NCBI GenBank assembly: GCA_947570625.1
Contig: CANOUP010000009.1
Location: 1-61,913, forward strand
Length of the DNA: 61,913 nucleotides
Reading direction: 5' to 3'
Source of the DNA: an uncultured Clostridia bacterium
GTDB taxonomy: Bacteria > Bacillota > Clostridia > Christensenellales > Borkfalkiaceae
Shown: positions 1 to 61,913 of the stretch, piece after piece
Layout: every line of letters begins with the position of its first letter
Position numbering within the stretch: the first letter of the stretch is position 1
The notes under the pieces: generated by a model
What the model was told of the DNA's origin: nothing
Database searches by the model: none
What the model saw: only the letters and a program-made list of their open reading frames with translations
Program-made: the position numbers and the translations under genes

Positions 1-46
1 ATAGACTAAATATTTGGCTAATAAGTAGAGGCATCCTTTTCGGGTA

Positions 47-185
47 CTAAACACAGCAAAAAGGACAGGTAATTACCTGTCCTTTTTGCTGTGTGTACGG
101 CGGTCTGCTTTCGCACCAGCCAGTTCGCCCCGCCGTAGGCGGCACGAAGCGCAAAGCGCACAGTAATCCACCACCTCCCACTGAC
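47..185. repeat. Palindrome plus GC-rich tail, candidate dispersed repeat
   Basis: Positions 51-94 are a perfect 44-bp palindrome (22-bp arms 51-72 and 73-94, no loop) whose transcript would fold into a hairpin ending in U-rich sequence on either strand, so it could act as a bidirectional terminator. It is joined to a GC-rich block at about 95-180 that differs sharply in composition from the AT-rich flanks. A minus-strand reading frame runs through it but has no ribosome site and looks spurious. The combination of a perfect palindrome with a compositionally foreign tail suggests a non-coding dispersed repeat; a genome search is needed to confirm copies. Confidence 0.45.
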
Positions 186-260
186 AAAATTGTAACTAAA
201 CTTAAATCATCGAAGTAGTAAATTATTGTATATGTCAGCGAAATGTGATACACTTTAATT

Positions 261-767
261 ATGAAGGAATATAAAGGCAAACGCCAATATTGCATTATAA
301 TGATTATATTCGGAATAATTCTATTAGCAATAACCATATGTTGCTTATTTTTGTTAATTGATGCCGCAAGAATACTTGAAGCCGTTATTATATCCGTCCT
401 TTTCGGTATTGGTTCTATCAGAATTTTTATAGTTGGGTTAAGTAATGCAATATATTCCCAAAAAGTCGTCTTAAAAATTTATAGTGATAAAATCGAATTT
501 CTTAATGCGGGAAAACTTTTTAATAATAAGTGGATAACAGTAACGTTTTCTCAGATAAAAGAATTCAGAGTAATAAAAAACGGATATATCGTTTATAAGA
601 AAAAGCCAAAATACGTTAATTTAAAGTCAGGACATATTCATTTTATATTTGACGGGGGATATTGTTGGGTAGATTTGAAAGATTGTCTTACCGCGGGTAA
701 AGCAATAATTACTAACTTAGACGACAGTCAAATAAGTAAAGATAGTGAATTAAAGAAACATAATTAG
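261..767 (+). CDS. Small two-helix membrane protein, unknown function
   Basis: 168 residues. Two hydrophobic helices lie near the N-terminus (about residues 11-33 and 38-62), followed by a soluble part of about 100 residues that alternates beta-type segments (IYSDKIEFLNAG, WITVTFSQIKEFRVIKNG). This resembles the layout of small bacterial proteins with two helices and a PH-like domain, but the family is not recognised with certainty. No good Shine-Dalgarno is seen before the ATG. The gene stands alone, is AT-rich compared with the bulk of the window, and is followed by a hairpin terminator at 830-866. Function unknown. Confidence 0.6.
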   Translation: MKEYKGKRQYCIIMIIFGIILLAITICCLFLLIDAARILEAVIISVLFGIGSIRIFIVGLSNAIYSQKVVLKIYSDKIEFLNAGKLFNNKWITVTFSQIKEFRVIKNGYIVYKKKPKYVNLKSGHIHFIFDGGYCWVDLKDCLTAGKAIITNLDDSQISKDSELKKHN

Positions 768-772
768 CATTA

Positions 773-791
773 TAAAATTCGTTTTAGGTTA
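773..791. repeat. 19-bp direct repeat, copy 1
   Basis: taaaattcgttttaggtta begins 5 bp after the stop codon of the small membrane protein gene. An identical 19-mer begins at 3259, overlapping the stop codon of the XRE gene. In this copy the inner nine bases ttcgtttta are also matched by an inverted taaaacgaa about 27 bp downstream. Both copies sit at the 3' end of a plus-strand gene and bracket about 2.5 kb that contains two broken genes. Confidence 0.6.
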
Positions 792-829
792 TTCCCTCTC
801 CACCACTCGTTTGTAAAACGAACCCGTAG

Positions 830-866
830 AAAAGTCTGTTACATAGTAACGGACTTTTCCTTTTTT
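830..866 (+). terminator. Rho-independent terminator
   Basis: Stem AAAAGTCTGTTAC paired with GTAACGGACTTTT (one G-U pair, 3-4 nt loop), followed by CCTTTTTT. It terminates the plus-strand gene ending at 767 and abuts the 3' end of the minus-strand pseudogene. Confidence 0.75.
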
Positions 867-1474
867 ATAACTTTCTATTTGCTTTATGCCAAGGGCGTTT
901 TTTACCGAGCCAACCTTGATTATGCCAATACTTTGCGTCGGTATATTCGGCATTGTTTTTATATAATTTCTTTTGCATCAGTCGGCAAAATCCGAATTTG
1001 AATTTCGTTATCAAATTTGTATGAGCAGGTTTTTTATAGTTTATTTTTGAAAACTTTTTTGACAGTTTAAAAATTTTTTTCGATAATTTCTTACGACGTT
1101 TTTCGGACAATTTATCCCAAATAAGATTGTACATCAGTGCGCCTGTAAAAACGCCGATTTCAGATATTCCCCACCAGGATAAGCTATGTTTTATATCTTT
1201 TGCGGCGGATTTTGCGTCTGAGCCCAAACATTGCGTTATTATCACAGCGCGTTTTCCAAACATTTCGGAGGCAGGACGGTGCGGCATCCAACGATAAGCA
1301 AAATGATCCAAAAAAGTTTTCAATGCCCCTGTTGCGTGCATTACGTAGGCGGGCGAAGTCATAACGATTAAATCAGCTTCTAAAAGAGATTTTTCAATCG
1401 GTTGTATGTACGAATAATCTTAGCAGGTTTGTTCGCCGTTCATACAGCAGTCCGTTTATTATGGTTATTTTCAT
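865..1474 (-). pseudogene. Broken flavodoxin-like NAD(P)H oxidoreductase
   Basis: The intact reading frame (865-1362) gives MTSPAYVMHATGALKTFLDH, the middle of NADPH-dependent FMN-reductase/flavodoxin-like proteins, where a conserved TSPxY loop contacts the flavin. Upstream in the same frame, past a TAA at about 1407, the sequence continues as CCMNGEQTC, the cysteine-containing segment usual in this family. A plausible original start at 1474 (MKITIING) is in another frame. The approximately 40-60 residues normally between MKITIING and the cysteine motif, which carry the phosphate-binding loop, are missing. So there is an internal deletion with frame change plus an in-frame stop, and the product would not bind FMN. 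Family assignment rests on motif recognition. Confidence 0.75.
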
Positions 1475-1542
1475 TACGCAACCCCAAATATATCTTTTAA
1501 AAGTTGTCTATGCTATTGTTTGCGTCTGGTTTATAATTGCAA

Positions 1543-1574
1543 AAAAAGCAAAGGGTAGACGCCCTTTGCTTTTT
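1543..1574 (-). terminator. Rho-independent terminator of the lipoprotein gene
   Basis: Stem aaaaagcaaaggg (1543-1555) and ccctttgcttttt (1562-1574) with loop tagacg; on the minus strand it ends in a run of seven T. The downstream flank ctttttctataccgtaa recurs with one change beside the terminator at 3322-3349. Confidence 0.85.
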
Positions 1575-1588
1575 CTATACCGTAATAA

Positions 1589-2074
1589 TTATTTTTCTAA
1601 ATAATTAGGCAGTTCTTTTATATAATTTTCGTTTATATAGAAGACCATCGACGATGACGCCGTGCAAATAACGTTTTTGGAAACCGTGTACAATCTCGAC
1701 CAACCGCTGTATGTATCGCGTTCATCGTTGTGGTATTCGCCGAATTCTATTGAATCGTAAAAGCATACCACTGCGGATTTGTCGGCGTCAACATAAGTAT
1801 ATTTGAATTTAATCGTGTAATCTTCGTTGTATTTGGAGTAAAGGTCACCGTCGAAAATATAGTAATTCCTGTATTCGCCCGTGCCGTCCGCATTGAACAA
1901 AAGATAGTTCTGCTCGTAAGCTAAATCTTTTGCATCGTCTTCCCGTATATATTTCTTGCCCGATTGAAGGTTGTATTCGCCGTTGTGCGCCTCGCCTCCG
2001 CACGCCGAAAAAACGGTTGCCGTAAACACCGTAATTATTACAAGCGTAAGTATTAAACATAATCTCTTTTTCAT
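1589..2074 (-). CDS. Small secreted lipoprotein, unknown function
   Basis: 161 residues. The first 24 residues are a lipoprotein signal peptide (MKKR, hydrophobic core, lipobox FSAC with Cys24), followed by two glycines. The mature part is acidic and rich in Tyr and Asp, with beta-like segments such as NYLLFNADGTGEYRNYYIF, which recalls small lipocalin-like 'F.ADGTG..' modules in gut Firmicute lipoproteins. The start is supported by an AAGGAG site in the TATAAGGAGATGGATT leader just before the ATG. Single gene with its own terminator. It is presumably anchored on the outer face of the membrane; function unknown. Confidence 0.75.
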   Translation of the reverse strand: MKKRLCLILTLVIITVFTATVFSACGGEAHNGEYNLQSGKKYIREDDAKDLAYEQNYLLFNADGTGEYRNYYIFDGDLYSKYNEDYTIKFKYTYVDADKSAVVCFYDSIEFGEYHNDERDTYSGWSRLYTVSKNVICTASSSMVFYINENYIKELPNYLEK

Positions 2075-2212
2075 AATCCATCTCCTTATAGTGAAAGTAT
2101 AACATTAATGTAAATTTCTGTCAATAGGTATAGGCTTGATTGTTTTTTTCGGCGACGCGCATCGCTTGCGTTTTTGATTAAATAGTTTTATATTAATTAT
2201 AAGGAGAAAAAT

Positions 2213-2558
2213 ATGAACAACAAAATTATACTCGATTACCTTTCCGCGCTGTCTGAAAATAACAACCGCGAATGGTATCACGACCACAAAAAAGAGAACA
2301 AAGAAGCGTCTGCACAGTTTGAACAGCAGATACAGGAACTTATTTACGGCATAGGAGCGTTCGACGAATATCGACACAATAGCGGAATTTTATAATACTG
2401 CTATAAAAAACAAAAAACCGTTTATCGTATGTGAAGAAGATTTTCAGCATGAAATACTTAAAATCGTTACCCACCAAGAAAATCCGTACACGTTTGTGTC
2501 GTATTTTTTTTATTTGTCGCTTTTATCAAGCGCTCGCCACAGTGGCAAAGTCCTATGA
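2213..2558 (+). pseudogene. Truncated DUF2461 gene joined to an unrelated fragment
   Basis: A good AAGGAG site precedes ATG 2213. The first about 50 residues (MNNKIILDYLSALSENNNRE, then WYHDHKKENKEA) match the start of DUF2461/TIGR02453 proteins, which are normally about 220 residues. The frame stops at 2395. In another frame, from about 2370 to 2558, a second coding-like segment (IDTIAEFYNTAIKNKKPFIV, then CEEDFQHEILKIV) has no start. I do not recognise it securely; it may come from an MBL-fold hydrolase. The junction looks like a deletion that fused two genes. Neither half would be functional. Confidence 0.6.
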
Positions 2559-2616
2559 TTTGTCTAATGTTTGCTTAATATTCGCTGTTTATGGGCAATA
2601 CTTTTCCGTGTTTATG

Positions 2617-2625
2617 TGCTATAAT
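2617..2625 (+). promoter_or_regulatory. Extended -10 promoter of the XRE regulator
   Basis: TGCTATAAT is an extended -10 element (TGn-TATAAT) 30 bp before the ATG. No convincing -35 box is seen 17 bp upstream, which is usual for extended -10 promoters. Confidence 0.6.
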
Positions 2626-2655
2626 AGTCCTATCAAATGAAAGGAGATATTCATT

Positions 2656-3261
2656 ATGGATATGCAAAAAGTCGGTACATTTTTAGCCGAATTACGTAAA
2701 GAAAGAAATCTTACGCAAGACGAATTGGGCGAAAAAATTGGCGTAACAAATAAAACGGTTTCACGTTGGGAAAACGGCAATTATTTACCGCCCGCTGAAA
2801 TACTGCAAATTTTAAGCGAATTATATGATGTTAGCATAAACGAGTTGCTTTCGGGCGGACGTTTGGACGAAAAACATTATAAAGAAAACGCCGAAGAATA
2901 TATTGTTGCGGACTTAATGAAAAAAAGGAACGAAGCAAAAAAGCGATTGACTGTTTCTTGTATTGTAGCCGCAATAACAATTCTTGCCGGTCTTTCGATA
3001 GTTCTTTTGAGCGCTTTGCTTTCCGCACCTGTTTGGTTGAAAATCGGTTGTATCGTTTTCTCGCTTATTATTATAATTCTCGGCGTAGGCGTATGTTGCG
3101 TTTTGACTGTTGATGCAGGCGTATACGAATGCCCCGCGTGCGGCGAAAAATTTGTGCCTTCAATGAAAGATTTTATTGGCGGCGCGCATATGTTGACAAA
3201 AAGAAAGTTGAAATGCCCGAAATGCGGGAAAAAAAGTTTTTGTAAAAAAAGATTGAGTTAA
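2656..3261 (+). CDS. XRE-family regulator with membrane helices and zinc ribbon
   Basis: 201 residues. Residues 1-60 are a helix-turn-helix of the XRE/Cro type (LRKERNLTQDELGEKIGVTN, KTVSRWENG). Two transmembrane helices follow (about 96-120 and 126-150), then a C-terminal zinc ribbon with CPAC and CPKC pairs and a further Cys near the end. HTH plus membrane plus zinc-ribbon proteins are common, poorly studied Firmicute regulators; the layout implies DNA binding tethered to the membrane. The ATG follows a strong AAAGGAG site. Single gene with an extended -10 promoter. Targets cannot be told from sequence. Confidence 0.85.
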   Translation: MDMQKVGTFLAELRKERNLTQDELGEKIGVTNKTVSRWENGNYLPPAEILQILSELYDVSINELLSGGRLDEKHYKENAEEYIVADLMKKRNEAKKRLTVSCIVAAITILAGLSIVLLSALLSAPVWLKIGCIVFSLIIIILGVGVCCVLTVDAGVYECPACGEKFVPSMKDFIGGAHMLTKRKLKCPKCGKKSFCKKRLS

Positions 3262-3277
3262 AATTCGTTTTAGGTTA
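3259..3277. repeat. 19-bp direct repeat, copy 2
   Basis: Exact copy of 773-791 (taaaattcgttttaggtta), overlapping the stop codon of the XRE gene. The inverted partner found at copy 1 is absent here. Confidence 0.6.
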
Positions 3278-3321
3278 CTAATAATAAAATTTCAAACGCT
3301 TTTGATACCCATATGATAAAT

Positions 3322-3349
3322 AAAGCACAGGGCAGGCGCCCTGTGCTTT
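3322..3349. terminator. Bidirectional terminator between convergent genes
   Basis: Stem aaagcacagggc (3322-3333) with gccctgtgcttt (3338-3349), loop aggc, T-run on the plus strand and A-rich flank (U-run for the minus strand). It lies between the XRE gene and the hydrolase gene. Confidence 0.85.
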
Positions 3350-3379
3350 TTCTATGCCGTAACATCTATTTTCCCAATA

Positions 3380-4159
3380 TTATTTGCGCAAAAAGTCTTC
3401 GAGGTATGCGTTAAATTCCTGCGGGACGTCCATATTCACGCAGTGCCCCGCGCCTTTGAAAATTACCTTGTCGCAATTTTCATATTTCGCCCATTCGTTG
3501 ACGATTTCGATTTCGGCTGGTATGTCGTGTTCTCCGCAACCGACCGCCAGCTTATAGCTCCGCTGTTTTTTCGGATACTTATTTACAAGCTTTTGCAAGC
3601 CGGCAAGATACCTGAACGAACTCCTTTTAAATTTAATGTTAAGGTTGTAAAACGCCGTCTGGGCTTCGCCCGTATAAGCGCTGATTTTTTTGTTGGCTTT
3701 CGCAAACCACCTGACGGAAAACATTGCTTTCATCATCATTTTCATTTGATTTTTAGAGTTGGCTTTCTGTTTTGATACGTCAAAATTGTTTATGTCGTAA
3801 CCGCCGAAGCAGGCGAGCGACAGTACCTTATTTTCGTATTTGTTTGCAAAGTCCTGTATAAAGACCGAGCCCAGCGATACCCCTGCGAAATGGGCGGAGG
3901 ATATGCCGTGCTTTTCAAAAATCAGATTTATCCAATCCGACATTTTTTCGATGCAGTCGCCTTTTTTTGCTCGAATGGAATTGCCGTGACCTAAAACATC
4001 GACGGCAAGCAGATTGTATTTGCCCGAAAAGTATTGGAATTGCTTTTCGTACATTCTGCTGTCCACAAACGCGGAATGTATAAAAACAAGCCATTCCCCG
4101 TTTGCCGACGCGTCGGTATAATAGGCTATGGGTGAATTTTCGAGATAGAGTTTTTCCAT
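3380..4159 (-). CDS. Alpha/beta-fold hydrolase
   Basis: 259 residues from ATG 4159, chosen because GGGAG lies 8 nt upstream; the TTG two codons earlier is too close to it. The protein has the alpha/beta hydrolase order: oxyanion region FIHSAFVDSR, the strand AVDVLGHGNS, the nucleophile elbow GVSLG (Ser95), then the acid GEHD (Asp212) and the His of GAGH (His239). It has no signal peptide, so it is cytosolic. It probably hydrolyses an ester or a similar carbon bond; the substrate cannot be read from the sequence. Single minus-strand gene ending at the terminator 3322-3349. Confidence 0.88.
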   Translation of the reverse strand: MEKLYLENSPIAYYTDASANGEWLVFIHSAFVDSRMYEKQFQYFSGKYNLLAVDVLGHGNSIRAKKGDCIEKMSDWINLIFEKHGISSAHFAGVSLGSVFIQDFANKYENKVLSLACFGGYDINNFDVSKQKANSKNQMKMMMKAMFSVRWFAKANKKISAYTGEAQTAFYNLNIKFKRSSFRYLAGLQKLVNKYPKKQRSYKLAVGCGEHDIPAEIEIVNEWAKYENCDKVIFKGAGHCVNMDVPQEFNAYLEDFLRK

Positions 4160-4268
4160 TTTCAATTCTCCCTTATTAACTAAAAAATACTAATTATGTA
4201 TTAACATTTTTAACGCGTTTTGTCAACTTACGGAGAGCAAAGCCCTCCGTATTTTTTTATAAAAATAA

Positions 4269-4297
4269 TAGACAAATTTTATTTTTTAAATTATAAT
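4269..4297 (+). promoter_or_regulatory. Promoter of the rubrerythrin gene
   Basis: TAGACA (4269-4274), 17-bp spacer, TATAAT (4292-4297). Transcription would start near 4304, giving a leader of about 145 nt. Confidence 0.75.
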
Positions 4298-4303
4298 TAA
4301 AAT

Positions 4304-4448
4304 AATTCTAAATAAATGCAGAGAACTTTAATGGCGGATACGCAGACAAGATACAACCTCGATACGCTGTGCGGTAAATATCCGGTGCGCAGAATAGGTA
4401 TCGAGGGGGAAGCGGACAGGTTCGGCAAAATCAAAAGGAGAATTTATT
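4304..4448 (+). promoter_or_regulatory. Structured 5' leader of rubrerythrin with overlapping short ORF
   Basis: Nested inverted repeats: CCTCGATAC (4357-4365) pairs perfectly with GTATCGAGG (4398-4406), and inside it CTGTGC (4367-4372) pairs with GCGCAG (4387-4392). There is no U-run, so this is not a terminator. The rubrerythrin ribosome site AAAAGGAG lies downstream of the fold. A 50-codon ORF (4331-4483) begins in the leader and overlaps the rubrerythrin start in another frame; its own ribosome site is weak. The leader may be a structured regulatory RNA or a translated leader; I recognise no known class. Confidence 0.45.
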
Positions 4449-4988
4449 ATGGAAAACAAGTACAAAGGCACAAAGACGCTTAAAAATCTGGAAACGGCTT
4501 TCGCGGGGGAATCGCAGGCGAGGAACAAGTATACGTATTTCGCTTCGGTTGCAAAGAAAGAGGGATACGAGCAGATTTCGGCATTGTTCGCAAAGACTGC
4601 CGACAATGAAAAGGAACACGCCAAAATGTGGTTCAAGGAATTGCAGGGCATAGGCGATACCGCGCACAATCTTGCCTGCGCCGCTGACGGCGAAAACTAC
4701 GAGTGGACGGATATGTACGAAGAGTTTGCAAAGACCGCCGAGGAAGAGGGCTTTAAAGAGCTTGCGGAAAAATTCCGCCTTGTCGGCGCAATCGAAAAGC
4801 ACCACGAGGAGAGGTACCGCGCGCTGTTGAAGAACGTTGAAACCGCGAAGGTGTTCGAAAAGAGCGAAGTGAAGGTATGGGAGTGCCGTAACTGCGGACA
4901 TATCGCCGTGGGAACGAAGGCGCCCGAAGTCTGCCCTGTCTGCGCGCATCCTCAAAGCTATTTCGAAGTTCACGCGGAAAATTATTAA
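4449..4988 (+). CDS. rbr: Rubrerythrin (peroxide-reducing di-iron protein)
   Basis: 179 residues, the usual length. The N-terminal ferritin-like four-helix bundle carries the di-iron ligand motifs (Glu21 in [10 protein letters not shown], Glu54/His57 in EKEH, Glu91-92, and the EKHHEE helix near 116-121). The C-terminal rubredoxin-like domain has the pairs Cys146/Cys149 (CRNC) and Cys162/Cys165 (CPVC) for one iron. Rubrerythrins reduce hydrogen peroxide to water in the cytosol of anaerobes, using electrons from rubredoxin or NADH-dependent partners. ATG follows AAAAGGAG. The next gene starts 2 bp after its stop, so they are probably cotranscribed. Confidence 0.96.
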
Positions 4989-4990
4989 TT

Positions 4991-5650
4991 ATGGGCAAAA
5001 GGGAAGAGCTGTGTCTGCGGATGCGCAATAACGACGGGCAGGAAAAGGAAGAGTTCTGTCTTCACTTTATCAAGTCGAAAAAGGGATATATGCGTTTCTT
5101 GTTCTGCCGTCTTGAAACCACCGCAGTATTTATTATGTGCGCAATATTTACCGTCGTCGGCATATTTACCGTCAACGAAGGATTTATGACCAGATTGATT
5201 AATTATTTGCTTGCGGGTATTCCCGGCTTCTTTTGGCTGTGCTTTATTTACAAGGGGCTGTGGTATTGGAAATACAGCAGGCACGTGTTTGTCACCGACG
5301 CGGGCATATGGATTATGACTTGCAGCAGTTTCTGGTGGCGCGGCGCGCCCGACTTTATGGGCAAACGCCGTCTGCTTGCGCCCAGCTGGTCGCTGTATAC
5401 TTGGAGCGAACTTAAAAGCGTTTCCTTGGAAAAGCCTAAAATCGAGGACACCGACAGGATAACGCCTGTTTTCGAAGCTTTCGACGATATGGTAAAAAAG
5501 TCGTCGAAATACAAAACTGTCTATCTCACCCGCTTCGACGGCACGGAATGCGTAGACTTTCTCAAAAACGCCGACGCGGACGCGCTTATGGAGTACGCGG
5601 GCACGCGCAAACGTTCGCGCAAAAAGAAAAAGACCGAACAGGAAGAATAA
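4991..5650 (+). CDS. Membrane protein with C-terminal basic tail, unknown
   Basis: 219 residues. An N-terminal soluble stretch of about 35 residues is followed by two membrane helices (about 44-62 and 70-92). A cytosolic domain follows with beta-like segments (HVFVTDAGIWIMTC, SLYTWSELKSVSLEKPKIED, KTVYLTRFDGTECVDF), reminiscent of the YcxB/PH-like domain seen in membrane proteins of this type. The C-terminus is very basic (RKRSRKKKK). The start is 2 bp after the rubrerythrin stop, with no separate promoter visible, so it is translated from the same message. Function unknown; a role in oxidative stress is only suggested by the neighbour. Confidence 0.7.
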   Translation: MGKREELCLRMRNNDGQEKEEFCLHFIKSKKGYMRFLFCRLETTAVFIMCAIFTVVGIFTVNEGFMTRLINYLLAGIPGFFWLCFIYKGLWYWKYSRHVFVTDAGIWIMTCSSFWWRGAPDFMGKRRLLAPSWSLYTWSELKSVSLEKPKIEDTDRITPVFEAFDDMVKKSSKYKTVYLTRFDGTECVDFLKNADADALMEYAGTRKRSRKKKKTEQEE

Positions 5651-5658
5651 ATTTACGT

Positions 5659-6603
5659 ATGCAAGCTTTTTTAACCACGCTCATTCTGGTCGGGATTATG
5701 CTTCTGACCGCTATGCCCGGATATATTCTCGTAAAGATTAAGGCGATAAAGCCCGAAAGCATTTCGGCTTTTTCAAAGGTTTTGATGTATGTGTGCCAGC
5801 CCGCGCTTACGGTGTACTCGTTCAACAAAGCAGATTTCACAAAGCAGTTGGGCATAAACCTTCTAATCTTTCTCGGCATAATAACTGCATTGCAGCTGGT
5901 GTTTATAGGTTTTTTCTATCTGGTGTTCCGCAAAAAATCGGACAACATAGATTACCGCATAACGACGGTCGCGACCACGCTTTCCAACTGTTCGTTTTTG
6001 GGCGTGCCCCTTCTCGAAGCGCTGTTTCCGCAGTATCCGAACGCGCCCGCGTATTCTATGATGTACTTCCTGTCGATGAACCTTTTGGGGTGGACGATAG
6101 TTTCGGCTATCATAACGCGCAATAAAAAGTACATAAGCGTAAAATCTATGATACTCAATCCCGCCGTCCTTAGTATGGCGGTCGCGCTTCCTTTCTTTTT
6201 CACGGGCTTTAAAATTTCCGCGGATAACGGCGAGTTTTTTGGACGTCTCGAAGATATGATAAACATTCTCGGGAAAATGACTACGCCTATGTGCATGCTC
6301 GTCATGGGTATGCGTTTGGGCGCGACAAAGATTAAAAAAATTTTCACGGGCTGGATGCAGTACTTTGCCGTGGGGATAAACCAGATTGTTTTTCCGCTGT
6401 TCGCGCTCGGCGTGCTATATCTTCTCAATGTGGAAAGGGAGATAATGCTGTGTATGTACATAATGTGCGCGTGCCCGGTTGCTTCGGTAGTGCAGAACTA
6501 TGCGGAAATTTTGGGTGAGGGACAGGAAGTGGCGGCAAATACCGTGCTTCTCGGCGCAATGTGTTCGATAGCTACTTTGCCCGTGCTTGCGTTGCTTGTG
6601 TGA
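5659..6603 (+). CDS. AEC-family auxin-efflux-carrier-type permease
   Basis: 314 residues from ATG 5659 (MQAFLTTLILVGIMLL). An upstream in-frame ATG at 5548 lies inside the preceding gene and would add a charged non-family extension. About ten hydrophobic helices in two halves match the AEC (auxin efflux carrier/malate permease) family, with typical stretches such as PALTVYSFN, NCSFLGVPLLEALFP and TTPMCMLVMGMRLG. Family members export or exchange organic anions; the substrate here is unknown. Only 8 bp separates it from the previous stop, so it is likely the last gene of the rbr transcription unit. Confidence 0.85.
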   Translation: MQAFLTTLILVGIMLLTAMPGYILVKIKAIKPESISAFSKVLMYVCQPALTVYSFNKADFTKQLGINLLIFLGIITALQLVFIGFFYLVFRKKSDNIDYRITTVATTLSNCSFLGVPLLEALFPQYPNAPAYSMMYFLSMNLLGWTIVSAIITRNKKYISVKSMILNPAVLSMAVALPFFFTGFKISADNGEFFGRLEDMINILGKMTTPMCMLVMGMRLGATKIKKIFTGWMQYFAVGINQIVFPLFALGVLYLLNVEREIMLCMYIMCACPVASVVQNYAEILGEGQEVAANTVLLGAMCSIATLPVLALLV

Positions 6604-6629
6604 AATTTTAAAATACCCGCCCCATACGG

Positions 6630-6658
6630 TTGATTTAAGGGCGGTAAAATGATATAAT
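6630..6658 (+). promoter_or_regulatory. Promoter giving a probable leaderless transcript
   Basis: TTGATT (6630-6635), 17-bp spacer, TATAAT (6653-6658). The ATG of the next gene is at 6666, only 7 bp after the -10 box, so transcription should start at or next to the A of the start codon. No Shine-Dalgarno is present. Confidence 0.8.
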
Positions 6659-6665
6659 CTAACCT

Positions 6666-7466
6666 ATGAAAAGAATTTTAACGATGCAGGACTTATCCTG
6701 CGTGGGACAATGTTCCCTTACTGTCGCGCTGCCCGTTCTTTCGGCTTACGGTATAGAAACCTGTGTTCTGCCTACGGCGGTGCTTTCCAACCATACAATG
6801 TTTAAAAGTTGGAGCTATCTCGACCTTACGCCCGAAATTGACGCCATCTTCCGTGAGTGGAAGAACAACGGCTTCAAGTTCGACGCTTTCCTTTTGGGCT
6901 ATCTCGGCAAGAAGGAGCTTATGTCTGCCGCGGAGAGGTGCTTCGACGAATTTTCCGCAGACGGCGCGCCTGTGATAATCGACCCCGTATTCGCGGACAA
7001 CGGTAAGCTTTACGGCGGATTCGACGCGGAATATGTCGCGGAGATGCGCAAACTCATCAGACGCGCCGACATTATCCTGCCCAATATCACGGAAGCCTGT
7101 TTTCTGACCGGTACCGAATACAGGGAAACGCACAGCGACGAATATCTGGATACGCTTGCCCAACGTCTGCGCGCTTTGACGGGTGGCACCGTAGTGATTA
7201 CGGGCGCGGAAAAAGACGGCTTGATAGGCGAATATATTCTGGACAACGGCAAATCGGAATATGTGCTTTTGAATAAGGAACCGCAGAAAAGGCATGGCAC
7301 GGGCGATATATTCGCTTCGGTGTTCACGGCAAATTATCTCGGCGGTGACAGCCTGCCGGAGTCCTGCCGTAAGGCGAGCTCGTTCGTAATAGACTGTCTT
7401 AAAACGACGGGTGACGAACATTTTTACGGCGTTAAATTCGAAAAGATATTAAAAGAACGGCACTGA
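6666..7466 (+). CDS. Pyridoxamine/pyridoxal kinase (PdxY-like)
   Basis: 266 residues. A ribokinase-superfamily vitamin B6 kinase: the start MKRILTMQDLSCVGQCSLTV is typical of clostridial pyridoxamine kinases, and PVIIDPVFADNG and the C-terminal GTGDIFASVFTA (catalytic Asp of the GTGD anion hole) are the substrate and ATP loops. It phosphorylates pyridoxal, pyridoxamine or pyridoxine with ATP in the cytosol to salvage PLP. The start is fixed by family alignment although no ribosome site exists; the promoter lies so close that the mRNA is probably leaderless. The stop codon lies in the loop of the terminator at 7451-7477. Confidence 0.9.
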   Translation: MKRILTMQDLSCVGQCSLTVALPVLSAYGIETCVLPTAVLSNHTMFKSWSYLDLTPEIDAIFREWKNNGFKFDAFLLGYLGKKELMSAAERCFDEFSADGAPVIIDPVFADNGKLYGGFDAEYVAEMRKLIRRADIILPNITEACFLTGTEYRETHSDEYLDTLAQRLRALTGGTVVITGAEKDGLIGEYILDNGKSEYVLLNKEPQKRHGTGDIFASVFTANYLGGDSLPESCRKASSFVIDCLKTTGDEHFYGVKFEKILKERH

Positions 7467-7485
7467 GCCGTTCTTTTTTTACATT
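7451..7485. terminator. Bidirectional terminator between convergent genes
   Basis: Stem aaaagaacggc (7451-7461) with gccgttctttt (7467-7477), loop actga containing the kinase stop codon, T-run to 7480. The A-run on the left serves the minus-strand ABC-F gene. Confidence 0.85.
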
Positions 7486-8933
7486 TCGATTATCCTTGTC
7501 GCAATTTCCCTGCGGAAAGCGCCGTCGTGCTCGGCGAAGAGCATGGAGGGCTTAAACTCCTTTATAAGGTTTTCAATCTGTATGCGGGAAAACAGGTCGA
7601 TATAGTTAAGCGGTTCGTCCCAGACATACAGATGCGCCTTACGGCAAAGGCTGGAAGCTATCAGTATTTTCTTTTTCTGCCCTTCGGACAGGTTGGCTAT
7701 ATCGCAGCCGAAGTGCTCCTTAGTCAAATCGAGTTTGCTTAGTATTGCTTTGAACAGGCTGTCGTCCAGCCCCTGTTCCTTTGAATATTCGGTAAGGTCG
7801 CCGAACAGATGTTCTGCCGTCTGGGGCAGATAGGAAATTATCAGTCCGGAGGGGAGCGTCAGCTTGCCCGTATAATCAAGCTTTTCGCCCGCTATTAGCT
7901 TCATAAGACTGCTTTTCCCGCAACCGTTTCTGCCCGCAAGCGCAATGCGTTCGCCCCTTAAAAGTTCGAAGCTGACGGGCGCGAAAGCCTGTTTTCCGCC
8001 GTAGACGACGGAAGTCTGCGCACAGGCAACAAGCTTTTCCGAATGGAAGGGGAGGGGGAAGAGTTTTAGCCTCTCGCTCGTTTCGGCGTTCTTCAACAGC
8101 GCCGACTTTTCTTCTATCGCCTTATATTGGCGCGCTTCAACTGTTTTTGCGCGCTTCATCATCTTTGCCGCTTTGTGCCCTACAAAGCCCCTGTCGACCG
8201 CGCCCTTTTTCGAAGCTTCCGTTTTGTCCGCCCACACCGCGGTCCTGCGCGCGGATTCTCTTAGCCTCGAAATATCCTTCTGCAATTTCTCGTTGCGCGC
8301 TTCTTCGGAAATCCGTCGTTTGGTGAAATTTTCAAACCAGCTTGAAAAATTCCCGCTCTGAACTTCTATGTCGTTTCTGTTCAGGGCAAGTATATGGTCG
8401 GTACAGCCGTCTAAAAATTCCCTGTCGTGAGAAACGATTATAAAGCCCCGCTTTTTTTTAAGGTATGCGCTTACCGTGTTTCTGCCTTCGGCGTCGAGGT
8501 GATTGGTGGGTTCGTCGATAAGCGGAAATCCGTCGCTCAGAAAAAGTCCCGCAAGCAGAAGTTTGGTTCTTTCTCCGTCAGAAAGGGTTTCGAAGGGGCG
8601 GTACAGCGTTTCGGCATCCATTCCGATGGCGGACAGTTCCCTGATTATTTCCCAGTCCTCGGCGGGGCATACTTCGTTCATAATTTCTATCGAAAGCCTT
8701 GTTTTGTCGGCGACTTCGAAGGGAAAATATGTGAACGCGACGTTGGAAGTTATCGCGCCTTTACTGTCCAGCTTTCCCGAAAGCGCGTTTAAAAAAGTGG
8801 TTTTGCCCTTGCCGTTTCTGCCTACAAAACCGAGTTTCCAGTCCGTGTTTATCCTGAAACCGACGTTCTCGAAAATGTTGCGGTAACCGCCGTCGTATGA
8901 AAATGTAAAGTTCTGTACGTTAATTAACGACAT
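7479..8933 (-). CDS. Lsa-type ABC-F ribosome-protection ATPase
   Basis: 484 residues from ATG 8933, which follows AGGAGGAAATTATT; the in-frame upstream Met is not preceded by a site. Two ABC domains lie on one chain without membrane helices: Walker A GRNGKGKTT and GRNGCGKSS, signatures LSDGERTK and LSEGQKKK, and Walker B IDEPTNHLD and WDEPLNYID. A charged interdomain linker contacts the ribosome in this family. The opening MSLINVQNFTFSYDGGYRN, the DWKLGFVGRNG segment and PFETLSDGERTK match Lsa/CplR-type ABC-F proteins, which displace pleuromutilin, lincosamide and streptogramin A drugs from the 50S subunit. The attenuator in the leader supports antibiotic-induced expression. Actual resistance is inferred. 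Confidence 0.9.
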   Translation of the reverse strand: MSLINVQNFTFSYDGGYRNIFENVGFRINTDWKLGFVGRNGKGKTTFLNALSGKLDSKGAITSNVAFTYFPFEVADKTRLSIEIMNEVCPAEDWEIIRELSAIGMDAETLYRPFETLSDGERTKLLLAGLFLSDGFPLIDEPTNHLDAEGRNTVSAYLKKKRGFIIVSHDREFLDGCTDHILALNRNDIEVQSGNFSSWFENFTKRRISEEARNEKLQKDISRLRESARRTAVWADKTEASKKGAVDRGFVGHKAAKMMKRAKTVEARQYKAIEEKSALLKNAETSERLKLFPLPFHSEKLVACAQTSVVYGGKQAFAPVSFELLRGERIALAGRNGCGKSSLMKLIAGEKLDYTGKLTLPSGLIISYLPQTAEHLFGDLTEYSKEQGLDDSLFKAILSKLDLTKEHFGCDIANLSEGQKKKILIASSLCRKAHLYVWDEPLNYIDLFSRIQIENLIKEFKPSMLFAEHDGAFRREIATRIIEM

Positions 8934-8948
8934 AATAATTTCCTCCTG

Positions 8949-8982
8949 AAAAAAAAGGTTATGAGAAAAACTCATAACCTTT
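8949..8982 (-). terminator. Attenuator hairpin in front of the ABC-F ribosome site
   Basis: A perfect 12-bp stem (8954-8965 with 8971-8982, loop aaaaa) is followed on the minus strand by a run of eight to nine T and then at once by AGGAGG and the ABC-F ATG. An intrinsic terminator inside the leader means transcription must be let through. The bases TAACC just upstream of the stem can pair with its 5' arm (GGTTA), giving a possible anti-terminator. Confidence 0.85.
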
Positions 8983-9000
8983 GGTTAATATAAATTAAGT

Positions 9001-9051
9001 TTATGAATATACTTTCCTGCAAAACAAGGCATGCAAAAGCATAGCCTTCAT
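9001..9051 (-). CDS. Leader peptide ORF 2 of the ABC-F gene (16 aa)
   Basis: Encodes MKAMLLHALFCRKVYS. Its ATG overlaps the region just after the stop of leader ORF 1 (TAATATG), so translation could be coupled. The first half contains an inverted repeat AAGGCTATGC/GCATGCCTT that could form a hairpin in the message. Ribosomes stalled here by a drug would cover sequence just upstream of the attenuator. Supported by position and context only; no homology is recognised. Confidence 0.5.
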   Translation of the reverse strand: MKAMLLHALFCRKVYS

Positions 9052-9052
9052 A

Positions 9053-9079
9053 TTAAATTCCGCAAGAAAATATCTCCAT
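9053..9079 (-). CDS. Leader peptide ORF 1 of the ABC-F gene (8 aa)
   Basis: Encodes MEIFSCGI. It has a good ribosome site (GAGGTGAAAG) directly before the ATG and starts about 10 nt after the predicted transcription start. Short translated leaders before a terminator are the hallmark of ribosome-mediated attenuation of ABC-F and erm genes. Confidence 0.55.
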   Translation of the reverse strand: MEIFSCGI

Positions 9080-9096
9080 CTTTCACCTCGCAGATA

Positions 9097-9125
9097 AGTT
9101 TAACACGATTTTCGGCGGATTGCAA
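9097..9125 (-). promoter_or_regulatory. Promoter of the ABC-F gene
   Basis: On the minus strand TTGCAA (9120-9125), 17-bp spacer, TAAACT (9097-9102). The start of transcription near 9090 leaves a leader of about 155 nt that carries two leader ORFs and the attenuator. The -35 box abuts the tRNA-Ser terminator. Confidence 0.7.
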
Positions 9126-9129
9126 GCAA

Positions 9130-9161
9130 AAACACGGAACAATTTTCATTGTTCCGTGTTT
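9130..9161 (-). terminator. Terminator of tRNA-Ser
   Basis: A perfect 13-bp stem (9130-9142 with 9149-9161), 6-nt loop, followed on the minus strand by TTTTT. It begins within 2 bp of the tRNA 3' end. Confidence 0.9.
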
Positions 9162-9162
9162 C

Positions 9163-9253
9163 TGGCGCGGATGGCGAGATTTGAACTCGCGCCGCGGTTT
9201 CCCGCGCTACTCCCTTAGCAGGGGAGCCCCTTGAGCCACTTGGGTACGTCCGC
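9163..9253 (-). tRNA. tRNA-Ser (anticodon GCT)
   Basis: A class II tRNA with encoded CCA. On the minus strand: acceptor GCGGACG/CATCCGC, short D stem CCC/GGG, anticodon stem CTCCC/GGGAG with loop CTGCTAA (anticodon GCT, reading AGC and AGU), a long variable arm GCGG-GAAA-CCGC, T stem GCGAG/CTCGC with loop TTCAAAT, discriminator G and CCA. The sixth acceptor pair is a C-A mismatch as written, which is unusual and may be a real wobble or a sequence error. It has its own terminator. Confidence 0.95.
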
Positions 9254-9336
9254 ACAGCGCTAAACTAATATATCATAAAAATATGTGTTTGTCAAAGCTT
9301 TATTTCACGCTTTTTTAAAAAAATTCTTGCGCGCAC

Positions 9337-9365
9337 TTGCGTTTGACGGGCTTATGTGTTAAAAT
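9337..9365 (+). promoter_or_regulatory. Promoter of the SGNH hydrolase gene
   Basis: TTGCGT (9337-9342), 17-bp spacer, TAAAAT (9360-9365), 20 bp before the ATG. Confidence 0.55.
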
Positions 9366-9385
9366 ATCCGATGAGGAGAGGAGTT

Positions 9386-9994
9386 ATGAGAATTGTATTT
9401 TTCGGCGATTCGATTACGGATTGCGAGCGGAACAGGAACGACGAAAAGTCGCTGGGCAACGGATACGTCAAGGTGCTTGCGGACAAGTTGCGCCCCATTT
9501 ATCCCGATATGGACATCGAGCTTATAAATAAGGGCGTTTCGGGCAACGAGGTGTGCGACCTTCTCGCGCGCGTCCGGTCCGACGTGATAGACCTTAACCC
9601 CGACGCCGTCGTCATTATGATAGGCATAAATAACGTAATCCACAAATTCAAGTACGGCAAAGAGCTTAATCTTAAACAGTTTGAAAGCGATTTGACCGAG
9701 CTTCTCGAAAGGCTGAAAGAAGCGGGGATAGCGGTAATTTTTCTCGAACCCTTTCTCCTGCCTGCGCCCGATAAGCTGAGGATGCGGAAAATTTTCGACG
9801 AAGAACTCAAAATCATCGACAGGGTTGCTTCCGAAATATGCGACGAATTCGTGGCGTACGACGAAATGTTCAACGGCATAGTACAGTCGATACCGTACAC
9901 CGAGTATTCTGCGGACGGGGTGCACCCGACGCACCGCGGTTCGCGCCTGATTGCCGACACCGCGATAAAAGCAATAAGAAAACACTTGCTGTAA
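9386..9994 (+). CDS. SGNH/GDSL-family hydrolase
   Basis: 202 residues from ATG 9386, preceded by GAGGAGAGGAG; an earlier in-frame Met at 9356 lies in the promoter. The SGNH blocks are in order: block I FFGDSITD with the nucleophile Ser, Gly in NKGVSGN, Asn in MIGINNV, and the Asp and His pair in SADGVHPT near the C-terminus. Family members are esterases or deacetylases acting on acyl groups of carbohydrates, lipids or thioesters. No signal peptide is present, so it acts in the cytosol. Single gene ending at the palindrome 10006-10033. Confidence 0.92.
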   Translation: MRIVFFGDSITDCERNRNDEKSLGNGYVKVLADKLRPIYPDMDIELINKGVSGNEVCDLLARVRSDVIDLNPDAVVIMIGINNVIHKFKYGKELNLKQFESDLTELLERLKEAGIAVIFLEPFLLPAPDKLRMRKIFDEELKIIDRVASEICDEFVAYDEMFNGIVQSIPYTEYSADGVHPTHRGSRLIADTAIKAIRKHLL

Positions 9995-10005
9995 TAAGTA
10001 TAACG

Positions 10006-10033
10006 AAACGGCGCCGAAGCTTCGGCGCCGTTT
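10006..10033. terminator. Bidirectional terminator
   Basis: A perfect 28-bp palindrome (AAACGGCGCCGAA, GC, then TTCGGCGCCGTTT) with T/A-rich flanks, between the convergent SGNH hydrolase and YitT genes. Confidence 0.85.
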
Positions 10034-10037
10034 AATT

Positions 10038-10937
10038 TTAAAGATCGTCGTCTGTGTGGTTTTTATAGCCCTCGCCGTAAATTTCTTTTGCGGACGAAAC
10101 TATCGTGAACGCGTGCGGGTCGACTTCGCGCACTATGTCGCGGAGCTTTGGATAAAGAAAGTTTTTGATTGCGCAGAAAATTATCTTTTTTGATTTGCCC
10201 GTATACGCGCCTTCGCCGTTTACGAACGTCGCGCCTATGTCCAGCTCTTTAAGGATTTTTTCGCACATTTCGTTTGCTTTCTCCTCGTCGGTGATTATAT
10301 AGACGAGTTTAGCAGAATTTCCCCCGTAAAGAACGCCGTCGAACATGAGAGTAAGCATTGCTATGGATACGGCGGTATAGCAGGTAAGTTCGAAATTTTT
10401 GAAAATAATTCCCGAAACGGCTATAATAACCATATCTATCGACATTGAAATCATACCAGTCTTGACGTGCCTGAACTTTTTGCGCAGGATTTTGACGACT
10501 ATGTCCGTCCCGCCCGTCGAACTGCCCATTCTGAAAATAATGCCTATGCCCAGACCGAACAGCACCCCGCCTATTACCGAGGCGATTAACAAATCGTCGG
10601 TAAGCGGCAGAGCGTCCTTTAAGACATACTGCCATAAATCTATCATCAGCGAAGATACTACCGTCGAGTATATCGTGGAAATAATGAACTTTCTCCCGAA
10701 AAATACAGCGCCGAGTATCATAAGCGGTACGTTGATGAAAATAATCAGCATGCCGGTGTTCAGCCATTTGCTGGGACCGATAAGATAGCTTAATATAATC
10801 GCTATGCCCGTAACTCCGCCGGAGGCTATATTGTTGGGGTCGAGGAATACGCCTACCCCGAAAGAATAGAAAAGACAGCCGATAGTTATGACCGCATATT
10901 TTATAAGCGTTTTTTTAACTGACTCTTTATTTTTCAA
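10038..10937 (-). CDS. YitT-family membrane protein (DUF161/DUF2179)
   Basis: 299 residues starting at a TTG (10937) placed 8 nt after AAGGAGG. An in-frame GTG at 10973 lies upstream of the -10 box and cannot be in the message. About five to six membrane helices (DUF161: GVGVFLDPNNIASGGVTGIA, GSSTGGTDIV) are followed by a C-terminal cytosolic DUF2179 domain (KLVYIITDEEKANEM, GEGAYTGKSKKIIFCAI). YitT proteins are widespread in Firmicutes, often in several copies; transport is suspected but the substrate is unknown. Single gene with a consensus promoter. Confidence 0.9.
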   Translation of the reverse strand: MKNKESVKKTLIKYAVITIGCLFYSFGVGVFLDPNNIASGGVTGIAIILSYLIGPSKWLNTGMLIIFINVPLMILGAVFFGRKFIISTIYSTVVSSLMIDLWQYVLKDALPLTDDLLIASVIGGVLFGLGIGIIFRMGSSTGGTDIVVKILRKKFRHVKTGMISMSIDMVIIAVSGIIFKNFELTCYTAVSIAMLTLMFDGVLYGGNSAKLVYIITDEEKANEMCEKILKELDIGATFVNGEGAYTGKSKKIIFCAIKNFLYPKLRDIVREVDPHAFTIVSSAKEIYGEGYKNHTDDDL

Positions 10938-10964
10938 TAATTCAACCTCCTTGCAGATATTTCT

Positions 10965-10993
10965 ATTATACACGAAATGCGCGCGCGTGTCAA
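10965..10993 (-). promoter_or_regulatory. Consensus promoter of the YitT gene
   Basis: On the minus strand TTGACA (10988-10993), 17-bp spacer, TATAAT (10965-10970): a full sigma-A consensus. Confidence 0.85.
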
Positions 10994-11260
10994 TTAAGCC
11001 GTGAAAGCGATTTTTGTCAAATTAAATTGTATAAATATGCATATATTCAAAAAATATGCATACGAATTTTTACTCCAATAATGCGCAAATTAACGGATAA
11101 TACAGGATTATTTTTCCCGAAATTTGTATTTTCATAAAATTTTCATAGAAAAAACGGCAAATGGCGTTTAAAATACTTGTATTTTTATTCGGATTATTGT
11201 AAAATAAGACATATTTTATAATGTCGTTCTATGCGCCGACGTTAAATTAAGGAGAAAGCT
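10994..11260. other. AT-rich intergenic region with promoter and paired sites
   Basis: Non-coding. It contains a plus-strand promoter TTGTAT (11177-11182), 17-bp spacer, TAAAAT (11200-11205), and a strong AAGGAG site before the lipoprotein ATG. At 11033-11043 and 11052-11062 the 11-mer aaatatgcata occurs twice with 19-bp spacing; each contains the palindrome TATGCATA or a near match, so the pair might be an operator, although it lies more than 100 bp upstream of the promoter. No RNA gene is seen. Confidence 0.5.
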
Positions 11261-14200
11261 ATGAGGAAGTTTTTTATCGCTTTACTGTCTGCGGTATGCA
11301 TTGCCACGGCGTGCTTAGCGCTTGCAGGCTGTGAAGAACCGGAATATTACGTTCTTACCTATACCCAGCAGGAAGGCGTTACTTTCGATTTCGGCGAAAT
11401 CAAAAACGGGGCCGAGGTAAAAAGCGGTTATACCGTAAATTTCAAAGTGACGTTCGATGAGGACGTGGAGGGAACGCGCGAGGTCAGTCTGAACGACGAA
11501 AAGCTTGAACTCAGCGAATCGGGCGAGTATTCTTTTGAAATGAAGGAGGATACCTCGGTAACGGTCAACGCATGGAAGGCGGGCGCGTACAAAGTCAAAT
11601 TCGATATGGGCGCCAACGAGAATATGATGTGGTATCTTGACGTGGACGGCAAGGAACTCAATATCGAAGAGCGCAATGTAAACGCGGGCGAAAAAATTTC
11701 GTTCAAGCTTAAAGTCAGCGTGTACTGTTCCGAAAGCGCGGACGACATAAAGGTAACCGCCAACACCATGGTGCTTTATCCCGACGCGAACGGCGTATAC
11801 ACCTTCACTGTAATAGGCGACACCAACGTCAGCGTCGTAGGACTTCAAACCGACGAAGATTTCCTTGTGCGCGGCGACGGCGCGGGAACGGAAAAAAGTC
11901 CCTTCATAATCAAAAAACCCATCGACCTTTACCGTATGGCTTATTTGCTCGACGATTCGTTCAATATGGGCAGATACTCGACTATGAACTGTAAGCTTAC
12001 GGAAGATATAGACCTCAAAGGCGAAAAGCTGTATATCATCGGCGAATTCCCCGACGACGAATCCATGGCGGTTTTCTGCGGAACGTTCGACGGTAACGGT
12101 CACACCATTTCCAATTATTATATAGAGGACTATATTATCGACCAGAGCACGGGCACAAAGGTCCAGCTCAGCAACATAGGTATGTTCGGCGTTTGTTCGG
12201 CTACGGTTGATTCTCCCGTAGTAATCAAAAACCTCACTCTCGAAAATTTCGAAATGAAGGTGAACGGCGACTCTTTAGTCGACAAAGGCTTCTATGCGGG
12301 CGGTATCGTCGGCAGAGGCGTAGGCGTCAACCTGATAAACTGCAGTGCAAGCGGAACGATTACCGCTTACGGCAACAACGACTATTTCAGCAACGTCGGC
12401 GGACTTATCGGTTACCAGCAGGCTGTTTACGAAAACGGAATGTTTAACCACCCCGCCTATATAAACGGCTGTTCTTCCGACGTGGAGATAATCTGTCCCG
12501 CAGGAAACGTTTTATCCGCGGGCGGTATAGTAGGTATTCTTTCGGCGGCGGACGAAGTCAGCAACGCATACGTTACCGACAGCTATTCGACGGGCAACAT
12601 ATCGGGCGCTATCTACACGGGCGGTATCGTGGGCAACCTCGGTTCGTATTCCTCGGTTGCAAACTGCTATGCAACGGGTGAAATCGTCGCAAACAGCAGG
12701 GTAGGACTTATCAACGGTTCGGATATATTCGCAAAGGCGTACGGCGGCGGCATCGTCGGCTACGCGGGCGGAGATACGGTAATTTCGGGCTGTGTATTTA
12801 CGGGCGAAGTTTTCGCAAGCGCAAATCAGGGCACGTCTTTCACGGGCGGAATCGCTGGCGGTAAGGATATGGGCGACAAGCTTTCTTTTATCGATTCGCG
12901 CGAGCTTATATCTATAAATAATGCGGAATCTGCGGGAAGCGGCGAAGAATTTTTCTTAGGGCTCGGCTGGTCGGCAAACGTATGGCAATTCGGCGAAGGG
13001 ATGCCCGTTCTCAAAAAGGACGCGAACCCCGTGCAGGTTACCCTTACGGTAAGCTACAACGGCAAGCAGGTTAACGGCAAACCCGAGGACGGCTTTGCTT
13101 TGACGGGATACAGGTCGATGGCGGAGATTTATCAGACGGAGAACGGTATGCTCCGTTACGTCAATACGGACGACGGGTTGCGCTCGTACGGATACTTCTT
13201 CGATAAAGAATGTAAGGTTGCCGTACCCTCGGCTTATGTTCCCGTAAGCAATATAACTATTTACGCGGCCTTTGCGGATTATTCGGAAGTCGCGGGAAGA
13301 TACTATTTCAGAACAAAAGACGGTTCGTCCTCGGTTTACGCCGAATTTGACGCGCAGGGTAATATGCTTTACAGAAACGGCGCGCTCAACTTTACGGCTG
13401 TTTACACGTACGACGGCGAAAAGATTACGGTCGCGCCCAGCCCCGCGACGGAACTGTCCGTTCCCGAAAACGGAACAGATGCTTCTACGGTTTACAGGGT
13501 TCCCGCATGCGCGCAGTTTAATAAAGACGCCGACAGCCTTGTTTTCGAATTTAAAATCTATGCAAACAACATCGTATATTCCGATACGGTCACGGCGGTG
13601 GGAACAAGCGATTTCGTGACGGGAACGTATTACAGCGACACGGCTGTGTCCGAGTACACTTTCTATAAGGACGGAAGCGGAATAAAAGCGGGAACGCGCT
13701 TCACTTACACCGTAAACGGCGGAAGAGTGGAAATGGCGTTCGCGGGACAGACCTCGCCCGAATACGGTACGATAGGCAATGAAGGCATAACAATCAACGG
13801 TGCGCTTTACAAAGCTTACGACGTTCTCAAAGGCAAGTGGGAGAAATCCGCGTCCACGCACGAGTCGTATACTTTCAACGGCAAGGGCGGTTGGGTTTAC
13901 GAGCAGATTGTCTATGACGAAGCGGGATTAAGCGAAGTTTTGGAAACCAAGACGGGCGTTTACTCGCTTAACGGCGATACCGCAGACCTCGGCGAAGGAA
14001 AGACGCTTAAAATAAACGCGGACGGATTTATCGAGATAACAGAGGGAAGCTTCAAGCAGACCTATTACAAAGAAAACAGCTTTGTAGGCAAGTGGACGTT
14101 CACCAGCACCAAGAATCCCACGACAATCGAATTCGCGGGAATAGGGCTCGACGGATACGGCGAAGTTTACGTATCGCTTATGAGAGGCGAACCCGTAACG

Positions 14201-14641
14201 ATGACTTACGAAACGGACGGCGCATCTTACGTCTATATTTACGATAAGGACGTGCTGTTCGGCAGGCTTTCCTATTCGCAGGCAAAGGGCACGCTCGAAG
14301 GCGTAATGTACGTTTCGGATAGCGCCGGAAATATGTCGGAGGTAATGTTCTGTCTGTACGACGAATTTTACGGCGACTGGACGTGCGAAAACGAGCTTTT
14401 CAAAAACGTCAGGTTTAACGGTCTGGGCATTTACGATATTGCGGGCACGTCCAACTATACGAGGGTGCGCGGTACGGTAAAGATAGGCAACGTCACGGTA
14501 AACTACAAACTCGACAATTCGCTTATGCAGGGTAAATTCGAATTCGGCGGAAAAGAGTACTCGCTCTCCTACGACGAAGCGGCGGATACGGTTACGCTTT
14601 CCGACGGAACTGAAACCTATACCCTTACAAGAAAAGCATAA
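11261..14641 (+). CDS. Large surface lipoprotein with GLUG-type repeats
   Basis: 1126 residues. Lipoprotein signal peptide with lipobox LAGC (Cys24). Residues about 27-200 hold two beta-sandwich-like repeats. About 275-560 form a repeat-rich region with GTFDGNGHTISNYY and several GGIVG..., GGLIGY and GNISGAIYTGGIVGN units, the GLUG motif found in bacterial adhesins and M26-type surface proteins and expected to form a beta-helix. The last about 440 residues contain about five short modules opening G.W or G.Y and centred on F.G.G (for example GKWEKSASTHESYTFNGKGG). The cell-surface role is probably binding or adhesion. It opens the protease/peptide-uptake block and ends at its own terminator. 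Confidence 0.85.
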   Translation: MRKFFIALLSAVCIATACLALAGCEEPEYYVLTYTQQEGVTFDFGEIKNGAEVKSGYTVNFKVTFDEDVEGTREVSLNDEKLELSESGEYSFEMKEDTSVTVNAWKAGAYKVKFDMGANENMMWYLDVDGKELNIEERNVNAGEKISFKLKVSVYCSESADDIKVTANTMVLYPDANGVYTFTVIGDTNVSVVGLQTDEDFLVRGDGAGTEKSPFIIKKPIDLYRMAYLLDDSFNMGRYSTMNCKLTEDIDLKGEKLYIIGEFPDDESMAVFCGTFDGNGHTISNYYIEDYIIDQSTGTKVQLSNIGMFGVCSATVDSPVVIKNLTLENFEMKVNGDSLVDKGFYAGGIVGRGVGVNLINCSASGTITAYGNNDYFSNVGGLIGYQQAVYENGMFNHPAYINGCSSDVEIICPAGNVLSAGGIVGILSAADEVSNAYVTDSYSTGNISGAIYTGGIVGNLGSYSSVANCYATGEIVANSRVGLINGSDIFAKAYGGGIVGYAGGDTVISGCVFTGEVFASANQGTSFTGGIAGGKDMGDKLSFIDSRELISINNAESAGSGEEFFLGLGWSANVWQFGEGMPVLKKDANPVQVTLTVSYNGKQVNGKPEDGFALTGYRSMAEIYQTENGMLRYVNTDDGLRSYGYFFDKECKVAVPSAYVPVSNITIYAAFADYSEVAGRYYFRTKDGSSSVYAEFDAQGNMLYRNGALNFTAVYTYDGEKITVAPSPATELSVPENGTDASTVYRVPACAQFNKDADSLVFEFKIYANNIVYSDTVTAVGTSDFVTGTYYSDTAVSEYTFYKDGSGIKAGTRFTYTVNGGRVEMAFAGQTSPEYGTIGNEGITINGALYKAYDVLKGKWEKSASTHESYTFNGKGGWVYEQIVYDEAGLSEVLETKTGVYSLNGDTADLGEGKTLKINADGFIEITEGSFKQTYYKENSFVGKWTFTSTKNPTTIEFAGIGLDGYGEVYVSLMRGEPVTMTYETDGASYVYIYDKDVLFGRLSYSQAKGTLEGVMYVSDSAGNMSEVMFCLYDEFYGDWTCENELFKNVRFNGLGIYDIAGTSNYTRVRGTVKIGNVTVNYKLDNSLMQGKFEFGGKEYSLSYDEAADTVTLSDGTETYTLTRKA

Positions 14642-14656
14642 ATAACTAAAACAGCC

Positions 14657-14683
14657 AAAAAGGGTACTCTCGCTACCCTTTTT
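14657..14683 (+). terminator. Rho-independent terminator after the GLUG lipoprotein
   Basis: Stem aaaaagggta (14657-14666) with tacccttttt (14674-14683), loop ctctcgc. It lies 29 bp before the subtilase ATG, so it may be partly read through, since no clear promoter is seen between it and the subtilase. Confidence 0.75.
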
Positions 14684-14711
14684 GAAACTTTAATCACCTC
14701 GGAGGTAAACA

Positions 14712-17700
14712 ATGGGATTGAAATTCAGAAGGCTTGCGTGCGTCTGCCTTACGGCGGTAATGGGCGTGTCGCTCGGTGCAAGCCACGCGCTCGCGCTTGC
14801 CAACAGCAGAAATAATCTCGGAAGCGGAACAAGCCCCGTCAAGTTCGAAGAAGTTACGGGCAAAATGGATTTGTCGTCCATAATATTAAATAATCTCAGC
14901 CAGTCCGTTCTCGAAAACGCCGGTCTGTCGACGGTAAGTCTTTCCAAGACCGCGGATTATACCGTAATAGTAGAGCTGGACGAAAGTTCCGTACTCGAAG
15001 CCGCGGAAGGAAACGCTTCGGACTATCTTGCGACGTATCAGGGCAGGAATAAGCTCAATAAGATAAGAAACTCCCAGACGAGCCTTTTAAACGGTATGAA
15101 GTCTGCGGGTATTCAATATACGTTTAAACGCAGTTACACTACTGTAATAAACGCGCTCGCGGTTACCGTCAACTATTCCAATCTCGAAAAGCTGGTAAAA
15201 ATTCCCGGCGTTAAAAATATAGTTCTTTCGTCCGCTTACGAATATCCAAAGACCGTGGAATGGCAGTCCGCTTCGGTTGCAGACAACCCCAGCAACGTTT
15301 ACGGCACCGGTATATATAAGTCGGATGACATAATAAAAGATTACAACGTGGACGGAAGCGGGGTTGCGGTCGCTATCCTCGATACGGGTTTAGACTACTC
15401 GCACGAAGCGTTCACGTCGTATCTCCCCGAAGAGGTGAGGTATACCAAAAGCGATATAGCCGATAAAATCAATTCGGCAAAGACTTCGACCAATCCCGAC
15501 GTAAGGTTCGGTGCGGAAAAGTCGGGCGCGCAGGTTACGGCAGACAACGTATATATCAGCGCGAAGGTGCCTTTCGCATACGACTATGCGGACGACGACG
15601 CCGACGTGTATCCCTCGTATTCCAACCACGGCACCCACGTTGCCGGCATAGTTGCGGGTCAGGCGGATTCCTATAAGAACAAGGACGGCAAGACCGAGCT
15701 CGACGCGCAGGGCAAGCCCGTGCCTTTCAGGGGCGTCGCTCCCAACGCGCAGCTTGTTATTTGCAAGGTGTTCACCGACGACTTCGACAGCGAGGATTTG
15801 GGCGGCGCGGTAACGGAAGATATTCTCGCCGCTCTCGACGACTGCGTGAATCTCGGCGTCGACGTAATAAATATGAGTCTGGGAACCTCTGCGGGCTTCT
15901 CCTCGATAAGCATCAAGAACGACGAGCTCGGTCTTGACGATACCGAAGGCGAGGCGATGAACAGGGTTTACAACAGAATAAAGGACGCGGGCATAAGCCT
16001 TATCTGCGCGGCGAGCAACGATTTCAGCTCGGGCTACGGCAGTGCGTTCGGTACAAACCTTGCATCTAACCCCGATTCGGGTACGGTCGGTTCGCCCTCG
16101 ACTTTCGACGGCGCCGTATCGGTCGCGAGTATCAACGGTCAGCTTGCCCGCTATATGACGGTGGAGCAGAACGGCGAAGATAAACCCGTCTATTACCTCG
16201 AATCGAGCGACGAAAATTCCGTTCAGTACGACTTCCTCGGCAGTATGTTCGAGAAGTACGGCGACGGCGGAAAGACGCTTAAAGTCAAATACGTAATCGT
16301 TCCCGGCAGGGGCGAATCGGTAGACTATACCTATAATATACAGAAACTTTTGCAGGACAAGACGGAAGGACCCGTCATCGCGGTCGTAAAGCGCGGTAAG
16401 AGCACGTTCAAAGAGAAAATCCAGCTTGCAATGGATATGAACGCCGACGGCGTAATACTTTGCAACAACGTCGCGGGTTCGATAAGAATGTCGCTAGGCG
16501 ATATTAAAAATCCCGTTCCCGCGGTATCCGTGACGATGGACGCGGGCACGCTTCTGTCGCAGACTGCAACGGGCGGGGTCGGCTATCTGACTCTCAACGA
16601 GGACTTCCAGGCGGGACCCTTCATGAACGACTACTCGTCGTGGGGCACTACTTCCGATTTGAAGCTTAAACCCGACGTAACAGCGCACGGCGGCGAAATC
16701 ACTTCGACCGTTCCCGGCGGTTACAACGAGCAGAGCGGTACCTCGATGGCTTCCCCCAATTTAGCGGGCTTCGTTGCGCTTCTCCGCAGTTACGTGAAGA
16801 GGGAGAACCCCGAATACGCTTCCGACGCGCAGGGACTTACCAGACTGGTCAACCAGCTTACGATGAGCACGGCGACGATAGTAAACGACCAGGACCTTCT
16901 TCCCTATTCGCCCCGTAAGCAGGGTTCGGGACTTGCGACTCTTTCCAACGCGTTCTCTTCGAAAGCCTACCTCTCGACTGTCGAGGGCGTAGAATTCGGC
17001 GCGGAGGATAACAGACCCAAAATCGAGCTCGGCGAGGACAAGGAGAAGAAGGGCGAATACACCTTCTCGTTCTATGTCAACAACTTCGGCGGCGAAGCTC
17101 TCGAATTCGAGCTCGGCTATAAATTTATGACCGAAACGCTTTCTTCCGACGGCTTGTCCGTTGCGGAAAAAGCAAGGCTTCTCACCGACAACGGCGCGAA
17201 GTGGACGGTCAACGGCGAAAGCAAATCTACGGGCGACACCGTAAGCGTCCCCGCGGGCACGACGGGCGAGCAGTTTAAAATTACCGTAACCGTAAGCCTT
17301 TCGGACGCAGAAAAGAAGTATATAGACAGCAGTTTCGCAAACGGAATGTTCGTCGAAGGCTTCATAACCCTGACTTCGAAAACAAAGGGACAGTGCGGAC
17401 TTTCGCTTCCGTTTATGGGCTTCTACGGCGACTGGTCGTCCGCGCCCATGCTCGACTACGACTGTTATGAAATTTCCAAGTTCCAGCAGGATACTTCGCT
17501 GACCGACGACAAGCGCCCTCAGGCGCAGGTATGGGCGACGCAGTGCTACGCCGAATATTTCAATCACCAGTTCTCGGTGCCCATGGGCAGTTATATGTAC
17601 GCCCTCGACGAGTCGGCGGATAAGATATACACCAACGAGGACTACGCTGCGGTTTCGTGCTATAACGAATATATCGACGCGGAAAGCGCGGCGAACTACC

Positions 17701-20700
17701 TGTCGACGACTTCGGTAAAGGCGCTCTATGCGGGACTTTTAAGAAACGCAGAAGTAGTGCAGTACACTCTTTCCGACGCCGTTTCGGGCGAAATTATCAA
17801 GAAAGACTACAATTACAGGGTAAACAAAGCCTACGCCAACGGCGGAAGCCCCGTCCCCGCAAACGTGGAATTGGAACTCAGCCCCGCCGAACTCGGTCTT
17901 GTAAACAACGGCAAGTACAAACTTGAATTCGCCTTCTATTTCCGTGCGGACGACGTGGGCAAGCCCGTCGACGAGGACGATACATTCTCTATGGTTTTCT
18001 ACGTCGACTATGAGGCGCCCGTTCTCGAAGACGCGAGAATACGTTACTACGACTATAAGGACGGCAACAAGGACAAACAGAGAATATATCTCGACCTCGA
18101 TATATACGACAACCATTACGCGCAGTCGGTAATACTCTGTTACGCAGACGCAAGCGACCCCGAAAACACAAGGCTTCTGCTTGCGACAGAATATATCACT
18201 CCCGTATACAACGCCGTCAAGAACGGCACGACGACGGTTTCGATAGAGATAACCGACATATACGAAAAATATAAGAGAAGCTTATACGTCCAGCTTGACG
18301 ACTACGCGCTCAACCACAGCGTATATCAGCTTCAGCTTTCCGACATCAAGTCGCCCGAGCTTCCTTCTTCTTTCGAAATAAAGGAAGGAACAGAGCTGAC
18401 GATAGGACTTAACCAGAATTACAAACTCGGGCTCGAATACGAAGGGAGCGCAAATCTTTCCGATTTCACCTGGGGTTCGGATAACCCCGCGCGAGTCAAA
18501 GTGCAGAACGGCGAAATTTTCGGCGCTTCCGTCGGTTCGACTTACGTAACTGTAAGCAACGGTTCGGGCGTGAGCCGGAGAATAAAAATCAACGTCGAGG
18601 ACAAGGGCATTGTACTGCCTCTCCCGAATATTTCGTTCAGCGTTATAGAAACGGCGGGCGAAGGTCTTAAAGCCGCGAAGGGAAGTATACCCGTATACGC
18701 GGGTCAGAACTACACTCTCGACATAATAACCGACCCGTGGTATTATCCTCTTTCCAACCTTACGGTAAACTGGGAGTCCAGCAACGAAAAGGTTGCCAAG
18801 GTCGTAAAGAACAACGCGAACGGAACGTCTGCTACGGTAACGACCCTCGGAGAAGAGGGAACTGCTTCGATAACGGCGGTCGTATACGAAAACGGCGTGC
18901 CTACGCTGTACGCGACCAGCGTCACCATGAACGTGAGAGATCCGTTCACCGTCAACAACTTCGTGCTTACCGACTATAACGGTCCCGGCGGAGTAGTCAA
19001 GATTCCCGACGACGAAAATATTCTTTATATCGGCGAAGAAGCGTTTAAGGACGATAAAACAATCGAGTGCGTCATAATCCCCAAGACGGTTGTCGAAATA
19101 AGGGAGAGGGCGTTTGCGGGCTGTACCAACCTTAAAAAAGTTTACTTTATCAACACTCCCGACGACGAAGATTACGAGTCCGATTTAGACAAAGTAATTC
19201 CCGACTCCAACCTCAGCGTAATAAACAAGCACGCGTTCCGCGGGTGCACCTCGCTCGAACTTGTGGATTTGACCAATGTAAAGGTTGCAACTCTCGCGTA
19301 CGGCGCGTTCTACGGCTGTACTTCGCTTAAAGAAGTCGTAAAAATGAAGGCGATAGGCACGATGAACGCTTACGCGTTTGCAAACTGCTCCTCGCTGGTA
19401 TCTGCGGATATAACCAATCTGCACACCGCGCGCGAGGGCGTGTTCAGCGGATGCACTTCGCTCAGAGAAGTAATAAACGGCGAGTATTCGGCAATCGGCG
19501 ACGGTATGTTTTCCGGTTGCAGGTCGCTCGAAACCGTACAGATTAACGTTTCCGACGTAGGCGCTCGCGCGTTCTACGGCTGTGCAAACCTCAGGCAGGT
19601 AACTTTCGGCGTCGAGGACGTAACGCTGGGCGACCAGGCGTTCTTCAACTGCCCCGCGCTCACTTCGGTTACCCTCCCCGCAGGCGAAATAAGACTGGGC
19701 GACCAGGTATTCCCCAACGGCATTTCCGTAACGGCTTCCGGCAGGGACAACGTAAACGGCGCGATATACGAGGGGAATAAGCTTCTCATAGCTCCTTCTT
19801 TGATAACTTCCGAATTCTCGATAAGAAACGGCACGGTCGAAATAGCGCCTTACGCGTTTGCGGGCAGTACCCTTGCAAACGGCGTGACGGGTATAACGGT
19901 GCCTGACAGCGTGACGACGATAGGCGAGGGCGCGTTTGCGCATTTGCAGATTAAGAGCATAACCCTTCCCGCAAACCTCGAAGAAATTCCCGATTACGCG
20001 TTTTACGGCTGTTCGCCTCTCACGGGCGTTACAATCCCCGTATCGGTAAGCAAAATCGGAGTAAGCGCGTTCGAAGGCTGTATAGCCCTTGCGTCGGTAA
20101 ACGATTTCGGTAAAAACGTAAATCTTATTTCCGTCGGCGACCGCGCGTTCGTCAAGTGCGAAGCGCTTACGGCGGTAACCTTCCCCGAAAACGTAAAGGT
20201 TATCGGTGACGAAGTGTTCGCGGGCTGTTCGGCGCTCAGGGAAGTCAACTTTCCCGCGCTTGAAAAACTCGGCGAGGACACCTTCGGCGTCAGCATGGAG
20301 GGAGGATACGTTTCCTTCTGCGGAAACCTTCAAACCGTAACGTTCGCGCCCGAAGCTAAGACGATAGGCGTAAGCACCTTCTTCCCCGGCGCTGTATACG
20401 ACGAAAACAATATGATAAGACCGCTTGCCAGCAAGCTTACAAGCGTAACGCTTCCTACGGCGATAACAGAAATAGGCGACTACGCGTTCTATTATTGCAG
20501 TAAGCTGGAAAGCATAAATTTACAAAACGTAACCAAAGTCGGCGACTACGCGTTTGCAAACTGCACGGCGCTTACTGTCGAAGGACTTGCAAATCTTACG
20601 GATATAGGCGACTATGCGTTCACCAACTGTTTCGCGCTTCAAAAGCTTGACCTTACCAACGCGGTCAACATCGGAGATTACGCGTTCGATATGGCTGACG

Positions 20701-22136
20701 GAAAGGGCTCTTTCACCGAAATAAAACTTGTAAAAGCAGAAAATATCGGCAACTACGCGTTCTTCGGCGGAAAGGAAACAAGCGTAACGCTTCCTTCTTG
20801 CCTCAAAACTCTCGGCTTTGCGGCGTTCACGGGTTCGCCCGAACTCACGCAGGTAAATATTTCGGATAACGCACTGTTCAGGTCGGAAGACGGTATACTC
20901 TACCGCAACGTGACCGACGCTTCGACCGGCAAAGTCAATGCTGAGCTTATGGTCTATCCCGCGGGCAAAAAGGAAGCAAGCTTCAACGTCCCCGAAGGCA
21001 CGATTTCGATAGCTCCCTATGCGTTTGCCGATTTGGGCGGTGCGCTCAAACAGGTAACGCTTCCCTACACGTTAAAGACGATAGGAGCGGGAGCATTCCT
21101 CGAAAGCGGTATAACCGAATATATCTTCAAGAGCTACAACGCGCCCGTACTGTTAAGCGAAAACCGTCAGGACGAAATTGTAAGCGATAAGCTGATAACC
21201 AGCCTTCAAACCTATTTCACACTCTACTACAACAATTTCGAAAACAACTTTATAGATTATTCCACTGTCGTCACCGACGCAAACCGTAAAAAGTCGACGC
21301 TTAAAATAACCTATCCCGCAAACGGCACGGGTTACGACAACTATATTTACGCGCGCTATTTCGGAATAGAAACGCAGGGCGCGGAAGTGCTTGAAGACAC
21401 TACGGCGGAATTCAAGTCTGCCATGGACGCGCTCGTTGCCGAATACGGCGATATAGTCGCGGAAGTCAAGGGCTGGCAGAACCTCGAAGTGAACGAGGCG
21501 AACAAGGCGATTGTAAGCGCGTTCTCCGACAGGATTAAAGACGCTCACCGTCTGTACAACAATATTACTTCACAGTCGCAGTTGGAGCTTCTCAACGAGG
21601 GCAAAGAGGGCAATTATTACTATAACCTTCTCGCTTCCGTGGAAGAGGCGCTCAAACCCGTCAAAGCAAAGTTCGGCATAGCCGTCAAGACGGTGTCAAT
21701 CGCGCTCAGCCCCGACAGCAATTACAGGACGGAATACAAGGAGGGCGAAGCGTTCGACAAGACGGGACTGCTGATAATCGTAACCTACGACGACTATTCT
21801 ACCGTAATTATTACCGCTGACGACATAAAGGTTACTTCAAGCTATGCTGAAAGTTTGACCGAACTCGATAAATATGTTATGATAGAGTACGAAGGAGTAA
21901 ACTTGCGTATTCCCGTAACGGTCACGGCGGGCGAAGGCGGAACGGGCTGTAACACGACTTCCGTTGTTCTCGGCTGTGTAGGCGGAGCCGTCGGGCTTCT
22001 CGCCGTCGCGGGCGCGGTAATACTCGTAATCTTTATGAGAAAGAGAAAAGCCGGTTCTTCCGAAACAGAGGTTAAACCCGTCGAAGAAGAAAAAACCGAC
22101 GCAGAAGAAAACAATGAAAACAAAGACGAAAATTAA
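14712..22136 (+). CDS. Giant membrane-anchored subtilase (S8) with LRR domain
   Basis: 2474 residues. Signal peptide (about 1-29). Inhibitor-I9-like propeptide (about 75-180). Subtilisin catalytic domain with Asp224 (AILDTGLDYS), His306 (NHGTHVAGIVAG), oxyanion Asn436 (AASNDF) and Ser678 (SGTSMASPN), with a PA domain inserted at about 550-615, as in lactocepin/C5a peptidases. Fn3-like and Big-type Ig domains follow (to about 1420). Then a long BspA-type leucine-rich array (LRR_5, about 1433-2150, units like IGDYAFANCTAL), a helical spacer, one more Ig-like domain, a membrane helix (about 2416-2443) and a charged tail. No LPxTG motif is seen. It is an extracellular protease degrading large proteins or host matrix. 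AGGAGGTAAACA precedes the ATG. Confidence 0.93.
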   Translation: MGLKFRRLACVCLTAVMGVSLGASHALALANSRNNLGSGTSPVKFEEVTGKMDLSSIILNNLSQSVLENAGLSTVSLSKTADYTVIVELDESSVLEAAEGNASDYLATYQGRNKLNKIRNSQTSLLNGMKSAGIQYTFKRSYTTVINALAVTVNYSNLEKLVKIPGVKNIVLSSAYEYPKTVEWQSASVADNPSNVYGTGIYKSDDIIKDYNVDGSGVAVAILDTGLDYSHEAFTSYLPEEVRYTKSDIADKINSAKTSTNPDVRFGAEKSGAQVTADNVYISAKVPFAYDYADDDADVYPSYSNHGTHVAGIVAGQADSYKNKDGKTELDAQGKPVPFRGVAPNAQLVICKVFTDDFDSEDLGGAVTEDILAALDDCVNLGVDVINMSLGTSAGFSSISIKNDELGLDDTEGEAMNRVYNRIKDAGISLICAASNDFSSGYGSAFGTNLASNPDSGTVGSPSTFDGAVSVASINGQLARYMTVEQNGEDKPVYYLESSDENSVQYDFLGSMFEKYGDGGKTLKVKYVIVPGRGESVDYTYNIQKLLQDKTEGPVIAVVKRGKSTFKEKIQLAMDMNADGVILCNNVAGSIRMSLGDIKNPVPAVSVTMDAGTLLSQTATGGVGYLTLNEDFQAGPFMNDYSSWGTTSDLKLKPDVTAHGGEITSTVPGGYNEQSGTSMASPNLAGFVALLRSYVKRENPEYASDAQGLTRLVNQLTMSTATIVNDQDLLPYSPRKQGSGLATLSNAFSSKAYLSTVEGVEFGAEDNRPKIELGEDKEKKGEYTFSFYVNNFGGEALEFELGYKFMTETLSSDGLSVAEKARLLTDNGAKWTVNGESKSTGDTVSVPAGTTGEQFKITVTVSLSDAEKKYIDSSFANGMFVEGFITLTSKTKGQCGLSLPFMGFYGDWSSAPMLDYDCYEISKFQQDTSLTDDKRPQAQVWATQCYAEYFNHQFSVPMGSYMYALDESADKIYTNEDYAAVSCYNEYIDAESAANYLSTTSVKALYAGLLRNAEVVQYTLSDAVSGEIIKKDYNYRVNKAYANGGSPVPANVELELSPAELGLVNNGKYKLEFAFYFRADDVGKPVDEDDTFSMVFYVDYEAPVLEDARIRYYDYKDGNKDKQRIYLDLDIYDNHYAQSVILCYADASDPENTRLLLATEYITPVYNAVKNGTTTVSIEITDIYEKYKRSLYVQLDDYALNHSVYQLQLSDIKSPELPSSFEIKEGTELTIGLNQNYKLGLEYEGSANLSDFTWGSDNPARVKVQNGEIFGASVGSTYVTVSNGSGVSRRIKINVEDKGIVLPLPNISFSVIETAGEGLKAAKGSIPVYAGQNYTLDIITDPWYYPLSNLTVNWESSNEKVAKVVKNNANGTSATVTTLGEEGTASITAVVYENGVPTLYATSVTMNVRDPFTVNNFVLTDYNGPGGVVKIPDDENILYIGEEAFKDDKTIECVIIPKTVVEIRERAFAGCTNLKKVYFINTPDDEDYESDLDKVIPDSNLSVINKHAFRGCTSLELVDLTNVKVATLAYGAFYGCTSLKEVVKMKAIGTMNAYAFANCSSLVSADITNLHTAREGVFSGCTSLREVINGEYSAIGDGMFSGCRSLETVQINVSDVGARAFYGCANLRQVTFGVEDVTLGDQAFFNCPALTSVTLPAGEIRLGDQVFPNGISVTASGRDNVNGAIYEGNKLLIAPSLITSEFSIRNGTVEIAPYAFAGSTLANGVTGITVPDSVTTIGEGAFAHLQIKSITLPANLEEIPDYAFYGCSPLTGVTIPVSVSKIGVSAFEGCIALASVNDFGKNVNLISVGDRAFVKCEALTAVTFPENVKVIGDEVFAGCSALREVNFPALEKLGEDTFGVSMEGGYVSFCGNLQTVTFAPEAKTIGVSTFFPGAVYDENNMIRPLASKLTSVTLPTAITEIGDYAFYYCSKLESINLQNVTKVGDYAFANCTALTVEGLANLTDIGDYAFTNCFALQKLDLTNAVNIGDYAFDMADGKGSFTEIKLVKAENIGNYAFFGGKETSVTLPSCLKTLGFAAFTGSPELTQVNISDNALFRSEDGILYRNVTDASTGKVNAELMVYPAGKKEASFNVPEGTISIAPYAFADLGGALKQVTLPYTLKTIGAGAFLESGITEYIFKSYNAPVLLSENRQDEIVSDKLITSLQTYFTLYYNNFENNFIDYSTVVTDANRKKSTLKITYPANGTGYDNYIYARYFGIETQGAEVLEDTTAEFKSAMDALVAEYGDIVAEVKGWQNLEVNEANKAIVSAFSDRIKDAHRLYNNITSQSQLELLNEGKEGNYYYNLLASVEEALKPVKAKFGIAVKTVSIALSPDSNYRTEYKEGEAFDKTGLLIIVTYDDYSTVIITADDIKVTSSYAESLTELDKYVMIEYEGVNLRIPVTVTAGEGGTGCNTTSVVLGCVGGAVGLLAVAGAVILVIFMRKRKAGSSETEVKPVEEEKTDAEENNENKDEN

Positions 22137-23439
22137 ACTTATCACAATTTTAGCTATTGTTTCGGCGTGCGCGCTGGCGGCGGGCTGTCAGGTAGGGCGT
22201 GAAACCTACGAACAGTTTGTCGACAGGAACGGACTGACCTGTCACGTTACGTACTACTCCAACGGCGGAGAGTTCGAAACGCACCAGACAAAAAAAGAAA
22301 TCTATTACAGTCCCGACACGTACGCCATAAACATCGGCTCCGACGATATCGGCGACAGCAAGATTGCGGTGCATATGGACGGCTACGTGCTTAAAGAGTG
22401 GTGCCTTCCCGCGCTCGACGGCGACGGCAATCTCGTTTACGAGGACGAGGCCAAGACGGTGGTAAAGACGGGCGAACCTTTCGATTTTACAAAGAAGCTT
22501 ACAAGCGGAACGGAAATTTCGCTTTACGCAAACTGGACGCTGGACGTTCTAATCGAGTACCGCCTTGCGGGCGAAAATCCCATAACCGTGCAGGAGGGCG
22601 AAGAAACCAGAAAGGTAAACCTCGGCGAGGTTATAACGTACGGCACCTTCGGCAGGGAAACGAGCGTCTATATAAAGGACGAAGCTCCCGGCGGAGTTAA
22701 CAGCACGGACAGTACATTCTTACAGTTCTTCGAGGATGAAGACTGTGAAATCCCCTTCGGGGGCACGGCGGTCAAACCCGAAACGCCCGAAGGCGGGGAA
22801 GTCAAAAACTTCGTGCTTTACGCAAAGTATATGCCCGGAAAGTGGACCGTCGTAAAGGACAGGACGCAGGCGGCGAGAATGTTTGCGAGGATGGGTTCGG
22901 GCAGTTACTATATCTACAACGACATAGACTGCGGAGGAATGGAAGTCAACGTAGCGGTTACCAACTGTAAAATCGAGGGCAACGGCAATGTTACTATTTC
23001 GAACTTTGCGGTAAACCAGACGGGTATTTCGGCTAACGCCAAGAACGCGCTTTTGGGCAATATAGGCTCGGCCGCAAGCATAAAGGACGTAACGTTCAGC
23101 AATATAAAGATATCGTACGGCACGAGAAGCGGCCTAAGCGGACCCTCGTTCGTGGAAGGACTGTATTTGTTCTGTACGGGCGTTGCCGACGGCGCTAAGT
23201 TTGAAAACGTTAAAATCAAAGACGTCGAAATGAGTATTTCCATACCCAAGGACGAAGACGGCAATCACCTCGTAATTATCAAGAATATGCTTGAAAGCGG
23301 AGGCGTGTTCGAAACGGACAACTGGATGTTCGGCAGTGCGGACGAAAGCGACAGCGCGTTCCTTGCGAAATACAGCGGCGTATCTGCGGAAAACTGCACG
23401 CTTTCCGTTAACGGAGAAAACGTTGCTTCTGTGCAATAA
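22114..23439 (+). CDS. Surface lipoprotein with InlB-type repeats
   Basis: 441 residues. It overlaps the subtilase stop by 23 bp, which implies translational coupling. Lipoprotein signal peptide with LAAGC (Cys25). The first half contains two beta-grasp repeats of the Listeria-Bacteroides (InlB B-repeat/Flg_new) type (VTYYSNGGEFE ... GYVLKEWCLP ... LYANW, and VLIEYRLAGENPITV ... LYAKYMPG). The second half (about 245-430) resembles the beta-helix GLUG-like part of the lipoprotein at 11261 (IYNDIDCGG, IEGNGNVTISNF, GNIGSAASIKDVTFSN). It is probably a surface partner of the protease or an adhesin; it has no catalytic motif. Confidence 0.8.
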   Translation: MKTKTKIKLITILAIVSACALAAGCQVGRETYEQFVDRNGLTCHVTYYSNGGEFETHQTKKEIYYSPDTYAINIGSDDIGDSKIAVHMDGYVLKEWCLPALDGDGNLVYEDEAKTVVKTGEPFDFTKKLTSGTEISLYANWTLDVLIEYRLAGENPITVQEGEETRKVNLGEVITYGTFGRETSVYIKDEAPGGVNSTDSTFLQFFEDEDCEIPFGGTAVKPETPEGGEVKNFVLYAKYMPGKWTVVKDRTQAARMFARMGSGSYYIYNDIDCGGMEVNVAVTNCKIEGNGNVTISNFAVNQTGISANAKNALLGNIGSAASIKDVTFSNIKISYGTRSGLSGPSFVEGLYLFCTGVADGAKFENVKIKDVEMSISIPKDEDGNHLVIIKNMLESGGVFETDNWMFGSADESDSAFLAKYSGVSAENCTLSVNGENVASVQ

Positions 23440-23468
23440 ATCAATCAAAACCCAAGGAGGCAGTATAT

Positions 23469-26069
23469 ATGAATAAAACTTTGAAAAGAGTATTAAGCGT
23501 AGGTTTGTGCGCCGGTATGGGCGCTTCGACGCTGGCGCTTTCGGCATGCGCATCGCTCGACGCCGAAACGCGTCCCTTGCAGCTGGCGACTGCGGCGCTC
23601 GACGGAAACTTCAATCCCTTTTTCTACACGTCGCTGACCGACGGAAACATGGTCGGAATGACACAGCTCCCCTTAGTTACGGGCGACGCGGACGGCAACC
23701 TCGTCTGCGGTGAAGACTGGGCGACTGTCGCGCTCGACAAAAAGACCACGATGTACGACGCGAACGGAAACGTAATGACAGAAGACGGCGATATGAACGG
23801 TTCTACCGTATACGAGTTCGTAATCAAAAACGGCATCAAGTACAGCGACGGCGTAGACCTTACTATAAAGGACGTTCTGTTTAACCTCTACGTTTACCTC
23901 GACCCCGCGTATACGGGCTCGACGACGCTTTACTCGGTCGACATCAAGGGACTCAACGCTTACCGTATGCAGAATAAGAACGCCCCCGACGGCGACCTCG
24001 CGGATACGGACGCATCTTTCAGGGGCGACGCGCAGACTAAAATAGACAACATAGTCGACTGGTCGGACGGCAAACCCAACGCCGTGACGCCCTCCGACGA
24101 CGACCTTAATACGATAAAAAGACTTTTCAAGGACGAAATAACGCGCGACTGGACGGCAGTCGAAGCGAGTTGGAGCGAAACTTACAAGTATACCCACCGC
24201 TTCACGCAGGCGTGGCAGGCATATCTCTTCCAGGAAGGTATAATTTCCGTACAGACCAGACAGGAAAGCAACGGCGCGTATACCGAAATTTACGACGACA
24301 CCAACGGCAACGGCAAGAAGGACGACGGCGAACTTTATTATACGACCCTCGACCCCAACCAGTCGGAACCCGATAAAGGCAAAGTAGAAAGCCAGCATAT
24401 CATCGACGAAATAAATTCGTACGTAAACGACAATATCGCAAGCTATAAGGCAGAGCACAACGTAAGCGACGAGGAAGCAACCCTCGCATTACAGCGCGAT
24501 TGTTGTATCGATATGGTTTACAACACCTATACGATGAAAGCGAATATAGGCAGGGTACTTATGTACTGGACCACCGGTTCGGAAGTTTTGCAGTCCTTCA
24601 TCGGCGACGCGCGCGAAACGTGGTACGAAAGCCTTAAAGAAAACAACGGCGGAGAGCTTGCCGTTAAGTCCATTTCGGGCATAGAAACTTACAGAACAAC
24701 CAATTTCAACGGCAAAGACCTCGGTTCCGAGCACGACGTTCTTAAAGTAACGATTAACGGCATCGACCCTAAGGCTCCCTACAACTTTGCATTCTCCGTT
24801 GCGCCTATGCACTACTATTCGGGCACGTACAAAAACGTCGACTATGTAGCGACGGCTGACGGAAAGGAAAATTTCGGCGTAGCAATGGGCGAAAAGAGCT
24901 TCTACGACACCGTTGTTCAGGCTTCCGAAAAGAACGGTCTGCCCGTCGGCGCAGGCGCGTACAAGGCTTCTTCCAGCGACGGCAATTCGGTAAATAAGAG
25001 CAGTTTCTATAACGGCGGTCTTGTTTACTTCGAGCGCAACGAACACTTCACAACCGTAGGCTCGGGCATAAACAACGCCAAGTTAAGAAGAGTAACCTAT
25101 AAGGTTATGAACGACGACCAGATTGTTTCCGCGCTCAAAACGGGCGAAATCGACTACGGCGAACCCAACGCAACCCCCGACAACCAGAACGAAGTAAACT
25201 CGATTAAGAACTTACAGTTGGGCACGTACAAGACGGGCGGTTACGGTTATATAGGCGTCAACCCCAAATTCGTCCCCGACCTTGCCGTAAGGCAGGCGAT
25301 AATGAAGGCGATGGACGTTAACCTTATCATTAAGAATTACTACGGTTCCAGCCTTTCCGAACAGATTTACAGACCCGAATCCACGACGTCCTGGGCGTAT
25401 CCCCAGAACGCGAAGGAAGATGAAGATATAGCTTATACGACCGTAGACTCGGAGATAGAAGGACTTGTAAGGGGCGCGGGCTACACCAAGGGCGACGACG
25501 GTATTTACGCCAAAGGCAACACCAGGCTCGAATACACCTTCACCATTGCGGGCGAAACGACCGACCACCCCGCTTATGCAATGTTCCTCGACGCGGCGGA
25601 AAGACTTAACAAGATAGGTTTTAAAATCAACGTAGGTCCCAATATTCAGGCTTTAAGACTTATGAACTCGGGCAGTCTTGCGGTATGGGCGGCGGCGTAT
25701 TCGTCGGCTTCCGACCCCGACTTGTATCAGGTTTATCATAAGGACAGTAAGGCAACCAGCGTTAACAGCTGGAATTACAGCGGTATAATGAATACCAACA
25801 AGTTCCCCCTTGAAAAGAGCATAGTAGAGGAGCTGAGCGACAAGATAGACGCGGCGCGCGAAACCTTAGACCAGGCAAAGCGTAAGAGCACGTATGAAGA
25901 GTGCTTCGACCTCATTATGGATTTGGCTGTAATTCTCCCCACTTACCAGAGAAACGATTTATACGTTTTCAATAAGAAGGTTATAGAAGCTAAGTCACTT
26001 AACCTCGGCAAAACGTGTTCCTGGCGTATGGGTCCCATAAGCAATATCTGGGAAGTAGATTACGTTTAA
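23469..26069 (+). CDS. oppA: Oligopeptide ABC transporter substrate-binding lipoprotein
   Basis: 866 residues, much longer than the usual about 540 for family-5 binding proteins. Lipoprotein signal with LSAC (Cys27). Typical family-5 pieces are present: an N-terminal LDGNFNPFFYTSLTDGNMVG, YEFVIKNGIKYSDGVDLTIKDVLF, and a C-terminal half with PDLAVRQAIMKAMD and WAAAYSSASDPDLYQVYHK. The extra length sits mainly between about residues 165 and 430 (tandem Asp-rich and helical segments). It captures peptides outside the membrane for the permeases encoded next. Strong AAGGAGG site. An 11-bp intercistronic hairpin follows the stop. Confidence 0.92.
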   Translation: MNKTLKRVLSVGLCAGMGASTLALSACASLDAETRPLQLATAALDGNFNPFFYTSLTDGNMVGMTQLPLVTGDADGNLVCGEDWATVALDKKTTMYDANGNVMTEDGDMNGSTVYEFVIKNGIKYSDGVDLTIKDVLFNLYVYLDPAYTGSTTLYSVDIKGLNAYRMQNKNAPDGDLADTDASFRGDAQTKIDNIVDWSDGKPNAVTPSDDDLNTIKRLFKDEITRDWTAVEASWSETYKYTHRFTQAWQAYLFQEGIISVQTRQESNGAYTEIYDDTNGNGKKDDGELYYTTLDPNQSEPDKGKVESQHIIDEINSYVNDNIASYKAEHNVSDEEATLALQRDCCIDMVYNTYTMKANIGRVLMYWTTGSEVLQSFIGDARETWYESLKENNGGELAVKSISGIETYRTTNFNGKDLGSEHDVLKVTINGIDPKAPYNFAFSVAPMHYYSGTYKNVDYVATADGKENFGVAMGEKSFYDTVVQASEKNGLPVGAGAYKASSSDGNSVNKSSFYNGGLVYFERNEHFTTVGSGINNAKLRRVTYKVMNDDQIVSALKTGEIDYGEPNATPDNQNEVNSIKNLQLGTYKTGGYGYIGVNPKFVPDLAVRQAIMKAMDVNLIIKNYYGSSLSEQIYRPESTTSWAYPQNAKEDEDIAYTTVDSEIEGLVRGAGYTKGDDGIYAKGNTRLEYTFTIAGETTDHPAYAMFLDAAERLNKIGFKINVGPNIQALRLMNSGSLAVWAAAYSSASDPDLYQVYHKDSKATSVNSWNYSGIMNTNKFPLEKSIVEELSDKIDAARETLDQAKRKSTYEECFDLIMDLAVILPTYQRNDLYVFNKKVIEAKSLNLGKTCSWRMGPISNIWEVDYV

Positions 26070-26082
26070 TACAAACGAGTTT

Positions 26083-26110
26083 CCGAACGCCTTGTTTTAA
26101 AGGCGTTCGG
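26083..26110 (+). other. Intercistronic hairpin after the binding-protein gene
   Basis: Stem ccgaacgcctt (26083-26093) with aaggcgttcgg (26100-26110), 6-nt loop, no U-run. Hairpins without U-runs after binding-protein genes commonly protect the upstream message from 3' decay, so the binding protein is made in excess over the permease. That role here is inferred. Confidence 0.6.
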
Positions 26111-26134
26111 GTATAAACTGTTAAGGATAAAATT

Positions 26135-27169
26135 ATGGCGAAATATATTATAAAGAGAATATTGCTTGCGCTTTTAGTGCTTTTCGGCGTATCCATAATT
26201 CTTTACTTCCTTCTCAGAATGATGCCCATAAACTACGTAATGGAAAAATTCCTTCCGCAGATAAACCAGGGCAATATGACGTGGGAAGACTTAGGCAGAA
26301 TTATGAAGCTGTACGGTTTCGACCTTGTTATGTTCAAGGACGAAAACGGCACTATGCTCGGCGAAGTAAACAACAGCTTCGGCAGTATCTTCACCGGTTA
26401 CTGGCAGTGGCTGTGGAACTTCATAAGGGGCGATATGGGTCAGTCGTTTAAATATAACGAGCCCGTAAACGAAATTATAGCAAGCAAAATGGGCGTATCG
26501 TTCGGCATATCGTTCGTATCGCTTATCTTCCAGGTAATTATAGCGATTCCTCTGGGCATCAAGTGCGCTTGCAACCAGTACGGCAAATTCGACTATATCA
26601 CGACGGTACTGTTTATGACGCTTACCGCGTTCCCGTCGTTCTTCCTCGGCAATATGGTAATCAAATGGTTCGCGGAGGACCTCGGCTGGTTCCCTTCGGG
26701 CAGGCTCGACTCGGGTCTGGGTCTGACGGGCATAGCGGGGTTCGGCGATATGATATGGCACCTTATACTGCCTATGTTCGTGCTTACGATACTAAGCATA
26801 GGTTCGCTTATGAGGTACACGCGTACGAACACGCTCGAAGTTCTCAACGCCGACTACATAAGAACGGCGCGCGCGAAGGGACTTTCGGAAGGTAAGGTAG
26901 TGTACAAGCACGTGTTCAGGAATACCCTTATTCCCCTCGTGACGGTGCTTGCTTCAACGCTTCCCATGCTTTTCGGCGGTGCGATGATAACCGAAACCAT
27001 ATTCAACATAGACGGTATCGGTAAGGTCGCGTACGACGCGCTTAAAGAAGGCGATATTCCCCTTGCAATGTGCTACAATATGTTCATTGCAATGCTGACT
27101 GTAATAGGAACGTTGCTTGCGGACCTTATGTACGCGGTAGTAGACCCGAGAGTCAAATTAAGTAACTAA
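26135..27169 (+). CDS. oppB: Peptide ABC transporter permease (OppB/DppB type)
   Basis: 344 residues with about six membrane helices. The N-terminal helix begins MAKYIIKRILLALLVLFGVS, as in OppB/DppB. The ATPase-contact EAA loop is clear: YIRTARAKGLSEGKVVYKHV, then FRNTLIPLV. After the first helix there is a larger than usual extracytoplasmic segment (about residues 30-100). It forms half of the transmembrane channel for peptide import. Third gene of the opp transcription unit; the next start is 10 bp after the stop. Confidence 0.95.
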   Translation: MAKYIIKRILLALLVLFGVSIILYFLLRMMPINYVMEKFLPQINQGNMTWEDLGRIMKLYGFDLVMFKDENGTMLGEVNNSFGSIFTGYWQWLWNFIRGDMGQSFKYNEPVNEIIASKMGVSFGISFVSLIFQVIIAIPLGIKCACNQYGKFDYITTVLFMTLTAFPSFFLGNMVIKWFAEDLGWFPSGRLDSGLGLTGIAGFGDMIWHLILPMFVLTILSIGSLMRYTRTNTLEVLNADYIRTARAKGLSEGKVVYKHVFRNTLIPLVTVLASTLPMLFGGAMITETIFNIDGIGKVAYDALKEGDIPLAMCYNMFIAMLTVIGTLLADLMYAVVDPRVKLSN

Positions 27170-27179
27170 GGAGGAGATT

Positions 27180-28253
27180 ATGGAAGAAAATAAAGAAGAA
27201 ATAAACTCCGAAAACGTTACTCAGGGCAATTTCAACGATAACCTCCACGGCGAAAACCTGACCGAAAGGGCGAAAGTTCTCTCCCCGGGAATGACTGTTG
27301 CGAAGCGTTTTTTCCGCTCTAAACTATCGGTAATAGGTTTAGCCGTACTCATAATTCTCTTTGTATTTTCCTTTCTCGGACCACTGTTCTCGCCTTGGAG
27401 CGCGGCGGAGGGAACCGTTAAGGACTATAATTCCGATTTGATTAAGGATACCTACACGGTATTCCGCGTCGAATATGTAGGCGCGGACGGGGAAACTTAC
27501 GAGGCTTACGACATTACAATCGATACGCCCGACTACGTTATCCTCGGCGACATAAACGGCTCGCACTTAATGGGCACGGACAGCTACGGCTACGACGTGT
27601 TTACCCGCCTTATGTACGGCGGAAGAGTTTCGCTGACGATAGGTTTCGTCGTTATTCTGATAGAAACCCTGCTCGGCGTCCTGCTGGGCGGGCTTGCGGG
27701 TTACTTCGGCAAATGGGTAGACCAGCTGATAATGCGTATAGTAGATATTTTAAGCTGTATCCCGACCCTGCCGTTAATGCTTATACTTTCGGTCGTATTC
27801 ACGAATATATTCGACGTATCCAAACTGTACTATATGATGGGTATACTATGTCTGATAGGCTGGCCGGGCACGGCAAGGCTTGTGCGCGGACAGATACTCT
27901 CGCTAAGGGAGCAGGAGTTTATGCTTGCGGCCAAGTGCTCGGGTCTGTCTACGTCCAAAAAGATTTTCAAACACTTAGTACCCAACATTATACCCCAGCT
28001 GATTGTTTCCATGACGCTCGGGCTCGGCAGTATTATTCTTACCGAGGCGACGCTCGGTTACCTCAACCTCGGCGCTCCGCTTACGACGGCTACGTGGGGC
28101 AATATGATAAACCTTGCCGCACAGTCGACGTACAGGCAGTATTATCCCAACCTCTGGCTGGGCGCGGGCATTTGCATAACGCTTGCTATTCTCGCATTCA
28201 ACTTTGTCGGCGACGGTCTGAGGGACGCGTTCGACCCCAAGATGAAGAGGTAA
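27180..28253 (+). CDS. oppC: Peptide ABC transporter permease (OppC/DppC type)
   Basis: 357 residues. An N-terminal cytosolic tail of about 45 residues is rich in Glu and Asn; the first helix follows at about 55-75. HLMGTDSYGYDVFTRLMYGG and RVSLTIGFVV are OppC/DppC hallmarks. The EAA loop is EFMLAAKCSGLSTSKKIFKH, then LVPNII. An external insert of about 55 residues (WSAAEGTVKDYNSDLIKDTY and onward) after the first helix is longer than in most homologues. It pairs with OppB to form the channel. GGAGG precedes the ATG. Confidence 0.95.
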   Translation: MEENKEEINSENVTQGNFNDNLHGENLTERAKVLSPGMTVAKRFFRSKLSVIGLAVLIILFVFSFLGPLFSPWSAAEGTVKDYNSDLIKDTYTVFRVEYVGADGETYEAYDITIDTPDYVILGDINGSHLMGTDSYGYDVFTRLMYGGRVSLTIGFVVILIETLLGVLLGGLAGYFGKWVDQLIMRIVDILSCIPTLPLMLILSVVFTNIFDVSKLYYMMGILCLIGWPGTARLVRGQILSLREQEFMLAAKCSGLSTSKKIFKHLVPNIIPQLIVSMTLGLGSIILTEATLGYLNLGAPLTTATWGNMINLAAQSTYRQYYPNLWLGAGICITLAILAFNFVGDGLRDAFDPKMKR

Positions 28254-28259
28254 CGTATA

Positions 28260-29564
28260 ATGGCTGACAACAATAAGAAAGAAATTAAAAAACACTATAT
28301 AACCCGTTCCGAATCACGCAAAATCGCAAAGGAAAACTCCAGGGCGATAGCGGGCTTCGAAAAACAGAAAAAGCGCAAGGTGCGTCCCGAAGAGTACGTG
28401 ACGCAGATGAAGGACGATAAGAACATTGTAGAGTTCGAGGACCTTCACACTTATTTCTTCTCCGACTCGGGTACGGTCAAGGCGGTCAACGGCGTAACTT
28501 TCTCCGTTCCGGCGGGTTCGACCGTAGGCGTCGTCGGCGAGAGCGGGTGCGGAAAGAGCGTAACTTCGCTCTCCCTGATGCAGCTCGTCCAGGCGCCCAG
28601 CGGACAGATTGTAAGCGGTTCGATAAGGTTCCGCGCCGATATGTTCAAGCTTGACGAAAAGGGCAAAAAAATCCCCGTCTACGAAAAATATACCGACGAA
28701 AACGGCGAGGAGAAAATCAAACTCGACGAAAAGGGCAAGCCCGTAATACGTAAAAACGGGCTCGGCGGAAATATGTACGAGATGGAAAGACAGGTCGTCG
28801 ACATCGCGAAAATGCCCACCGAAGCTATGAGAAGCATAAGAGGAAGGGAAGTCGCAATGATTTTCCAGGAGCCTATGACTTCGCTGAACCCCGTGTTCAC
28901 GATAGGCAACCAGCTCGATGAAGTGGGCAGGCTCCACATAGAGGGAATTTCCAAACACCAGGTAAAGGCGAGAAGCATCGAAATGCTTCAACTCGTAGGC
29001 ATAGCCGACCCCGAGGGCGTTTACAAAAAGTACCCTCACGAACTTTCGGGCGGTATGCGCCAGAGGGTTATGATAGCCATTGCGCTGTTGTGCAACCCCA
29101 AACTCATCGTCGCGGACGAGCCTACGACCGCGCTCGACGTTACCATACAGGCGCAGATACTCGATTTGCTCAGGGACATAAAGGGCAAGATAAACGGCTC
29201 GATAATGCTTATCACGCACGATTTGGGCGTGGTTGCCGAAATGGCGGATTACGTCGTCGTAATGTACGCGGGCAGGGTTATCGAAATGGGAACGGCGGAG
29301 GATATTTTCGACAATCCCCTTCACCCTTATACGATAGGATTGCAGAAGAGCAAACCCACCGTCGACAAAGAGGCGGATTCTCTGTACTGTATCCCCGGTT
29401 TCGTGCCCAACCCCATTAATATGCCCAACTATTGCTATTTCCGCGACAGGTGCGAAAAGTGTATGGAAAAATGCTCGGGCGAGTATCCCGGACTTATCAA
29501 GGTTTCCGATACTCACAGCGTTTCCTGTTATTTATACGAAGGGGAGGAGGTAAAAAATGGCTGA
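28260..29564 (+). CDS. oppD: Peptide ABC transporter ATPase (OppD/DppD type)
   Basis: 434 residues against about 330 usual. An N-terminal extension of about 55 basic residues precedes the ABC domain. Walker A GESGCGKS (93-100), Q-loop FQEPMTSLNP, signature LSGGMRQR, Walker B LIVADEPTTALD, switch His in ITHDLG. Between Walker A and the Q-loop there is an extra charged segment of about 45-50 residues (about 126-175, with KYTDENGEEKIKLDEKGKP). The C-terminal oligopeptide-transporter domain keeps four Cys (CYFRDRCEKCMEKC... SCYLY), a set known in DppD to bind a [4Fe-4S] cluster. It hydrolyses ATP to drive import. Confidence 0.95.
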   Translation: MADNNKKEIKKHYITRSESRKIAKENSRAIAGFEKQKKRKVRPEEYVTQMKDDKNIVEFEDLHTYFFSDSGTVKAVNGVTFSVPAGSTVGVVGESGCGKSVTSLSLMQLVQAPSGQIVSGSIRFRADMFKLDEKGKKIPVYEKYTDENGEEKIKLDEKGKPVIRKNGLGGNMYEMERQVVDIAKMPTEAMRSIRGREVAMIFQEPMTSLNPVFTIGNQLDEVGRLHIEGISKHQVKARSIEMLQLVGIADPEGVYKKYPHELSGGMRQRVMIAIALLCNPKLIVADEPTTALDVTIQAQILDLLRDIKGKINGSIMLITHDLGVVAEMADYVVVMYAGRVIEMGTAEDIFDNPLHPYTIGLQKSKPTVDKEADSLYCIPGFVPNPINMPNYCYFRDRCEKCMEKCSGEYPGLIKVSDTHSVSCYLYEGEEVKNG

Positions 29565-30804
29565 TAACAATATCGAAGTTAACACCGCCGAACCCGTACC
29601 CGCGACGGAGAGAGAGTTCCTCGAAGTCGAAAACCTTTGCAAATATTTCCCCGTCGGCTTCGATTTCTTCGGCAGACCCAATAAGTTTTTAAAGGCGGTC
29701 GACGGAGTTTCGTTCAAGCTTAAAAAGGGCAAAACGCTGGGCATAGTCGGCGAAAGCGGATGCGGTAAAACAACCATGGGCAGAACGCTTTTAAGGCTGT
29801 ACGACATTACAAGCGGAGACGTCTACTTTAAGGGACAGAACGTTTCCGCGCTTAAAAACCGCGAATTCGATAAGCTCCGCCCCAATATGCAGATGATTTT
29901 CCAGGACCCGTACGCAAGCCTTTCGCCCAGACTCACCGTCGGCGAAATCATAGGCGAAGCGGCAAGGCAGCATAAAATCGTCGAAAAGAGCGGGTATCAG
30001 GACTATGTTCTGGAAGTTATGCGTATGTGCGGACTTCAACCGCATTACTTCGAGAGATATCCTCACGAATTTTCGGGCGGACAAAGACAGCGTATCTGTA
30101 TAGCCCGCGCGCTTGCGCTTAAACCCGAGCTTGTCATCTGCGACGAACCCGTTTCCGCGCTCGACGTTTCCATACAGGCGCAGATTATCAATATGCTCAT
30201 CGAGCTGAGAAAAAATCTCGGTTTAACGTACATTTTCATTTCGCACGATTTGTCGGTCGTAAAGCATATTTCCGATGAAGTCGGCGTTATGTATCTGGGC
30301 ACTATGGTCGAATACGGCTCGCGCGACAGCATTTTCAACAACACGCTTCACCCCTATACAAAGGCGCTTTTCTCGGCTGTTCCCGTGCCCAACCCGCACG
30401 TAAAAATGAACAGGATTATTTTAAAGGGCGATATCCCTTCTCCCGTAAATCCGCCCAGCGGTTGTAAATTCCATACCCGCTGTGAAAAGTGCATGGAAAT
30501 CTGCGGTAGAATAGCTCCCAACTATAAGGAAGTGGAAGAGGGGCATTTCTGCGCCTGCCACCTTTACAACACTGTAGAGGAAACCGAACAGCTTGAACTC
30601 AAATACGAGGAAGAGCGCAGGCTTGCCGAAGAAAAGGCGGACGAGCTTGCCAAAAAGCAGTTCTGGAAAAAGGTTACAGACAAACTGCACGGCGCGGAGA
30701 AGAACAACAACGTAGTTTCGCCCGAAGTTGAGGAGAAGGCGGACAGTGCGGTAAGCGAGGCGCTTGCCGATAAGGAAAACGTAAAAGATGTCCCGAAAGA
30801 ATAA
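29557..30804 (+). CDS. oppF: Peptide ABC transporter ATPase (OppF/DppF type)
   Basis: 415 residues; the start overlaps the OppD stop by 8 bp, with GGGGAGGAGG upstream. Walker A GESGCGKT, Q-loop FQDPYASLSPR, signature FSGGQRQR, Walker B VICDEPVSALD, switch ISHDLS. The C-terminal Cys set CKFHTRCEKCMEICG ... HFCACHLY resembles that in OppD. After it, a Lys/Glu-rich tail of about 75 residues (EERRLAEEKADELAKK) is not part of the family and looks like a coiled coil. It is the second nucleotide-binding subunit of the importer. Confidence 0.95.
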   Translation: MADNNIEVNTAEPVPATEREFLEVENLCKYFPVGFDFFGRPNKFLKAVDGVSFKLKKGKTLGIVGESGCGKTTMGRTLLRLYDITSGDVYFKGQNVSALKNREFDKLRPNMQMIFQDPYASLSPRLTVGEIIGEAARQHKIVEKSGYQDYVLEVMRMCGLQPHYFERYPHEFSGGQRQRICIARALALKPELVICDEPVSALDVSIQAQIINMLIELRKNLGLTYIFISHDLSVVKHISDEVGVMYLGTMVEYGSRDSIFNNTLHPYTKALFSAVPVPNPHVKMNRIILKGDIPSPVNPPSGCKFHTRCEKCMEICGRIAPNYKEVEEGHFCACHLYNTVEETEQLELKYEEERRLAEEKADELAKKQFWKKVTDKLHGAEKNNNVVSPEVEEKADSAVSEALADKENVKDVPKE

Positions 30805-31045
30805 AAAGGACGACGGTCTGGATATGCAGACGTCGTTTGCCGATATGAACGTCGAGGGGTTCAGATGGTACGACCCTTCGAAAAAGAAAGAAGGCAATGA
30901 GAAAAAGGTAAGGCGCGCCGTTTCCCGCAGGGAATACTGGCAGATGGTCAAAAGTGCGTTTCTTGCGTTTCTGCCCTATTTGGCGTTCTTTTTGGTAGGG
31001 ATGGGCATAATAGTTACGCTAATGTATATTTGGCTGAAATACTGA
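30788..31045 (+). CDS. Small single-pass membrane protein of the opp unit
   Basis: 85 residues; it overlaps the end of oppF by 17 bp in another frame, so it is translationally coupled. The first about 55 residues are charged and cytosolic (MSRKNKKDDGLDMQTSFADM); a hydrophobic stretch of about 25-28 residues (FLAFLPYLAFFLVGMGIIVT) ends the protein. Not recognised. Its position as the last gene before the terminator suggests a transporter accessory subunit or a membrane anchor for the extra ATPase tails; that is inference. Confidence 0.65.
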   Translation: MSRKNKKDDGLDMQTSFADMNVEGFRWYDPSKKKEGNEKKVRRAVSRREYWQMVKSAFLAFLPYLAFFLVGMGIIVTLMYIWLKY

Positions 31046-31048
31046 TAA

Positions 31049-31084
31049 AAAGCTCTTGAACCGTGCGTTCAAGAGCTTTACTTT
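31049..31084. terminator. Bidirectional terminator after the opp unit
   Basis: Stem aaagctcttgaac (31049-31061) with gttcaagagcttt (31067-31079), loop cgtgc, flanked by A and T runs, between convergent units. Confidence 0.9.
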
Positions 31085-32355
31085 TAATTTAAGCTTTTAA
31101 TCATAAGCCGTATTATTTCTTCGTCGGTTTCGCGCATGCCTATGCGGGCAATGTCGCAGACGTTGTCGATTGTCTTTTCCACGCCGCTTTCGAGTATTCC
31201 GTCGCCCCCGTGGAATTCGCTTCCCATACGGCACATTTTCATGCCCGTAAGCCCCGCGTCTACCGCCGAAGATATTTTTGCCGCACAGCTCGACTTAGCG
31301 CCGTCGCAGATAAGACCCGAATCGATTGCAAGCGCGTTTACGACCGTGCGCGATATTTCTTCCGCGCCCCCGCCGTACAGATAGCATATGCCAGCGCCTG
31401 CGCCCGCGCCCGCGCTGACCGCTCCGCAGTAGGCGGAAAGTCTGCCTATGCCCGTCTTTAAATGTATGGTTATAAGGTCGGACAAAGCAACCGCGCGCAA
31501 AAGTTTTTCGCGGGGTGCGTTAAGGTGTTTCGCGTATACTATTACCGGAAGCGAAGCCGTCATACCCTGGTTTCCGCTTCCCGATACTATTACAACGGGC
31601 AGAGAACAGCCGTTCATTCTCGCGTCCGAACCTGCCGCCGCCGTCGCCCTTGCGCGGATATGTACGTCGTCGCTGTAAGAGGAGAGCAGTATTTTGCCCA
31701 CCCTCGCGCCGTAATCGTTTTTGAGCCCTTCTTCGGCGATTGCGGAGTTGTATTCAATCTGTCTTGAAATTACGTCCTCTATATCGGCAATATCCGCTTC
31801 GCAGGCGAACGTCACTATATCGCTGACGTTGAGTATAGACCTGTCGGTCAGCTTGCATTCCTCGTAACAGTCGTTACAGACAAGCTGTCTGCCGTTCTTT
31901 TCCACCGTCACCACGTTGGTATGGTGACCTTCTATACGTACGAACGCGCTGTCGTTTCCCGCAAACTCTTTAATGCCTATGTCGAACACGCAGCCGTTCT
32001 GCGCGTGGGAAACGGTGAACTTACAGGTTTCTAAAATTTTGGAAATGTTTTTGCGCGTTTCGTCGGATATTCCTTCGAGTACCTGCAATTTCTTTTCCGA
32101 ATTTCCCGCTGAAATTCCCGCCGCGGCCGCCGCGCATACGCCTTTAAGTCCGCCGGTGTTGGGGACGATAACGCTTTTTACGTTTTTCAGGATATTTCCG
32201 CTGACGCTTATTTCAACGCGCTCCGGCATTGTTCCCAGAACCTCGCGCGCGAGCGCGGAGGCGTAGGCTACCGAAATAGGTTCGGTACAGCCCATTGCGG
32301 GCAGAAGCTCTTCTTTTAAAATGCTTATGTATCCTTTGTAAGTGTTTGCGTCCAT
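31084..32355 (-). CDS. L-cysteine desulfidase / UPF0597 family protein
   Basis: 423 residues, the family length. Begins with ELLPAMGCTEPISVAYASA, whose Cys in GCTEP is characteristic of the L-cysteine desulfidase (CdsB)/serine dehydratase alpha-like UPF0597 (YhaM) family. Further conserved parts are SGSGNQGMTASLPVIVYA, LSAYCGAVSAGAGAGAG and LICDGAKSSCAAK, whose cysteines are candidates for an oxygen-labile Fe-S cluster. Characterised members cleave L-cysteine to sulfide, ammonia and pyruvate in the cytosol. The start lies 7 bp after a consensus promoter, so the mRNA is probably leaderless; there is no ribosome site. Confidence 0.88.
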   Translation of the reverse strand: MDANTYKGYISILKEELLPAMGCTEPISVAYASALAREVLGTMPERVEISVSGNILKNVKSVIVPNTGGLKGVCAAAAAGISAGNSEKKLQVLEGISDETRKNISKILETCKFTVSHAQNGCVFDIGIKEFAGNDSAFVRIEGHHTNVVTVEKNGRQLVCNDCYEECKLTDRSILNVSDIVTFACEADIADIEDVISRQIEYNSAIAEEGLKNDYGARVGKILLSSYSDDVHIRARATAAAGSDARMNGCSLPVVIVSGSGNQGMTASLPVIVYAKHLNAPREKLLRAVALSDLITIHLKTGIGRLSAYCGAVSAGAGAGAGICYLYGGGAEEISRTVVNALAIDSGLICDGAKSSCAAKISSAVDAGLTGMKMCRMGSEFHGGDGILESGVEKTIDNVCDIARIGMRETDEEIIRLMIKSLN

Positions 32356-32361
32356 ACGTAT

Positions 32362-32390
32362 AGAATAAACTATTTATTTGTCGTTGTCAA
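32362..32390 (-). promoter_or_regulatory. Promoter giving a probable leaderless transcript
   Basis: On the minus strand TTGACA (32385-32390), 17-bp spacer, TATTCT (32362-32367), overlapping the 3' end of the upstream gene. The ATG of the cysteine-desulfidase gene is at 32355, so transcription would start at or within 1-2 nt of it. Confidence 0.75.
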
Positions 32391-33876
32391 GTTTATTGAT
32401 ATTTGTGTTATCCTCGTCATCGTATGTTTTCGGCTTATTGACAACAATTTTATCGCCTTGCTTTTCGCCCTCGAATTGGAAGCGCCCGCCCGCGTCGTAA
32501 AAATTCTTTTCGTCGCCGGAGTATACTTCTTGCCCGTAACCGTGACTGTCGGTATATGTATATTTGTCCTTTTTGTAATAATCGTCGGTAGGCGAGGAGT
32601 TCAGGCGTGTTCTGCGGGAGTCATTGATATTGTAATCGGTAACGCTCTCGATAACGTCGGATAAAAAGCTCTTTTCGGCGTAATAGCCTTTAACTTCTTC
32701 CAGCGCCTCGAAGCCGTAACCTTCGGGTATGACGAGTTTTGTGTTCATTAAAGAGGGGACGGCCGCGGAAGCGAGCGCAAGCGCCATTGCGTACGGCTCG
32801 CAAACGAATGCAAGCATAACGGTTATAAACACTTCGGCGGCGGTTTCCTTGCCCTTAGTTTTAAATTCGGCGTCAAGCGCTTTCTTGTTTTCGGCGGTTA
32901 ATTTGCTCCTTGTCTTGTTGAGCGCCGTTTTTACAAAGTGCCTTCTCATACACAGCGTGCAGAATACGACATAGCCGGCAACAATAATGATTATGCCCGC
33001 GACGGCGCTGGCTAACACTGCTATTAAAATGCCTAACATTAACGACGCCAACAGCCCGAGCATAAAGTACAGCGTGTTTTTGCGCGTTTTGGCAAGCCAG
33101 AGATTCATACCTATGCCCAGAACCAGCAATTCGTCCTGCGGGGCTTGACTGATGTATTCTTTCCATTCTTTATCGGGTATGGATATGATTTTGAGGGAAG
33201 CGTCGTCGGCAAAACGGTTTCTTTCTTCGGTTTTTACGTCAGCGAAGGGTTCGCACCCGAGCAGACCGCCGAATAGCGCAAAAAGCCCGACAGCGCCTAT
33301 TGAAAGGATTGCGCCTATAATTACGCTTAAAACGTTTGCCCATTCTTTCTTTTTGCCGGCCGCCGCGCAGACAAATGCAAGTACGTCGAGAATTATCATT
33401 AGAATAACGGGTGCTATAAGCTTAGCAAATCCTATTTTGGTGATAAATATAAACATCAAAATAGTTATTATAAGCATTAAAATTGCGAAAGTCAGCCTCA
33501 GTCCGAAACCGGGGGCTTTTTTCTTTTTTTCGTCGCGTGCGGGATTGTCTATTGCCTTGTTGCCGAGTACTCCGCCGACCACTCCGAATATGCCTATAAG
33601 CGCTAAGCAAAATATTGCGCTTATGCCTATTACGAGTTTGTTGCCCCATTTGCAGGTTCTGCCCTTTACCGTTCCGACCAAGCCGAGCGCCGTTAATACT
33701 CCGCCGAATACGGCAAGACACGTGAACAAGCTTCCCCAAAAGGTTCCGTTTTCTCCGCAGAAAAAGTATATTCCCATAACAAGACCGCTTATCGATAATC
33801 CCAGTATGAAAAAGATAAACGTGAGCCTAAGCCCGAAGCCCGAAAGATGTTTTTCATGCAAGTTGTTTTGTTCCAT
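32374..33876 (-). CDS. Multi-pass membrane protein with internal duplication
   Basis: 500 residues from ATG 33876, preceded by ACGGAGG; the longer frame runs into the leader RNA. Two related membrane blocks open with the same GFGLRLTF motif (about residues 12-105 and 125-215), each with three to four helices and ending in a glycine-rich helix (GVVGGVLGNK and FGGLLGCEP): an internal duplication. A loop of about 45 residues, two more helices (about 260-305) and a further hydrophobic pair near 345-375 follow, then an acidic, Asn/Asp-rich C-terminal tail of about 100 residues. I do not recognise the family. The leader carries a rod-shaped RNA and a terminator. Confidence 0.75.
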   Translation of the reverse strand: MEQNNLHEKHLSGFGLRLTFIFFILGLSISGLVMGIYFFCGENGTFWGSLFTCLAVFGGVLTALGLVGTVKGRTCKWGNKLVIGISAIFCLALIGIFGVVGGVLGNKAIDNPARDEKKKKAPGFGLRLTFAILMLIITILMFIFITKIGFAKLIAPVILMIILDVLAFVCAAAGKKKEWANVLSVIIGAILSIGAVGLFALFGGLLGCEPFADVKTEERNRFADDASLKIISIPDKEWKEYISQAPQDELLVLGIGMNLWLAKTRKNTLYFMLGLLASLMLGILIAVLASAVAGIIIIVAGYVVFCTLCMRRHFVKTALNKTRSKLTAENKKALDAEFKTKGKETAAEVFITVMLAFVCEPYAMALALASAAVPSLMNTKLVIPEGYGFEALEEVKGYYAEKSFLSDVIESVTDYNINDSRRTRLNSSPTDDYYKKDKYTYTDSHGYGQEVYSGDEKNFYDAGGRFQFEGEKQGDKIVVNKPKTYDDEDNTNINKLDNDK

Positions 33877-33889
33877 TGAATACCTCCGT

Positions 33890-34030
33890 AAAATAAAAGT
33901 GCGCTCCAACCGTGGAACGCACTCCAACTGTACACTCCGCGATTGTCGCTACACAATTACGCAAACAGGAAATATAGAGAGGTACTAATTGGTTATACCA
34001 CTCCTGATTGCGCGATTAAAATTGTGTAGC
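33890..34030 (-). ncRNA. Structured leader RNA with terminator, unknown class
   Basis: The predicted transcript starts at about 34030, exactly at the 5' arm of a long rod: GCTACACAATT (34020-34030) pairs with AATTGTGTAGC (33948-33958); inside, CGCAATCAGG (34003-34012) pairs with CCTGTTTGCG (33960-33969) around one mismatch; at the tip GAG and GGTA pair with TACC and CTC (33977-34003). A short hairpin GCGA-CAA-TCGC follows, then a 10-bp terminator stem (33899-33908 with 33913-33922, loop 4 nt) and TTTTATTTT, directly before ACGGAGG and the ATG. It fits a riboswitch-like attenuator or a stand-alone RNA of about 140 nt. No known riboswitch motif is recognised. Confidence 0.6.
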
Positions 34031-34036
34031 AAGCTA

Positions 34037-34065
34037 ATCATAACACAAACGTGCCGTAAATGCAA
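34037..34065 (-). promoter_or_regulatory. Promoter of the structured leader
   Basis: On the minus strand TTGCAT (34060-34065), 17-bp spacer, TATGAT (34037-34042); start of transcription near 34030. Confidence 0.75.
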
Positions 34066-34101
34066 TACTTTTTCAGGAAAGAAATGCTATTTGACAAACA
34101 G

Positions 34102-34130
34102 TTGACTGAATAACGCAAATTTGTTATAAT
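34102..34130 (+). promoter_or_regulatory. Promoter of the redox membrane operon
   Basis: TTGACT (34102-34107), 17-bp spacer, TATAAT (34125-34130), then ACGGAGG and ATG at 34147. It is divergent from the leader promoter 34037-34065. Confidence 0.85.
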
Positions 34131-34146
34131 ATATACGGAGGCGCGT

Positions 34147-34965
34147 ATGAGTGAAAAGACTTGCAAAACAGTGCGTTTAAGCTTTTCGGCTGTACTTGCC
34201 GTAATGACGGTTATAGTTGGCGCTCTGTTTATATGGCAGGTGCTCGAACTGTATCTTACGGGAGTTGCCGAAGGCAAAGTAATTATATATACGCCCGAAG
34301 AAGTTAAACTGAGGGTGTCCCGCATTTCGCCCGCTTTCTGGCTGTGGATAGCAATGATTTTTGCGGGCTTTATTGTATGGGAAGTCTTTCCCGTAAAGCA
34401 AAAGAGAAAGGCGTGGAACGACCCGCGCTATGCTTTAAGGCGCCTTAAAAAACGTTTGCCCGCCTCTGCGGAGGGCGAACTTTCGCAATCGCTCGACTAT
34501 ATCAGGCGCGGGGACAGGCTGTTTAAAATTCTTTGGCTGTGCCTCGGCGTTTTATCGCTGACGGGCATAATTTATTCGATTGTATACCTTGCGATACCCT
34601 CGCATTTCCCCAAAACCAACGTGACGCACGAGGTGCTTAATATGTCCGCCAACGTTTTTCCGTGGGCTATAGCCGTGTTCGCGTGTGCGTGCGGTATATG
34701 CGTTTACGAGGGTATTTTTGCAAAACGCGCGCTTCCGCACGCTAAAAAGCTTGCCGCAGGCAACAAACCCGCGGAAAAAGTTTACACCGGCTTTTATGCA
34801 AAGGTTATGTACGTTGTAAGGCATAAGTATTTCAAGCCCGCCGTAAGGATTGCCTTGGGCGCGGTTGCTGTTTCGTTTATAATAGCGGGCATATGCAACG
34901 GCAATATGTCGCGCATACTCGAAAAGGCTGTGAATATCTGTATGGAGTGTATCGGTCTTGGTTAA
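34147..34965 (+). CDS. Multi-pass membrane protein with C-terminal CXXC tail
   Basis: 272 residues with about five to six membrane helices (near 13-33, 58-76, 122-145, 165-190, 236-255). It ends NICMECIGLG. This closing CxxCIGLG is the invariant motif of the CD1871A-type CXXC small proteins of clostridia, normally about 45 residues and encoded beside a 4Fe-4S membrane ferredoxin, which is exactly what follows here. So this appears to be a longer form with that motif appended to a membrane domain. The cysteine pair could carry electrons or a thiol-disulfide across the membrane to the next gene product. It overlaps the next gene by 8 bp. The family link is from memory of the motif. Confidence 0.75.
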   Translation: MSEKTCKTVRLSFSAVLAVMTVIVGALFIWQVLELYLTGVAEGKVIIYTPEEVKLRVSRISPAFWLWIAMIFAGFIVWEVFPVKQKRKAWNDPRYALRRLKKRLPASAEGELSQSLDYIRRGDRLFKILWLCLGVLSLTGIIYSIVYLAIPSHFPKTNVTHEVLNMSANVFPWAIAVFACACGICVYEGIFAKRALPHAKKLAAGNKPAEKVYTGFYAKVMYVVRHKYFKPAVRIALGAVAVSFIIAGICNGNMSRILEKAVNICMECIGLG

Positions 34966-36568
34966 GGTTAAAAATTTCTTTATAAAAACAGGGCGGTGGT
35001 TTAAAAACCACGCTCCTTCCAAACGCAGACTGATACAGCTGTATGCGGCGCTGTTGACCAACGCGAACATAAAGGGTATCGTAAACGGAAGGATAAACAC
35101 GGGCAACAACAAAAATATGTGCGTGCCCGGGCTCAACTGCTATTCCTGCCCCGGCGCGGTCGGGTCGTGCCCTTTGGGCGCTTTGCAGGATTCGCTGGCG
35201 CAGTCCAACGAGCGCGCGCCCTTCTACATACTGGGTATTCTCGCGCTGTTCGGACTGTTGTTTGCAAGGACGATATGCGGTTTCTTCTGTCCCGTCGGGT
35301 TAGGGCAGGACCTGCTTTACAAGATAAAGACGCCTAAGGTGAAGAAGAGCAGGTTCACGCGTTTGCTGTCGTATTTCAAATACGTGCTGCTGGCTGTGTT
35401 CGTAATTGCAATTCCGCTGATTTACAACGGAATACCCGCATTCTGTAAATACGTATGTCCCGCGGGAACGCTGGGCGGGGGCGTGCTTCTTTTATGGCAC
35501 CCCGGCAACGCAGGGTTCTACGATTCGCTTACCTATCTGTTTACCTGGAAGTTTGCGCTTCTCGTCGCGATAATAGTGCTTTGCATTTTCTTTTACAGGT
35601 TCTTCTGTCGTTTCGTTTGCCCGCTCGGCGCGATATACGGCTTCTTCAACAGGATTGCGCTTATCGGCGTCAAGCTCGACAGGGATAAATGCGTGGATTG
35701 CGGACTCTGTATTTCCACCTGTAAAATGGATATAAAGCACGTCGGCGACCACGAATGCATAAACTGCGGCGACTGTATCCCTGCGTGTCCCACAAAAGCT
35801 ATTACCTGGAAGGGGTCGAAGATATTCCTGCACGGAATAACTCCTCCCGAACCGCAAGAAGAGTTAAAGCCCCTCGCCGTGACGGAAAACAATGTTGTTG
35901 CCGAAACAAAAAATTACGAAGAGGAGCTTGCCGTATATAAAAAGAAGATAGACAAGAGAAGTTTCTGGCTTCAATTTTCGGCTTGGGCGGTTGCGCTTTG
36001 CGTGCTGGTATCGTCGCTGGTGTATTTCAATTTTATAGAAAAGACGGAATATGTTGCGACCTACGGAGTGGGCGATACGTGCCCCGACTTCACGCTTGAA
36101 CAGGTGTACAGGACGGCGGGCTCGCTTGACGAAAACGGAAATCTTTTAGAGGACTTCACGCTTTCGGATTACAGGGGCAAGGTGGTGGTGCTTAACTTCT
36201 GGTATACGACCTGCGACCCGTGCAAAGAAGAGCTTCCCGATTTCGCCGAAATACAGGCGGACGAGAAGTACAGCGATAAAATCGTTACGGCGGTAATACA
36301 TTCCGCAAGCAGTCACGAGGCAAGCGCAAAGGCGGTGCAGAACGTGATTGACAAGGCGCTTCAAGCTTCCGACTGGGATTTGATATTCACGCACGATACC
36401 GACGAAATAAACGTGTACGGTATGCTGGGCGGAAAACAGGCTTTCCCGATGACGGTAATACTCGACGCGAACGGAGTTATAACGTTTACCTGGGAGAACA
36501 AGATTAATCCCGTTTACCTTCGCGAAAAGATAGACGAAGCGTTGGCAATCGAATATAAAGGCAATTAA
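34958..36568 (+). CDS. NapH-like membrane ferredoxin fused to TlpA thioredoxin
   Basis: 536 residues starting at TTG, with GGAG 10 nt upstream and an 8-bp overlap with the previous gene. The N-terminal membrane part has about four helices with cysteine motifs typical of NapH/NosR-type ferredoxins (CVPGLNCYSCPGAVGSCPLG, residues 55-74; CGFFCPVG 107-114; CKYVCPAG 163-170; CRFVCPLG 217-224). Two classical 4Fe-4S motifs follow (CVDCGLCISTC 245-255; CINCGDCIPAC 267-277). After another helix (about 338-360) comes an outside-facing TlpA-type thioredoxin domain with CDPC (Cys419, Cys422). One chain could thus pass electrons from cytosolic Fe-S centres to an extracytoplasmic disulfide. The direction and partner are inferred. 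Confidence 0.88.
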   Translation: MVKVKNFFIKTGRWFKNHAPSKRRLIQLYAALLTNANIKGIVNGRINTGNNKNMCVPGLNCYSCPGAVGSCPLGALQDSLAQSNERAPFYILGILALFGLLFARTICGFFCPVGLGQDLLYKIKTPKVKKSRFTRLLSYFKYVLLAVFVIAIPLIYNGIPAFCKYVCPAGTLGGGVLLLWHPGNAGFYDSLTYLFTWKFALLVAIIVLCIFFYRFFCRFVCPLGAIYGFFNRIALIGVKLDRDKCVDCGLCISTCKMDIKHVGDHECINCGDCIPACPTKAITWKGSKIFLHGITPPEPQEELKPLAVTENNVVAETKNYEEELAVYKKKIDKRSFWLQFSAWAVALCVLVSSLVYFNFIEKTEYVATYGVGDTCPDFTLEQVYRTAGSLDENGNLLEDFTLSDYRGKVVVLNFWYTTCDPCKEELPDFAEIQADEKYSDKIVTAVIHSASSHEASAKAVQNVIDKALQASDWDLIFTHDTDEINVYGMLGGKQAFPMTVILDANGVITFTWENKINPVYLREKIDEALAIEYKGN

Positions 36569-36573
36569 TGTAA

Positions 36574-36600
36574 ACCGCCCCGCGCTGAGCGCGGGGCGGT
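36574..36600. terminator. GC-rich hairpin terminator 1
   Basis: Stem accgccccgcgc (36574-36585) with gcgcggggcggt (36589-36600), loop tga. It has weak U-runs on both sides and works in tandem with the next one between convergent units. Confidence 0.75.
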
Positions 36601-36610
36601 TATAAAGTTA

Positions 36611-36643
36611 AGCGGGCACGGCGTCAGCCGTGCCCGCTTTTTG
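36611..36643. terminator. GC-rich hairpin terminator 2
   Basis: Stem agcgggcacggc (36611-36622) with gccgtgcccgct (36627-36638), loop gtca, T-run ttttt on the plus strand. Confidence 0.85.
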
Positions 36644-36648
36644 ATTTG

Positions 36649-37071
36649 TTAAGCCTTTTTAAGGGTTATCGTAGTACTGCTGGGTTTGGTTACGTAAGCG
36701 TAATCGTAAGTGTAACCTTCGGGTGCGTAGTTAACCTGTATTTTGAACTTCTCGCCTTCATTAAGGGTTACGGGAGGTTTTTCCAGAGTCGCCTGTCCGT
36801 TGGCGTCAAGCTTTTTCGTGTCGTAGCACGTTCCCGTTTCGCCGTTGGCTTTGACGATGCAAATCTGCACTTCGACGTATTTGACTTCTTCGTCGTATTC
36901 GTTGTATCCGTCCTTGGTTCCGTCAACCGCTTTTCCGTCGGGATAAGTTACCGTAACAGTGTAACCGTTTGCTTCCTCGTCGCCGCCGCACGCCGAAAGG
37001 CATAAGCCGAGGCACAGGGCGCAAACCGTTACTGCAAGCAATACCGCAACGCGTTTGAAAATGTTCTGCAT
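36649..37071 (-). CDS. Small lipoprotein with beta-sandwich-like domain
   Basis: 140 residues. Lipoprotein signal peptide with LSAC (Cys28). The mature part, about 110 residues, reads as one Ig/CNA-B-like beta domain (YTVTVTYPDGKAVDGTKDGY, VEVQICIVKANGETGTCYDT, YTYDYAYVTKPSSTTITLKK). Its TVTYPDGK opening resembles the N-terminal domain of the TlpA lipoprotein encoded just upstream (KVRSLGGLGLSNVEVNLLKN). AAAAGGAG precedes the ATG, 31 bp after the upstream stop. It is probably an accessory of the TlpA lipoprotein. Confidence 0.75.
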   Translation of the reverse strand: MQNIFKRVAVLLAVTVCALCLGLCLSACGGDEEANGYTVTVTYPDGKAVDGTKDGYNEYDEEVKYVEVQICIVKANGETGTCYDTKKLDANGQATLEKPPVTLNEGEKFKIQVNYAPEGYTYDYAYVTKPSSTTITLKKA

Positions 37072-37102
37072 TATTAAAATCTCCTTTTATTATATTTAGG
37101 TT

Positions 37103-40057
37103 TTAAATACCGAAATGCTGGTAGTAAGTTGCAACCGACAGCCAGTAATTCTTATCGTAGCCGTCCTTGTCGCCTCTCCAATACAGTACGTCGGAAATAA
37201 TCTGAACAAGGTCCCAGCTCGCTTCCGTCATTCCGTAAAGCTCTTCGCCTTCGCTCTTGCCTTCAATCGAGCGGTTGTAATATTCCTTAATTTTATCGGT
37301 GTAATCGCGCTGACCGAACGGGCGGAGGTTGAACAAGCCGTCGTCAATCATCTTTTTAAGCGAGTGACCCATAATGTGGAAATAGTTCGCGTTTACGAAG
37401 TCGATATAAATGGGGGAACCGAATTCGTTGTTTTCGTGTGCGTAGAAGCAGTCTGAATCACTGTCGTAAGCAACGGGTATAGCGTCGTAAACATAGTCGA
37501 TAATCTGGTCGTTTTCGTCGGTGATGCCCACAAACGAACCGCTTATCGAACATACGCGAAGCCAGTCGTAGCTTTCTCCCATATACTTAATGGAGAAGTC
37601 GTATTTTCCTTCCGCGCCCGACATAAACTGACGGAGTTGGAGATAGATTGTTTCGCCTTTTTCGAGAGTAACGAACCCGTAGAAGTTGGCTAATTCTTCG
37701 TAATGGTTATACGAAAGTTCGTAACCGTTATCCTTGGGCGTAGCAACAATTTCGGATTTTTCCATGGCGTCGTACGAGAAGTTGTCGTCGATGATTGCAA
37801 AGTCTTCGTAGTCGCCGTTTCCGTCGGGTCTGTAAAGTATAACTTGGGGGTCGGTTTCGGTTTTGACGTCGTAGCGCGAACGCAGTTCGTATACGCCCGT
37901 TTGGGGAACTGTGAATTTATAGAAGATACCGCCTCCCGTGCCCATATTTGTCTTTTCGATATTTACGTGGTTGGGGAAGGGGTTTTCCGGGTCGTCAGTC
38001 TGAACCGCCGTAAACGCGTTCATGAAGAACATACCTTTTATGGGGTCGTCGTGTACGAAGCAGGGTTTCTTTACTTGCTGTTCGTTTCCGTCTTCGTCCT
38101 TGACGGTTTCCCAGTGTTCGTAATTTTCGCTGTTGTAGTGCTGGAAGAAATAGCACATTTCAACCCAGTCGCCGTCCTCCGATTCCTTCTGACATACGTA
38201 AGACTTGTTAAACTCTCTCATAAACGCTACGATTATGTTTTTAAGTCTTTCGGTAACGGGAAGCAGGAGGTTGTCTGAGAACTTCTGCAAATCGAGCATA
38301 TCGTTCAGGTAATCGGTGTCTTTTTTGGAGAGGTAGGTGTAAGCTATCGTTTCGTTATCTTCTTTGGTTTTGCGGTTGGACATCAGGAAATAGCTTATCC
38401 AGTAAACACAGCTGTAATAACTGCCTTCTTCGTCCTCGGGCGAGAACGAGTAAGAACCCGTGTGTTCGAACGACCAGGGGGTCTGGTCCTGCAATTCAAT
38501 CAGTAAAAGCGCGCCGTCGAATTCGGGGTTGCCGGTGTTGGCTATATGGTAGTAACCGTCATCGGGGTTGAGTACAACGTTGTCAACCGTAAGTCCTTCG
38601 TGGAATACCGAGTGCGCAACGTCAATGGCTTTGCCCGTATCCTTTGCGTTGACTACGGAAATGTTTTTGACCTTAACGAAATCGCCGTCGACGGGATTCT
38701 TTTTGGAATCGTAATACTTGATGTAGGTAAACGAAAGAGTAACGGGACCCGCCTTGTTTGCGATGTAGATGTTTTCCTGTTTCTGCCAGCCCTTCGAGTC
38801 GCCGCTTATCTGTAAAAGAGGAGTGGAACTGTCGGCAATGACGATGAAACGGTCGTAACTGTCAAGCGATTTAAGGTTATAATCGAAAGAAACCATATCG
38901 CCGAAATCGAGGTCGAGCGTAAGGTAGATTATCGAGTAAGAGGGGTCCTGACCCGAGTTCGACGCCGTCATATAGGTATAATCTTCGTCGTTTTCTACTA
39001 CCCACGGCCAGTTGTAAACTTTGTCTTTGTCGCTTGTTTCGGTTTCGAACTTAACGACTTTGTTTGTCGCGTCGGGGGCAATCTGCGAGGGCATCAGGTC
39101 ATAGTTGGGATGGGCAAGGTCTGCGGGAGGTTTGATGTTTTCCTTTACCTCCTCGTCGGGGTCCTCGTCGGGAGGGGTTATGTCCTGCACGTAGTTGTCG
39201 GAAGTAAATCTTGCAAACAGCGATTTCCATACTTCCGCGCTGGTCTGCGCGCCCGCGTCCCAGTACGCTACAACGCCGTATCTGTCGATTATTACCGTGG
39301 TCGGGAAGCCCGTGACGGAGAATTTGGATATCAGCCCTTCGTCGCGTCCCATTATGAAGGAGAAGCCCTTCTGCGCGGCATAGTTCTTAACCGCCGTTGC
39401 CGAGTCCTTGGAGGGGTCGGCGAGAGCGACGACCGCAATTCTGTCAGAGAAGGCTTCGTAAGCTTCGTTCAGCGCGGGGAACTCCACGTTGCAGGGTCCG
39501 CAGGACGTAAAGAAGAAGTTGAGCACAACCGCTTTGTACTGTCCGATAAGTTCTGTCAGCAGGTATTTTTCGTCCTTTACGTCGGTGACCGAAAATTCGT
39601 GGGCGATGTCGCCTAATTTATAAACTTTGTCGGAGCTCGCCGTCGATGAAATAACGCCCGACGGTATGTTTATAACAATCTCCTTGCTTGTGCCCGTCGT
39701 GTATTTGCTGTCGGGGAGGCGGTAGCCTTCGGGAAGCGACGACTCGACTATTTGGATTTCGTAGTCGTCGGGAGAGGTGTAAAGCACCATTTCTCCGTTT
39801 CTCGAAATTCCGCCGACCGCGCGTTCGCCGTTTTTAAGAAGGTTGACTTCGACGTTGCTAAGTCCGAGCCCGCCGAGCGAACGAACCTTTATCGTGTATC
39901 GGTTTTCGTCGTTCTGTTCTTCGCCGGGAAGGATCGTTCCGCCCGTGGGATTTTTGTAATTAGGATAATCGTCTTCGCAGGCGGAAAGGGCAAGTCCCGC
40001 ACATACGGTCATGCATACCGCAAGTATGCCGATAAGGATTTTTCTCAATTTACCCAT
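37103..40057 (-). CDS. 984-residue surface lipoprotein with TlpA thioredoxin domain
   Basis: Lipoprotein signal peptide with LSAC (Cys27). An N-terminal CNA-B-like domain (about 50-135) precedes a TlpA/AhpC-type thioredoxin fold (about 145-295) with the active-site CGPC (Cys186, Cys189) in FFFTSCGPCN and the cis-Pro loop VTGFPTTVIIDRYG. The remaining about 690 residues are not recognised: a linker rich in Pro, Asp and Glu, a carbohydrate-binding-like beta region (about 330-500), a helical region and another beta-sandwich-like stretch (GGIFYKFTVPQTGVYELRSR). TlpA domains reduce or oxidise extracytoplasmic thiols; the NapH-TlpA fusion gene ending convergently at 36568 is a natural electron donor. 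AAAGGAG site. Confidence 0.8.
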   Translation of the reverse strand: MGKLRKILIGILAVCMTVCAGLALSACEDDYPNYKNPTGGTILPGEEQNDENRYTIKVRSLGGLGLSNVEVNLLKNGERAVGGISRNGEMVLYTSPDDYEIQIVESSLPEGYRLPDSKYTTGTSKEIVINIPSGVISSTASSDKVYKLGDIAHEFSVTDVKDEKYLLTELIGQYKAVVLNFFFTSCGPCNVEFPALNEAYEAFSDRIAVVALADPSKDSATAVKNYAAQKGFSFIMGRDEGLISKFSVTGFPTTVIIDRYGVVAYWDAGAQTSAEVWKSLFARFTSDNYVQDITPPDEDPDEEVKENIKPPADLAHPNYDLMPSQIAPDATNKVVKFETETSDKDKVYNWPWVVENDEDYTYMTASNSGQDPSYSIIYLTLDLDFGDMVSFDYNLKSLDSYDRFIVIADSSTPLLQISGDSKGWQKQENIYIANKAGPVTLSFTYIKYYDSKKNPVDGDFVKVKNISVVNAKDTGKAIDVAHSVFHEGLTVDNVVLNPDDGYYHIANTGNPEFDGALLLIELQDQTPWSFEHTGSYSFSPEDEEGSYYSCVYWISYFLMSNRKTKEDNETIAYTYLSKKDTDYLNDMLDLQKFSDNLLLPVTERLKNIIVAFMREFNKSYVCQKESEDGDWVEMCYFFQHYNSENYEHWETVKDEDGNEQQVKKPCFVHDDPIKGMFFMNAFTAVQTDDPENPFPNHVNIEKTNMGTGGGIFYKFTVPQTGVYELRSRYDVKTETDPQVILYRPDGNGDYEDFAIIDDNFSYDAMEKSEIVATPKDNGYELSYNHYEELANFYGFVTLEKGETIYLQLRQFMSGAEGKYDFSIKYMGESYDWLRVCSISGSFVGITDENDQIIDYVYDAIPVAYDSDSDCFYAHENNEFGSPIYIDFVNANYFHIMGHSLKKMIDDGLFNLRPFGQRDYTDKIKEYYNRSIEGKSEGEELYGMTEASWDLVQIISDVLYWRGDKDGYDKNYWLSVATYYQHFGI

Positions 40058-40152
40058 ATGTTTCTCCTTTGGCAGAGCTTATAATTACCGAATAAATAAA
40101 CGTAAAATTTATGACGTCTGCCTATAATAAAATTTTATATCTATACATTAAT

Positions 40153-40181
40153 ATAATACCACACTGCATAATTAATTGCAA
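40153..40181 (-). promoter_or_regulatory. Promoter of the TlpA lipoprotein unit
   Basis: On the minus strand TTGCAA (40176-40181), 17-bp spacer, TATTAT (40153-40158); the leader is about 90 nt. Confidence 0.65.
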
Positions 40182-40267
40182 CTAAATTGACCGTATTGTA
40201 TAAAAATGAATATGGTCTGTATATTGAATAAAAATATGGGCGCGCTTTTAAAAAAAGTGTGTTTTTT

Positions 40268-40296
40268 TTGTTTAACCGCGCGGTTAAAGTTTTATA
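40268..40296 (+). promoter_or_regulatory. Heat-shock operon promoter with palindromic operator
   Basis: TTGTTT (40268-40273), 17-bp spacer, TTTATA (40291-40296). The spacer and -35 edge hold a perfect 18-bp palindrome TTTAACCGCGCGGTTAAA (40271-40288), in the position where a bound repressor blocks RNA polymerase. It is not CIRCE (TTAGCACTC-N9-GAGTGCTAA) and not the CtsR heptad repeat (GGTCAAA). A weak ribosome site (GAGCTGAGAG) precedes grpE. The regulator is unknown. Confidence 0.65.
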
Positions 40297-40331
40297 TTAA
40301 TATTGTAGATAAATAAATTAAGAGCTGAGAG

Positions 40332-40853
40332 ATGAAAGACAACAAAGATTTAAAGAACGAAGAAGTAGAAGAAGCCAAGCGCGCGGAGGAAGAACATACC
40401 GCGGAAAGCGAGCTTGAAAAGGCTATGGCTCTTGCGGAAGATTACAAGCGCAAATGGTATTCCGTTTCCGCGGAGTACGACAATTACAGAAAGCGCAACG
40501 CTCAGTCGGCTTCACGCGCGTATTCGGACGGCGTGTCCGAAGCGGTTTTAAAGCTTCTGCCCGTTGCCGACAACTTCGGTTACGCGCTCGATTCGGCTTC
40601 CGACGTGAAGACGAAGGCGGGTATCGACAAGGTAATAAAGAGTTTCAATACAATTCTCGCTTCGCTGGGTGTAGAGGAAATACCTCTTGCGGCGGGCGAC
40701 CGCTTCGACGAAAGCACAGCGGAGGCGGTTATGAACTTCCCCTGCGGAGAGGGCGAAGCTCCCAACACGGTCAAGCAGGTGCTTAAAAAGGGATACAGAA
40801 ACGGCGAAAAGGTTATACGCTTCGCGCAGGTGACCGTAACCATTGAAAGTTAA
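40332..40853 (+). CDS. grpE: GrpE nucleotide-exchange factor
   Basis: 173 residues. An acidic N-terminal stretch (about 1-30) is followed by a long coiled-coil helix (EKAMALAEDYKRKWYSVSAE, YDNYRKRNAQ) and a C-terminal beta domain (LASLGVEEIPLAAGDRFDES, PNTVKQVLKKGYRNGEKVIR). GrpE forms a dimer and releases ADP from DnaK. First gene of grpE-dnaK-dnaJ. In most Firmicutes hrcA stands immediately before it; here that place is occupied by a divergent lipoprotein gene. Transcribed from the palindrome-bearing promoter. Confidence 0.95.
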   Translation: MKDNKDLKNEEVEEAKRAEEEHTAESELEKAMALAEDYKRKWYSVSAEYDNYRKRNAQSASRAYSDGVSEAVLKLLPVADNFGYALDSASDVKTKAGIDKVIKSFNTILASLGVEEIPLAAGDRFDESTAEAVMNFPCGEGEAPNTVKQVLKKGYRNGEKVIRFAQVTVTIES

Positions 40854-40919
40854 AAAAGACATATAAATTAAAAAAATATAACCCGCGCCGAATATAGTAT
40901 GGCGCAACAGGAGATTTTT

Positions 40920-42707
40920 ATGGGAAAAGTAATCGGTATCGATTTAGGAACAACAAACTCGTGCGTTGCCGTTATGGAAGGCGGCGAGCCCGTAGTTATA
41001 GCTAACAGCGAAGGCAACAGGACGACCCCTTCGGTCGTATCCTTCAAAGCGGACGGGAGCAGAATAGTCGGACAGGCGGCAAAGCGTCTTGCCGTCGCCC
41101 AGCCCGACAAGACGGTTATTTCGATTAAGCGCCATATGGGCGAAGCCTATAAGGTAAATATCGAAAAGGGATATTCCCCGCAGGAAATTTCGGCTATGGT
41201 GCTTTCCAAGCTCAAAGCCGACGCGGAAAGCTACCTCGGCAGTAAGGTTACCGACGCGGTCATAACCTGCCCCGCGTACTTCAACGACTCCCAGCGTCAG
41301 GCTACAAAGGACGCGGGCAAGATAGCGGGACTCAACGTACTGCGCATTATCAACGAACCCACGGCGGCCGCGCTCGCTTACGGACTCGATAAGCAGGAAG
41401 GCAGCCAGAAAGTTATGATTTACGACCTCGGCGGAGGCACGTTCGACGTTTCCATACTCGAAATAGGCGACGGCGTTTTCGAAGTTCTCGCAACCAACGG
41501 CGACACCCATCTGGGCGGAGACGACTTCGACAACAAGATTATAGACTACCTCGTCGAAACTTTCAAAAAGGACACGGGCGTTGACCTTTCCAAGGACAAG
41601 ATGGCTATGCAGAGGCTCAAAGAGGCGGCGGAAAAAGCCAAGATAGAGCTTTCGGGTATGAGCACGACCAACATCAACCTTCCTTTCATAACCGTAGTGG
41701 ACGGCGCGCCCCAGCATCTGGACATAGACGTTTCCAAGCAGAAGTTCGACGCGCTCACGGCGGACCTCGTTGAAAGAACGGTCGAGCCCATGCGCAAGGC
41801 AATGCAGGACGCGGGGCTTTCGTACGGCGATATAAATAAAGTAATAATGGTCGGCGGTTCCACGCGTATCCCCGCCGTTTTCGAAAAAGTAAAGAACATT
41901 ACGGGCAAGGAGCCTTTCAAGGGCATCAACCCCGACGAATGCGTCGCAATCGGCGCGGCTATACAGGGCGGCGTGCTTTCTGGCGAAGTCAAGGACGTGC
42001 TTCTTCTTGACGTAATGCCCCTGACGCTCGGCATAGAAACGCTCGGCGGAGTATCCACCCCGCTTATCGAGAGAAATACGACCATACCCGTTAAAAAGAG
42101 TCAGGTTTTCTCCACCGCGGCGGACAATCAGCCGGGAGTTGAAATCAACGTATTGCAGGGCGAGAGAAAGTTTGCCCGCGACAATAAATCGCTCGGTAAA
42201 TTCATGCTTACGGATATTCCCCCCGCACCCAGAGGAGTGCCCCAGATTGAAGTTACCTTCGACGTTGACGCGAACGGCATAGTCAACGTTACCGCCAAGG
42301 ATTTGGGAACGGGCAAGAGCACGAATATTACCATAACCGCATCGACCAACCTTTCGGAAGAGGATATAGACAAGGCGGTCAAGGACGCGGAAAAATACGC
42401 CGAAGAGGACAAGAAGCGTAAAGAAGCGGTCGACAACAAAAACACGCTCGAAAGTATGATTGACAGCCTTGAAAAGACGGTCAAGGAAGCGGGCGACAAG
42501 CTGTCCGACGACGACAAAAAGGTTGTCGAGGACGCGGTTGCAAAGGCTAAGACCGAGCTTGAATCGGGCGATAACGAGCGTATCAAGAAGGCGACGGAAA
42601 CCCTTCAAACGGAAATTCAACCCGTAATCGCAAAGATGTACCAGCAGGCGGGCGGTAATCCCGGCGCGGCTGACGGCAACGACGATACGGAATTCAGACA
42701 GCACTGA
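40920..42707 (+). CDS. dnaK: Hsp70 chaperone DnaK
   Basis: 595 residues from ATG 40920 ([18 protein letters not shown]), preceded by CAGGAG; an in-frame ATG at 40899 has no site and is not part of the family. Nucleotide-binding domain motifs: [42 protein letters not shown]. The substrate domain begins with [11 protein letters not shown]. The C-terminal lid ends in an acidic tail (DGNDDTEF). It refolds proteins by ATP-driven binding in the cytosol with GrpE and DnaJ. The gap of 66 bp to grpE has no terminator. Confidence 0.97.
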
Positions 42708-42788
42708 TTTGGATAAAACGAAATTACGGCTTGCCTTGGAGAGCGGAAAACTCTTCAAGGCAATGCTTAGTATTTAAAAGGTTGACAA

Positions 42789-43943
42789 ATGGCAAACAAA
42801 AACTATTACGAAATACTCGGACTTTCCAAAACGGCGACTTCCGACGAAATAAAATCGGCTTACAGAAAGCTGGCTAAACAGTATCACCCCGACTTTCACC
42901 CCGGCGACGCGGCCGCGGCGGAAAAGTTCAAGGAAATTAACGAAGCGAACGCCGTTCTTTCCGACGAACAGAAACGCAAGCAGTACGATTACGAGCTCGA
43001 ACACCCCGGTATGGGCGGTAATCCTTTCGGCGGGGGCAATCCCTTCGGCGGAGGGATGGGCGGTTTCGAAGATATAATAAGCTCTATGTTCGGCGGGGGC
43101 AATCCCTTCGGCGGAGGTTTCGGCGGGGGTGAACAGAAGCGTCCCAACCGCGGAGCCGATATCGAGCAGACCGTAAACCTTTCATTCCTCGACGCGATAA
43201 AGGGCTGTTCCAAAGAGATAAGCTATACCCGCAACGAGCCCTGCACGGCTTGCAGGGGCACGGGCGCCAAGGGCGGAAACTCGTTCAAAGTCTGTTCGTG
43301 CTGCGGCGGAAGCGGAAGGATAAAGTACCAGCAGGACACTATTTTCGGCAGAACCATACAGGTCGGCGTGTGTCCCGACTGCGGGGGCACGGGCAGACAG
43401 GTGCTCGACAAATGTCCCGACTGTAAGGGCAAGGGCTATTTCAAAAAGGAAACGCGCTTTACCGTAAATATTCCCGCGGGCGTGGATAAAGACAGCTCGC
43501 TGAGAAAGCGCGGATTCGGTCAGGCGGCGCCCAACGGCGGGGAAGCGGGCGATTTGTATATCTATTTCCGCATAGAGCCCCATAAACTGTTGAGGCGCGA
43601 GGACAGGGATTTGTTCGTCACGGTGCCCATCTCTTACAGAACGGCTGTTCAGGGCGGTAAGATTATCGTGCCGGGAGTGGAGGACACCATCGAACTCAAC
43701 GTTCCCGAATGCACTGCGTCCGGCACAAAATTCTGTATCCGCGGAAAGGGAGTAAAGACGGTTAACGGTACGGGCAACCTGTACGTAACCGTCGAAATAG
43801 ACATACCCGCCAAACTTTCGCGCGAACAGCTCCGCCGTCTTAACGACTTCGAGAGCTCGGTGCAATTAAAGTCCTGCGACAATATGCTTAAATACAGCAA
43901 CAATATTTCTGCGGTATACGGCAGAAGAATAGACAAACAGTAA
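42789..43943 (+). CDS. dnaJ: Hsp40 co-chaperone DnaJ
   Basis: 384 residues. J-domain with the HPD tripeptide (KQYHPDFHPG), a Gly/Phe-rich linker with repeated NPFGGG units, and a zinc-binding domain with four CxxCxGxG repeats (CTACRGTG, CSCCGGSG, CPDCGGTG, CPDCKGKG). Two C-terminal beta domains follow (FTVNIPAGVDKDSSLRKRGF). It delivers substrates to DnaK and triggers its ATPase. An AAAAGG site lies 8 nt before the ATG. Last gene of the operon. Confidence 0.97.
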   Translation: MANKNYYEILGLSKTATSDEIKSAYRKLAKQYHPDFHPGDAAAAEKFKEINEANAVLSDEQKRKQYDYELEHPGMGGNPFGGGNPFGGGMGGFEDIISSMFGGGNPFGGGFGGGEQKRPNRGADIEQTVNLSFLDAIKGCSKEISYTRNEPCTACRGTGAKGGNSFKVCSCCGGSGRIKYQQDTIFGRTIQVGVCPDCGGTGRQVLDKCPDCKGKGYFKKETRFTVNIPAGVDKDSSLRKRGFGQAAPNGGEAGDLYIYFRIEPHKLLRREDRDLFVTVPISYRTAVQGGKIIVPGVEDTIELNVPECTASGTKFCIRGKGVKTVNGTGNLYVTVEIDIPAKLSREQLRRLNDFESSVQLKSCDNMLKYSNNISAVYGRRIDKQ

Positions 43944-44016
43944 TTCAGCGGGACAAACGGCTTTTTTAAATCGTTGTAACGGCGGATATTTTGAAAATTC
44001 TTTTATAGTAATTTTT

Positions 44017-44229
44017 ATGAAGGAGACGACCAGCGGTTCATTCGGTTTCAGGGTTAACGGCGTCAGCGTAAGTGGCGATAGTCTGTTTATCGATTATGAA
44101 ATCGTTCTGCCCGAGGGATACGGAGAGGATATTTCCGTAACCTGCGATATGGCATATTGGTATTCGTTTGTTGAAATAAGCAATGAATACGCTTCAATAA
44201 AAAACGTGCATTTAACGTCTTTAAAATAA
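44017..44229 (+). CDS. Short hypothetical ORF or gene fragment
   Basis: 70 residues with beta-like segments (FRVNGVSVSGDSLFIDYEIV, then DISVTCDMAYWYSFVEIS). There is no ribosome site before the ATG and no signal peptide, and the ORF reads like the C-terminal part of a larger beta-rich domain. It is followed by a good terminator, which suggests something is or was transcribed here. It may be a remnant. Confidence 0.35.
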   Translation: MKETTSGSFGFRVNGVSVSGDSLFIDYEIVLPEGYGEDISVTCDMAYWYSFVEISNEYASIKNVHLTSLK

Positions 44230-44241
44230 ATTAACAAGAAT

Positions 44242-44276
44242 AAAGCTCGCGGACATTTTGTCCGTGAGCTTTTTAT
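44242..44276 (+). terminator. Rho-independent terminator
   Basis: Stem aaagctcgcggac (44242-44254) with gtccgtgagcttt (44260-44272), one G-T pair, loop attttg-like, followed by TTTT. It could end the grpE-dnaK-dnaJ message as well as the short ORF. Confidence 0.85.
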
Positions 44277-44288
44277 TGCCTCTTATTT

Positions 44289-44495
44289 TGTGGATAACTT
44301 TTCGTATTTTAAACATTAATGCGGTTTTTAGCGCCGTTTATCCACATAAAGTTGTCCACATTATTGTATGTGGAAAGCTTAAATTTCAGAACTATAAAAA
44401 ATTTTATCCACAATTTATTAACATCTATTCAATTATTCGCAAATATCCGCATATTTCGACAAAAAATGATTAATTTATGAATATAGTTGTCCACA
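44289..44495. other. Cluster of DnaA boxes in an AT-rich convergent gap
   Basis: Three perfect TTATCCACA boxes (44289-44297 on the minus strand; 44338-44346 and 44404-44412 on the plus strand), two TTGTCCACA boxes with one difference (44352-44360, 44487-44495) and a weaker one at 44369-44377 (minus). The stretch is strongly AT-rich. It lies between a terminator and the 3' end of a minus-strand gene, so no promoter is needed there. DnaA box clusters away from the origin are known in Bacillus, where they delay initiation. An origin is the alternative, but no dnaA, dnaN or rpmH lies nearby. Confidence 0.75.
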
Positions 44496-44504
44496 ATCGC
44501 ATCT

Positions 44505-45407
44505 TCACAGCACTTTGGATAAAAATTCTTTCAGACGTTCGTTTTTCGGACTGCCGAAAATATCGTCCGGCGCGCCCTCTTCCAGAATTTTGCCCCCGTC
44601 CATAAACATAACCCTCGTCGCGCATTCGCGGGCAAAAGCCATTTCGTGGGTTACGATTACCATTGTCATGCCCTCGTCGGCAAGCTCCTTTATCAGCCCG
44701 AGAACTTCGCCGACCATTTCGGGGTCGAGCGCGGAGGTAGGCTCGTCGAACAGCATTACCTCGGGGTTCATCATAAGCGAGCGCGCTATCGCAATGCGCT
44801 GTTTCTGTCCGCCCGACAGGGAGGAGGGGAAGGCGTACTTCTTGTCGGGCAGTCCTATCCTGTCGAGAAGCTTCAAAGCTTTTTCTTCCGCCTGTTCTTT
44901 GGTCATTATTTTAAGCTTTACGGGCGCGAAAACCATATTTTTCAGCACGTTCATATTATTGAAAAGGTTGAACTGCTGGAAAACCATACCCATGCTTCGG
45001 CGGGCGAGGTTTGCGTTTAAACGGTTTTCCTTTAAATACCGGCGTACGGCTGAATGGAATTCCGCGCCCTCGTGCTTTTTAAGCAAATCTTCTTTTTTTA
45101 TTTTGCTTATGACCTCGGCTTTCAGTTCTGCGTTTCCTGGTTCGGGGCACAGCTTTGCGAACGTTTTTGATTTTGCTATGATGTCGGGGTGGAGATAGGG
45201 GTCGACGGGGGTAAGGAGCCTGCCGTCAAGCCACACTTCGCCGTACTTGACCTGTTCGAGCAGGTTCATACATCTTAAAAGCGTCGACTTCCCGCTTCCC
45301 GAAGGACCGATAAGCGCGATTTTTTCGCCCTTTTCCACGTCGATGCTCACACCTTTCAGTACTTCGGTTTTATGGAAGTCCTTGAAAATGTTTTTAACGC
45401 TTATCAC
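44505..45407 (-). CDS. Polar amino-acid ABC importer ATPase with insertion
   Basis: 300 residues against about 245 usual for GlnQ/HisP-type ATPases. Walker A GPSGSGKS (34-41), Q-loop MVFQQFNLF (Gln144-145), signature LSGGQKQR, Walker [15 protein letters not shown], switch [11 protein letters not shown]. Residues about 64-130, between Walker A and the Q-loop, are an extra segment of about 60 residues with a [17 protein letters not shown] start and a long basic helix ([19 protein letters not shown]). It powers import by the permease whose gene overlaps it by 14 bp. The insertion is not a frameshift, as the reading frame is clean. Confidence 0.92.
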
Positions 45408-46080
45408 GGTTGAGCCTCCTTTCTATCAGGCGTATAACGACGGTGATTATCATTACCATAACGAAATAGATTAGCGCGAGCGCGACGTACGGAATAAAGT
45501 ATTCGAACGTGGAGTCGGCAATGGCTTTGAACGACCGCGTAAGGTCGGCAAGCCCGATTACGCTTACAATCGACGTTTCTTTCAGGAGCGAAATAAACTC
45601 GTTTCCTATCGTGGGCAGAATATTTTTTATCGCCTGCGGGAGAACGATTTTAAGCATTACGGCGGTAAACCCCAGCCCGAGCGCGCGCCCCGCTTCCGTC
45701 TGTCCCCTGTCCACGGCGTTTATGCCGCTCCTTATAATTTCCGCCATATACGCGCCGCTGTTTAGCCCGAAAATAAGCGAAACCTCGGCAACGGGCGCAA
45801 TCTTCACGCCTATGAACACGGCGAAGTGCAGGAGCAGAAGCTGTACCATCATCGGCGTTCCGCGGAATACGGCGATATAGCCGTCCGCGAGATATTGCAG
45901 TCCTTTGACGGCGGGATTTTTGGACTGTATTATTTTAACGGTTGCAAGCAGACAGCCGATTACAAACCCGAGAAGCAGACCGAACACGGCGATGACCGCC
46001 GTGTTCTGCAATCCTGTGAGTATGCTATTTATCGTTCCCGGGTTTTTTACCCTGTTCCAGAAAATCTGCCAGCTGTTCAT
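45394..46080 (-). CDS. Polar amino-acid ABC importer permease
   Basis: 228 residues, HisM/GlnP type, about five helices. Typical signature pieces are [38 protein letters not shown] and the EAA loop [20 protein letters not shown] followed by [20 protein letters not shown]. It presumably works as a homodimer, since there is only one permease gene. It overlaps the binding-protein gene by 4 bp (ATGA-type) and the ATPase gene by 14 bp, so the three are tightly coupled. Confidence 0.95.
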
Positions 46081-46925
46081 TTGTTGATACTTTCCGCAAT
46101 CATAAGCGAGGGCTGTTTGTCGAGTATGACCGCGTTTATTTTTCCGTTTTTAAGGTCCATCATCGCAAGCGCGCCCGTGTCGTACGCTTTGGTCGTAAGG
46201 TTAGTAAAGCCCGTATAGCCGAAACCTTCGTCGCCGTTGGAATACATAAAGCCCGTGGTTCCCGCCTGCGTGCCTACCGTATAATTTTTGTCCTGCGCTT
46301 TGAGCTTTGCTTCCGCTTCCTCGACCGTCGTACAGCCGTCGAAAGTCGTGTCGTCCTCGCGGACGGTGATTACCTGCGCCGACTCGTAGTAACCTATCGC
46401 AAAATCTACGTCCTTTTTGCGCTCTTCGTTTACGGTGATTCCCGCCATGCCTATATGGCATTCGCCCGCTTTAATGCTGGGTATGATTGCGTCGAAATTC
46501 ATATCCTTGACGTACAGCGTCTTGCCGAGTTTCTGCGCGATATTGTAAGCGATTTCTATATCCGCGCCCGCAAACTCGCTGTTGTCGTTATAGTATTCGA
46601 AGGGCGGGAAGTAGGCGTTTGTCGCGACGACGAAGTCGCCTTCCTGCGGGGAGGAAGTTTTGTTCGAATAACTGAACTCCGCCTTTCCGTCGAAATACGA
46701 ATTAATGAGATTGTTTAGCGAGCCGTCGTCCTTCCACTCGGTAAGGTATGTATTGACCTGCGCAAGCAGTTCTTTTGCGTCCTTTGCCACGGCGAAGGCG
46801 TACTCCTCGGAAGTGAGTTCTATGTCCTTGACGGAAACCTTAACCGCCCCCGAACATCCCATAGCCCCGAGCGCGGTAACCGCCGTTCCGGCAACGGCAA
46901 GCGCCGTCAATAAAAGTTTTTTCAT
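46077..46925 (-). CDS. Amino-acid-binding lipoprotein, circularly permuted
   Basis: 282 residues from ATG 46925 (site GAGAGG 9 nt upstream; the TTG seven codons earlier contains that site). Lipoprotein signal with Cys24. Family-3 binding protein, but in changed order: residues about 28-78 (VKDIELTSEEYAFAVAKDAK, then a helix ending in GSLNNLINSYF) correspond to the C-terminal end of normal family members such as GlnH. A linker (79-96) follows, then the usual N-terminal start GDFVVATNAYFPPFEYY, and the protein stops at [19 protein letters not shown], where others continue. First gene of the three-gene importer. Confidence 0.9.
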   Translation of the reverse strand: MKKLLLTALAVAGTAVTALGAMGCSGAVKVSVKDIELTSEEYAFAVAKDAKELLAQVNTYLTEWKDDGSLNNLINSYFDGKAEFSYSNKTSSPQEGDFVVATNAYFPPFEYYNDNSEFAGADIEIAYNIAQKLGKTLYVKDMNFDAIIPSIKAGECHIGMAGITVNEERKKDVDFAIGYYESAQVITVREDDTTFDGCTTVEEAEAKLKAQDKNYTVGTQAGTTGFMYSNGDEGFGYTGFTNLTTKAYDTGALAMMDLKNGKINAVILDKQPSLMIAESINK

Positions 46926-47101
46926 TTTCTTAACCTCTCGTTTCAAATTGTGAAATTATATTAACACTATCTTTGCGGAAAGGCAAACGATTTTGACCTA
47001 AAATTTATAAATATTCAAAAATATTTATATTTAAACACAAAAAGGCGGAATATGATTAAATACGGTAATAAAAATGAATTTGATAATTGGCCGAAATTTA
47101 T

Positions 47102-47130
47102 TTGACTTACCGCCCGATAACGGGTATAAT
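47102..47130 (+). promoter_or_regulatory. Promoter of the MATE gene
   Basis: TTGACT (47102-47107), 17-bp spacer, TATAAT (47125-47130); leader of about 105 nt. Confidence 0.85.
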
Positions 47131-47136
47131 ACCATT

Positions 47137-47237
47137 TACTTCAATATATGGATTTACCGGAGAATTTACCGCCGCAGCGGTGTAATTGATAAGGGATCGG
47201 GTGCGCCCGGTTATAGGATAACCGAGGCGCTTTTTTT
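47137..47237 (+). promoter_or_regulatory. Probable guanidine-IV (mepA motif) riboswitch
   Basis: The leader contains a hairpin AATTTACCGC-CGCA-GCGGTGTAATT, a second hairpin CGGG-TGCG-CCCG, and a pairing of ACCGG near the 5' end with CCGGT, which compete with a terminator (GCGCC and CGGTTAT paired with ATAACCG and GGCGC, then seven T) lying 5 bp before the ATG. This is a transcriptional ON-switch layout. A small aptamer of this kind in front of a MATE (MepA) pump in clostridia is the setting of the guanidine-IV riboswitch (earlier mepA motif). The class is assigned from architecture and context, not from a covariance model. Confidence 0.6.
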
Positions 47238-47242
47238 ATCTT

Positions 47243-48577
47243 ATGAGAATTCAGTTATCGGACCGTTTCGATTATAAAAAATTGCTTATTTTCGTCCTGC
47301 CCTCGATTGTGATGATGGTTTTCACCAACGTCTACACGGTCGTGGACGGTCTTTTCGTGTCTAATTTCGCGGGCAAAGAAGCCGTTGCGGCGATTAACAG
47401 AATATTTCCGCTTATAATTATTATGGGTTCGCTCGGCTTTATGCTGGGCGCGGGCGGAAGCGCGCTGATATCCAAAACTCTGGGCGAAGGCGACAGGGAG
47501 AGGGCTAACGCGTACTTTTCCCTTCTCGTATACGTCACGCTGGGCATAGGCATTTTCATTGCCGTCGTCGGACAGTTTGCCGTTCCGTCCGTTGCAAGAC
47601 TGCTGGGCGCGACGGGCAAAACGTACGACTACTGCGTGCTTTACGGCAGGTGGCTTTTGGCGGGTCAGCCCTTTTTCATATTACAGAATATTTTTCAAAG
47701 CTTTTTCGTAACCGCCGAAAAACCCAGACTCGGGCTTGCGGTTACTGTTTTGGCGGGCGTGACGAATATGGCGCTCGACGCGCTCTTCGTCGCAGGCTTA
47801 AAATGGGGGCTTACGGGCGCGGCCGCGGCGACGGTTGCAAGCCAGGTCATAGGCGGAGCGTTCCCGATAATCTATTTCGCTTGCAGAAACAACAGCCTTC
47901 TGCGCCTTACAACGACAAAATTTTACGGCAGAGCGCTGGCGCGTTCGTTTATGAACGGCTCGTCTGAATTTCTGTCAAACGTTTCCGCTTCGGTTGTCAC
48001 CGTATTATATAATTTCCAGCTGGATAAGTATGCGGGAGGGGATACCGGCGTCGCCGCGTACGGCATAATAATGTACGTCGTAATCGTGTTCTACGCGTTT
48101 TTTATGGGTTATGCCGTAGGAAGCGCCCCGCTTATCGGTTACAATTACGGCGCGGACAACAAGGCGGAACTTAAAAACCTGTTCAAAAAAGGGCTTGTAA
48201 TAACTACTGTTTTCGGGGTTTTGATGACTGCGTCCGCCGAGGCTTTGGCTTATCCGCTTTGTAAAATGTTCGTAAGCTACGACGCGGATTTGCTGGCTAT
48301 GACGCTGAACGGGTACAGGATTTATTCGATAGCCTTCCTTATCACCGGTTACGGAGTGTTCGGTTCTTCGCTGTTTACCGCCCTCAACAACGGCGCGGTG
48401 TCTGCGCTTATTTCGTTTTTGCGCACGCTCGTGTATCAGCTTGTTGCGGTAACGGTTATACCGCTTTGGCTGGGGCTGAACGGAATATGGGCTTCAATCA
48501 TATTTTCCGAATTTGCGTCCGCGGTTACGGCGGCGGTGTTCATAATAATCTACCGCAAAAAGTACGGTTATTGCTGA
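47243..48577 (+). CDS. MATE-family cation-coupled efflux pump (MepA-like)
   Basis: 444 residues with twelve membrane helices in two halves. Family pieces: PSIVMMVFTNVYTVVDGLFV, NRIFPLIIIMGSLGFMLGAG, GGSALISKTLGEGDRERAN, ILQNIFQSFFVTAEKP. MATE pumps of the MepA branch expel cationic compounds in exchange for Na+ or H+. The start ATG follows a terminator-type hairpin; no normal ribosome site is visible (TTTATCTT), so translation may rely on the released RNA. If the leader is a guanidine riboswitch, the physiological cargo is likely guanidinium. Confidence 0.93.
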   Translation: MRIQLSDRFDYKKLLIFVLPSIVMMVFTNVYTVVDGLFVSNFAGKEAVAAINRIFPLIIIMGSLGFMLGAGGSALISKTLGEGDRERANAYFSLLVYVTLGIGIFIAVVGQFAVPSVARLLGATGKTYDYCVLYGRWLLAGQPFFILQNIFQSFFVTAEKPRLGLAVTVLAGVTNMALDALFVAGLKWGLTGAAAATVASQVIGGAFPIIYFACRNNSLLRLTTTKFYGRALARSFMNGSSEFLSNVSASVVTVLYNFQLDKYAGGDTGVAAYGIIMYVVIVFYAFFMGYAVGSAPLIGYNYGADNKAELKNLFKKGLVITTVFGVLMTASAEALAYPLCKMFVSYDADLLAMTLNGYRIYSIAFLITGYGVFGSSLFTALNNGAVSALISFLRTLVYQLVAVTVIPLWLGLNGIWASIIFSEFASAVTAAVFIIIYRKKYGYC

Positions 48578-48616
48578 ACGGGAAAAACTTGTGTGAAAGC
48601 TTTGTAAAGGTTATAA

Positions 48617-48653
48617 AAAAACGCACTTTAACTCCATAAAGCGCGTTTTTTTT
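48617..48653 (+). terminator. Terminator after the MATE gene
   Basis: Stem aaaaacgcactttaa-type (48617-48630) with taaagcgcgtttt (48636-48650), one mismatch, followed by eight T. Confidence 0.8.
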
Positions 48654-48655
48654 AT

Positions 48656-48684
48656 TTGCAAAATAGCTGCGATTATGGTAAAAT
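48656..48684 (+). promoter_or_regulatory. Promoter of the V-ATPase operon
   Basis: TTGCAA (48656-48661), 17-bp spacer, TAAAAT (48679-48684), 30 bp before the first start codon. It excludes the in-frame ATG at 48675. Confidence 0.7.
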
Positions 48685-48713
48685 ATAGAAGTAAATTTTA
48701 CGCGGAGTTTCAT

Positions 48714-49031
48714 ATGCATGAAATTTTAAAATCCATAAGCGAAGCCGAAGCAAAAGCGGCGGAAATAAAGGCGCAGGCGCTTGAAAAAGCCTCGCTCATC
48801 GCGGGCGCCGCGGAAGAGCGGTCGGTCGAAATAGCCGGACTGTGCGAAGCGGAGTGCAAGGCTTACCGCGAAAAAGCGGTGAGAGAAGCCGAGCTGGAAG
48901 CGCAGAAAAGGTATGAGAACGAAATCACCGTCAAGCGCGCCGAAGCTTCGCGCTATGCCGAAGAAAAGCTTAAAAACACCGACGGTACGGTGAACGAAAT
49001 AGTGCGGAGGGTGACGCGTGGCGGTTGTTGA
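48714..49031 (+). CDS. ntpF: V-type ATPase peripheral-stalk subunit (NtpF / G-H type)
   Basis: 105 residues from ATG 48714 (CGGAG 7 nt upstream). Almost wholly a charged, alanine-rich helix (ISEAEAKAAEIKAQALEKAS), with repeated Ala/Glu and no hydrophobic core: the long coiled-coil stalk subunit that pairs with subunit E and links the catalytic head to subunit I. It has no catalytic motif. First gene of nine in an operon whose order (F-I-K-E-C-G-A-B-D in Enterococcus naming) is complete here. It overlaps subunit I by 14 bp. Confidence 0.85.
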   Translation: MHEILKSISEAEAKAAEIKAQALEKASLIAGAAEERSVEIAGLCEAECKAYREKAVREAELEAQKRYENEITVKRAEASRYAEEKLKNTDGTVNEIVRRVTRGGC

Positions 49032-50982
49032 AATGTCCAAGCTCAACCTCGTTGCGATGTCGTACGATAAAGACGCGGTTTTAAACGCGCTCCACCGTAC
49101 GGGTTCGGCAGAGATTAAGCTTTGTTCGCAAACTGAATACGCAAATCCCGCCGAGGCGGACACGGAGGAGCTCCGCGCGTACCTTTCACGTCTGGAAGGC
49201 GCGCTCGGACAGCTTTGCGGCGCTTCCGAAAACTATTTCAAGGGCGAAAAGATAAAGACCGATTATTTCGGCGAACCGCAGATTTCTTATGCGGAATTTA
49301 TGTCCGCGGGCGAAAAGAGAGAGATTGCCGAAAAAACGGCGGACGACGTCGCTTCCGCCGCCGAGAATAAAAGACAGCTGGAAGCCGAGCTTGCCAAAGT
49401 TAGGCGCGACCTTGCGACCGCGCGTCTTTATTCGGACTATAAAGAGCCGTTGAAGCAGACGGATACGGCGCACGTCAGATTTATGCTGGGCGTTCTGCCC
49501 GTAAGGCAGAAGGATATTTTCGTCAGGGATATAGCGGGCGTGCTCGCTTCGTACTCCTTCGAGGACGAGGACGGCGAAAGCGCGCTGATACTTGCGGCGG
49601 TGCACAAGTGCGACGCGCAGAAAGCTGTCGACGTTTTGCAGGCTTCGGGATTTTCTTCCTGTCCCTTCGATACGCAGAGCACGGGCGAAGAATTGTACTT
49701 GTCTTTAAAGGAGCGCGAGAGGGAGCTGGAAACGGCAATCGCCTCCGGCAGGGCGCGGTGGGCGGAGCTCGCCGAGCGCATACGCGACCTTAAAATATAC
49801 TGCGACTACACGGCGTTTTGTCTTGAAAAAGCCGAGGCGGACGGCAATATGAGGTTTACGGCTTCGGCTTTTCTGCTCGAAGCGTACGTACCGAAGGAGG
49901 CGGAAGGGCTGATAAGCAGGGCGCTGGACGAACTTTCCAAGCCCGTTTATTACGGATTTTCCGCGCCGGCGGAGGACGAAACCCCGCCTACACTTTTAAA
50001 AAACAACAAGATTGTCCGCAACTTCGAAGCGGTGACGAATATGTATTCCCCGCCGTCTTCGAGAGAGTTCGACCCGAACACCGTAATGGCTTTCTTTTAC
50101 AGCGTGTTTTTGGGCTTTATCATGGCGGATATGGGCTACGGCATAATGATGATGCTCGGCGGCGGTTTTCTTCTGTATAAAAACCGCCGTGCAAGCATGA
50201 TAAAGAGTCTGGGCGGTGTTTTCGCCGTCGGCGGAATATTTACCTTAATCTGGGGCTTTTTGTTCAACTCGTTCTTCGGGTTTGCGCTTCTTCCCTTCAA
50301 GGTAATGCCCGATTTGCAGGGCGCGCAGATGAGCTGGTCGCTTGCGGGCATACGCGTTCCCGCGCTTTTGATAGTCAGTATGATTATAGGCGTCGTCCAG
50401 CTGGGCGCGGGCTATGTGTGCAAAGCCGTGCAGTGCTGGCGCAGGGGACAGATAGCGGACGGTATTTTCGACGGGCTTGTATGGGCGGTATTCTCCGTCG
50501 GCGTAGAGCTTGCGATAGTAGGCTTCGTCGAGGAGTTCAACCTTTCAATTTTACGGCTTGCGGGCGGAATTACGGCGGGCGTCAGCCTTCTTACGGCGGT
50601 GCTTACCGCGGGCAGAAAGGAAAAGCTTCTCGGCAAATTCACTAAGGGCTTCGGCTCGGCTTACGGCGTAATAAATTACGCTTCCGACATTCTCAGCTAT
50701 GCAAGGCTTTACGGGCTTATGCTTGCGGGCGCGGTAATCGCGGACATCATTTCTTCGAACTCCGTGTCGCTTATAACAAGCGGTAACGCAATGTTCATAG
50801 TGCTCGGTATAGTTATTATGGTAATAGGTCACGTATTCAATCTTGCGATAGGGCTTCTGGGCGCTTATATACACGACGCAAGACTTCAATACGTAGAGTT
50901 TTACGGCAGGTTTTACGAGGGCGAGGGAAATCTTTTCACGCCCCTCGGCAGTAATCATAAATACGTTTCGGTTTTAAATTAG
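49018..50982 (+). CDS. ntpI: V-type ATPase subunit I (membrane stator)
   Basis: 654 residues starting at GTG with GGAGGG 7 nt upstream. The N-terminal half (about 1-330) is cytosolic with two coiled-coil arms; the C-terminal half has seven to eight membrane helices (GFIMADMGYGIMMMLGGGFL, FGSAYGVINYASDILSYARL). The segment ILSYARLYGLMLAGAVIADI carries the essential Arg of subunit a/I that faces the rotor Glu; VIGHVFNLAIGLLGAYIHDA and LQYVEFYGRFYEG are further hallmarks. It provides the ion half-channels. Confidence 0.95.
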   Translation: MAVVEMSKLNLVAMSYDKDAVLNALHRTGSAEIKLCSQTEYANPAEADTEELRAYLSRLEGALGQLCGASENYFKGEKIKTDYFGEPQISYAEFMSAGEKREIAEKTADDVASAAENKRQLEAELAKVRRDLATARLYSDYKEPLKQTDTAHVRFMLGVLPVRQKDIFVRDIAGVLASYSFEDEDGESALILAAVHKCDAQKAVDVLQASGFSSCPFDTQSTGEELYLSLKERERELETAIASGRARWAELAERIRDLKIYCDYTAFCLEKAEADGNMRFTASAFLLEAYVPKEAEGLISRALDELSKPVYYGFSAPAEDETPPTLLKNNKIVRNFEAVTNMYSPPSSREFDPNTVMAFFYSVFLGFIMADMGYGIMMMLGGGFLLYKNRRASMIKSLGGVFAVGGIFTLIWGFLFNSFFGFALLPFKVMPDLQGAQMSWSLAGIRVPALLIVSMIIGVVQLGAGYVCKAVQCWRRGQIADGIFDGLVWAVFSVGVELAIVGFVEEFNLSILRLAGGITAGVSLLTAVLTAGRKEKLLGKFTKGFGSAYGVINYASDILSYARLYGLMLAGAVIADIISSNSVSLITSGNAMFIVLGIVIMVIGHVFNLAIGLLGAYIHDARLQYVEFYGRFYEGEGNLFTPLGSNHKYVSVLN

Positions 50983-51001
50983 AACTTTTTGGAGGTTTTA
51001 T

Positions 51002-51526
51002 ATGTTTTTATCACTTATGGCGGAGGAAGGGCAGGAGATAATCCAGACTGTCACCGAAAAAGCCACCGAAATCGGCTATACCGGTTTCGCTGTTGCAATG
51101 ATAGGCGTTGCTCTTTGCGTTCTTCTCTGCGGTATCGGTTCGAGCATCGGTCTTTTCAAGACGGGCACCGCGGCGGCGGGCGTTTTGGGCGAGGCGCCCG
51201 ATAAATTCGGCAAAGTGCTCGTACTCGTGCTTCTTCCCGCTACTCAGGGAATTTACGGATTCATAATCGGCATAATCGCGTCGGGTTCCGTAAGCATAGA
51301 TATGACCCTGTCGCAGGGCTGGGCAATGCTCGGCGCAGTGCTTCCCATGGCTGTTTCGGGTTTGCTTACTGGTATTTTCCAGGGCAAATCCGCCGTCAAC
51401 TGCATCTATGCGGTGGGCAAGCAGGATTCGCTCGGCGGTAAGCTTATAATCTATCCCGCTATGATAGAGTTCTATGCGATTCTGGGTCTTATCATTTCGA
51501 TAATGCTCATTCCCCTTATAGGTTAA
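51002..51526 (+). CDS. ntpK: V-type ATPase rotor subunit K with Na+ ligands
   Basis: 174 residues, four helices, a duplicated hairpin as in NtpK of Enterococcus hirae (about 156 residues). Ion-site residues equivalent to the Na+ ligands of NtpK are all present: Thr81 and Gln82 with Tyr85 (PATQGIYGF), Gln127 (GIFQGKSA) and Glu156 (MIEFYAILGL). Only the second hairpin carries the ion-binding Glu. This points to Na+ rather than H+ as the coupling ion. TTGGAGG before the ATG. It is the most abundant subunit of the complex. Confidence 0.95.
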   Translation: MFLSLMAEEGQEIIQTVTEKATEIGYTGFAVAMIGVALCVLLCGIGSSIGLFKTGTAAAGVLGEAPDKFGKVLVLVLLPATQGIYGFIIGIIASGSVSIDMTLSQGWAMLGAVLPMAVSGLLTGIFQGKSAVNCIYAVGKQDSLGGKLIIYPAMIEFYAILGLIISIMLIPLIG

Positions 51527-51527
51527 T

Positions 51528-52103
51528 ATGAACGAACAGGCTATTGTCGACAGAATAATTTCCGACGCCGAAAACGAGGCGAGGGCAATAATATCCGAAG
51601 CGGAGCGCAAAGCGCAGGAAACCGTTTCGGAAGCTTTGCTCCGCGCGGAACGAGTAAAGACGGGGGTCAAAGCCGAAGTCAAACTCAGGACGGACGCCGT
51701 GCTCGAAGGCAAATCGGCTTCCGCAAGGCTTGACTGCGCCAAAATACTGCTCGGGGAAAAGAGGCGGGTCATAGACGAAGTTTACGCCCGCGCGCTTGCC
51801 GGGCTCAACGCCCTTAAAGAGGGCGACGCGCTGTATCTTGCTTCAAGGCTTTTAGAGGAGTACGCGGAAGAGGGCGACGAAATAGTGTTTGCGGACAACT
51901 ACAAGTACCGCAATGCGGTTTCCGCTCTGCCCGCCGTCAAGGAAAAGGGGCTTAAAATTTCGTCCGCCAAAGCCGATATAGGCGGAGGGTTCGTGCTGGT
52001 CGGCAAAAATTGCGACAAGGACGTATCTTACGGCGCGCTTCTTTCCGCCGACAGGGAAGAAAAGCAGGCGGATATCGCGCAAAGCATTTTCATAACGGGT
52101 TAA
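51528..52103 (+). CDS. ntpE: V-type ATPase subunit E (peripheral stalk)
   Basis: 191 residues; starts 1 bp after the subunit K stop. The N-terminal about 90 residues are a charged helix (IVDRIISDAENEARAIISEA) that pairs with the small stalk subunit; the C-terminal part is a mixed alpha/beta cap (LKISSAKADIGGGFVLVGKN, where the GGF segment is typical of subunit E) that contacts the catalytic head. It holds the stator against rotation. Confidence 0.92.
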   Translation: MNEQAIVDRIISDAENEARAIISEAERKAQETVSEALLRAERVKTGVKAEVKLRTDAVLEGKSASARLDCAKILLGEKRRVIDEVYARALAGLNALKEGDALYLASRLLEEYAEEGDEIVFADNYKYRNAVSALPAVKEKGLKISSAKADIGGGFVLVGKNCDKDVSYGALLSADREEKQADIAQSIFITG

Positions 52104-52106
52104 AAA

Positions 52107-53072
52107 ATGGCAAAGGACTTACTGTACACCAACGGCGTGATTTCCGCCAGGGAAAAATATCTTCTCAAAGATAAGATATTAAAGCTTTGCGAAAGCGGCG
52201 CGGAGGAAGCTTTGCGCGTCGTTTGCGAAAGCGGTTTCGGCAAGGGCGCGGAAGTACATTCCGTCGTCGGGTACGAAGAGCTTGTCGTCGCGGACGAGCG
52301 CGATATAGATAATTTTATCCGCGAATACGCGCCCTCGCGGGCGGAAGCGGAATATTTTCTCTGCGAACGCGATTTTCACAACGCAAAGGCGGTCATAAAA
52401 GCTTTCGGTCAGAATCTGGACATTGACAAGCTTCTGGCGCCCGAGGGGCTTATTCCCGTGCGCCTTATCACGGACTGCGTAAAAAGCGGAAAGTACGAAC
52501 CGTTGGGCAAGCAACTTGCGGACGCGGTCAGGCAGACGGCAGAGCTTTTTGCGAACGGCGAAAACGTGTCCGGCGCGGAGATAGGTGTTATCTTCGAAAA
52601 GGCTAAGTTTGCCCATCTTGCTGAAAAGTGCGGTAAAAACCGCGTTCTCAAAAGGCTGATAACGGCGCGGGCGGATATGACTAATATCCTGACGGCCCTG
52701 CGTTCGACCGAAAAAAGCTATGCGGAAAAGTGCTTTGTCGGGGGCGGTAAGCTCGGCGTTAAACAGCTTTCGGGGCTCTTTGCGGAAAATCCCGAAAAGG
52801 CGCTCGACGGCACGGATTACGCGAAATTTTTGAAAAAGTGCCTTAAAGACAGGGCGGAAGGACTTCCGCTTACGGGCGCGGAACGCTTTTTCGAAAGCTA
52901 CGAAACGGAGTTTTTCTCCGCAAAGAGGTACGAGCTGGAAAAGGCGCAGCCGTTTTTGTATTACGTGTTCAGGCGCAGAGCCGAAAACGCCGATGTGCGC
53001 ATACTGTTCGTATGTCTTATGGCGGGTATGCGCGGTGCGGAAATAAGGAAAAGACTGCGCGCTTTCATCTGA
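52107..53072 (+). CDS. ntpC: V-type ATPase subunit C (rotor-stalk socket)
   Basis: 321 residues, alpha-helical, with three related helical repeats as in V/A-type subunit C (d). Recognisable family parts are YTNGVISAREKYLLKDKILK near the start, FSRVIKAF-like DFHNAKAVIKAFGQNL and the C-terminal YYVFRRRAENADVRILFVCL followed by MAGMRGAEIRKRLR. It couples the rotor ring to the central stalk. Starts 3 bp after the subunit E stop. Confidence 0.92.
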   Translation: MAKDLLYTNGVISAREKYLLKDKILKLCESGAEEALRVVCESGFGKGAEVHSVVGYEELVVADERDIDNFIREYAPSRAEAEYFLCERDFHNAKAVIKAFGQNLDIDKLLAPEGLIPVRLITDCVKSGKYEPLGKQLADAVRQTAELFANGENVSGAEIGVIFEKAKFAHLAEKCGKNRVLKRLITARADMTNILTALRSTEKSYAEKCFVGGGKLGVKQLSGLFAENPEKALDGTDYAKFLKKCLKDRAEGLPLTGAERFFESYETEFFSAKRYELEKAQPFLYYVFRRRAENADVRILFVCLMAGMRGAEIRKRLRAFI

Positions 53073-53100
53073 TAAATAAATCAAATTAACGGGACATTTT

Positions 53101-53418
53101 ATGAACGGTAAACTGGCAATCGTCGGCGACGGCGACAGCATAATGGTGTTCAAGGCGGCGGGCGTTGCTACGTTTCCCGCCGAAAACGAGGTAAAGGCAA
53201 GGGAAGTTTTACGGCGCATAGCCAAAGATTACGCCGTAATTTTTCTTACCGAGGAGCTCGCGCGTCCGCTTACCGATTTTCTTAAACGGTTCGACGAACA
53301 GCCTTACCCCGTCGTTTTAAGCATACCGTCGAAAAACGGAAGCACGGGCTACGGCACCGAGCTTTTGAAAAGCGCAATGGAACGCGCCCTCGGCGTGGAT
53401 ATACTATTCAACAATTGA
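53101..53418 (+). CDS. ntpG: V-type ATPase subunit F (NtpG)
   Basis: 105 residues. Rossmann-like fold of subunit F: MNGKLAIVGDGDSIMVFKAA, with the family GD motif, then DYAVIFLTEELARPLTDFL and the C-terminal PVVLSIPSKNGSTGYGTELL. It sits on the central stalk with subunit D and activates ATP hydrolysis. Weak ribosome site. About 100 bp with two hairpins separate it from subunit A. Confidence 0.92.
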   Translation: MNGKLAIVGDGDSIMVFKAAGVATFPAENEVKAREVLRRIAKDYAVIFLTEELARPLTDFLKRFDEQPYPVVLSIPSKNGSTGYGTELLKSAMERALGVDILFNN

Positions 53419-53450
53419 TATTTAAGTTTAAAAAATTACGGTGCGCGCAA

Positions 53451-53497
53451 AGGGCGAAAAGCCCTCAAATCACGGTCTTTTCAGGCGGTCTGAAAAG
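53451..53497 (+). other. Two intercistronic hairpins before subunit A
   Basis: agggc-gaaaa-gccct region (53451-53465) and a perfect 8-bp stem cttttcag (53477-53484)/ctgaaaag (53490-53497), without U-runs, just before the AAGGAG site of subunit A. This is the only gap longer than 30 bp in the operon, and it precedes the genes for the subunits needed in three copies. A role in message processing or stability is inferred. Confidence 0.5.
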
Positions 53498-53515
53498 TTG
53501 TGAAAGGAGAATCTT

Positions 53516-55279
53516 ATGGGTAAAACAGTAAAAATTTCCGGACCCCTTATAATCGCCGAAGGTATGGCGGACTGCAAAATGTTCGACGTCGTCCGCGTTT
53601 CCGACAAGGGGCTTATAGGCGAGGTTATAGAGCTGAGGGGCGACAAAGCCTCCGTGCAGGTATATGAAGAAACTTCGGGACTGGGACCCGGCGAGGAAGT
53701 CGTTTCCACGGGCGAACCGCTCTCGGTCGAGCTTGCGCCCGGACTTCTTTCGGGCATTTTCGACGGAATACAGCGTCCTTTGACTACGCTGTTTTTCAAG
53801 TACGGTTCGCGTATTTCGAGGGGTGTTTCGGTAAACAATCTCGACCGCAATAAAAAATGGCATTTTTCGCCCCGCGTTAAGTCGGGCGACGAAGTTTCGG
53901 CGGGCGATATAATAGGCGTTGTGCAGGAAACGGAAATAGTCGAACACAGAATTACCGTTCCTTACGGTCTGGAAGGCAAGATTGTTTCAATCGAAGAGGG
54001 CGATTTCGCTATCGAGGACACCGTCGCGGTATTGCAGACTTCCTCGGGCAAAAAACCCCTCTGCATGCTAAGGAAATGGCCCGTAAGAAAGGGCAGACCG
54101 TATAAAGAAAAACTTTCGCCCGACAAACCGATGGTTACGGGTCAGCGCGTCATAGACACCCTTTTCCCCGTCGCGAGGGGAGGCGTAGCTTCCGTGCCCG
54201 GTCCTTTCGGAAGCGGAAAAACCGTCGTACAGCACCAGCTTGCCAAATGGGCTGACGCGGACATAATAGTTTACGTCGGGTGCGGTGAACGCGGAAACGA
54301 AATGACGGACGTTCTCAACGAGTTCCCCGAACTCGTCGACCCGAAAACGGGCGAGCCTTTGATGAAGCGCACCATACTTATTGCCAACACTTCCGATATG
54401 CCCGTTGCGGCGCGTGAAGCTTCTATTTACACGGGCATAACGATAGCGGAGTATTTCCGCGATATGGGCTATAATGTCGCGATAATGGCGGATTCGACGT
54501 CCCGCTGGGCGGAAGCTCTGCGCGAAATGAGCGGACGTCTGGAAGAAATGCCGGGCGACGAGGGTTATCCCGCCTATCTCGCAAGCAGACTCGCGGAGTT
54601 CTACGAGCGCGCGGGCATAGTAAAAATACTCGGAAAGGGCGAACGCACGGGCTCGGTCACCGCGATAGGCGCGGTTTCCCCTCCGGGAGGCGACTTGTCC
54701 GAACCCGTTTCGCAGGCTACGCTGAGAATAGTAAAAGTTTTCTGGGGTCTGTCGGCTTCGCTTGCCTACAAGCGCCACTTCCCCGCAATCGACTGGCTGA
54801 TAAGTTACTCGCTTTACGCCGATAAAATGCGTGACTGGTACGCGGAAAACGTAAGCTCGGATTACACGAGGTACAGACAGTTCGTAATGACTGTATTGCA
54901 GGAAGAAGCTTCGTTGGGCGAAATAGTAAGGCTCGTCGGTATGGACGCCCTCTCGTCGAAGGACAGGCTTACGATGGAAACGGCAAAAATAATCCGCGAG
55001 GACTATCTGCACCAGAACGCGTTCGACGAAGTGGATACCTACACTTCGATGAAGAAACAGTTTTTAATGCTTAAACTCATATACGAATTCGATAAGAGGG
55101 CGAGGGAAGCGGTGTCAAGCTTTGCTTCGCTCGGCGACGTGCTCGCCTGTTCGTGCAAGGAAAAAATAGGACGCGCGAAATATATCCCCGAGGACAGACT
55201 GTCCGAATTCGACGATATCTTAAAACTGATGGGCGCGGAAATGAAGGCGCTTATGCAGGGGGGCGAAGAAGATGTTTAA
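53516..55279 (+). CDS. ntpA: V-type ATPase catalytic subunit A
   Basis: 587 residues. Walker A GPFGSGKT (229-236), the family insert (non-homologous region about 115-190), catalytic Glu in [10 protein letters not shown], Walker B region [20 protein letters not shown], and [20 protein letters not shown]. Together with subunit B it forms the A3B3 head; A hydrolyses ATP in the cytosol to pump ions, or makes ATP in the reverse mode. Strong AAGGAG site. It overlaps subunit B by 8 bp. Confidence 0.97.
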
Positions 55280-56642
55280 AGAATATAAAACAATCCGCGA
55301 AGTCGTCGGACCCTTGATGCTTGTCGAGGGAGTGGAAGGCGTAACGTACAACGAGCTTGTCGACATTGTCTGCGCAAACGGCGACATAAGGCGCGGAAAG
55401 GTGCTTGAAGTAAACCGCGATAAAGCCGTCGTTCAGCTTTTCGAAAACTCGCAGGGATTGCAGATTGCAACCGCAAAGGCGAGGTTTACGGGACACAGCC
55501 AACAGCTTGCATGCTCGCGCGATATGCTCGGGCGCGTGTTCGACGGTATGGGCAATCCCCGCGACGGCGGCGCGCCCGTAATACCCGACAAGGTTCTCGA
55601 CATCAACGGCGAGCCCATTAACCCCGCGGCGCGCGACTATCCCGACGAATTTATCCAGACGGGAATTTCGGCGATAGACGGGCTTAACACGCTTGTCCGC
55701 GGACAGAAACTGCCCGTGTTCTCGATGAGCGGACTTCCCCACGCCGAACTCGCCGCGCAGATAGCAAGGCAGGCGAAAGTAAGGGGAACGGACAGTAAGT
55801 TCGCCGTCGTATTCGCCGCGATAGGAATAACCTTCGAGGAAGCGCAGTACTTCGTCGACGACTTCAAAAAGACGGGCGCGATAGAAAGGACGGTGCTGTT
55901 CACCAACCTTGCAAACGACCCCGCGGTCGAACGTATTTCCACCCCGCGTATGGCGCTTACGTGCGCGGAGTATCTTGCGTTTACCTGCGGTATGCACGTG
56001 CTCGTAATTCTCACCGACATTACCAATTACGCCGAAGCGTTGCGCGAAGTTTCCGCCGCAAGGCGCGAAGTTCCCGGCAGGCGCGGTTATCCCGGTTATC
56101 TTTATACCGACCTTGCGACCATGTACGAGCGCGCGGGCAGAATACGCGGGTGCGGCGGGTCGATTACGCAGATACCCATACTTACTATGCCCGAGGACGA
56201 CAAGACCCACCCCATACCCGACCTTACGGGTTATATAACAGAGGGTCAGATTATGCTGTCGCGCGACCTTTATAAAAAGGGAGTAAACCCGCCCATAGAC
56301 GTTTTGCCCTCGCTTTCAAGACTTAAAGACAAGGGTATAGGAAAGGGCAAAACCCGCGAGGACCACGCCGATACCATGAACCAGCTTTTCGCCGCTTACG
56401 CAAGCGGTAAGGAGAGTAAAGAGCTTTCCGCCATTTTGGGCGAAGCCGCCCTTTCGGATACAGACAAACTGTACGCCAAGTTCGCGGAAGAGTTCGAAAA
56501 AGTGTATATAAACCAGGGTTTCGAAGCCGACAGGGCGATTGAGGAAACGCTTAACATAGGCTGGGAGCTTTTGAAAATACTCCCCGTTTCCGAACTTAAA
56601 CGTATAAGACAGGCGTATATAGATAAGTATATGAACGGTTAA
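55272..56642 (+). CDS. ntpB: V-type ATPase regulatory subunit B
   Basis: 456 residues. Homologous to A but without a P-loop lysine motif: the equivalent position reads [13 protein letters not shown]. Family parts: [80 protein letters not shown]. It supplies the arginine finger to the catalytic site on A. GGGGGGCGAAG-type site in the end of subunit A. Confidence 0.97.
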
Positions 56643-56653
56643 GAGGTAGCGAT

Positions 56654-57271
56654 TTGGCACGTTTAAACGTAAACCCCACGCGTATGGAGCTTAAAAAGCT
56701 GAAAGCGCGTCTTAATACCGCGGTCAGGGGGCACAAACTCTTAAAAGACAAGTCGGACGAAATGGTCCGCCGTTTTTCCTCGGTAATAAAAGAGAATAAC
56801 AGGCTTCGCGGAGAGGTCGAAAGGGAGCTGTCCGAAACACTGCGCCAGTTCTCGGTGGCGCGTTCCGTGACGCCCGCTTACCGCGCGGAAACGGCGTTTT
56901 CAATGCCGTCTGTCGCAGTGAGCGCGCAGTGCGGGGTAGCAAGCGTTATGGGCGTGGAAGTGCCCGACATAGCGCTTGTCAACGAAAAACGTTCGGACGG
57001 TCTGCCTTACGCCTATTCGGAAATCACCAGCGAAGCCGACTATTCCGTCGCAAAAGCTTCTTCCCTTCTGCCCAAGATGATTGAGCTTGCGCAGACCGAA
57101 AAGACGGTAAGGCTTCTCGCCGCGGAGATAGAGCGCAACAAGCGCAGGGTCAACGCGCTCGAATACGTCATGATACCCCAGCTGGAAGAAACCATTAAAT
57201 ATATCAAGAGCAAGCTCGACGAAAACGAGCGCGCGGCTGTAATACGTTTAATGAAGGTTAAAAATAAATAA
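56654..57271 (+). CDS. ntpD: V-type ATPase subunit D (central rotor shaft)
   Basis: 205 residues starting at TTG, 8 nt after GAGGTAG. Two long helices form an antiparallel coiled coil, at the N-terminal (LNVNPTRMELKKLKARLNTA) and the C-terminal (EIERNKRRVNALEYVMIPQL, EETIKYIKSKLDENERA), as in subunit D; the middle holds the short beta domain (PDIALVNEKRSDGLPYAYSE). It turns inside the A3B3 head. Last gene of the operon. Confidence 0.94.
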   Translation: MARLNVNPTRMELKKLKARLNTAVRGHKLLKDKSDEMVRRFSSVIKENNRLRGEVERELSETLRQFSVARSVTPAYRAETAFSMPSVAVSAQCGVASVMGVEVPDIALVNEKRSDGLPYAYSEITSEADYSVAKASSLLPKMIELAQTEKTVRLLAAEIERNKRRVNALEYVMIPQLEETIKYIKSKLDENERAAVIRLMKVKNK

Positions 57272-57274
57272 AAC

Positions 57275-57305
57275 AGGGCTGACGGTTTGCGTCAGTCCTT
57301 ATTGT
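57275..57305 (+). terminator. Terminator of the V-ATPase operon
   Basis: Stem agggctgacg (57275-57284) with cgtcagtcct (57290-57299), loop gtttg, followed by a weak TTATTGTT tract. Confidence 0.7.
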
Positions 57306-57405
57306 TGCTAAGTGAAATGTGAAATTATTAAAAATAACTATACTGCGTTAAAAGTTTTATTTTTTACAGTAATATATTTCCAAAATACAGGTAATATTTA
57401 AACTG

Positions 57406-57678
57406 ATGGAATATATTGCACTTTTCGCCGCGCGTATACGCGCCCTTTGTAAAAAAAGAAACATTACGGTAAACAAGCTTGCTTCGATAAGCGGGCTAAG
57501 ACAGTCGACCATTAACAACATCATGCGCGGAGTCGCAAGAAGTCCCCGCGCCGACACCATCCATAAAATAGCAAACGCCCTAAATATGACGCTTGCGGAA
57601 TTTCTCGACTTCGACGAAATGAACAATTACAGCTTCGACGACGAAGAGGACGGAAAAGAGGGTTTTGCAATGGAATAA
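57406..57678 (+). CDS. Small XRE-family regulator
   Basis: 90 residues. Almost only a helix-turn-helix of the XRE/Cro type (FAARIRALCKKRNITVNKLA, then SISGLRQSTINNIMRG), with a short acidic tail (DDEEDGKEGFAME). It probably acts as a dimeric DNA-binding protein with unknown targets. There is no clear ribosome site near the ATG (AGGTAA is 11-15 nt away), so the expression level or exact start is uncertain. Between the V-ATPase operon and the convergent ZIP gene, with a shared terminator. Confidence 0.8.
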   Translation: MEYIALFAARIRALCKKRNITVNKLASISGLRQSTINNIMRGVARSPRADTIHKIANALNMTLAEFLDFDEMNNYSFDDEEDGKEGFAME

Positions 57679-57682
57679 AGAA

Positions 57683-57712
57683 ACGGCTTCCTTGACGGAA
57701 GCCGTAAAATAT
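57683..57712. terminator. Bidirectional terminator
   Basis: Stem acggcttcc (57683-57691) with ggaagccgt (57697-57705), loop ttgac, flanked by A/T runs, between the convergent XRE and ZIP genes. Confidence 0.8.
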
Positions 57713-57713
57713 T

Positions 57714-58574
57714 TTAAAACAAAACGAGCAGGAATCCTACTAACACGCCTATGAATACGGACAGCGACGGAAGCTTGCTTTTCCACATAAGCACGGCTTC
57801 GGGCAGGAGTTCGCCGAACACGACGTAGAGCATTGCCCCGCTTGCGAAACCGAGCGACAGGGTAAGCATTATATCGCTTATTCCGCCCAGCGCATAGCCC
57901 AAAATCGCGCCGAGCACCGTGGGCAGACCGCTCAAAGCCGTCAAAATCACTGCTTTGTACCTCTTCATACCGCCCGAAGCGAGCGGTACCGAAACCGCCA
58001 TGCCCTCGGGGATATTGTGAAGCCCGATTACGATAGCCATTATAAACCCGCTTCCCGAAAACAGGTTTGCGGTCACGTCGTCTGACAACGCGTAAGAGGC
58101 GCCTATGACCATACCTTCGGGCAGGTTATGAAGGGCAATCGCGAACATCATTACAAGCCCCGCCATAAACAGGTTTGTTTTTGCGTTCCTGTGCGTTTCC
58201 AGATGGTTGGAGTGGATAAGCTCGTCCAAATCGTCGGCGGTTTGCGGGTGGTCTTTGTCGATGTGCTTGACTTCGCGGTCGGTCTTTTTGTCTATAATTA
58301 AGTTGAGCGCGTATATAACCGCATAGCCCACCGCGACGGAAGCGACCGTCACAAGGGGCGTATAGGGGGGCAGAAGCCCCTCGTTCATTTTCTGCACGGG
58401 TTCGCTCATCAAATCGAAACATACGACCGCAAGCATAATACCCGCCGCAAATGACAATAAAAGACTTACTATTTTGTTCGAGTCGCGTTTAAGCACTACG
58501 CCTACGACTCCGCCAAGCCCCGTGCCGACCACGCCGGAAATTAAAGTTATAACAATAAGTGCAAGATATTCCAT
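57714..58574 (-). CDS. ZIP-family metal transporter
   Basis: 286 residues from ATG 58574; longer starts would lie upstream of the promoter. Eight helices with a His/Asp-rich cytosolic loop (KHIDKDHPQTADDLDELIHS). Metal-binding motifs in helices 4 and 5: HNLPEGMVIGASYA and HNIPEGMAVSVPLA, as in ZupT. ZIP proteins bring Zn2+, Mn2+ or Fe2+ into the cytosol. The leader is short (about 28 nt) and has a small hairpin AGCCT-TTTC-AGGCT but no ribosome site. It is divergent from a probable Mn2+-riboswitch-controlled exchanger. Confidence 0.93.
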   Translation of the reverse strand: MEYLALIVITLISGVVGTGLGGVVGVVLKRDSNKIVSLLLSFAAGIMLAVVCFDLMSEPVQKMNEGLLPPYTPLVTVASVAVGYAVIYALNLIIDKKTDREVKHIDKDHPQTADDLDELIHSNHLETHRNAKTNLFMAGLVMMFAIALHNLPEGMVIGASYALSDDVTANLFSGSGFIMAIVIGLHNIPEGMAVSVPLASGGMKRYKAVILTALSGLPTVLGAILGYALGGISDIMLTLSLGFASGAMLYVVFGELLPEAVLMWKSKLPSLSVFIGVLVGFLLVLF

Positions 58575-58608
58575 ATTAACGCCGTTACAGCCTGAAAAGG
58601 CTAAATGA

Positions 58609-58637
58609 ATTATATACCATACGTCGGCGAAATGCAA
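58609..58637 (-). promoter_or_regulatory. Promoter of the ZIP gene
   Basis: On the minus strand TTGCAT (58632-58637), 17-bp spacer, TATAAT (58609-58614). Confidence 0.8.
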
Positions 58638-58680
58638 GCCGATAAAATACATATGCGCGTAAAATTACCGCGTAATTGCG

Positions 58681-58710
58681 TTGACATTTTTTGCGCGCTT
58701 GCTGTATAAT
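58681..58710 (+). promoter_or_regulatory. Promoter of the exchanger riboswitch
   Basis: TTGACA (58681-58686), 18-bp spacer, TATAAT (58705-58710); transcription starts near 58717. Confidence 0.85.
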
Positions 58711-58716
58711 GCTTAC

Positions 58717-58868
58717 AGACGACAATTTAATACCCCGAAGGGAGTAGAAAGCGTCCTCAGGACGTGCGCTTTCCGTCAATACGGTATTATATCAATACCC
58801 GGTAACGCTTAAATTTCAAGACTTTTACTGAACTGTACATATTCGGTAGGGGTCTTTTTATTTTTTCT
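58717..58868 (+). promoter_or_regulatory. Probable yybP-ykoY (Mn2+) riboswitch with terminator
   Basis: The leader has the yybP-ykoY-like loop CGAAGGGAGTAG, a closing stem AATTTAA (58734-58740)/TTAAATT (58809-58815), an inner hairpin GAAAGCG...CGCTTTC capped by GTCCTCAGGAC, and the second conserved segment CGTCAATACGG...CCGGTAACGC. After the aptamer, a 15-bp terminator (58818-58832 with 58842-58856, several G-U pairs) ends in TTTTTATTTTTT. GGAGG and the ATG follow. Known members sense Mn2+ and switch on exporters. A covariance-model search would settle the class. Confidence 0.72.
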
Positions 58869-58880
58869 CGGAGGATAATT

Positions 58881-59828
58881 ATGGCTTTGAACGTATTATT
58901 GCTGATTGCGGGCATTGCGCTTTTGGTAAAGGGCGCTGACTGGTTTGTAAGCGGTTCGTCGGCGATTGCCAAAACCGCAAAGATACCGCCCCTCGTAATA
59001 GGACTTACGCTCGTTTCTATGGGCACGAGCGCGCCCGAAGCTTCCGTCAGCATAAACAGCGCGGTGCAGGGTATGAACGGTATGAGCATAGGCAACGTGG
59101 TGGGTTCCAACATCTTCAACACCCTCTTGATACTCGGCGTAAGCTCGCTGATTATTCCGCTGTCGATAGGCAGGGACATAAGGCGTTACGACATACCCGT
59201 AATGGTTGCGCTGTACTGCCTGTTAATGCTGTTCGCCTTCGTAATATCGCCGTTGACGCTGGATATTTACGAATCCGTTACAATGCTTGCGCTGTTTGCG
59301 GGCTACACCGTCTTTCTGATAGTGCGCGCGAGGCGCGGTGCGAAAACCCTTCCCGTCGCGGAAAACGAAGAAAAGCGTAAACCGCTATGGCTCAGCATTA
59401 TTTTAGCGCTTGCGGGGCTGGCGGGCATAATTTTCGGGGGCGATTTTGTCGTCGACGGCGCGTCGGGAATTGCCAAGGAGCTGGGTATGAGCGAAGTTCT
59501 TGTCGGGCTTACAATCGTCGCCGTCGGCACTTCGCTTCCCGAACTCGTAACCAGCATCGTCGCGTCCGTCAAAAAGGAAAACGACATAGCCGTCGGCAAC
59601 GTTATAGGTTCAAACATATTCAACATAATCTTTATACTCGGACTTTCGTCTACTATAAGCAGTCTTACTCTCGACAGGCAGACGTTCATCGATATGGCTG
59701 TAATGCTGGGTTCGGGACTGATAATAATGTTAATAGCGTTTTTCTCTAAAAAAATGACGCGTTGGCAGGGCGCCGTTACCGTGCTGTTATACGCGGGTTA
59801 TCTTACCTATATAATAATAAGGAATTGA
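58881..59828 (+). CDS. Ca2+/Na+ exchanger family (CaCA) transporter
   Basis: 315 residues with ten helices in two inverted halves. The two alpha repeats are clear: PPLVIGLTLVSMGTSAPEAS with GNVVGSNIFNTLLILG, and EVLVGLTIVAVGTSLPELVT with GNVIGSNIFNIIFILG. These hold the cation-binding Glu residues of YrbG-type exchangers. It would export a divalent cation in exchange for Na+ or H+. A Mn2+-type riboswitch in the leader suggests Mn2+ (or Ca2+ and Mn2+) export. GGAGG before the ATG. Confidence 0.93.
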   Translation: MALNVLLLIAGIALLVKGADWFVSGSSAIAKTAKIPPLVIGLTLVSMGTSAPEASVSINSAVQGMNGMSIGNVVGSNIFNTLLILGVSSLIIPLSIGRDIRRYDIPVMVALYCLLMLFAFVISPLTLDIYESVTMLALFAGYTVFLIVRARRGAKTLPVAENEEKRKPLWLSIILALAGLAGIIFGGDFVVDGASGIAKELGMSEVLVGLTIVAVGTSLPELVTSIVASVKKENDIAVGNVIGSNIFNIIFILGLSSTISSLTLDRQTFIDMAVMLGSGLIIMLIAFFSKKMTRWQGAVTVLLYAGYLTYIIIRN

Positions 59829-59830
59829 CC

Positions 59831-59866
59831 TTTTACAATTTTATTACATTTTACAATTTTATTACA
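59831..59866. repeat. 18-bp tandem duplication
   Basis: ttttacaattttattaca occurs twice in direct tandem (59831-59848, 59849-59866) just after the exchanger stop. There is no terminator hairpin here, so read-through into the Na/Pi gene is possible. Confidence 0.8.
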
Positions 59867-59940
59867 TTTGTGCGGGCTCGGCTTTTACAAATTAAGGTTA
59901 CAATCAAAGCGATAATAATAATTACGGCGGAAATGTATTT

Positions 59941-61611
59941 ATGGATTTAACGGCGGTATTTACTTCGGTCTTTTCGTTGATAGCGGGCGTAGGCGTGTTT
60001 TTGATAGCCTGCTCTATGCTTAGCTCCAACCTCGAAGCGCTGGGCAGTAAAAAATTAAAATCTATGTTCTCGAAGGCTTCCAAAAGCAAGCTTCTCGGCG
60101 TGGGCGTAGGCACGGTTACCACGGCGGTAATACAGAGTTCAAGCGCGACCTCGGTTATGGTAATCGGTTTCGTAAACGCGGGAATAATGACGCTCGCGCA
60201 GGCGGCCACGGTCATATTCGGCGCGAATATAGGCACGACGATAACTGGTCAGATAGTTGCGCTCGGTCTGCTCGGCTCTAATTCCATATCCGCTTCGGCG
60301 ATATTTTCCGCGCTTGCGGGCGTAGGCGCGTTCGTGCTGGTGTTCGCAAAAAAGGACTCTACCGCCAAGATAGGCGGAATAACCGCGGGCTTCGGAATGC
60401 TGTTCGTCGGGCTCTCGATGATGAGCGGGGCGATGGGGTACTTTTCTGAACTGGACTCGGTGCGCAATTTCCTCGCGCTGTTCGAAAATCCCTTCCTGCT
60501 CGTACTGATAGGCGCACTGCTTACGGCGGTAGTACAGAGTTCTTCGGTAATGACGACGATGTCTATAACAATGGTCGTCACGGGGCTTATAACGCTCAAT
60601 CAGGGCGTTTATATCACTATGGGTTCGAATATAGGCACTTGCGTGACCGCGCTAATCGCGGGGCTTACGAGTACCGAAAACGCAAAGCGCACGGCGCTTA
60701 TACACCTTATTTTCAACGTCAGCGGCGTATTCGTGTTCCTGCTTATAGGTATGTTCCTTAGGCTGGGCGGTATCGATTACGGTTTTATTTTCGGTAAAAT
60801 GTTCCCCGGCGCGCCGCAGATTCAGCTTTCGATGTTCCATACAGTTTTCAACCTCGTCACCGTCATAATCGTTCTGCCCCTTACCAACCTGCTCGTAAAA
60901 CTCGTCACTAAAATTGTGCCCGATAAAAAGAAAGAGCTTTCCGATAACGCCGTGGGCAAGTTCCGTTTCGTGGAAGAGCATATGCTTAAAACCCCGCCGT
61001 TGGCTGTCCAGCAGGTCAAAAACGAAATTTCGGCAATGGCGGAAACGGCAATCAAGAACTTCAACTGTTCGTGCGATATAGTATGTTCGCTCGATTATTC
61101 GCGTATTGAAGAATTCCGCGCCCGCGAAGAAAATTTAAACTTTTTAAACAAAGAACTCGTCAGGTTCATAGTAAGGCTTTTAAGGGAGGATTTAAACGAG
61201 AAGGACAGGGTATTTTTGACTACGGCGATAAAGTCCGTAACCGACCTCGAACGCGTTGGCGACTATGCCGAAAATATAGTGGAGTACGCCGACAGATTGA
61301 AAGAATCGGAAGAAAGCTTTTCGGAAAACGCAGTAAGGGAAATAAAGGATTTGAACAATCTTATAGGCAATCTCTATAAAGAGGTGATGACCGCGTACAA
61401 AAACAACGACAAACAGGCGCTTAAAAACGCGCTGTCAATCGAACAGACGGTGGACGACGTAACGGCAGAAATGACCGAAAGCCATATCTCCAGACTCAAC
61501 GGCGGGCAGTGCGTGGCGGACGTGGGAGCACAGTTTTTGTCGCTGACCGCCAATGCGGAGCGTATCGCCGACCACTTTATAAACGTGGCTAAAACCATAA
61601 AAAACTTTTGA
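59941..61611 (+). CDS. Na+/phosphate cotransporter with PhoU-like domain
   Basis: 556 residues. The membrane part (about 1-325) has two inverted repeats with the QSSS signature of the NptA/PNaS family: VIQSSSATSVMVIGFVNAGI and VVQSSSVMTTMSITMVVTGL, plus GANIGTTITGQ and GSNIGTCVTALIAG. A cytosolic C-terminal about 200 residues form a PhoU-like helical bundle (ITVDLERVGDYAENIVEYAD type, SLTANAERIADHFINVA). It imports phosphate with Na+; the PhoU-like domain probably senses phosphate or regulates transport. It lies 112 bp after the exchanger, perhaps on the same message. Confidence 0.93.
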   Translation: MDLTAVFTSVFSLIAGVGVFLIACSMLSSNLEALGSKKLKSMFSKASKSKLLGVGVGTVTTAVIQSSSATSVMVIGFVNAGIMTLAQAATVIFGANIGTTITGQIVALGLLGSNSISASAIFSALAGVGAFVLVFAKKDSTAKIGGITAGFGMLFVGLSMMSGAMGYFSELDSVRNFLALFENPFLLVLIGALLTAVVQSSSVMTTMSITMVVTGLITLNQGVYITMGSNIGTCVTALIAGLTSTENAKRTALIHLIFNVSGVFVFLLIGMFLRLGGIDYGFIFGKMFPGAPQIQLSMFHTVFNLVTVIIVLPLTNLLVKLVTKIVPDKKKELSDNAVGKFRFVEEHMLKTPPLAVQQVKNEISAMAETAIKNFNCSCDIVCSLDYSRIEEFRAREENLNFLNKELVRFIVRLLREDLNEKDRVFLTTAIKSVTDLERVGDYAENIVEYADRLKESEESFSENAVREIKDLNNLIGNLYKEVMTAYKNNDKQALKNALSIEQTVDDVTAEMTESHISRLNGGQCVADVGAQFLSLTANAERIADHFINVAKTIKNF

Positions 61612-61913
61612 GTTTTTGACAGACTTTAAAAATACGGCGAGGACGCAAAAGCCGACTTTATATGGTAATAAAAACCCCGATAAGGCTTTAAGCTTTATCG
61701 GGGCGCTTGCGCTATTTTTTATAAAAGATTGGATGTACGGTAACAACCGTACATCCGTATTTGGCGCACCAAGTGATTTAATATCCGAATTTTTTGTTGC
61801 TTCAATCTCGGAAAAGAATTAAATCGTATAGGGATAGCCGTTGAAATAGACGGATAAGGAAACCGCCATAGCGTGCGGTATATAAATGAAAGAGTTACAT
61901 AATAGGGCTCACG
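61612..61913. other. Intergenic end region with two hairpins
   Basis: No secure gene. A hairpin ccccgataa (61675-61683)/ttatcgggg (61695-61703) may terminate the Na/Pi message, though its U-run is poor. A second perfect 11-bp hairpin ggatgtacggt (61731-61741)/accgtacatcc (61746-61756) with a 4-nt loop lies behind it. A short frame at 61616-61822 runs straight through both hairpins and has no ribosome site, so I do not call it. A possible start (MKELHNRAH) at 61886 runs off the window but has no ribosome site. Confidence 0.5.

Follow-up and report, generated by a model that had tools for sequence, protein, structure and literature searches.

The window analysed here, a 61,913-nucleotide stretch of DNA from an uncultured Clostridia bacterium, carries on its minus strand an open reading frame (46077–46925) for a 282-aa family-3 amino-acid-binding lipoprotein, in which the segment that usually ends the chain appears to stand at its start. 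Is this protein a circular permutant of the GlnH type, as the initial annotation had proposed, or a conventional protein with an added N-terminal domain, and do its relatives share the unusual order?

Order of segments in the window lipoprotein

The ATG of the gene has AGAGG upstream, and the first 23 residues have the look of a signal peptide. They lead to a putative lipidation cysteine, C24 (46854–46925 together with the signal peptide, minus strand), which is preceded by A-M-G and kept in at least 90% of alignment A1; we take A-M-G-C to be an imperfect lipobox. Behind it lies the moved segment, residues 28–78 (46692–46844, minus strand), equivalent to the closing strand and helix of a conventional protein, followed by a linker, residues 79–97 (46635–46691, minus strand), and by residues 98–282 (46080–46634, minus strand), which run from the conventional start up to where the last segment would begin. 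We refer to this order as class A.

Pfam places the protein in SBP_bac_3 (PF00497) with 106.7 bits against a cut-off of 26.4, and its best stretch covers residues 99–201 only. The profile is not matched in the usual order: positions 97–131 (20.2 bits, below the cut-off) lie N-terminal of positions 2–98 (90 bits). Taken by itself, this picture would fit a protein whose N-terminal segment is an extra domain and whose usual C-terminal helices have been lost. In a phmmer search against the PDB, window residues 95–275 align with residues 9–173 of the conventional protein 4zv1 (88.8 bits), and residues 36–78 align with its C-terminal residues 189–231, a match that is weak alone (13.0 bits, i-Evalue 0.53). 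The top match is the tandem-domain chain 6h30, to which window residues 41–274 aligned straight across the domain junction. Along a profile built from 33 conventional proteins, on which the order was read, residues 32–80 match positions 204–253 (43 bits) and residues 91–279 match positions 25–198 (186 bits), and once the mature chain is rotated its best score is 240 bits instead of 186; conventional proteins gain 0–4 bits by the same operation (36/36, most of them members of the profile). For a shuffle control, a profile of 30 conventional proteins was used, with L096, L014 and L018 left out. Residues 25–97 score 44.0 bits against its C-terminal end (positions 197–246), and the best score among shuffles of this N-terminal stretch is 6.8 bits (2000 made, 1809 scored).

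A direct comparison is offered by L096, a conventionally ordered relative of 279 aa from another family of the same order (genome G176). Window residues 100–281 correspond to L096 residues 35–215 at 71.4% identity (E 7e-92), and the 61 residues 28–88 correspond to L096 residues 217–276 at 55.7% identity (E 5e-19). Window residue 281 pairs with L096 residue 215 and window residue 28 with L096 residue 217; the chain stops, as had been claimed, where the permuted segment would otherwise start. The assignment of residues 28–78 to the usual terminal segment was likewise right, with homology to L096 extending to residue 88, into the linker. After rotation, identity to the window protein amounts to 66%, 50% and 47% for the conventional relatives L096, L171 and L014, respectively; same-genus class A relatives reach 63–74%, much like rotated L096. 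Both pieces are homologous to a conventional chain, their order is swapped, little is missing, and rotation gives one continuous match. Because the moved segment is homologous to the usual C-terminus and is missing from there, the extra-domain reading is very improbable, and the alignments indicate that the window protein is a true circular permutation, as first proposed. Chain-order changes of this kind can go unseen in a domain table.

Relatives, chain-order classes and cut points

Relatives were sought in a genome-contig scan (38 loci), and further loci came from samples that overlap in part: 61 relatives and 297, 341 and 199 genomes at the level of order, class and phylum, respectively. 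Loci were read in sets of 169 (E. coli controls included), 20 (one a 10-base slip) and 21 (six of them longer extracts from known places or their vicinity). The 173 distinct proteins classified, apart from 20 ORFs skipped as multi-domain, truncated or long, comprise 85 of class A (the window's included), 46 conventional, 19 of class B, 15 of class C, 7 permease-fused class B and 1 of class D. Later loci add class E (L201), two further class B (L202, L210), one class A (L204) and five class C (L205–L209); the named relatives are mostly Clostridia. Rotation gains 27–58 bits in 80/80 class A proteins, 94–142 bits in 19/19 of class B and 67–117 bits in 15/15 of class C, and raises class D from 172 to 196 bits and class E from 144 to 226 bits. 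Counting loci that were read, the order sample has class A in at least 34, class C in at least 20 and class D in at least one of its 297 genomes, and the class sample has class A in at least 35 and class B in at least 16 of its 341 genomes (L156 and L165 included, the 7 fused forms not); since the searches started from a class A query or profile, these figures are not a census. The phylum sample (199 genomes) adds, among junction-crossing matches read besides the window, one class B, one class E and one half-whole-half fusion. The initial annotation had suggested a search for homologues of the same order, and it did not foresee that permutation is widespread among the relatives, recurrent and of several kinds.

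The window genome is a metagenome-assembled genome of 1.72 Mb from a gut bacterium, and its 38 contigs and completeness of 91.88% might raise the suspicion that the order results from faulty assembly or binning. However, the same order is found in all 85 distinct class A proteins, two of which come from single-contig genomes, G516 (L122) and G544 (L123), so that it is not an assembly fault; moreover, the genes around the operon are the same in three genomes of the genus (G004, G008 and G229), all permuted. An artefact is virtually out of the question.

Class D is represented by one protein (L170:1545–2594), cut between the first strand and the first helix, and class E by one protein (L201:1496–2299) from a genome outside the window's class. 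Class B halves also occur in one chain with a permease, in the order half, half, permease (L019, L024, L026, L156, L165 and L182). Longer chains consist of a half, one or two whole domains, a half and a permease (L025, L028, L032, L034, L035, L181 and L203). In both kinds of class B fusion the permease is thereby attached at the cut in the small lobe. L029 and L180 read half, whole, half in a stretch that ends before any permease. One of the skipped ORFs, L089, is a class A protein fused to a permease; fusion to a permease at the small-lobe cut is found in two classes, A and B.

In mature GlnH numbering, the cuts fall at about 171–173 (A), 97–98 (B), 107–109 (C), 19–24 (D) and 129–130 (E). The small domain of GlnH is given as residues 90–180 and the large domain as residues 5–84 and 186–224 (PMC13229503). 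Cuts A, B, C and E lie within 90–180, which would place the chain ends in the small lobe, and cut D leaves them in the large lobe. In the LAO-binding protein, which has the conventional order, both ends are described as lying on the N-terminal domain (PMC5087393). The early claim of a shifted membrane anchor agrees with the new ends at GlnH residues ~171–173, within the small domain, so that the anchor would have passed from the large to the small lobe. Among conventional proteins, indel density at cuts A, B, C and D stands at the 81st, 95th, 69th and 90th percentile, respectively, which is suggestive only. The class B cut presumably coincides with the pore insertion point of glutamate receptors.

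Broken genes were also considered as candidates: 19 listed matches of the order search had an in-frame stop, of which 17 are class C genes with the match running to the gene end, and the other two are a class B gene (G126) and a pair of adjacent conventional genes (G328). In L005:2583–4310, the reading frame of a class A protein stays open well beyond its likely start on the upstream side, which is probably a chance effect.

Order changes on the trees and a route by duplication

Trees were built from 82 rotated binding proteins, with 37 of 119 rows (distant or divergent, some of them permuted) left out, and from 80 neighbouring permeases, which are untouched by rotation; half-whole-half permease fusions were kept out of the trees. 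The binding-protein tree has 15 order changes (13–16 over 200 bootstrap trees, with the bootstrap not quite settled), and at least 10 when only branches with 95/80 support are used. It rejects all class A proteins as one clade (p 9e-45) and all permuted proteins as one clade (p 4e-30). Approximately unbiased (AU) tests do not reject that class C arose once (p 0.09), that the seven window-group class A rows form a single clade (p 0.27) or that L119, L145 and L166 make up one class A clade (p 0.25); since a single class A origin is not rejected there, the window group alone need not show recurrence. On the permease tree, 14 order changes are counted and class A forms one clade in 0/200 bootstrap trees; the AU test of a class A clade gives p 0.171 with a log-likelihood 357 lower, two figures that are mutually inconsistent and were not relied on.

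Ranked by score, the permeases closest to that of the window are those of eight class A operons (same genus and family), followed by those of conventional L171, of fused class A L089 and of conventional L096. By sequence, the window protein and its conventional relatives are of the same operon lineage, which the permease tree also shows. Conventional L096 and L171 stand inside class A on the permease tree (98/93), suggesting a return to the old order; their place on the binding-protein tree is unsure (88/22). The binding-protein tree nests class D within class A (set support 96/94).

The counts might be explained differently, by a few old permutations followed by gene conversion between permuted and conventional paralogues, with trees that exaggerate the number of events. 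Conversion of this kind could inflate counts of order change, and it would account for conventional and permuted rows being mixed in the trees, for the single origins that are not rejected for class C, the window group and L119/L145/L166, and for the AU value of the permease tree. However, the permease trees mix the labels alike, with their 14 changes and no bootstrap tree that unites class A, the class A clade is rejected on the binding-protein tree, and cut points differ between classes; gene conversion as the main explanation therefore seems rather unlikely to us. Repeated permutation is the preferred reading, and it seems to have happened many times in these bacteria, at several cut points. 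A fuller account is possible and is put forward tentatively: family-3 proteins of Clostridia may have been re-cut repeatedly, with at least five cuts, at least ten changes, at least one probable reversal and class D arising from class A, the driver being selection on the tethered lobe and the raw material tandem copies.

In permutation by duplication, as described, the end of one copy is fused to the start of the next (PMC3320104). The most likely origin of the window protein would be of this kind, two head-to-tail gene copies having fused and their outer parts having been trimmed, and a two-copy fusion implies that the linker still carries the old C-terminal tail. L096 ends INSFFDGTADYTYTNPAR and L171 ends INSFFDGTATFTYTNP; the window protein reads INSYFDGKAEFSYSNKTSS at that place and then continues, the first ten residues of its linker matching the C-terminal tail of both. 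The linker region reads INSYFDGKAEFSYSNKTSSPQEGDFVVATN in the window protein and INSFFDGSATFEYTNPASKDGCLVVATN in the class A relative L082. The window linker, as aligned, is partly the old C-terminal tail. Adjacent conventional copies do exist (L056 with L027; L189), and the tandem domains of GlnPQ (6h30) show the kind of starting point that permutation by duplication would need, although, unlike the window protein, they are two complete conventional domains and are not permuted. Half-way forms with a repeated end, which the duplication model predicts, were found in none of the 191 matching ORFs of up to 360 aa; at least 10 profile positions are covered twice only in L136 (10) and L179 (22), in both of which the match runs into the signal peptide.

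Operon, function and known permuted binding proteins

The binding-protein gene heads an operon, with permease and ATPase genes downstream. Its stop is overlapped (AAATGAAC) by the ATG of the permease gene (45394–46080, minus strand; BPD_transp_1, 79.6 bits), and the ABC ATPase gene lies at 44505–45407 on the same strand (ABC_tran, 114.2 bits). Because one SBP_bac_3 protein was found in the window genome and a second BPD_transp_1 permease of this kind was not found there at E up to 0.001, the binding protein and the adjacent permease are probably partners. A permease is encoded next downstream in 82/85 class A, 18/19 class B, 14/15 class C, 1/1 class D and 37/46 conventional cases. The column of GlnH R75 holds Arg in 173/173 proteins, and that of D157 holds Asp in all 120 single-domain permuted proteins (A 85/85, B 19/19, C 15/15, D 1/1), in 43/46 conventional and in 5/7 fused class B proteins; we take these columns to be the ligand contacts that hold the carboxylate and the amine of the amino acid. 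As the ligand columns are kept and the permease gene is next downstream, these proteins very probably belong to working importers. Four same-genus orthologues keep 62–74% of the moved-segment residues; only amino-acid conservation was used, because dS was saturated and not computable in 13/16 comparisons.

Some features of the surroundings are recorded here in their own right. The window ATPase has 300 aa with an extra charged stretch, and ATPases are also long in some relatives whose binding proteins are conventional (307 aa in L190, 325 aa in L193). Relative to the operon, a MatE-family transporter gene (47243–48577 in the window) has changed sides between the window and G008 (L194), a small local rearrangement. 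The ORF at 37103–40057 encodes a 984-aa probable lipoprotein with an AhpC-TSA/thioredoxin-like domain at residues 149–265 and no other Pfam match at E up to 0.01. When the window was scanned with Rfam at the gathering threshold, only a tRNA came up.

Taken together, the window gene almost certainly codes for the substrate-binding lipoprotein of an ABC importer for polar amino acids, its chain having a circularly permuted GlnH-type order. Its last strand and helices now lead the chain, a linker of ~19 residues (79–97) connects them to the old start, and the end lies where the moved piece began; the protein would adopt the usual two-lobe fold. An amino acid would be bound between the lobes by the conserved Arg169 and Asp269 and handed to the adjacent permease. 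The large lobe would now be one continuous stretch, both chain ends and the lipid anchor would lie on the small lobe, and the position of the anchor may change docking on the permease. A linker of this length would also allow the moved segment to complete a neighbouring molecule, in a domain-swapped dimer, and not its own chain. An engineered permuted LAO-binding protein works, however, with the 12 residues of (GGS)4 between the old ends (PMC5087393), so that a within-chain link should be long enough here; a swap is improbable, and we favour completion of the lobe by its own chain.

Almost the entire mature chain of the window protein is homologous to GlnH, HisJ and ArtJ (SBP_bac_3, PF00497; type II, cluster F), with the ligand residues kept, and an operon with permease and ATPase is common to both. 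In contrast to these proteins, the window chain is rotated, with its ends and lipid anchor predicted on the small lobe and not on the large one. TpMglB-2 (Tp0684) and its relatives are described as a natural circular permutation, for which the name 'Type Ic/Cluster Bc' was proposed (PMC4990184). Like the window protein, TpMglB-2 is a permuted lipoprotein that binds substrate for an ABC importer, and relatives of it also occur in Gram-positive gut bacteria, but it has a type I sugar-binding fold and belongs to another family with another cut (PMC4990184). Pfam and NCBIfam matches of the window protein are to family 3 and related type II families, with none to type I sugar-binding families, which places it outside 'Type Ic'. 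From structures, CPSARST is reported to have detected circular permutation among glycine-betaine-binding proteins (OpuAC and ProX, by the reference list of that report), molybdate-binding proteins and CysB (PMC2395249). These share the type II fold with the window protein but are of another family, and since any pair is less than 24% identical (PMC2395249), their permutations are probably old. An engineered permuted sensor from LAO-binding protein, which is also of family 3, is reported still to bind lysine, with a Kd of 107 µM for the prototype versus a quoted 3 µM for the native protein and 2.5 µM with another linker; its authors ascribe the weaker binding to the permutation and the fused fluorescent proteins (PMC5087393). 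Permutation therefore appears to be tolerated and may cost affinity, although these sensors, unlike the window protein, are man-made and cut at the hinge (PMC5087393). Among the matches listed from the open-licence literature, no naturally permuted family-3 binding protein was recognised, and no single-domain permuted family-3 chain was seen among the 60 PDB sequences listed of the 256, 435 and 118 matched for classes A, B and C, respectively. The terms ABC, periplasmic and solute were not found in the CIRPIN preprint.

The wider finding is that permutation recurs within a single family of proteins. In the published cases considered here, natural binding-protein permutations concern distant pairs (less than 24% identity) or proteins whose moved part is poorly conserved (PMC2395249, PMC4990184); here, conventional and permuted forms of one protein are up to 66–67% identical. 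With this high identity, the shared operon lineage and five cuts, the steps, direction and cost of permutation become directly testable. The family also offers a natural experiment on whether the choice of the membrane-tethered lobe matters to a binding protein, and a natural test bed in which the evolution and docking of these proteins can be studied.
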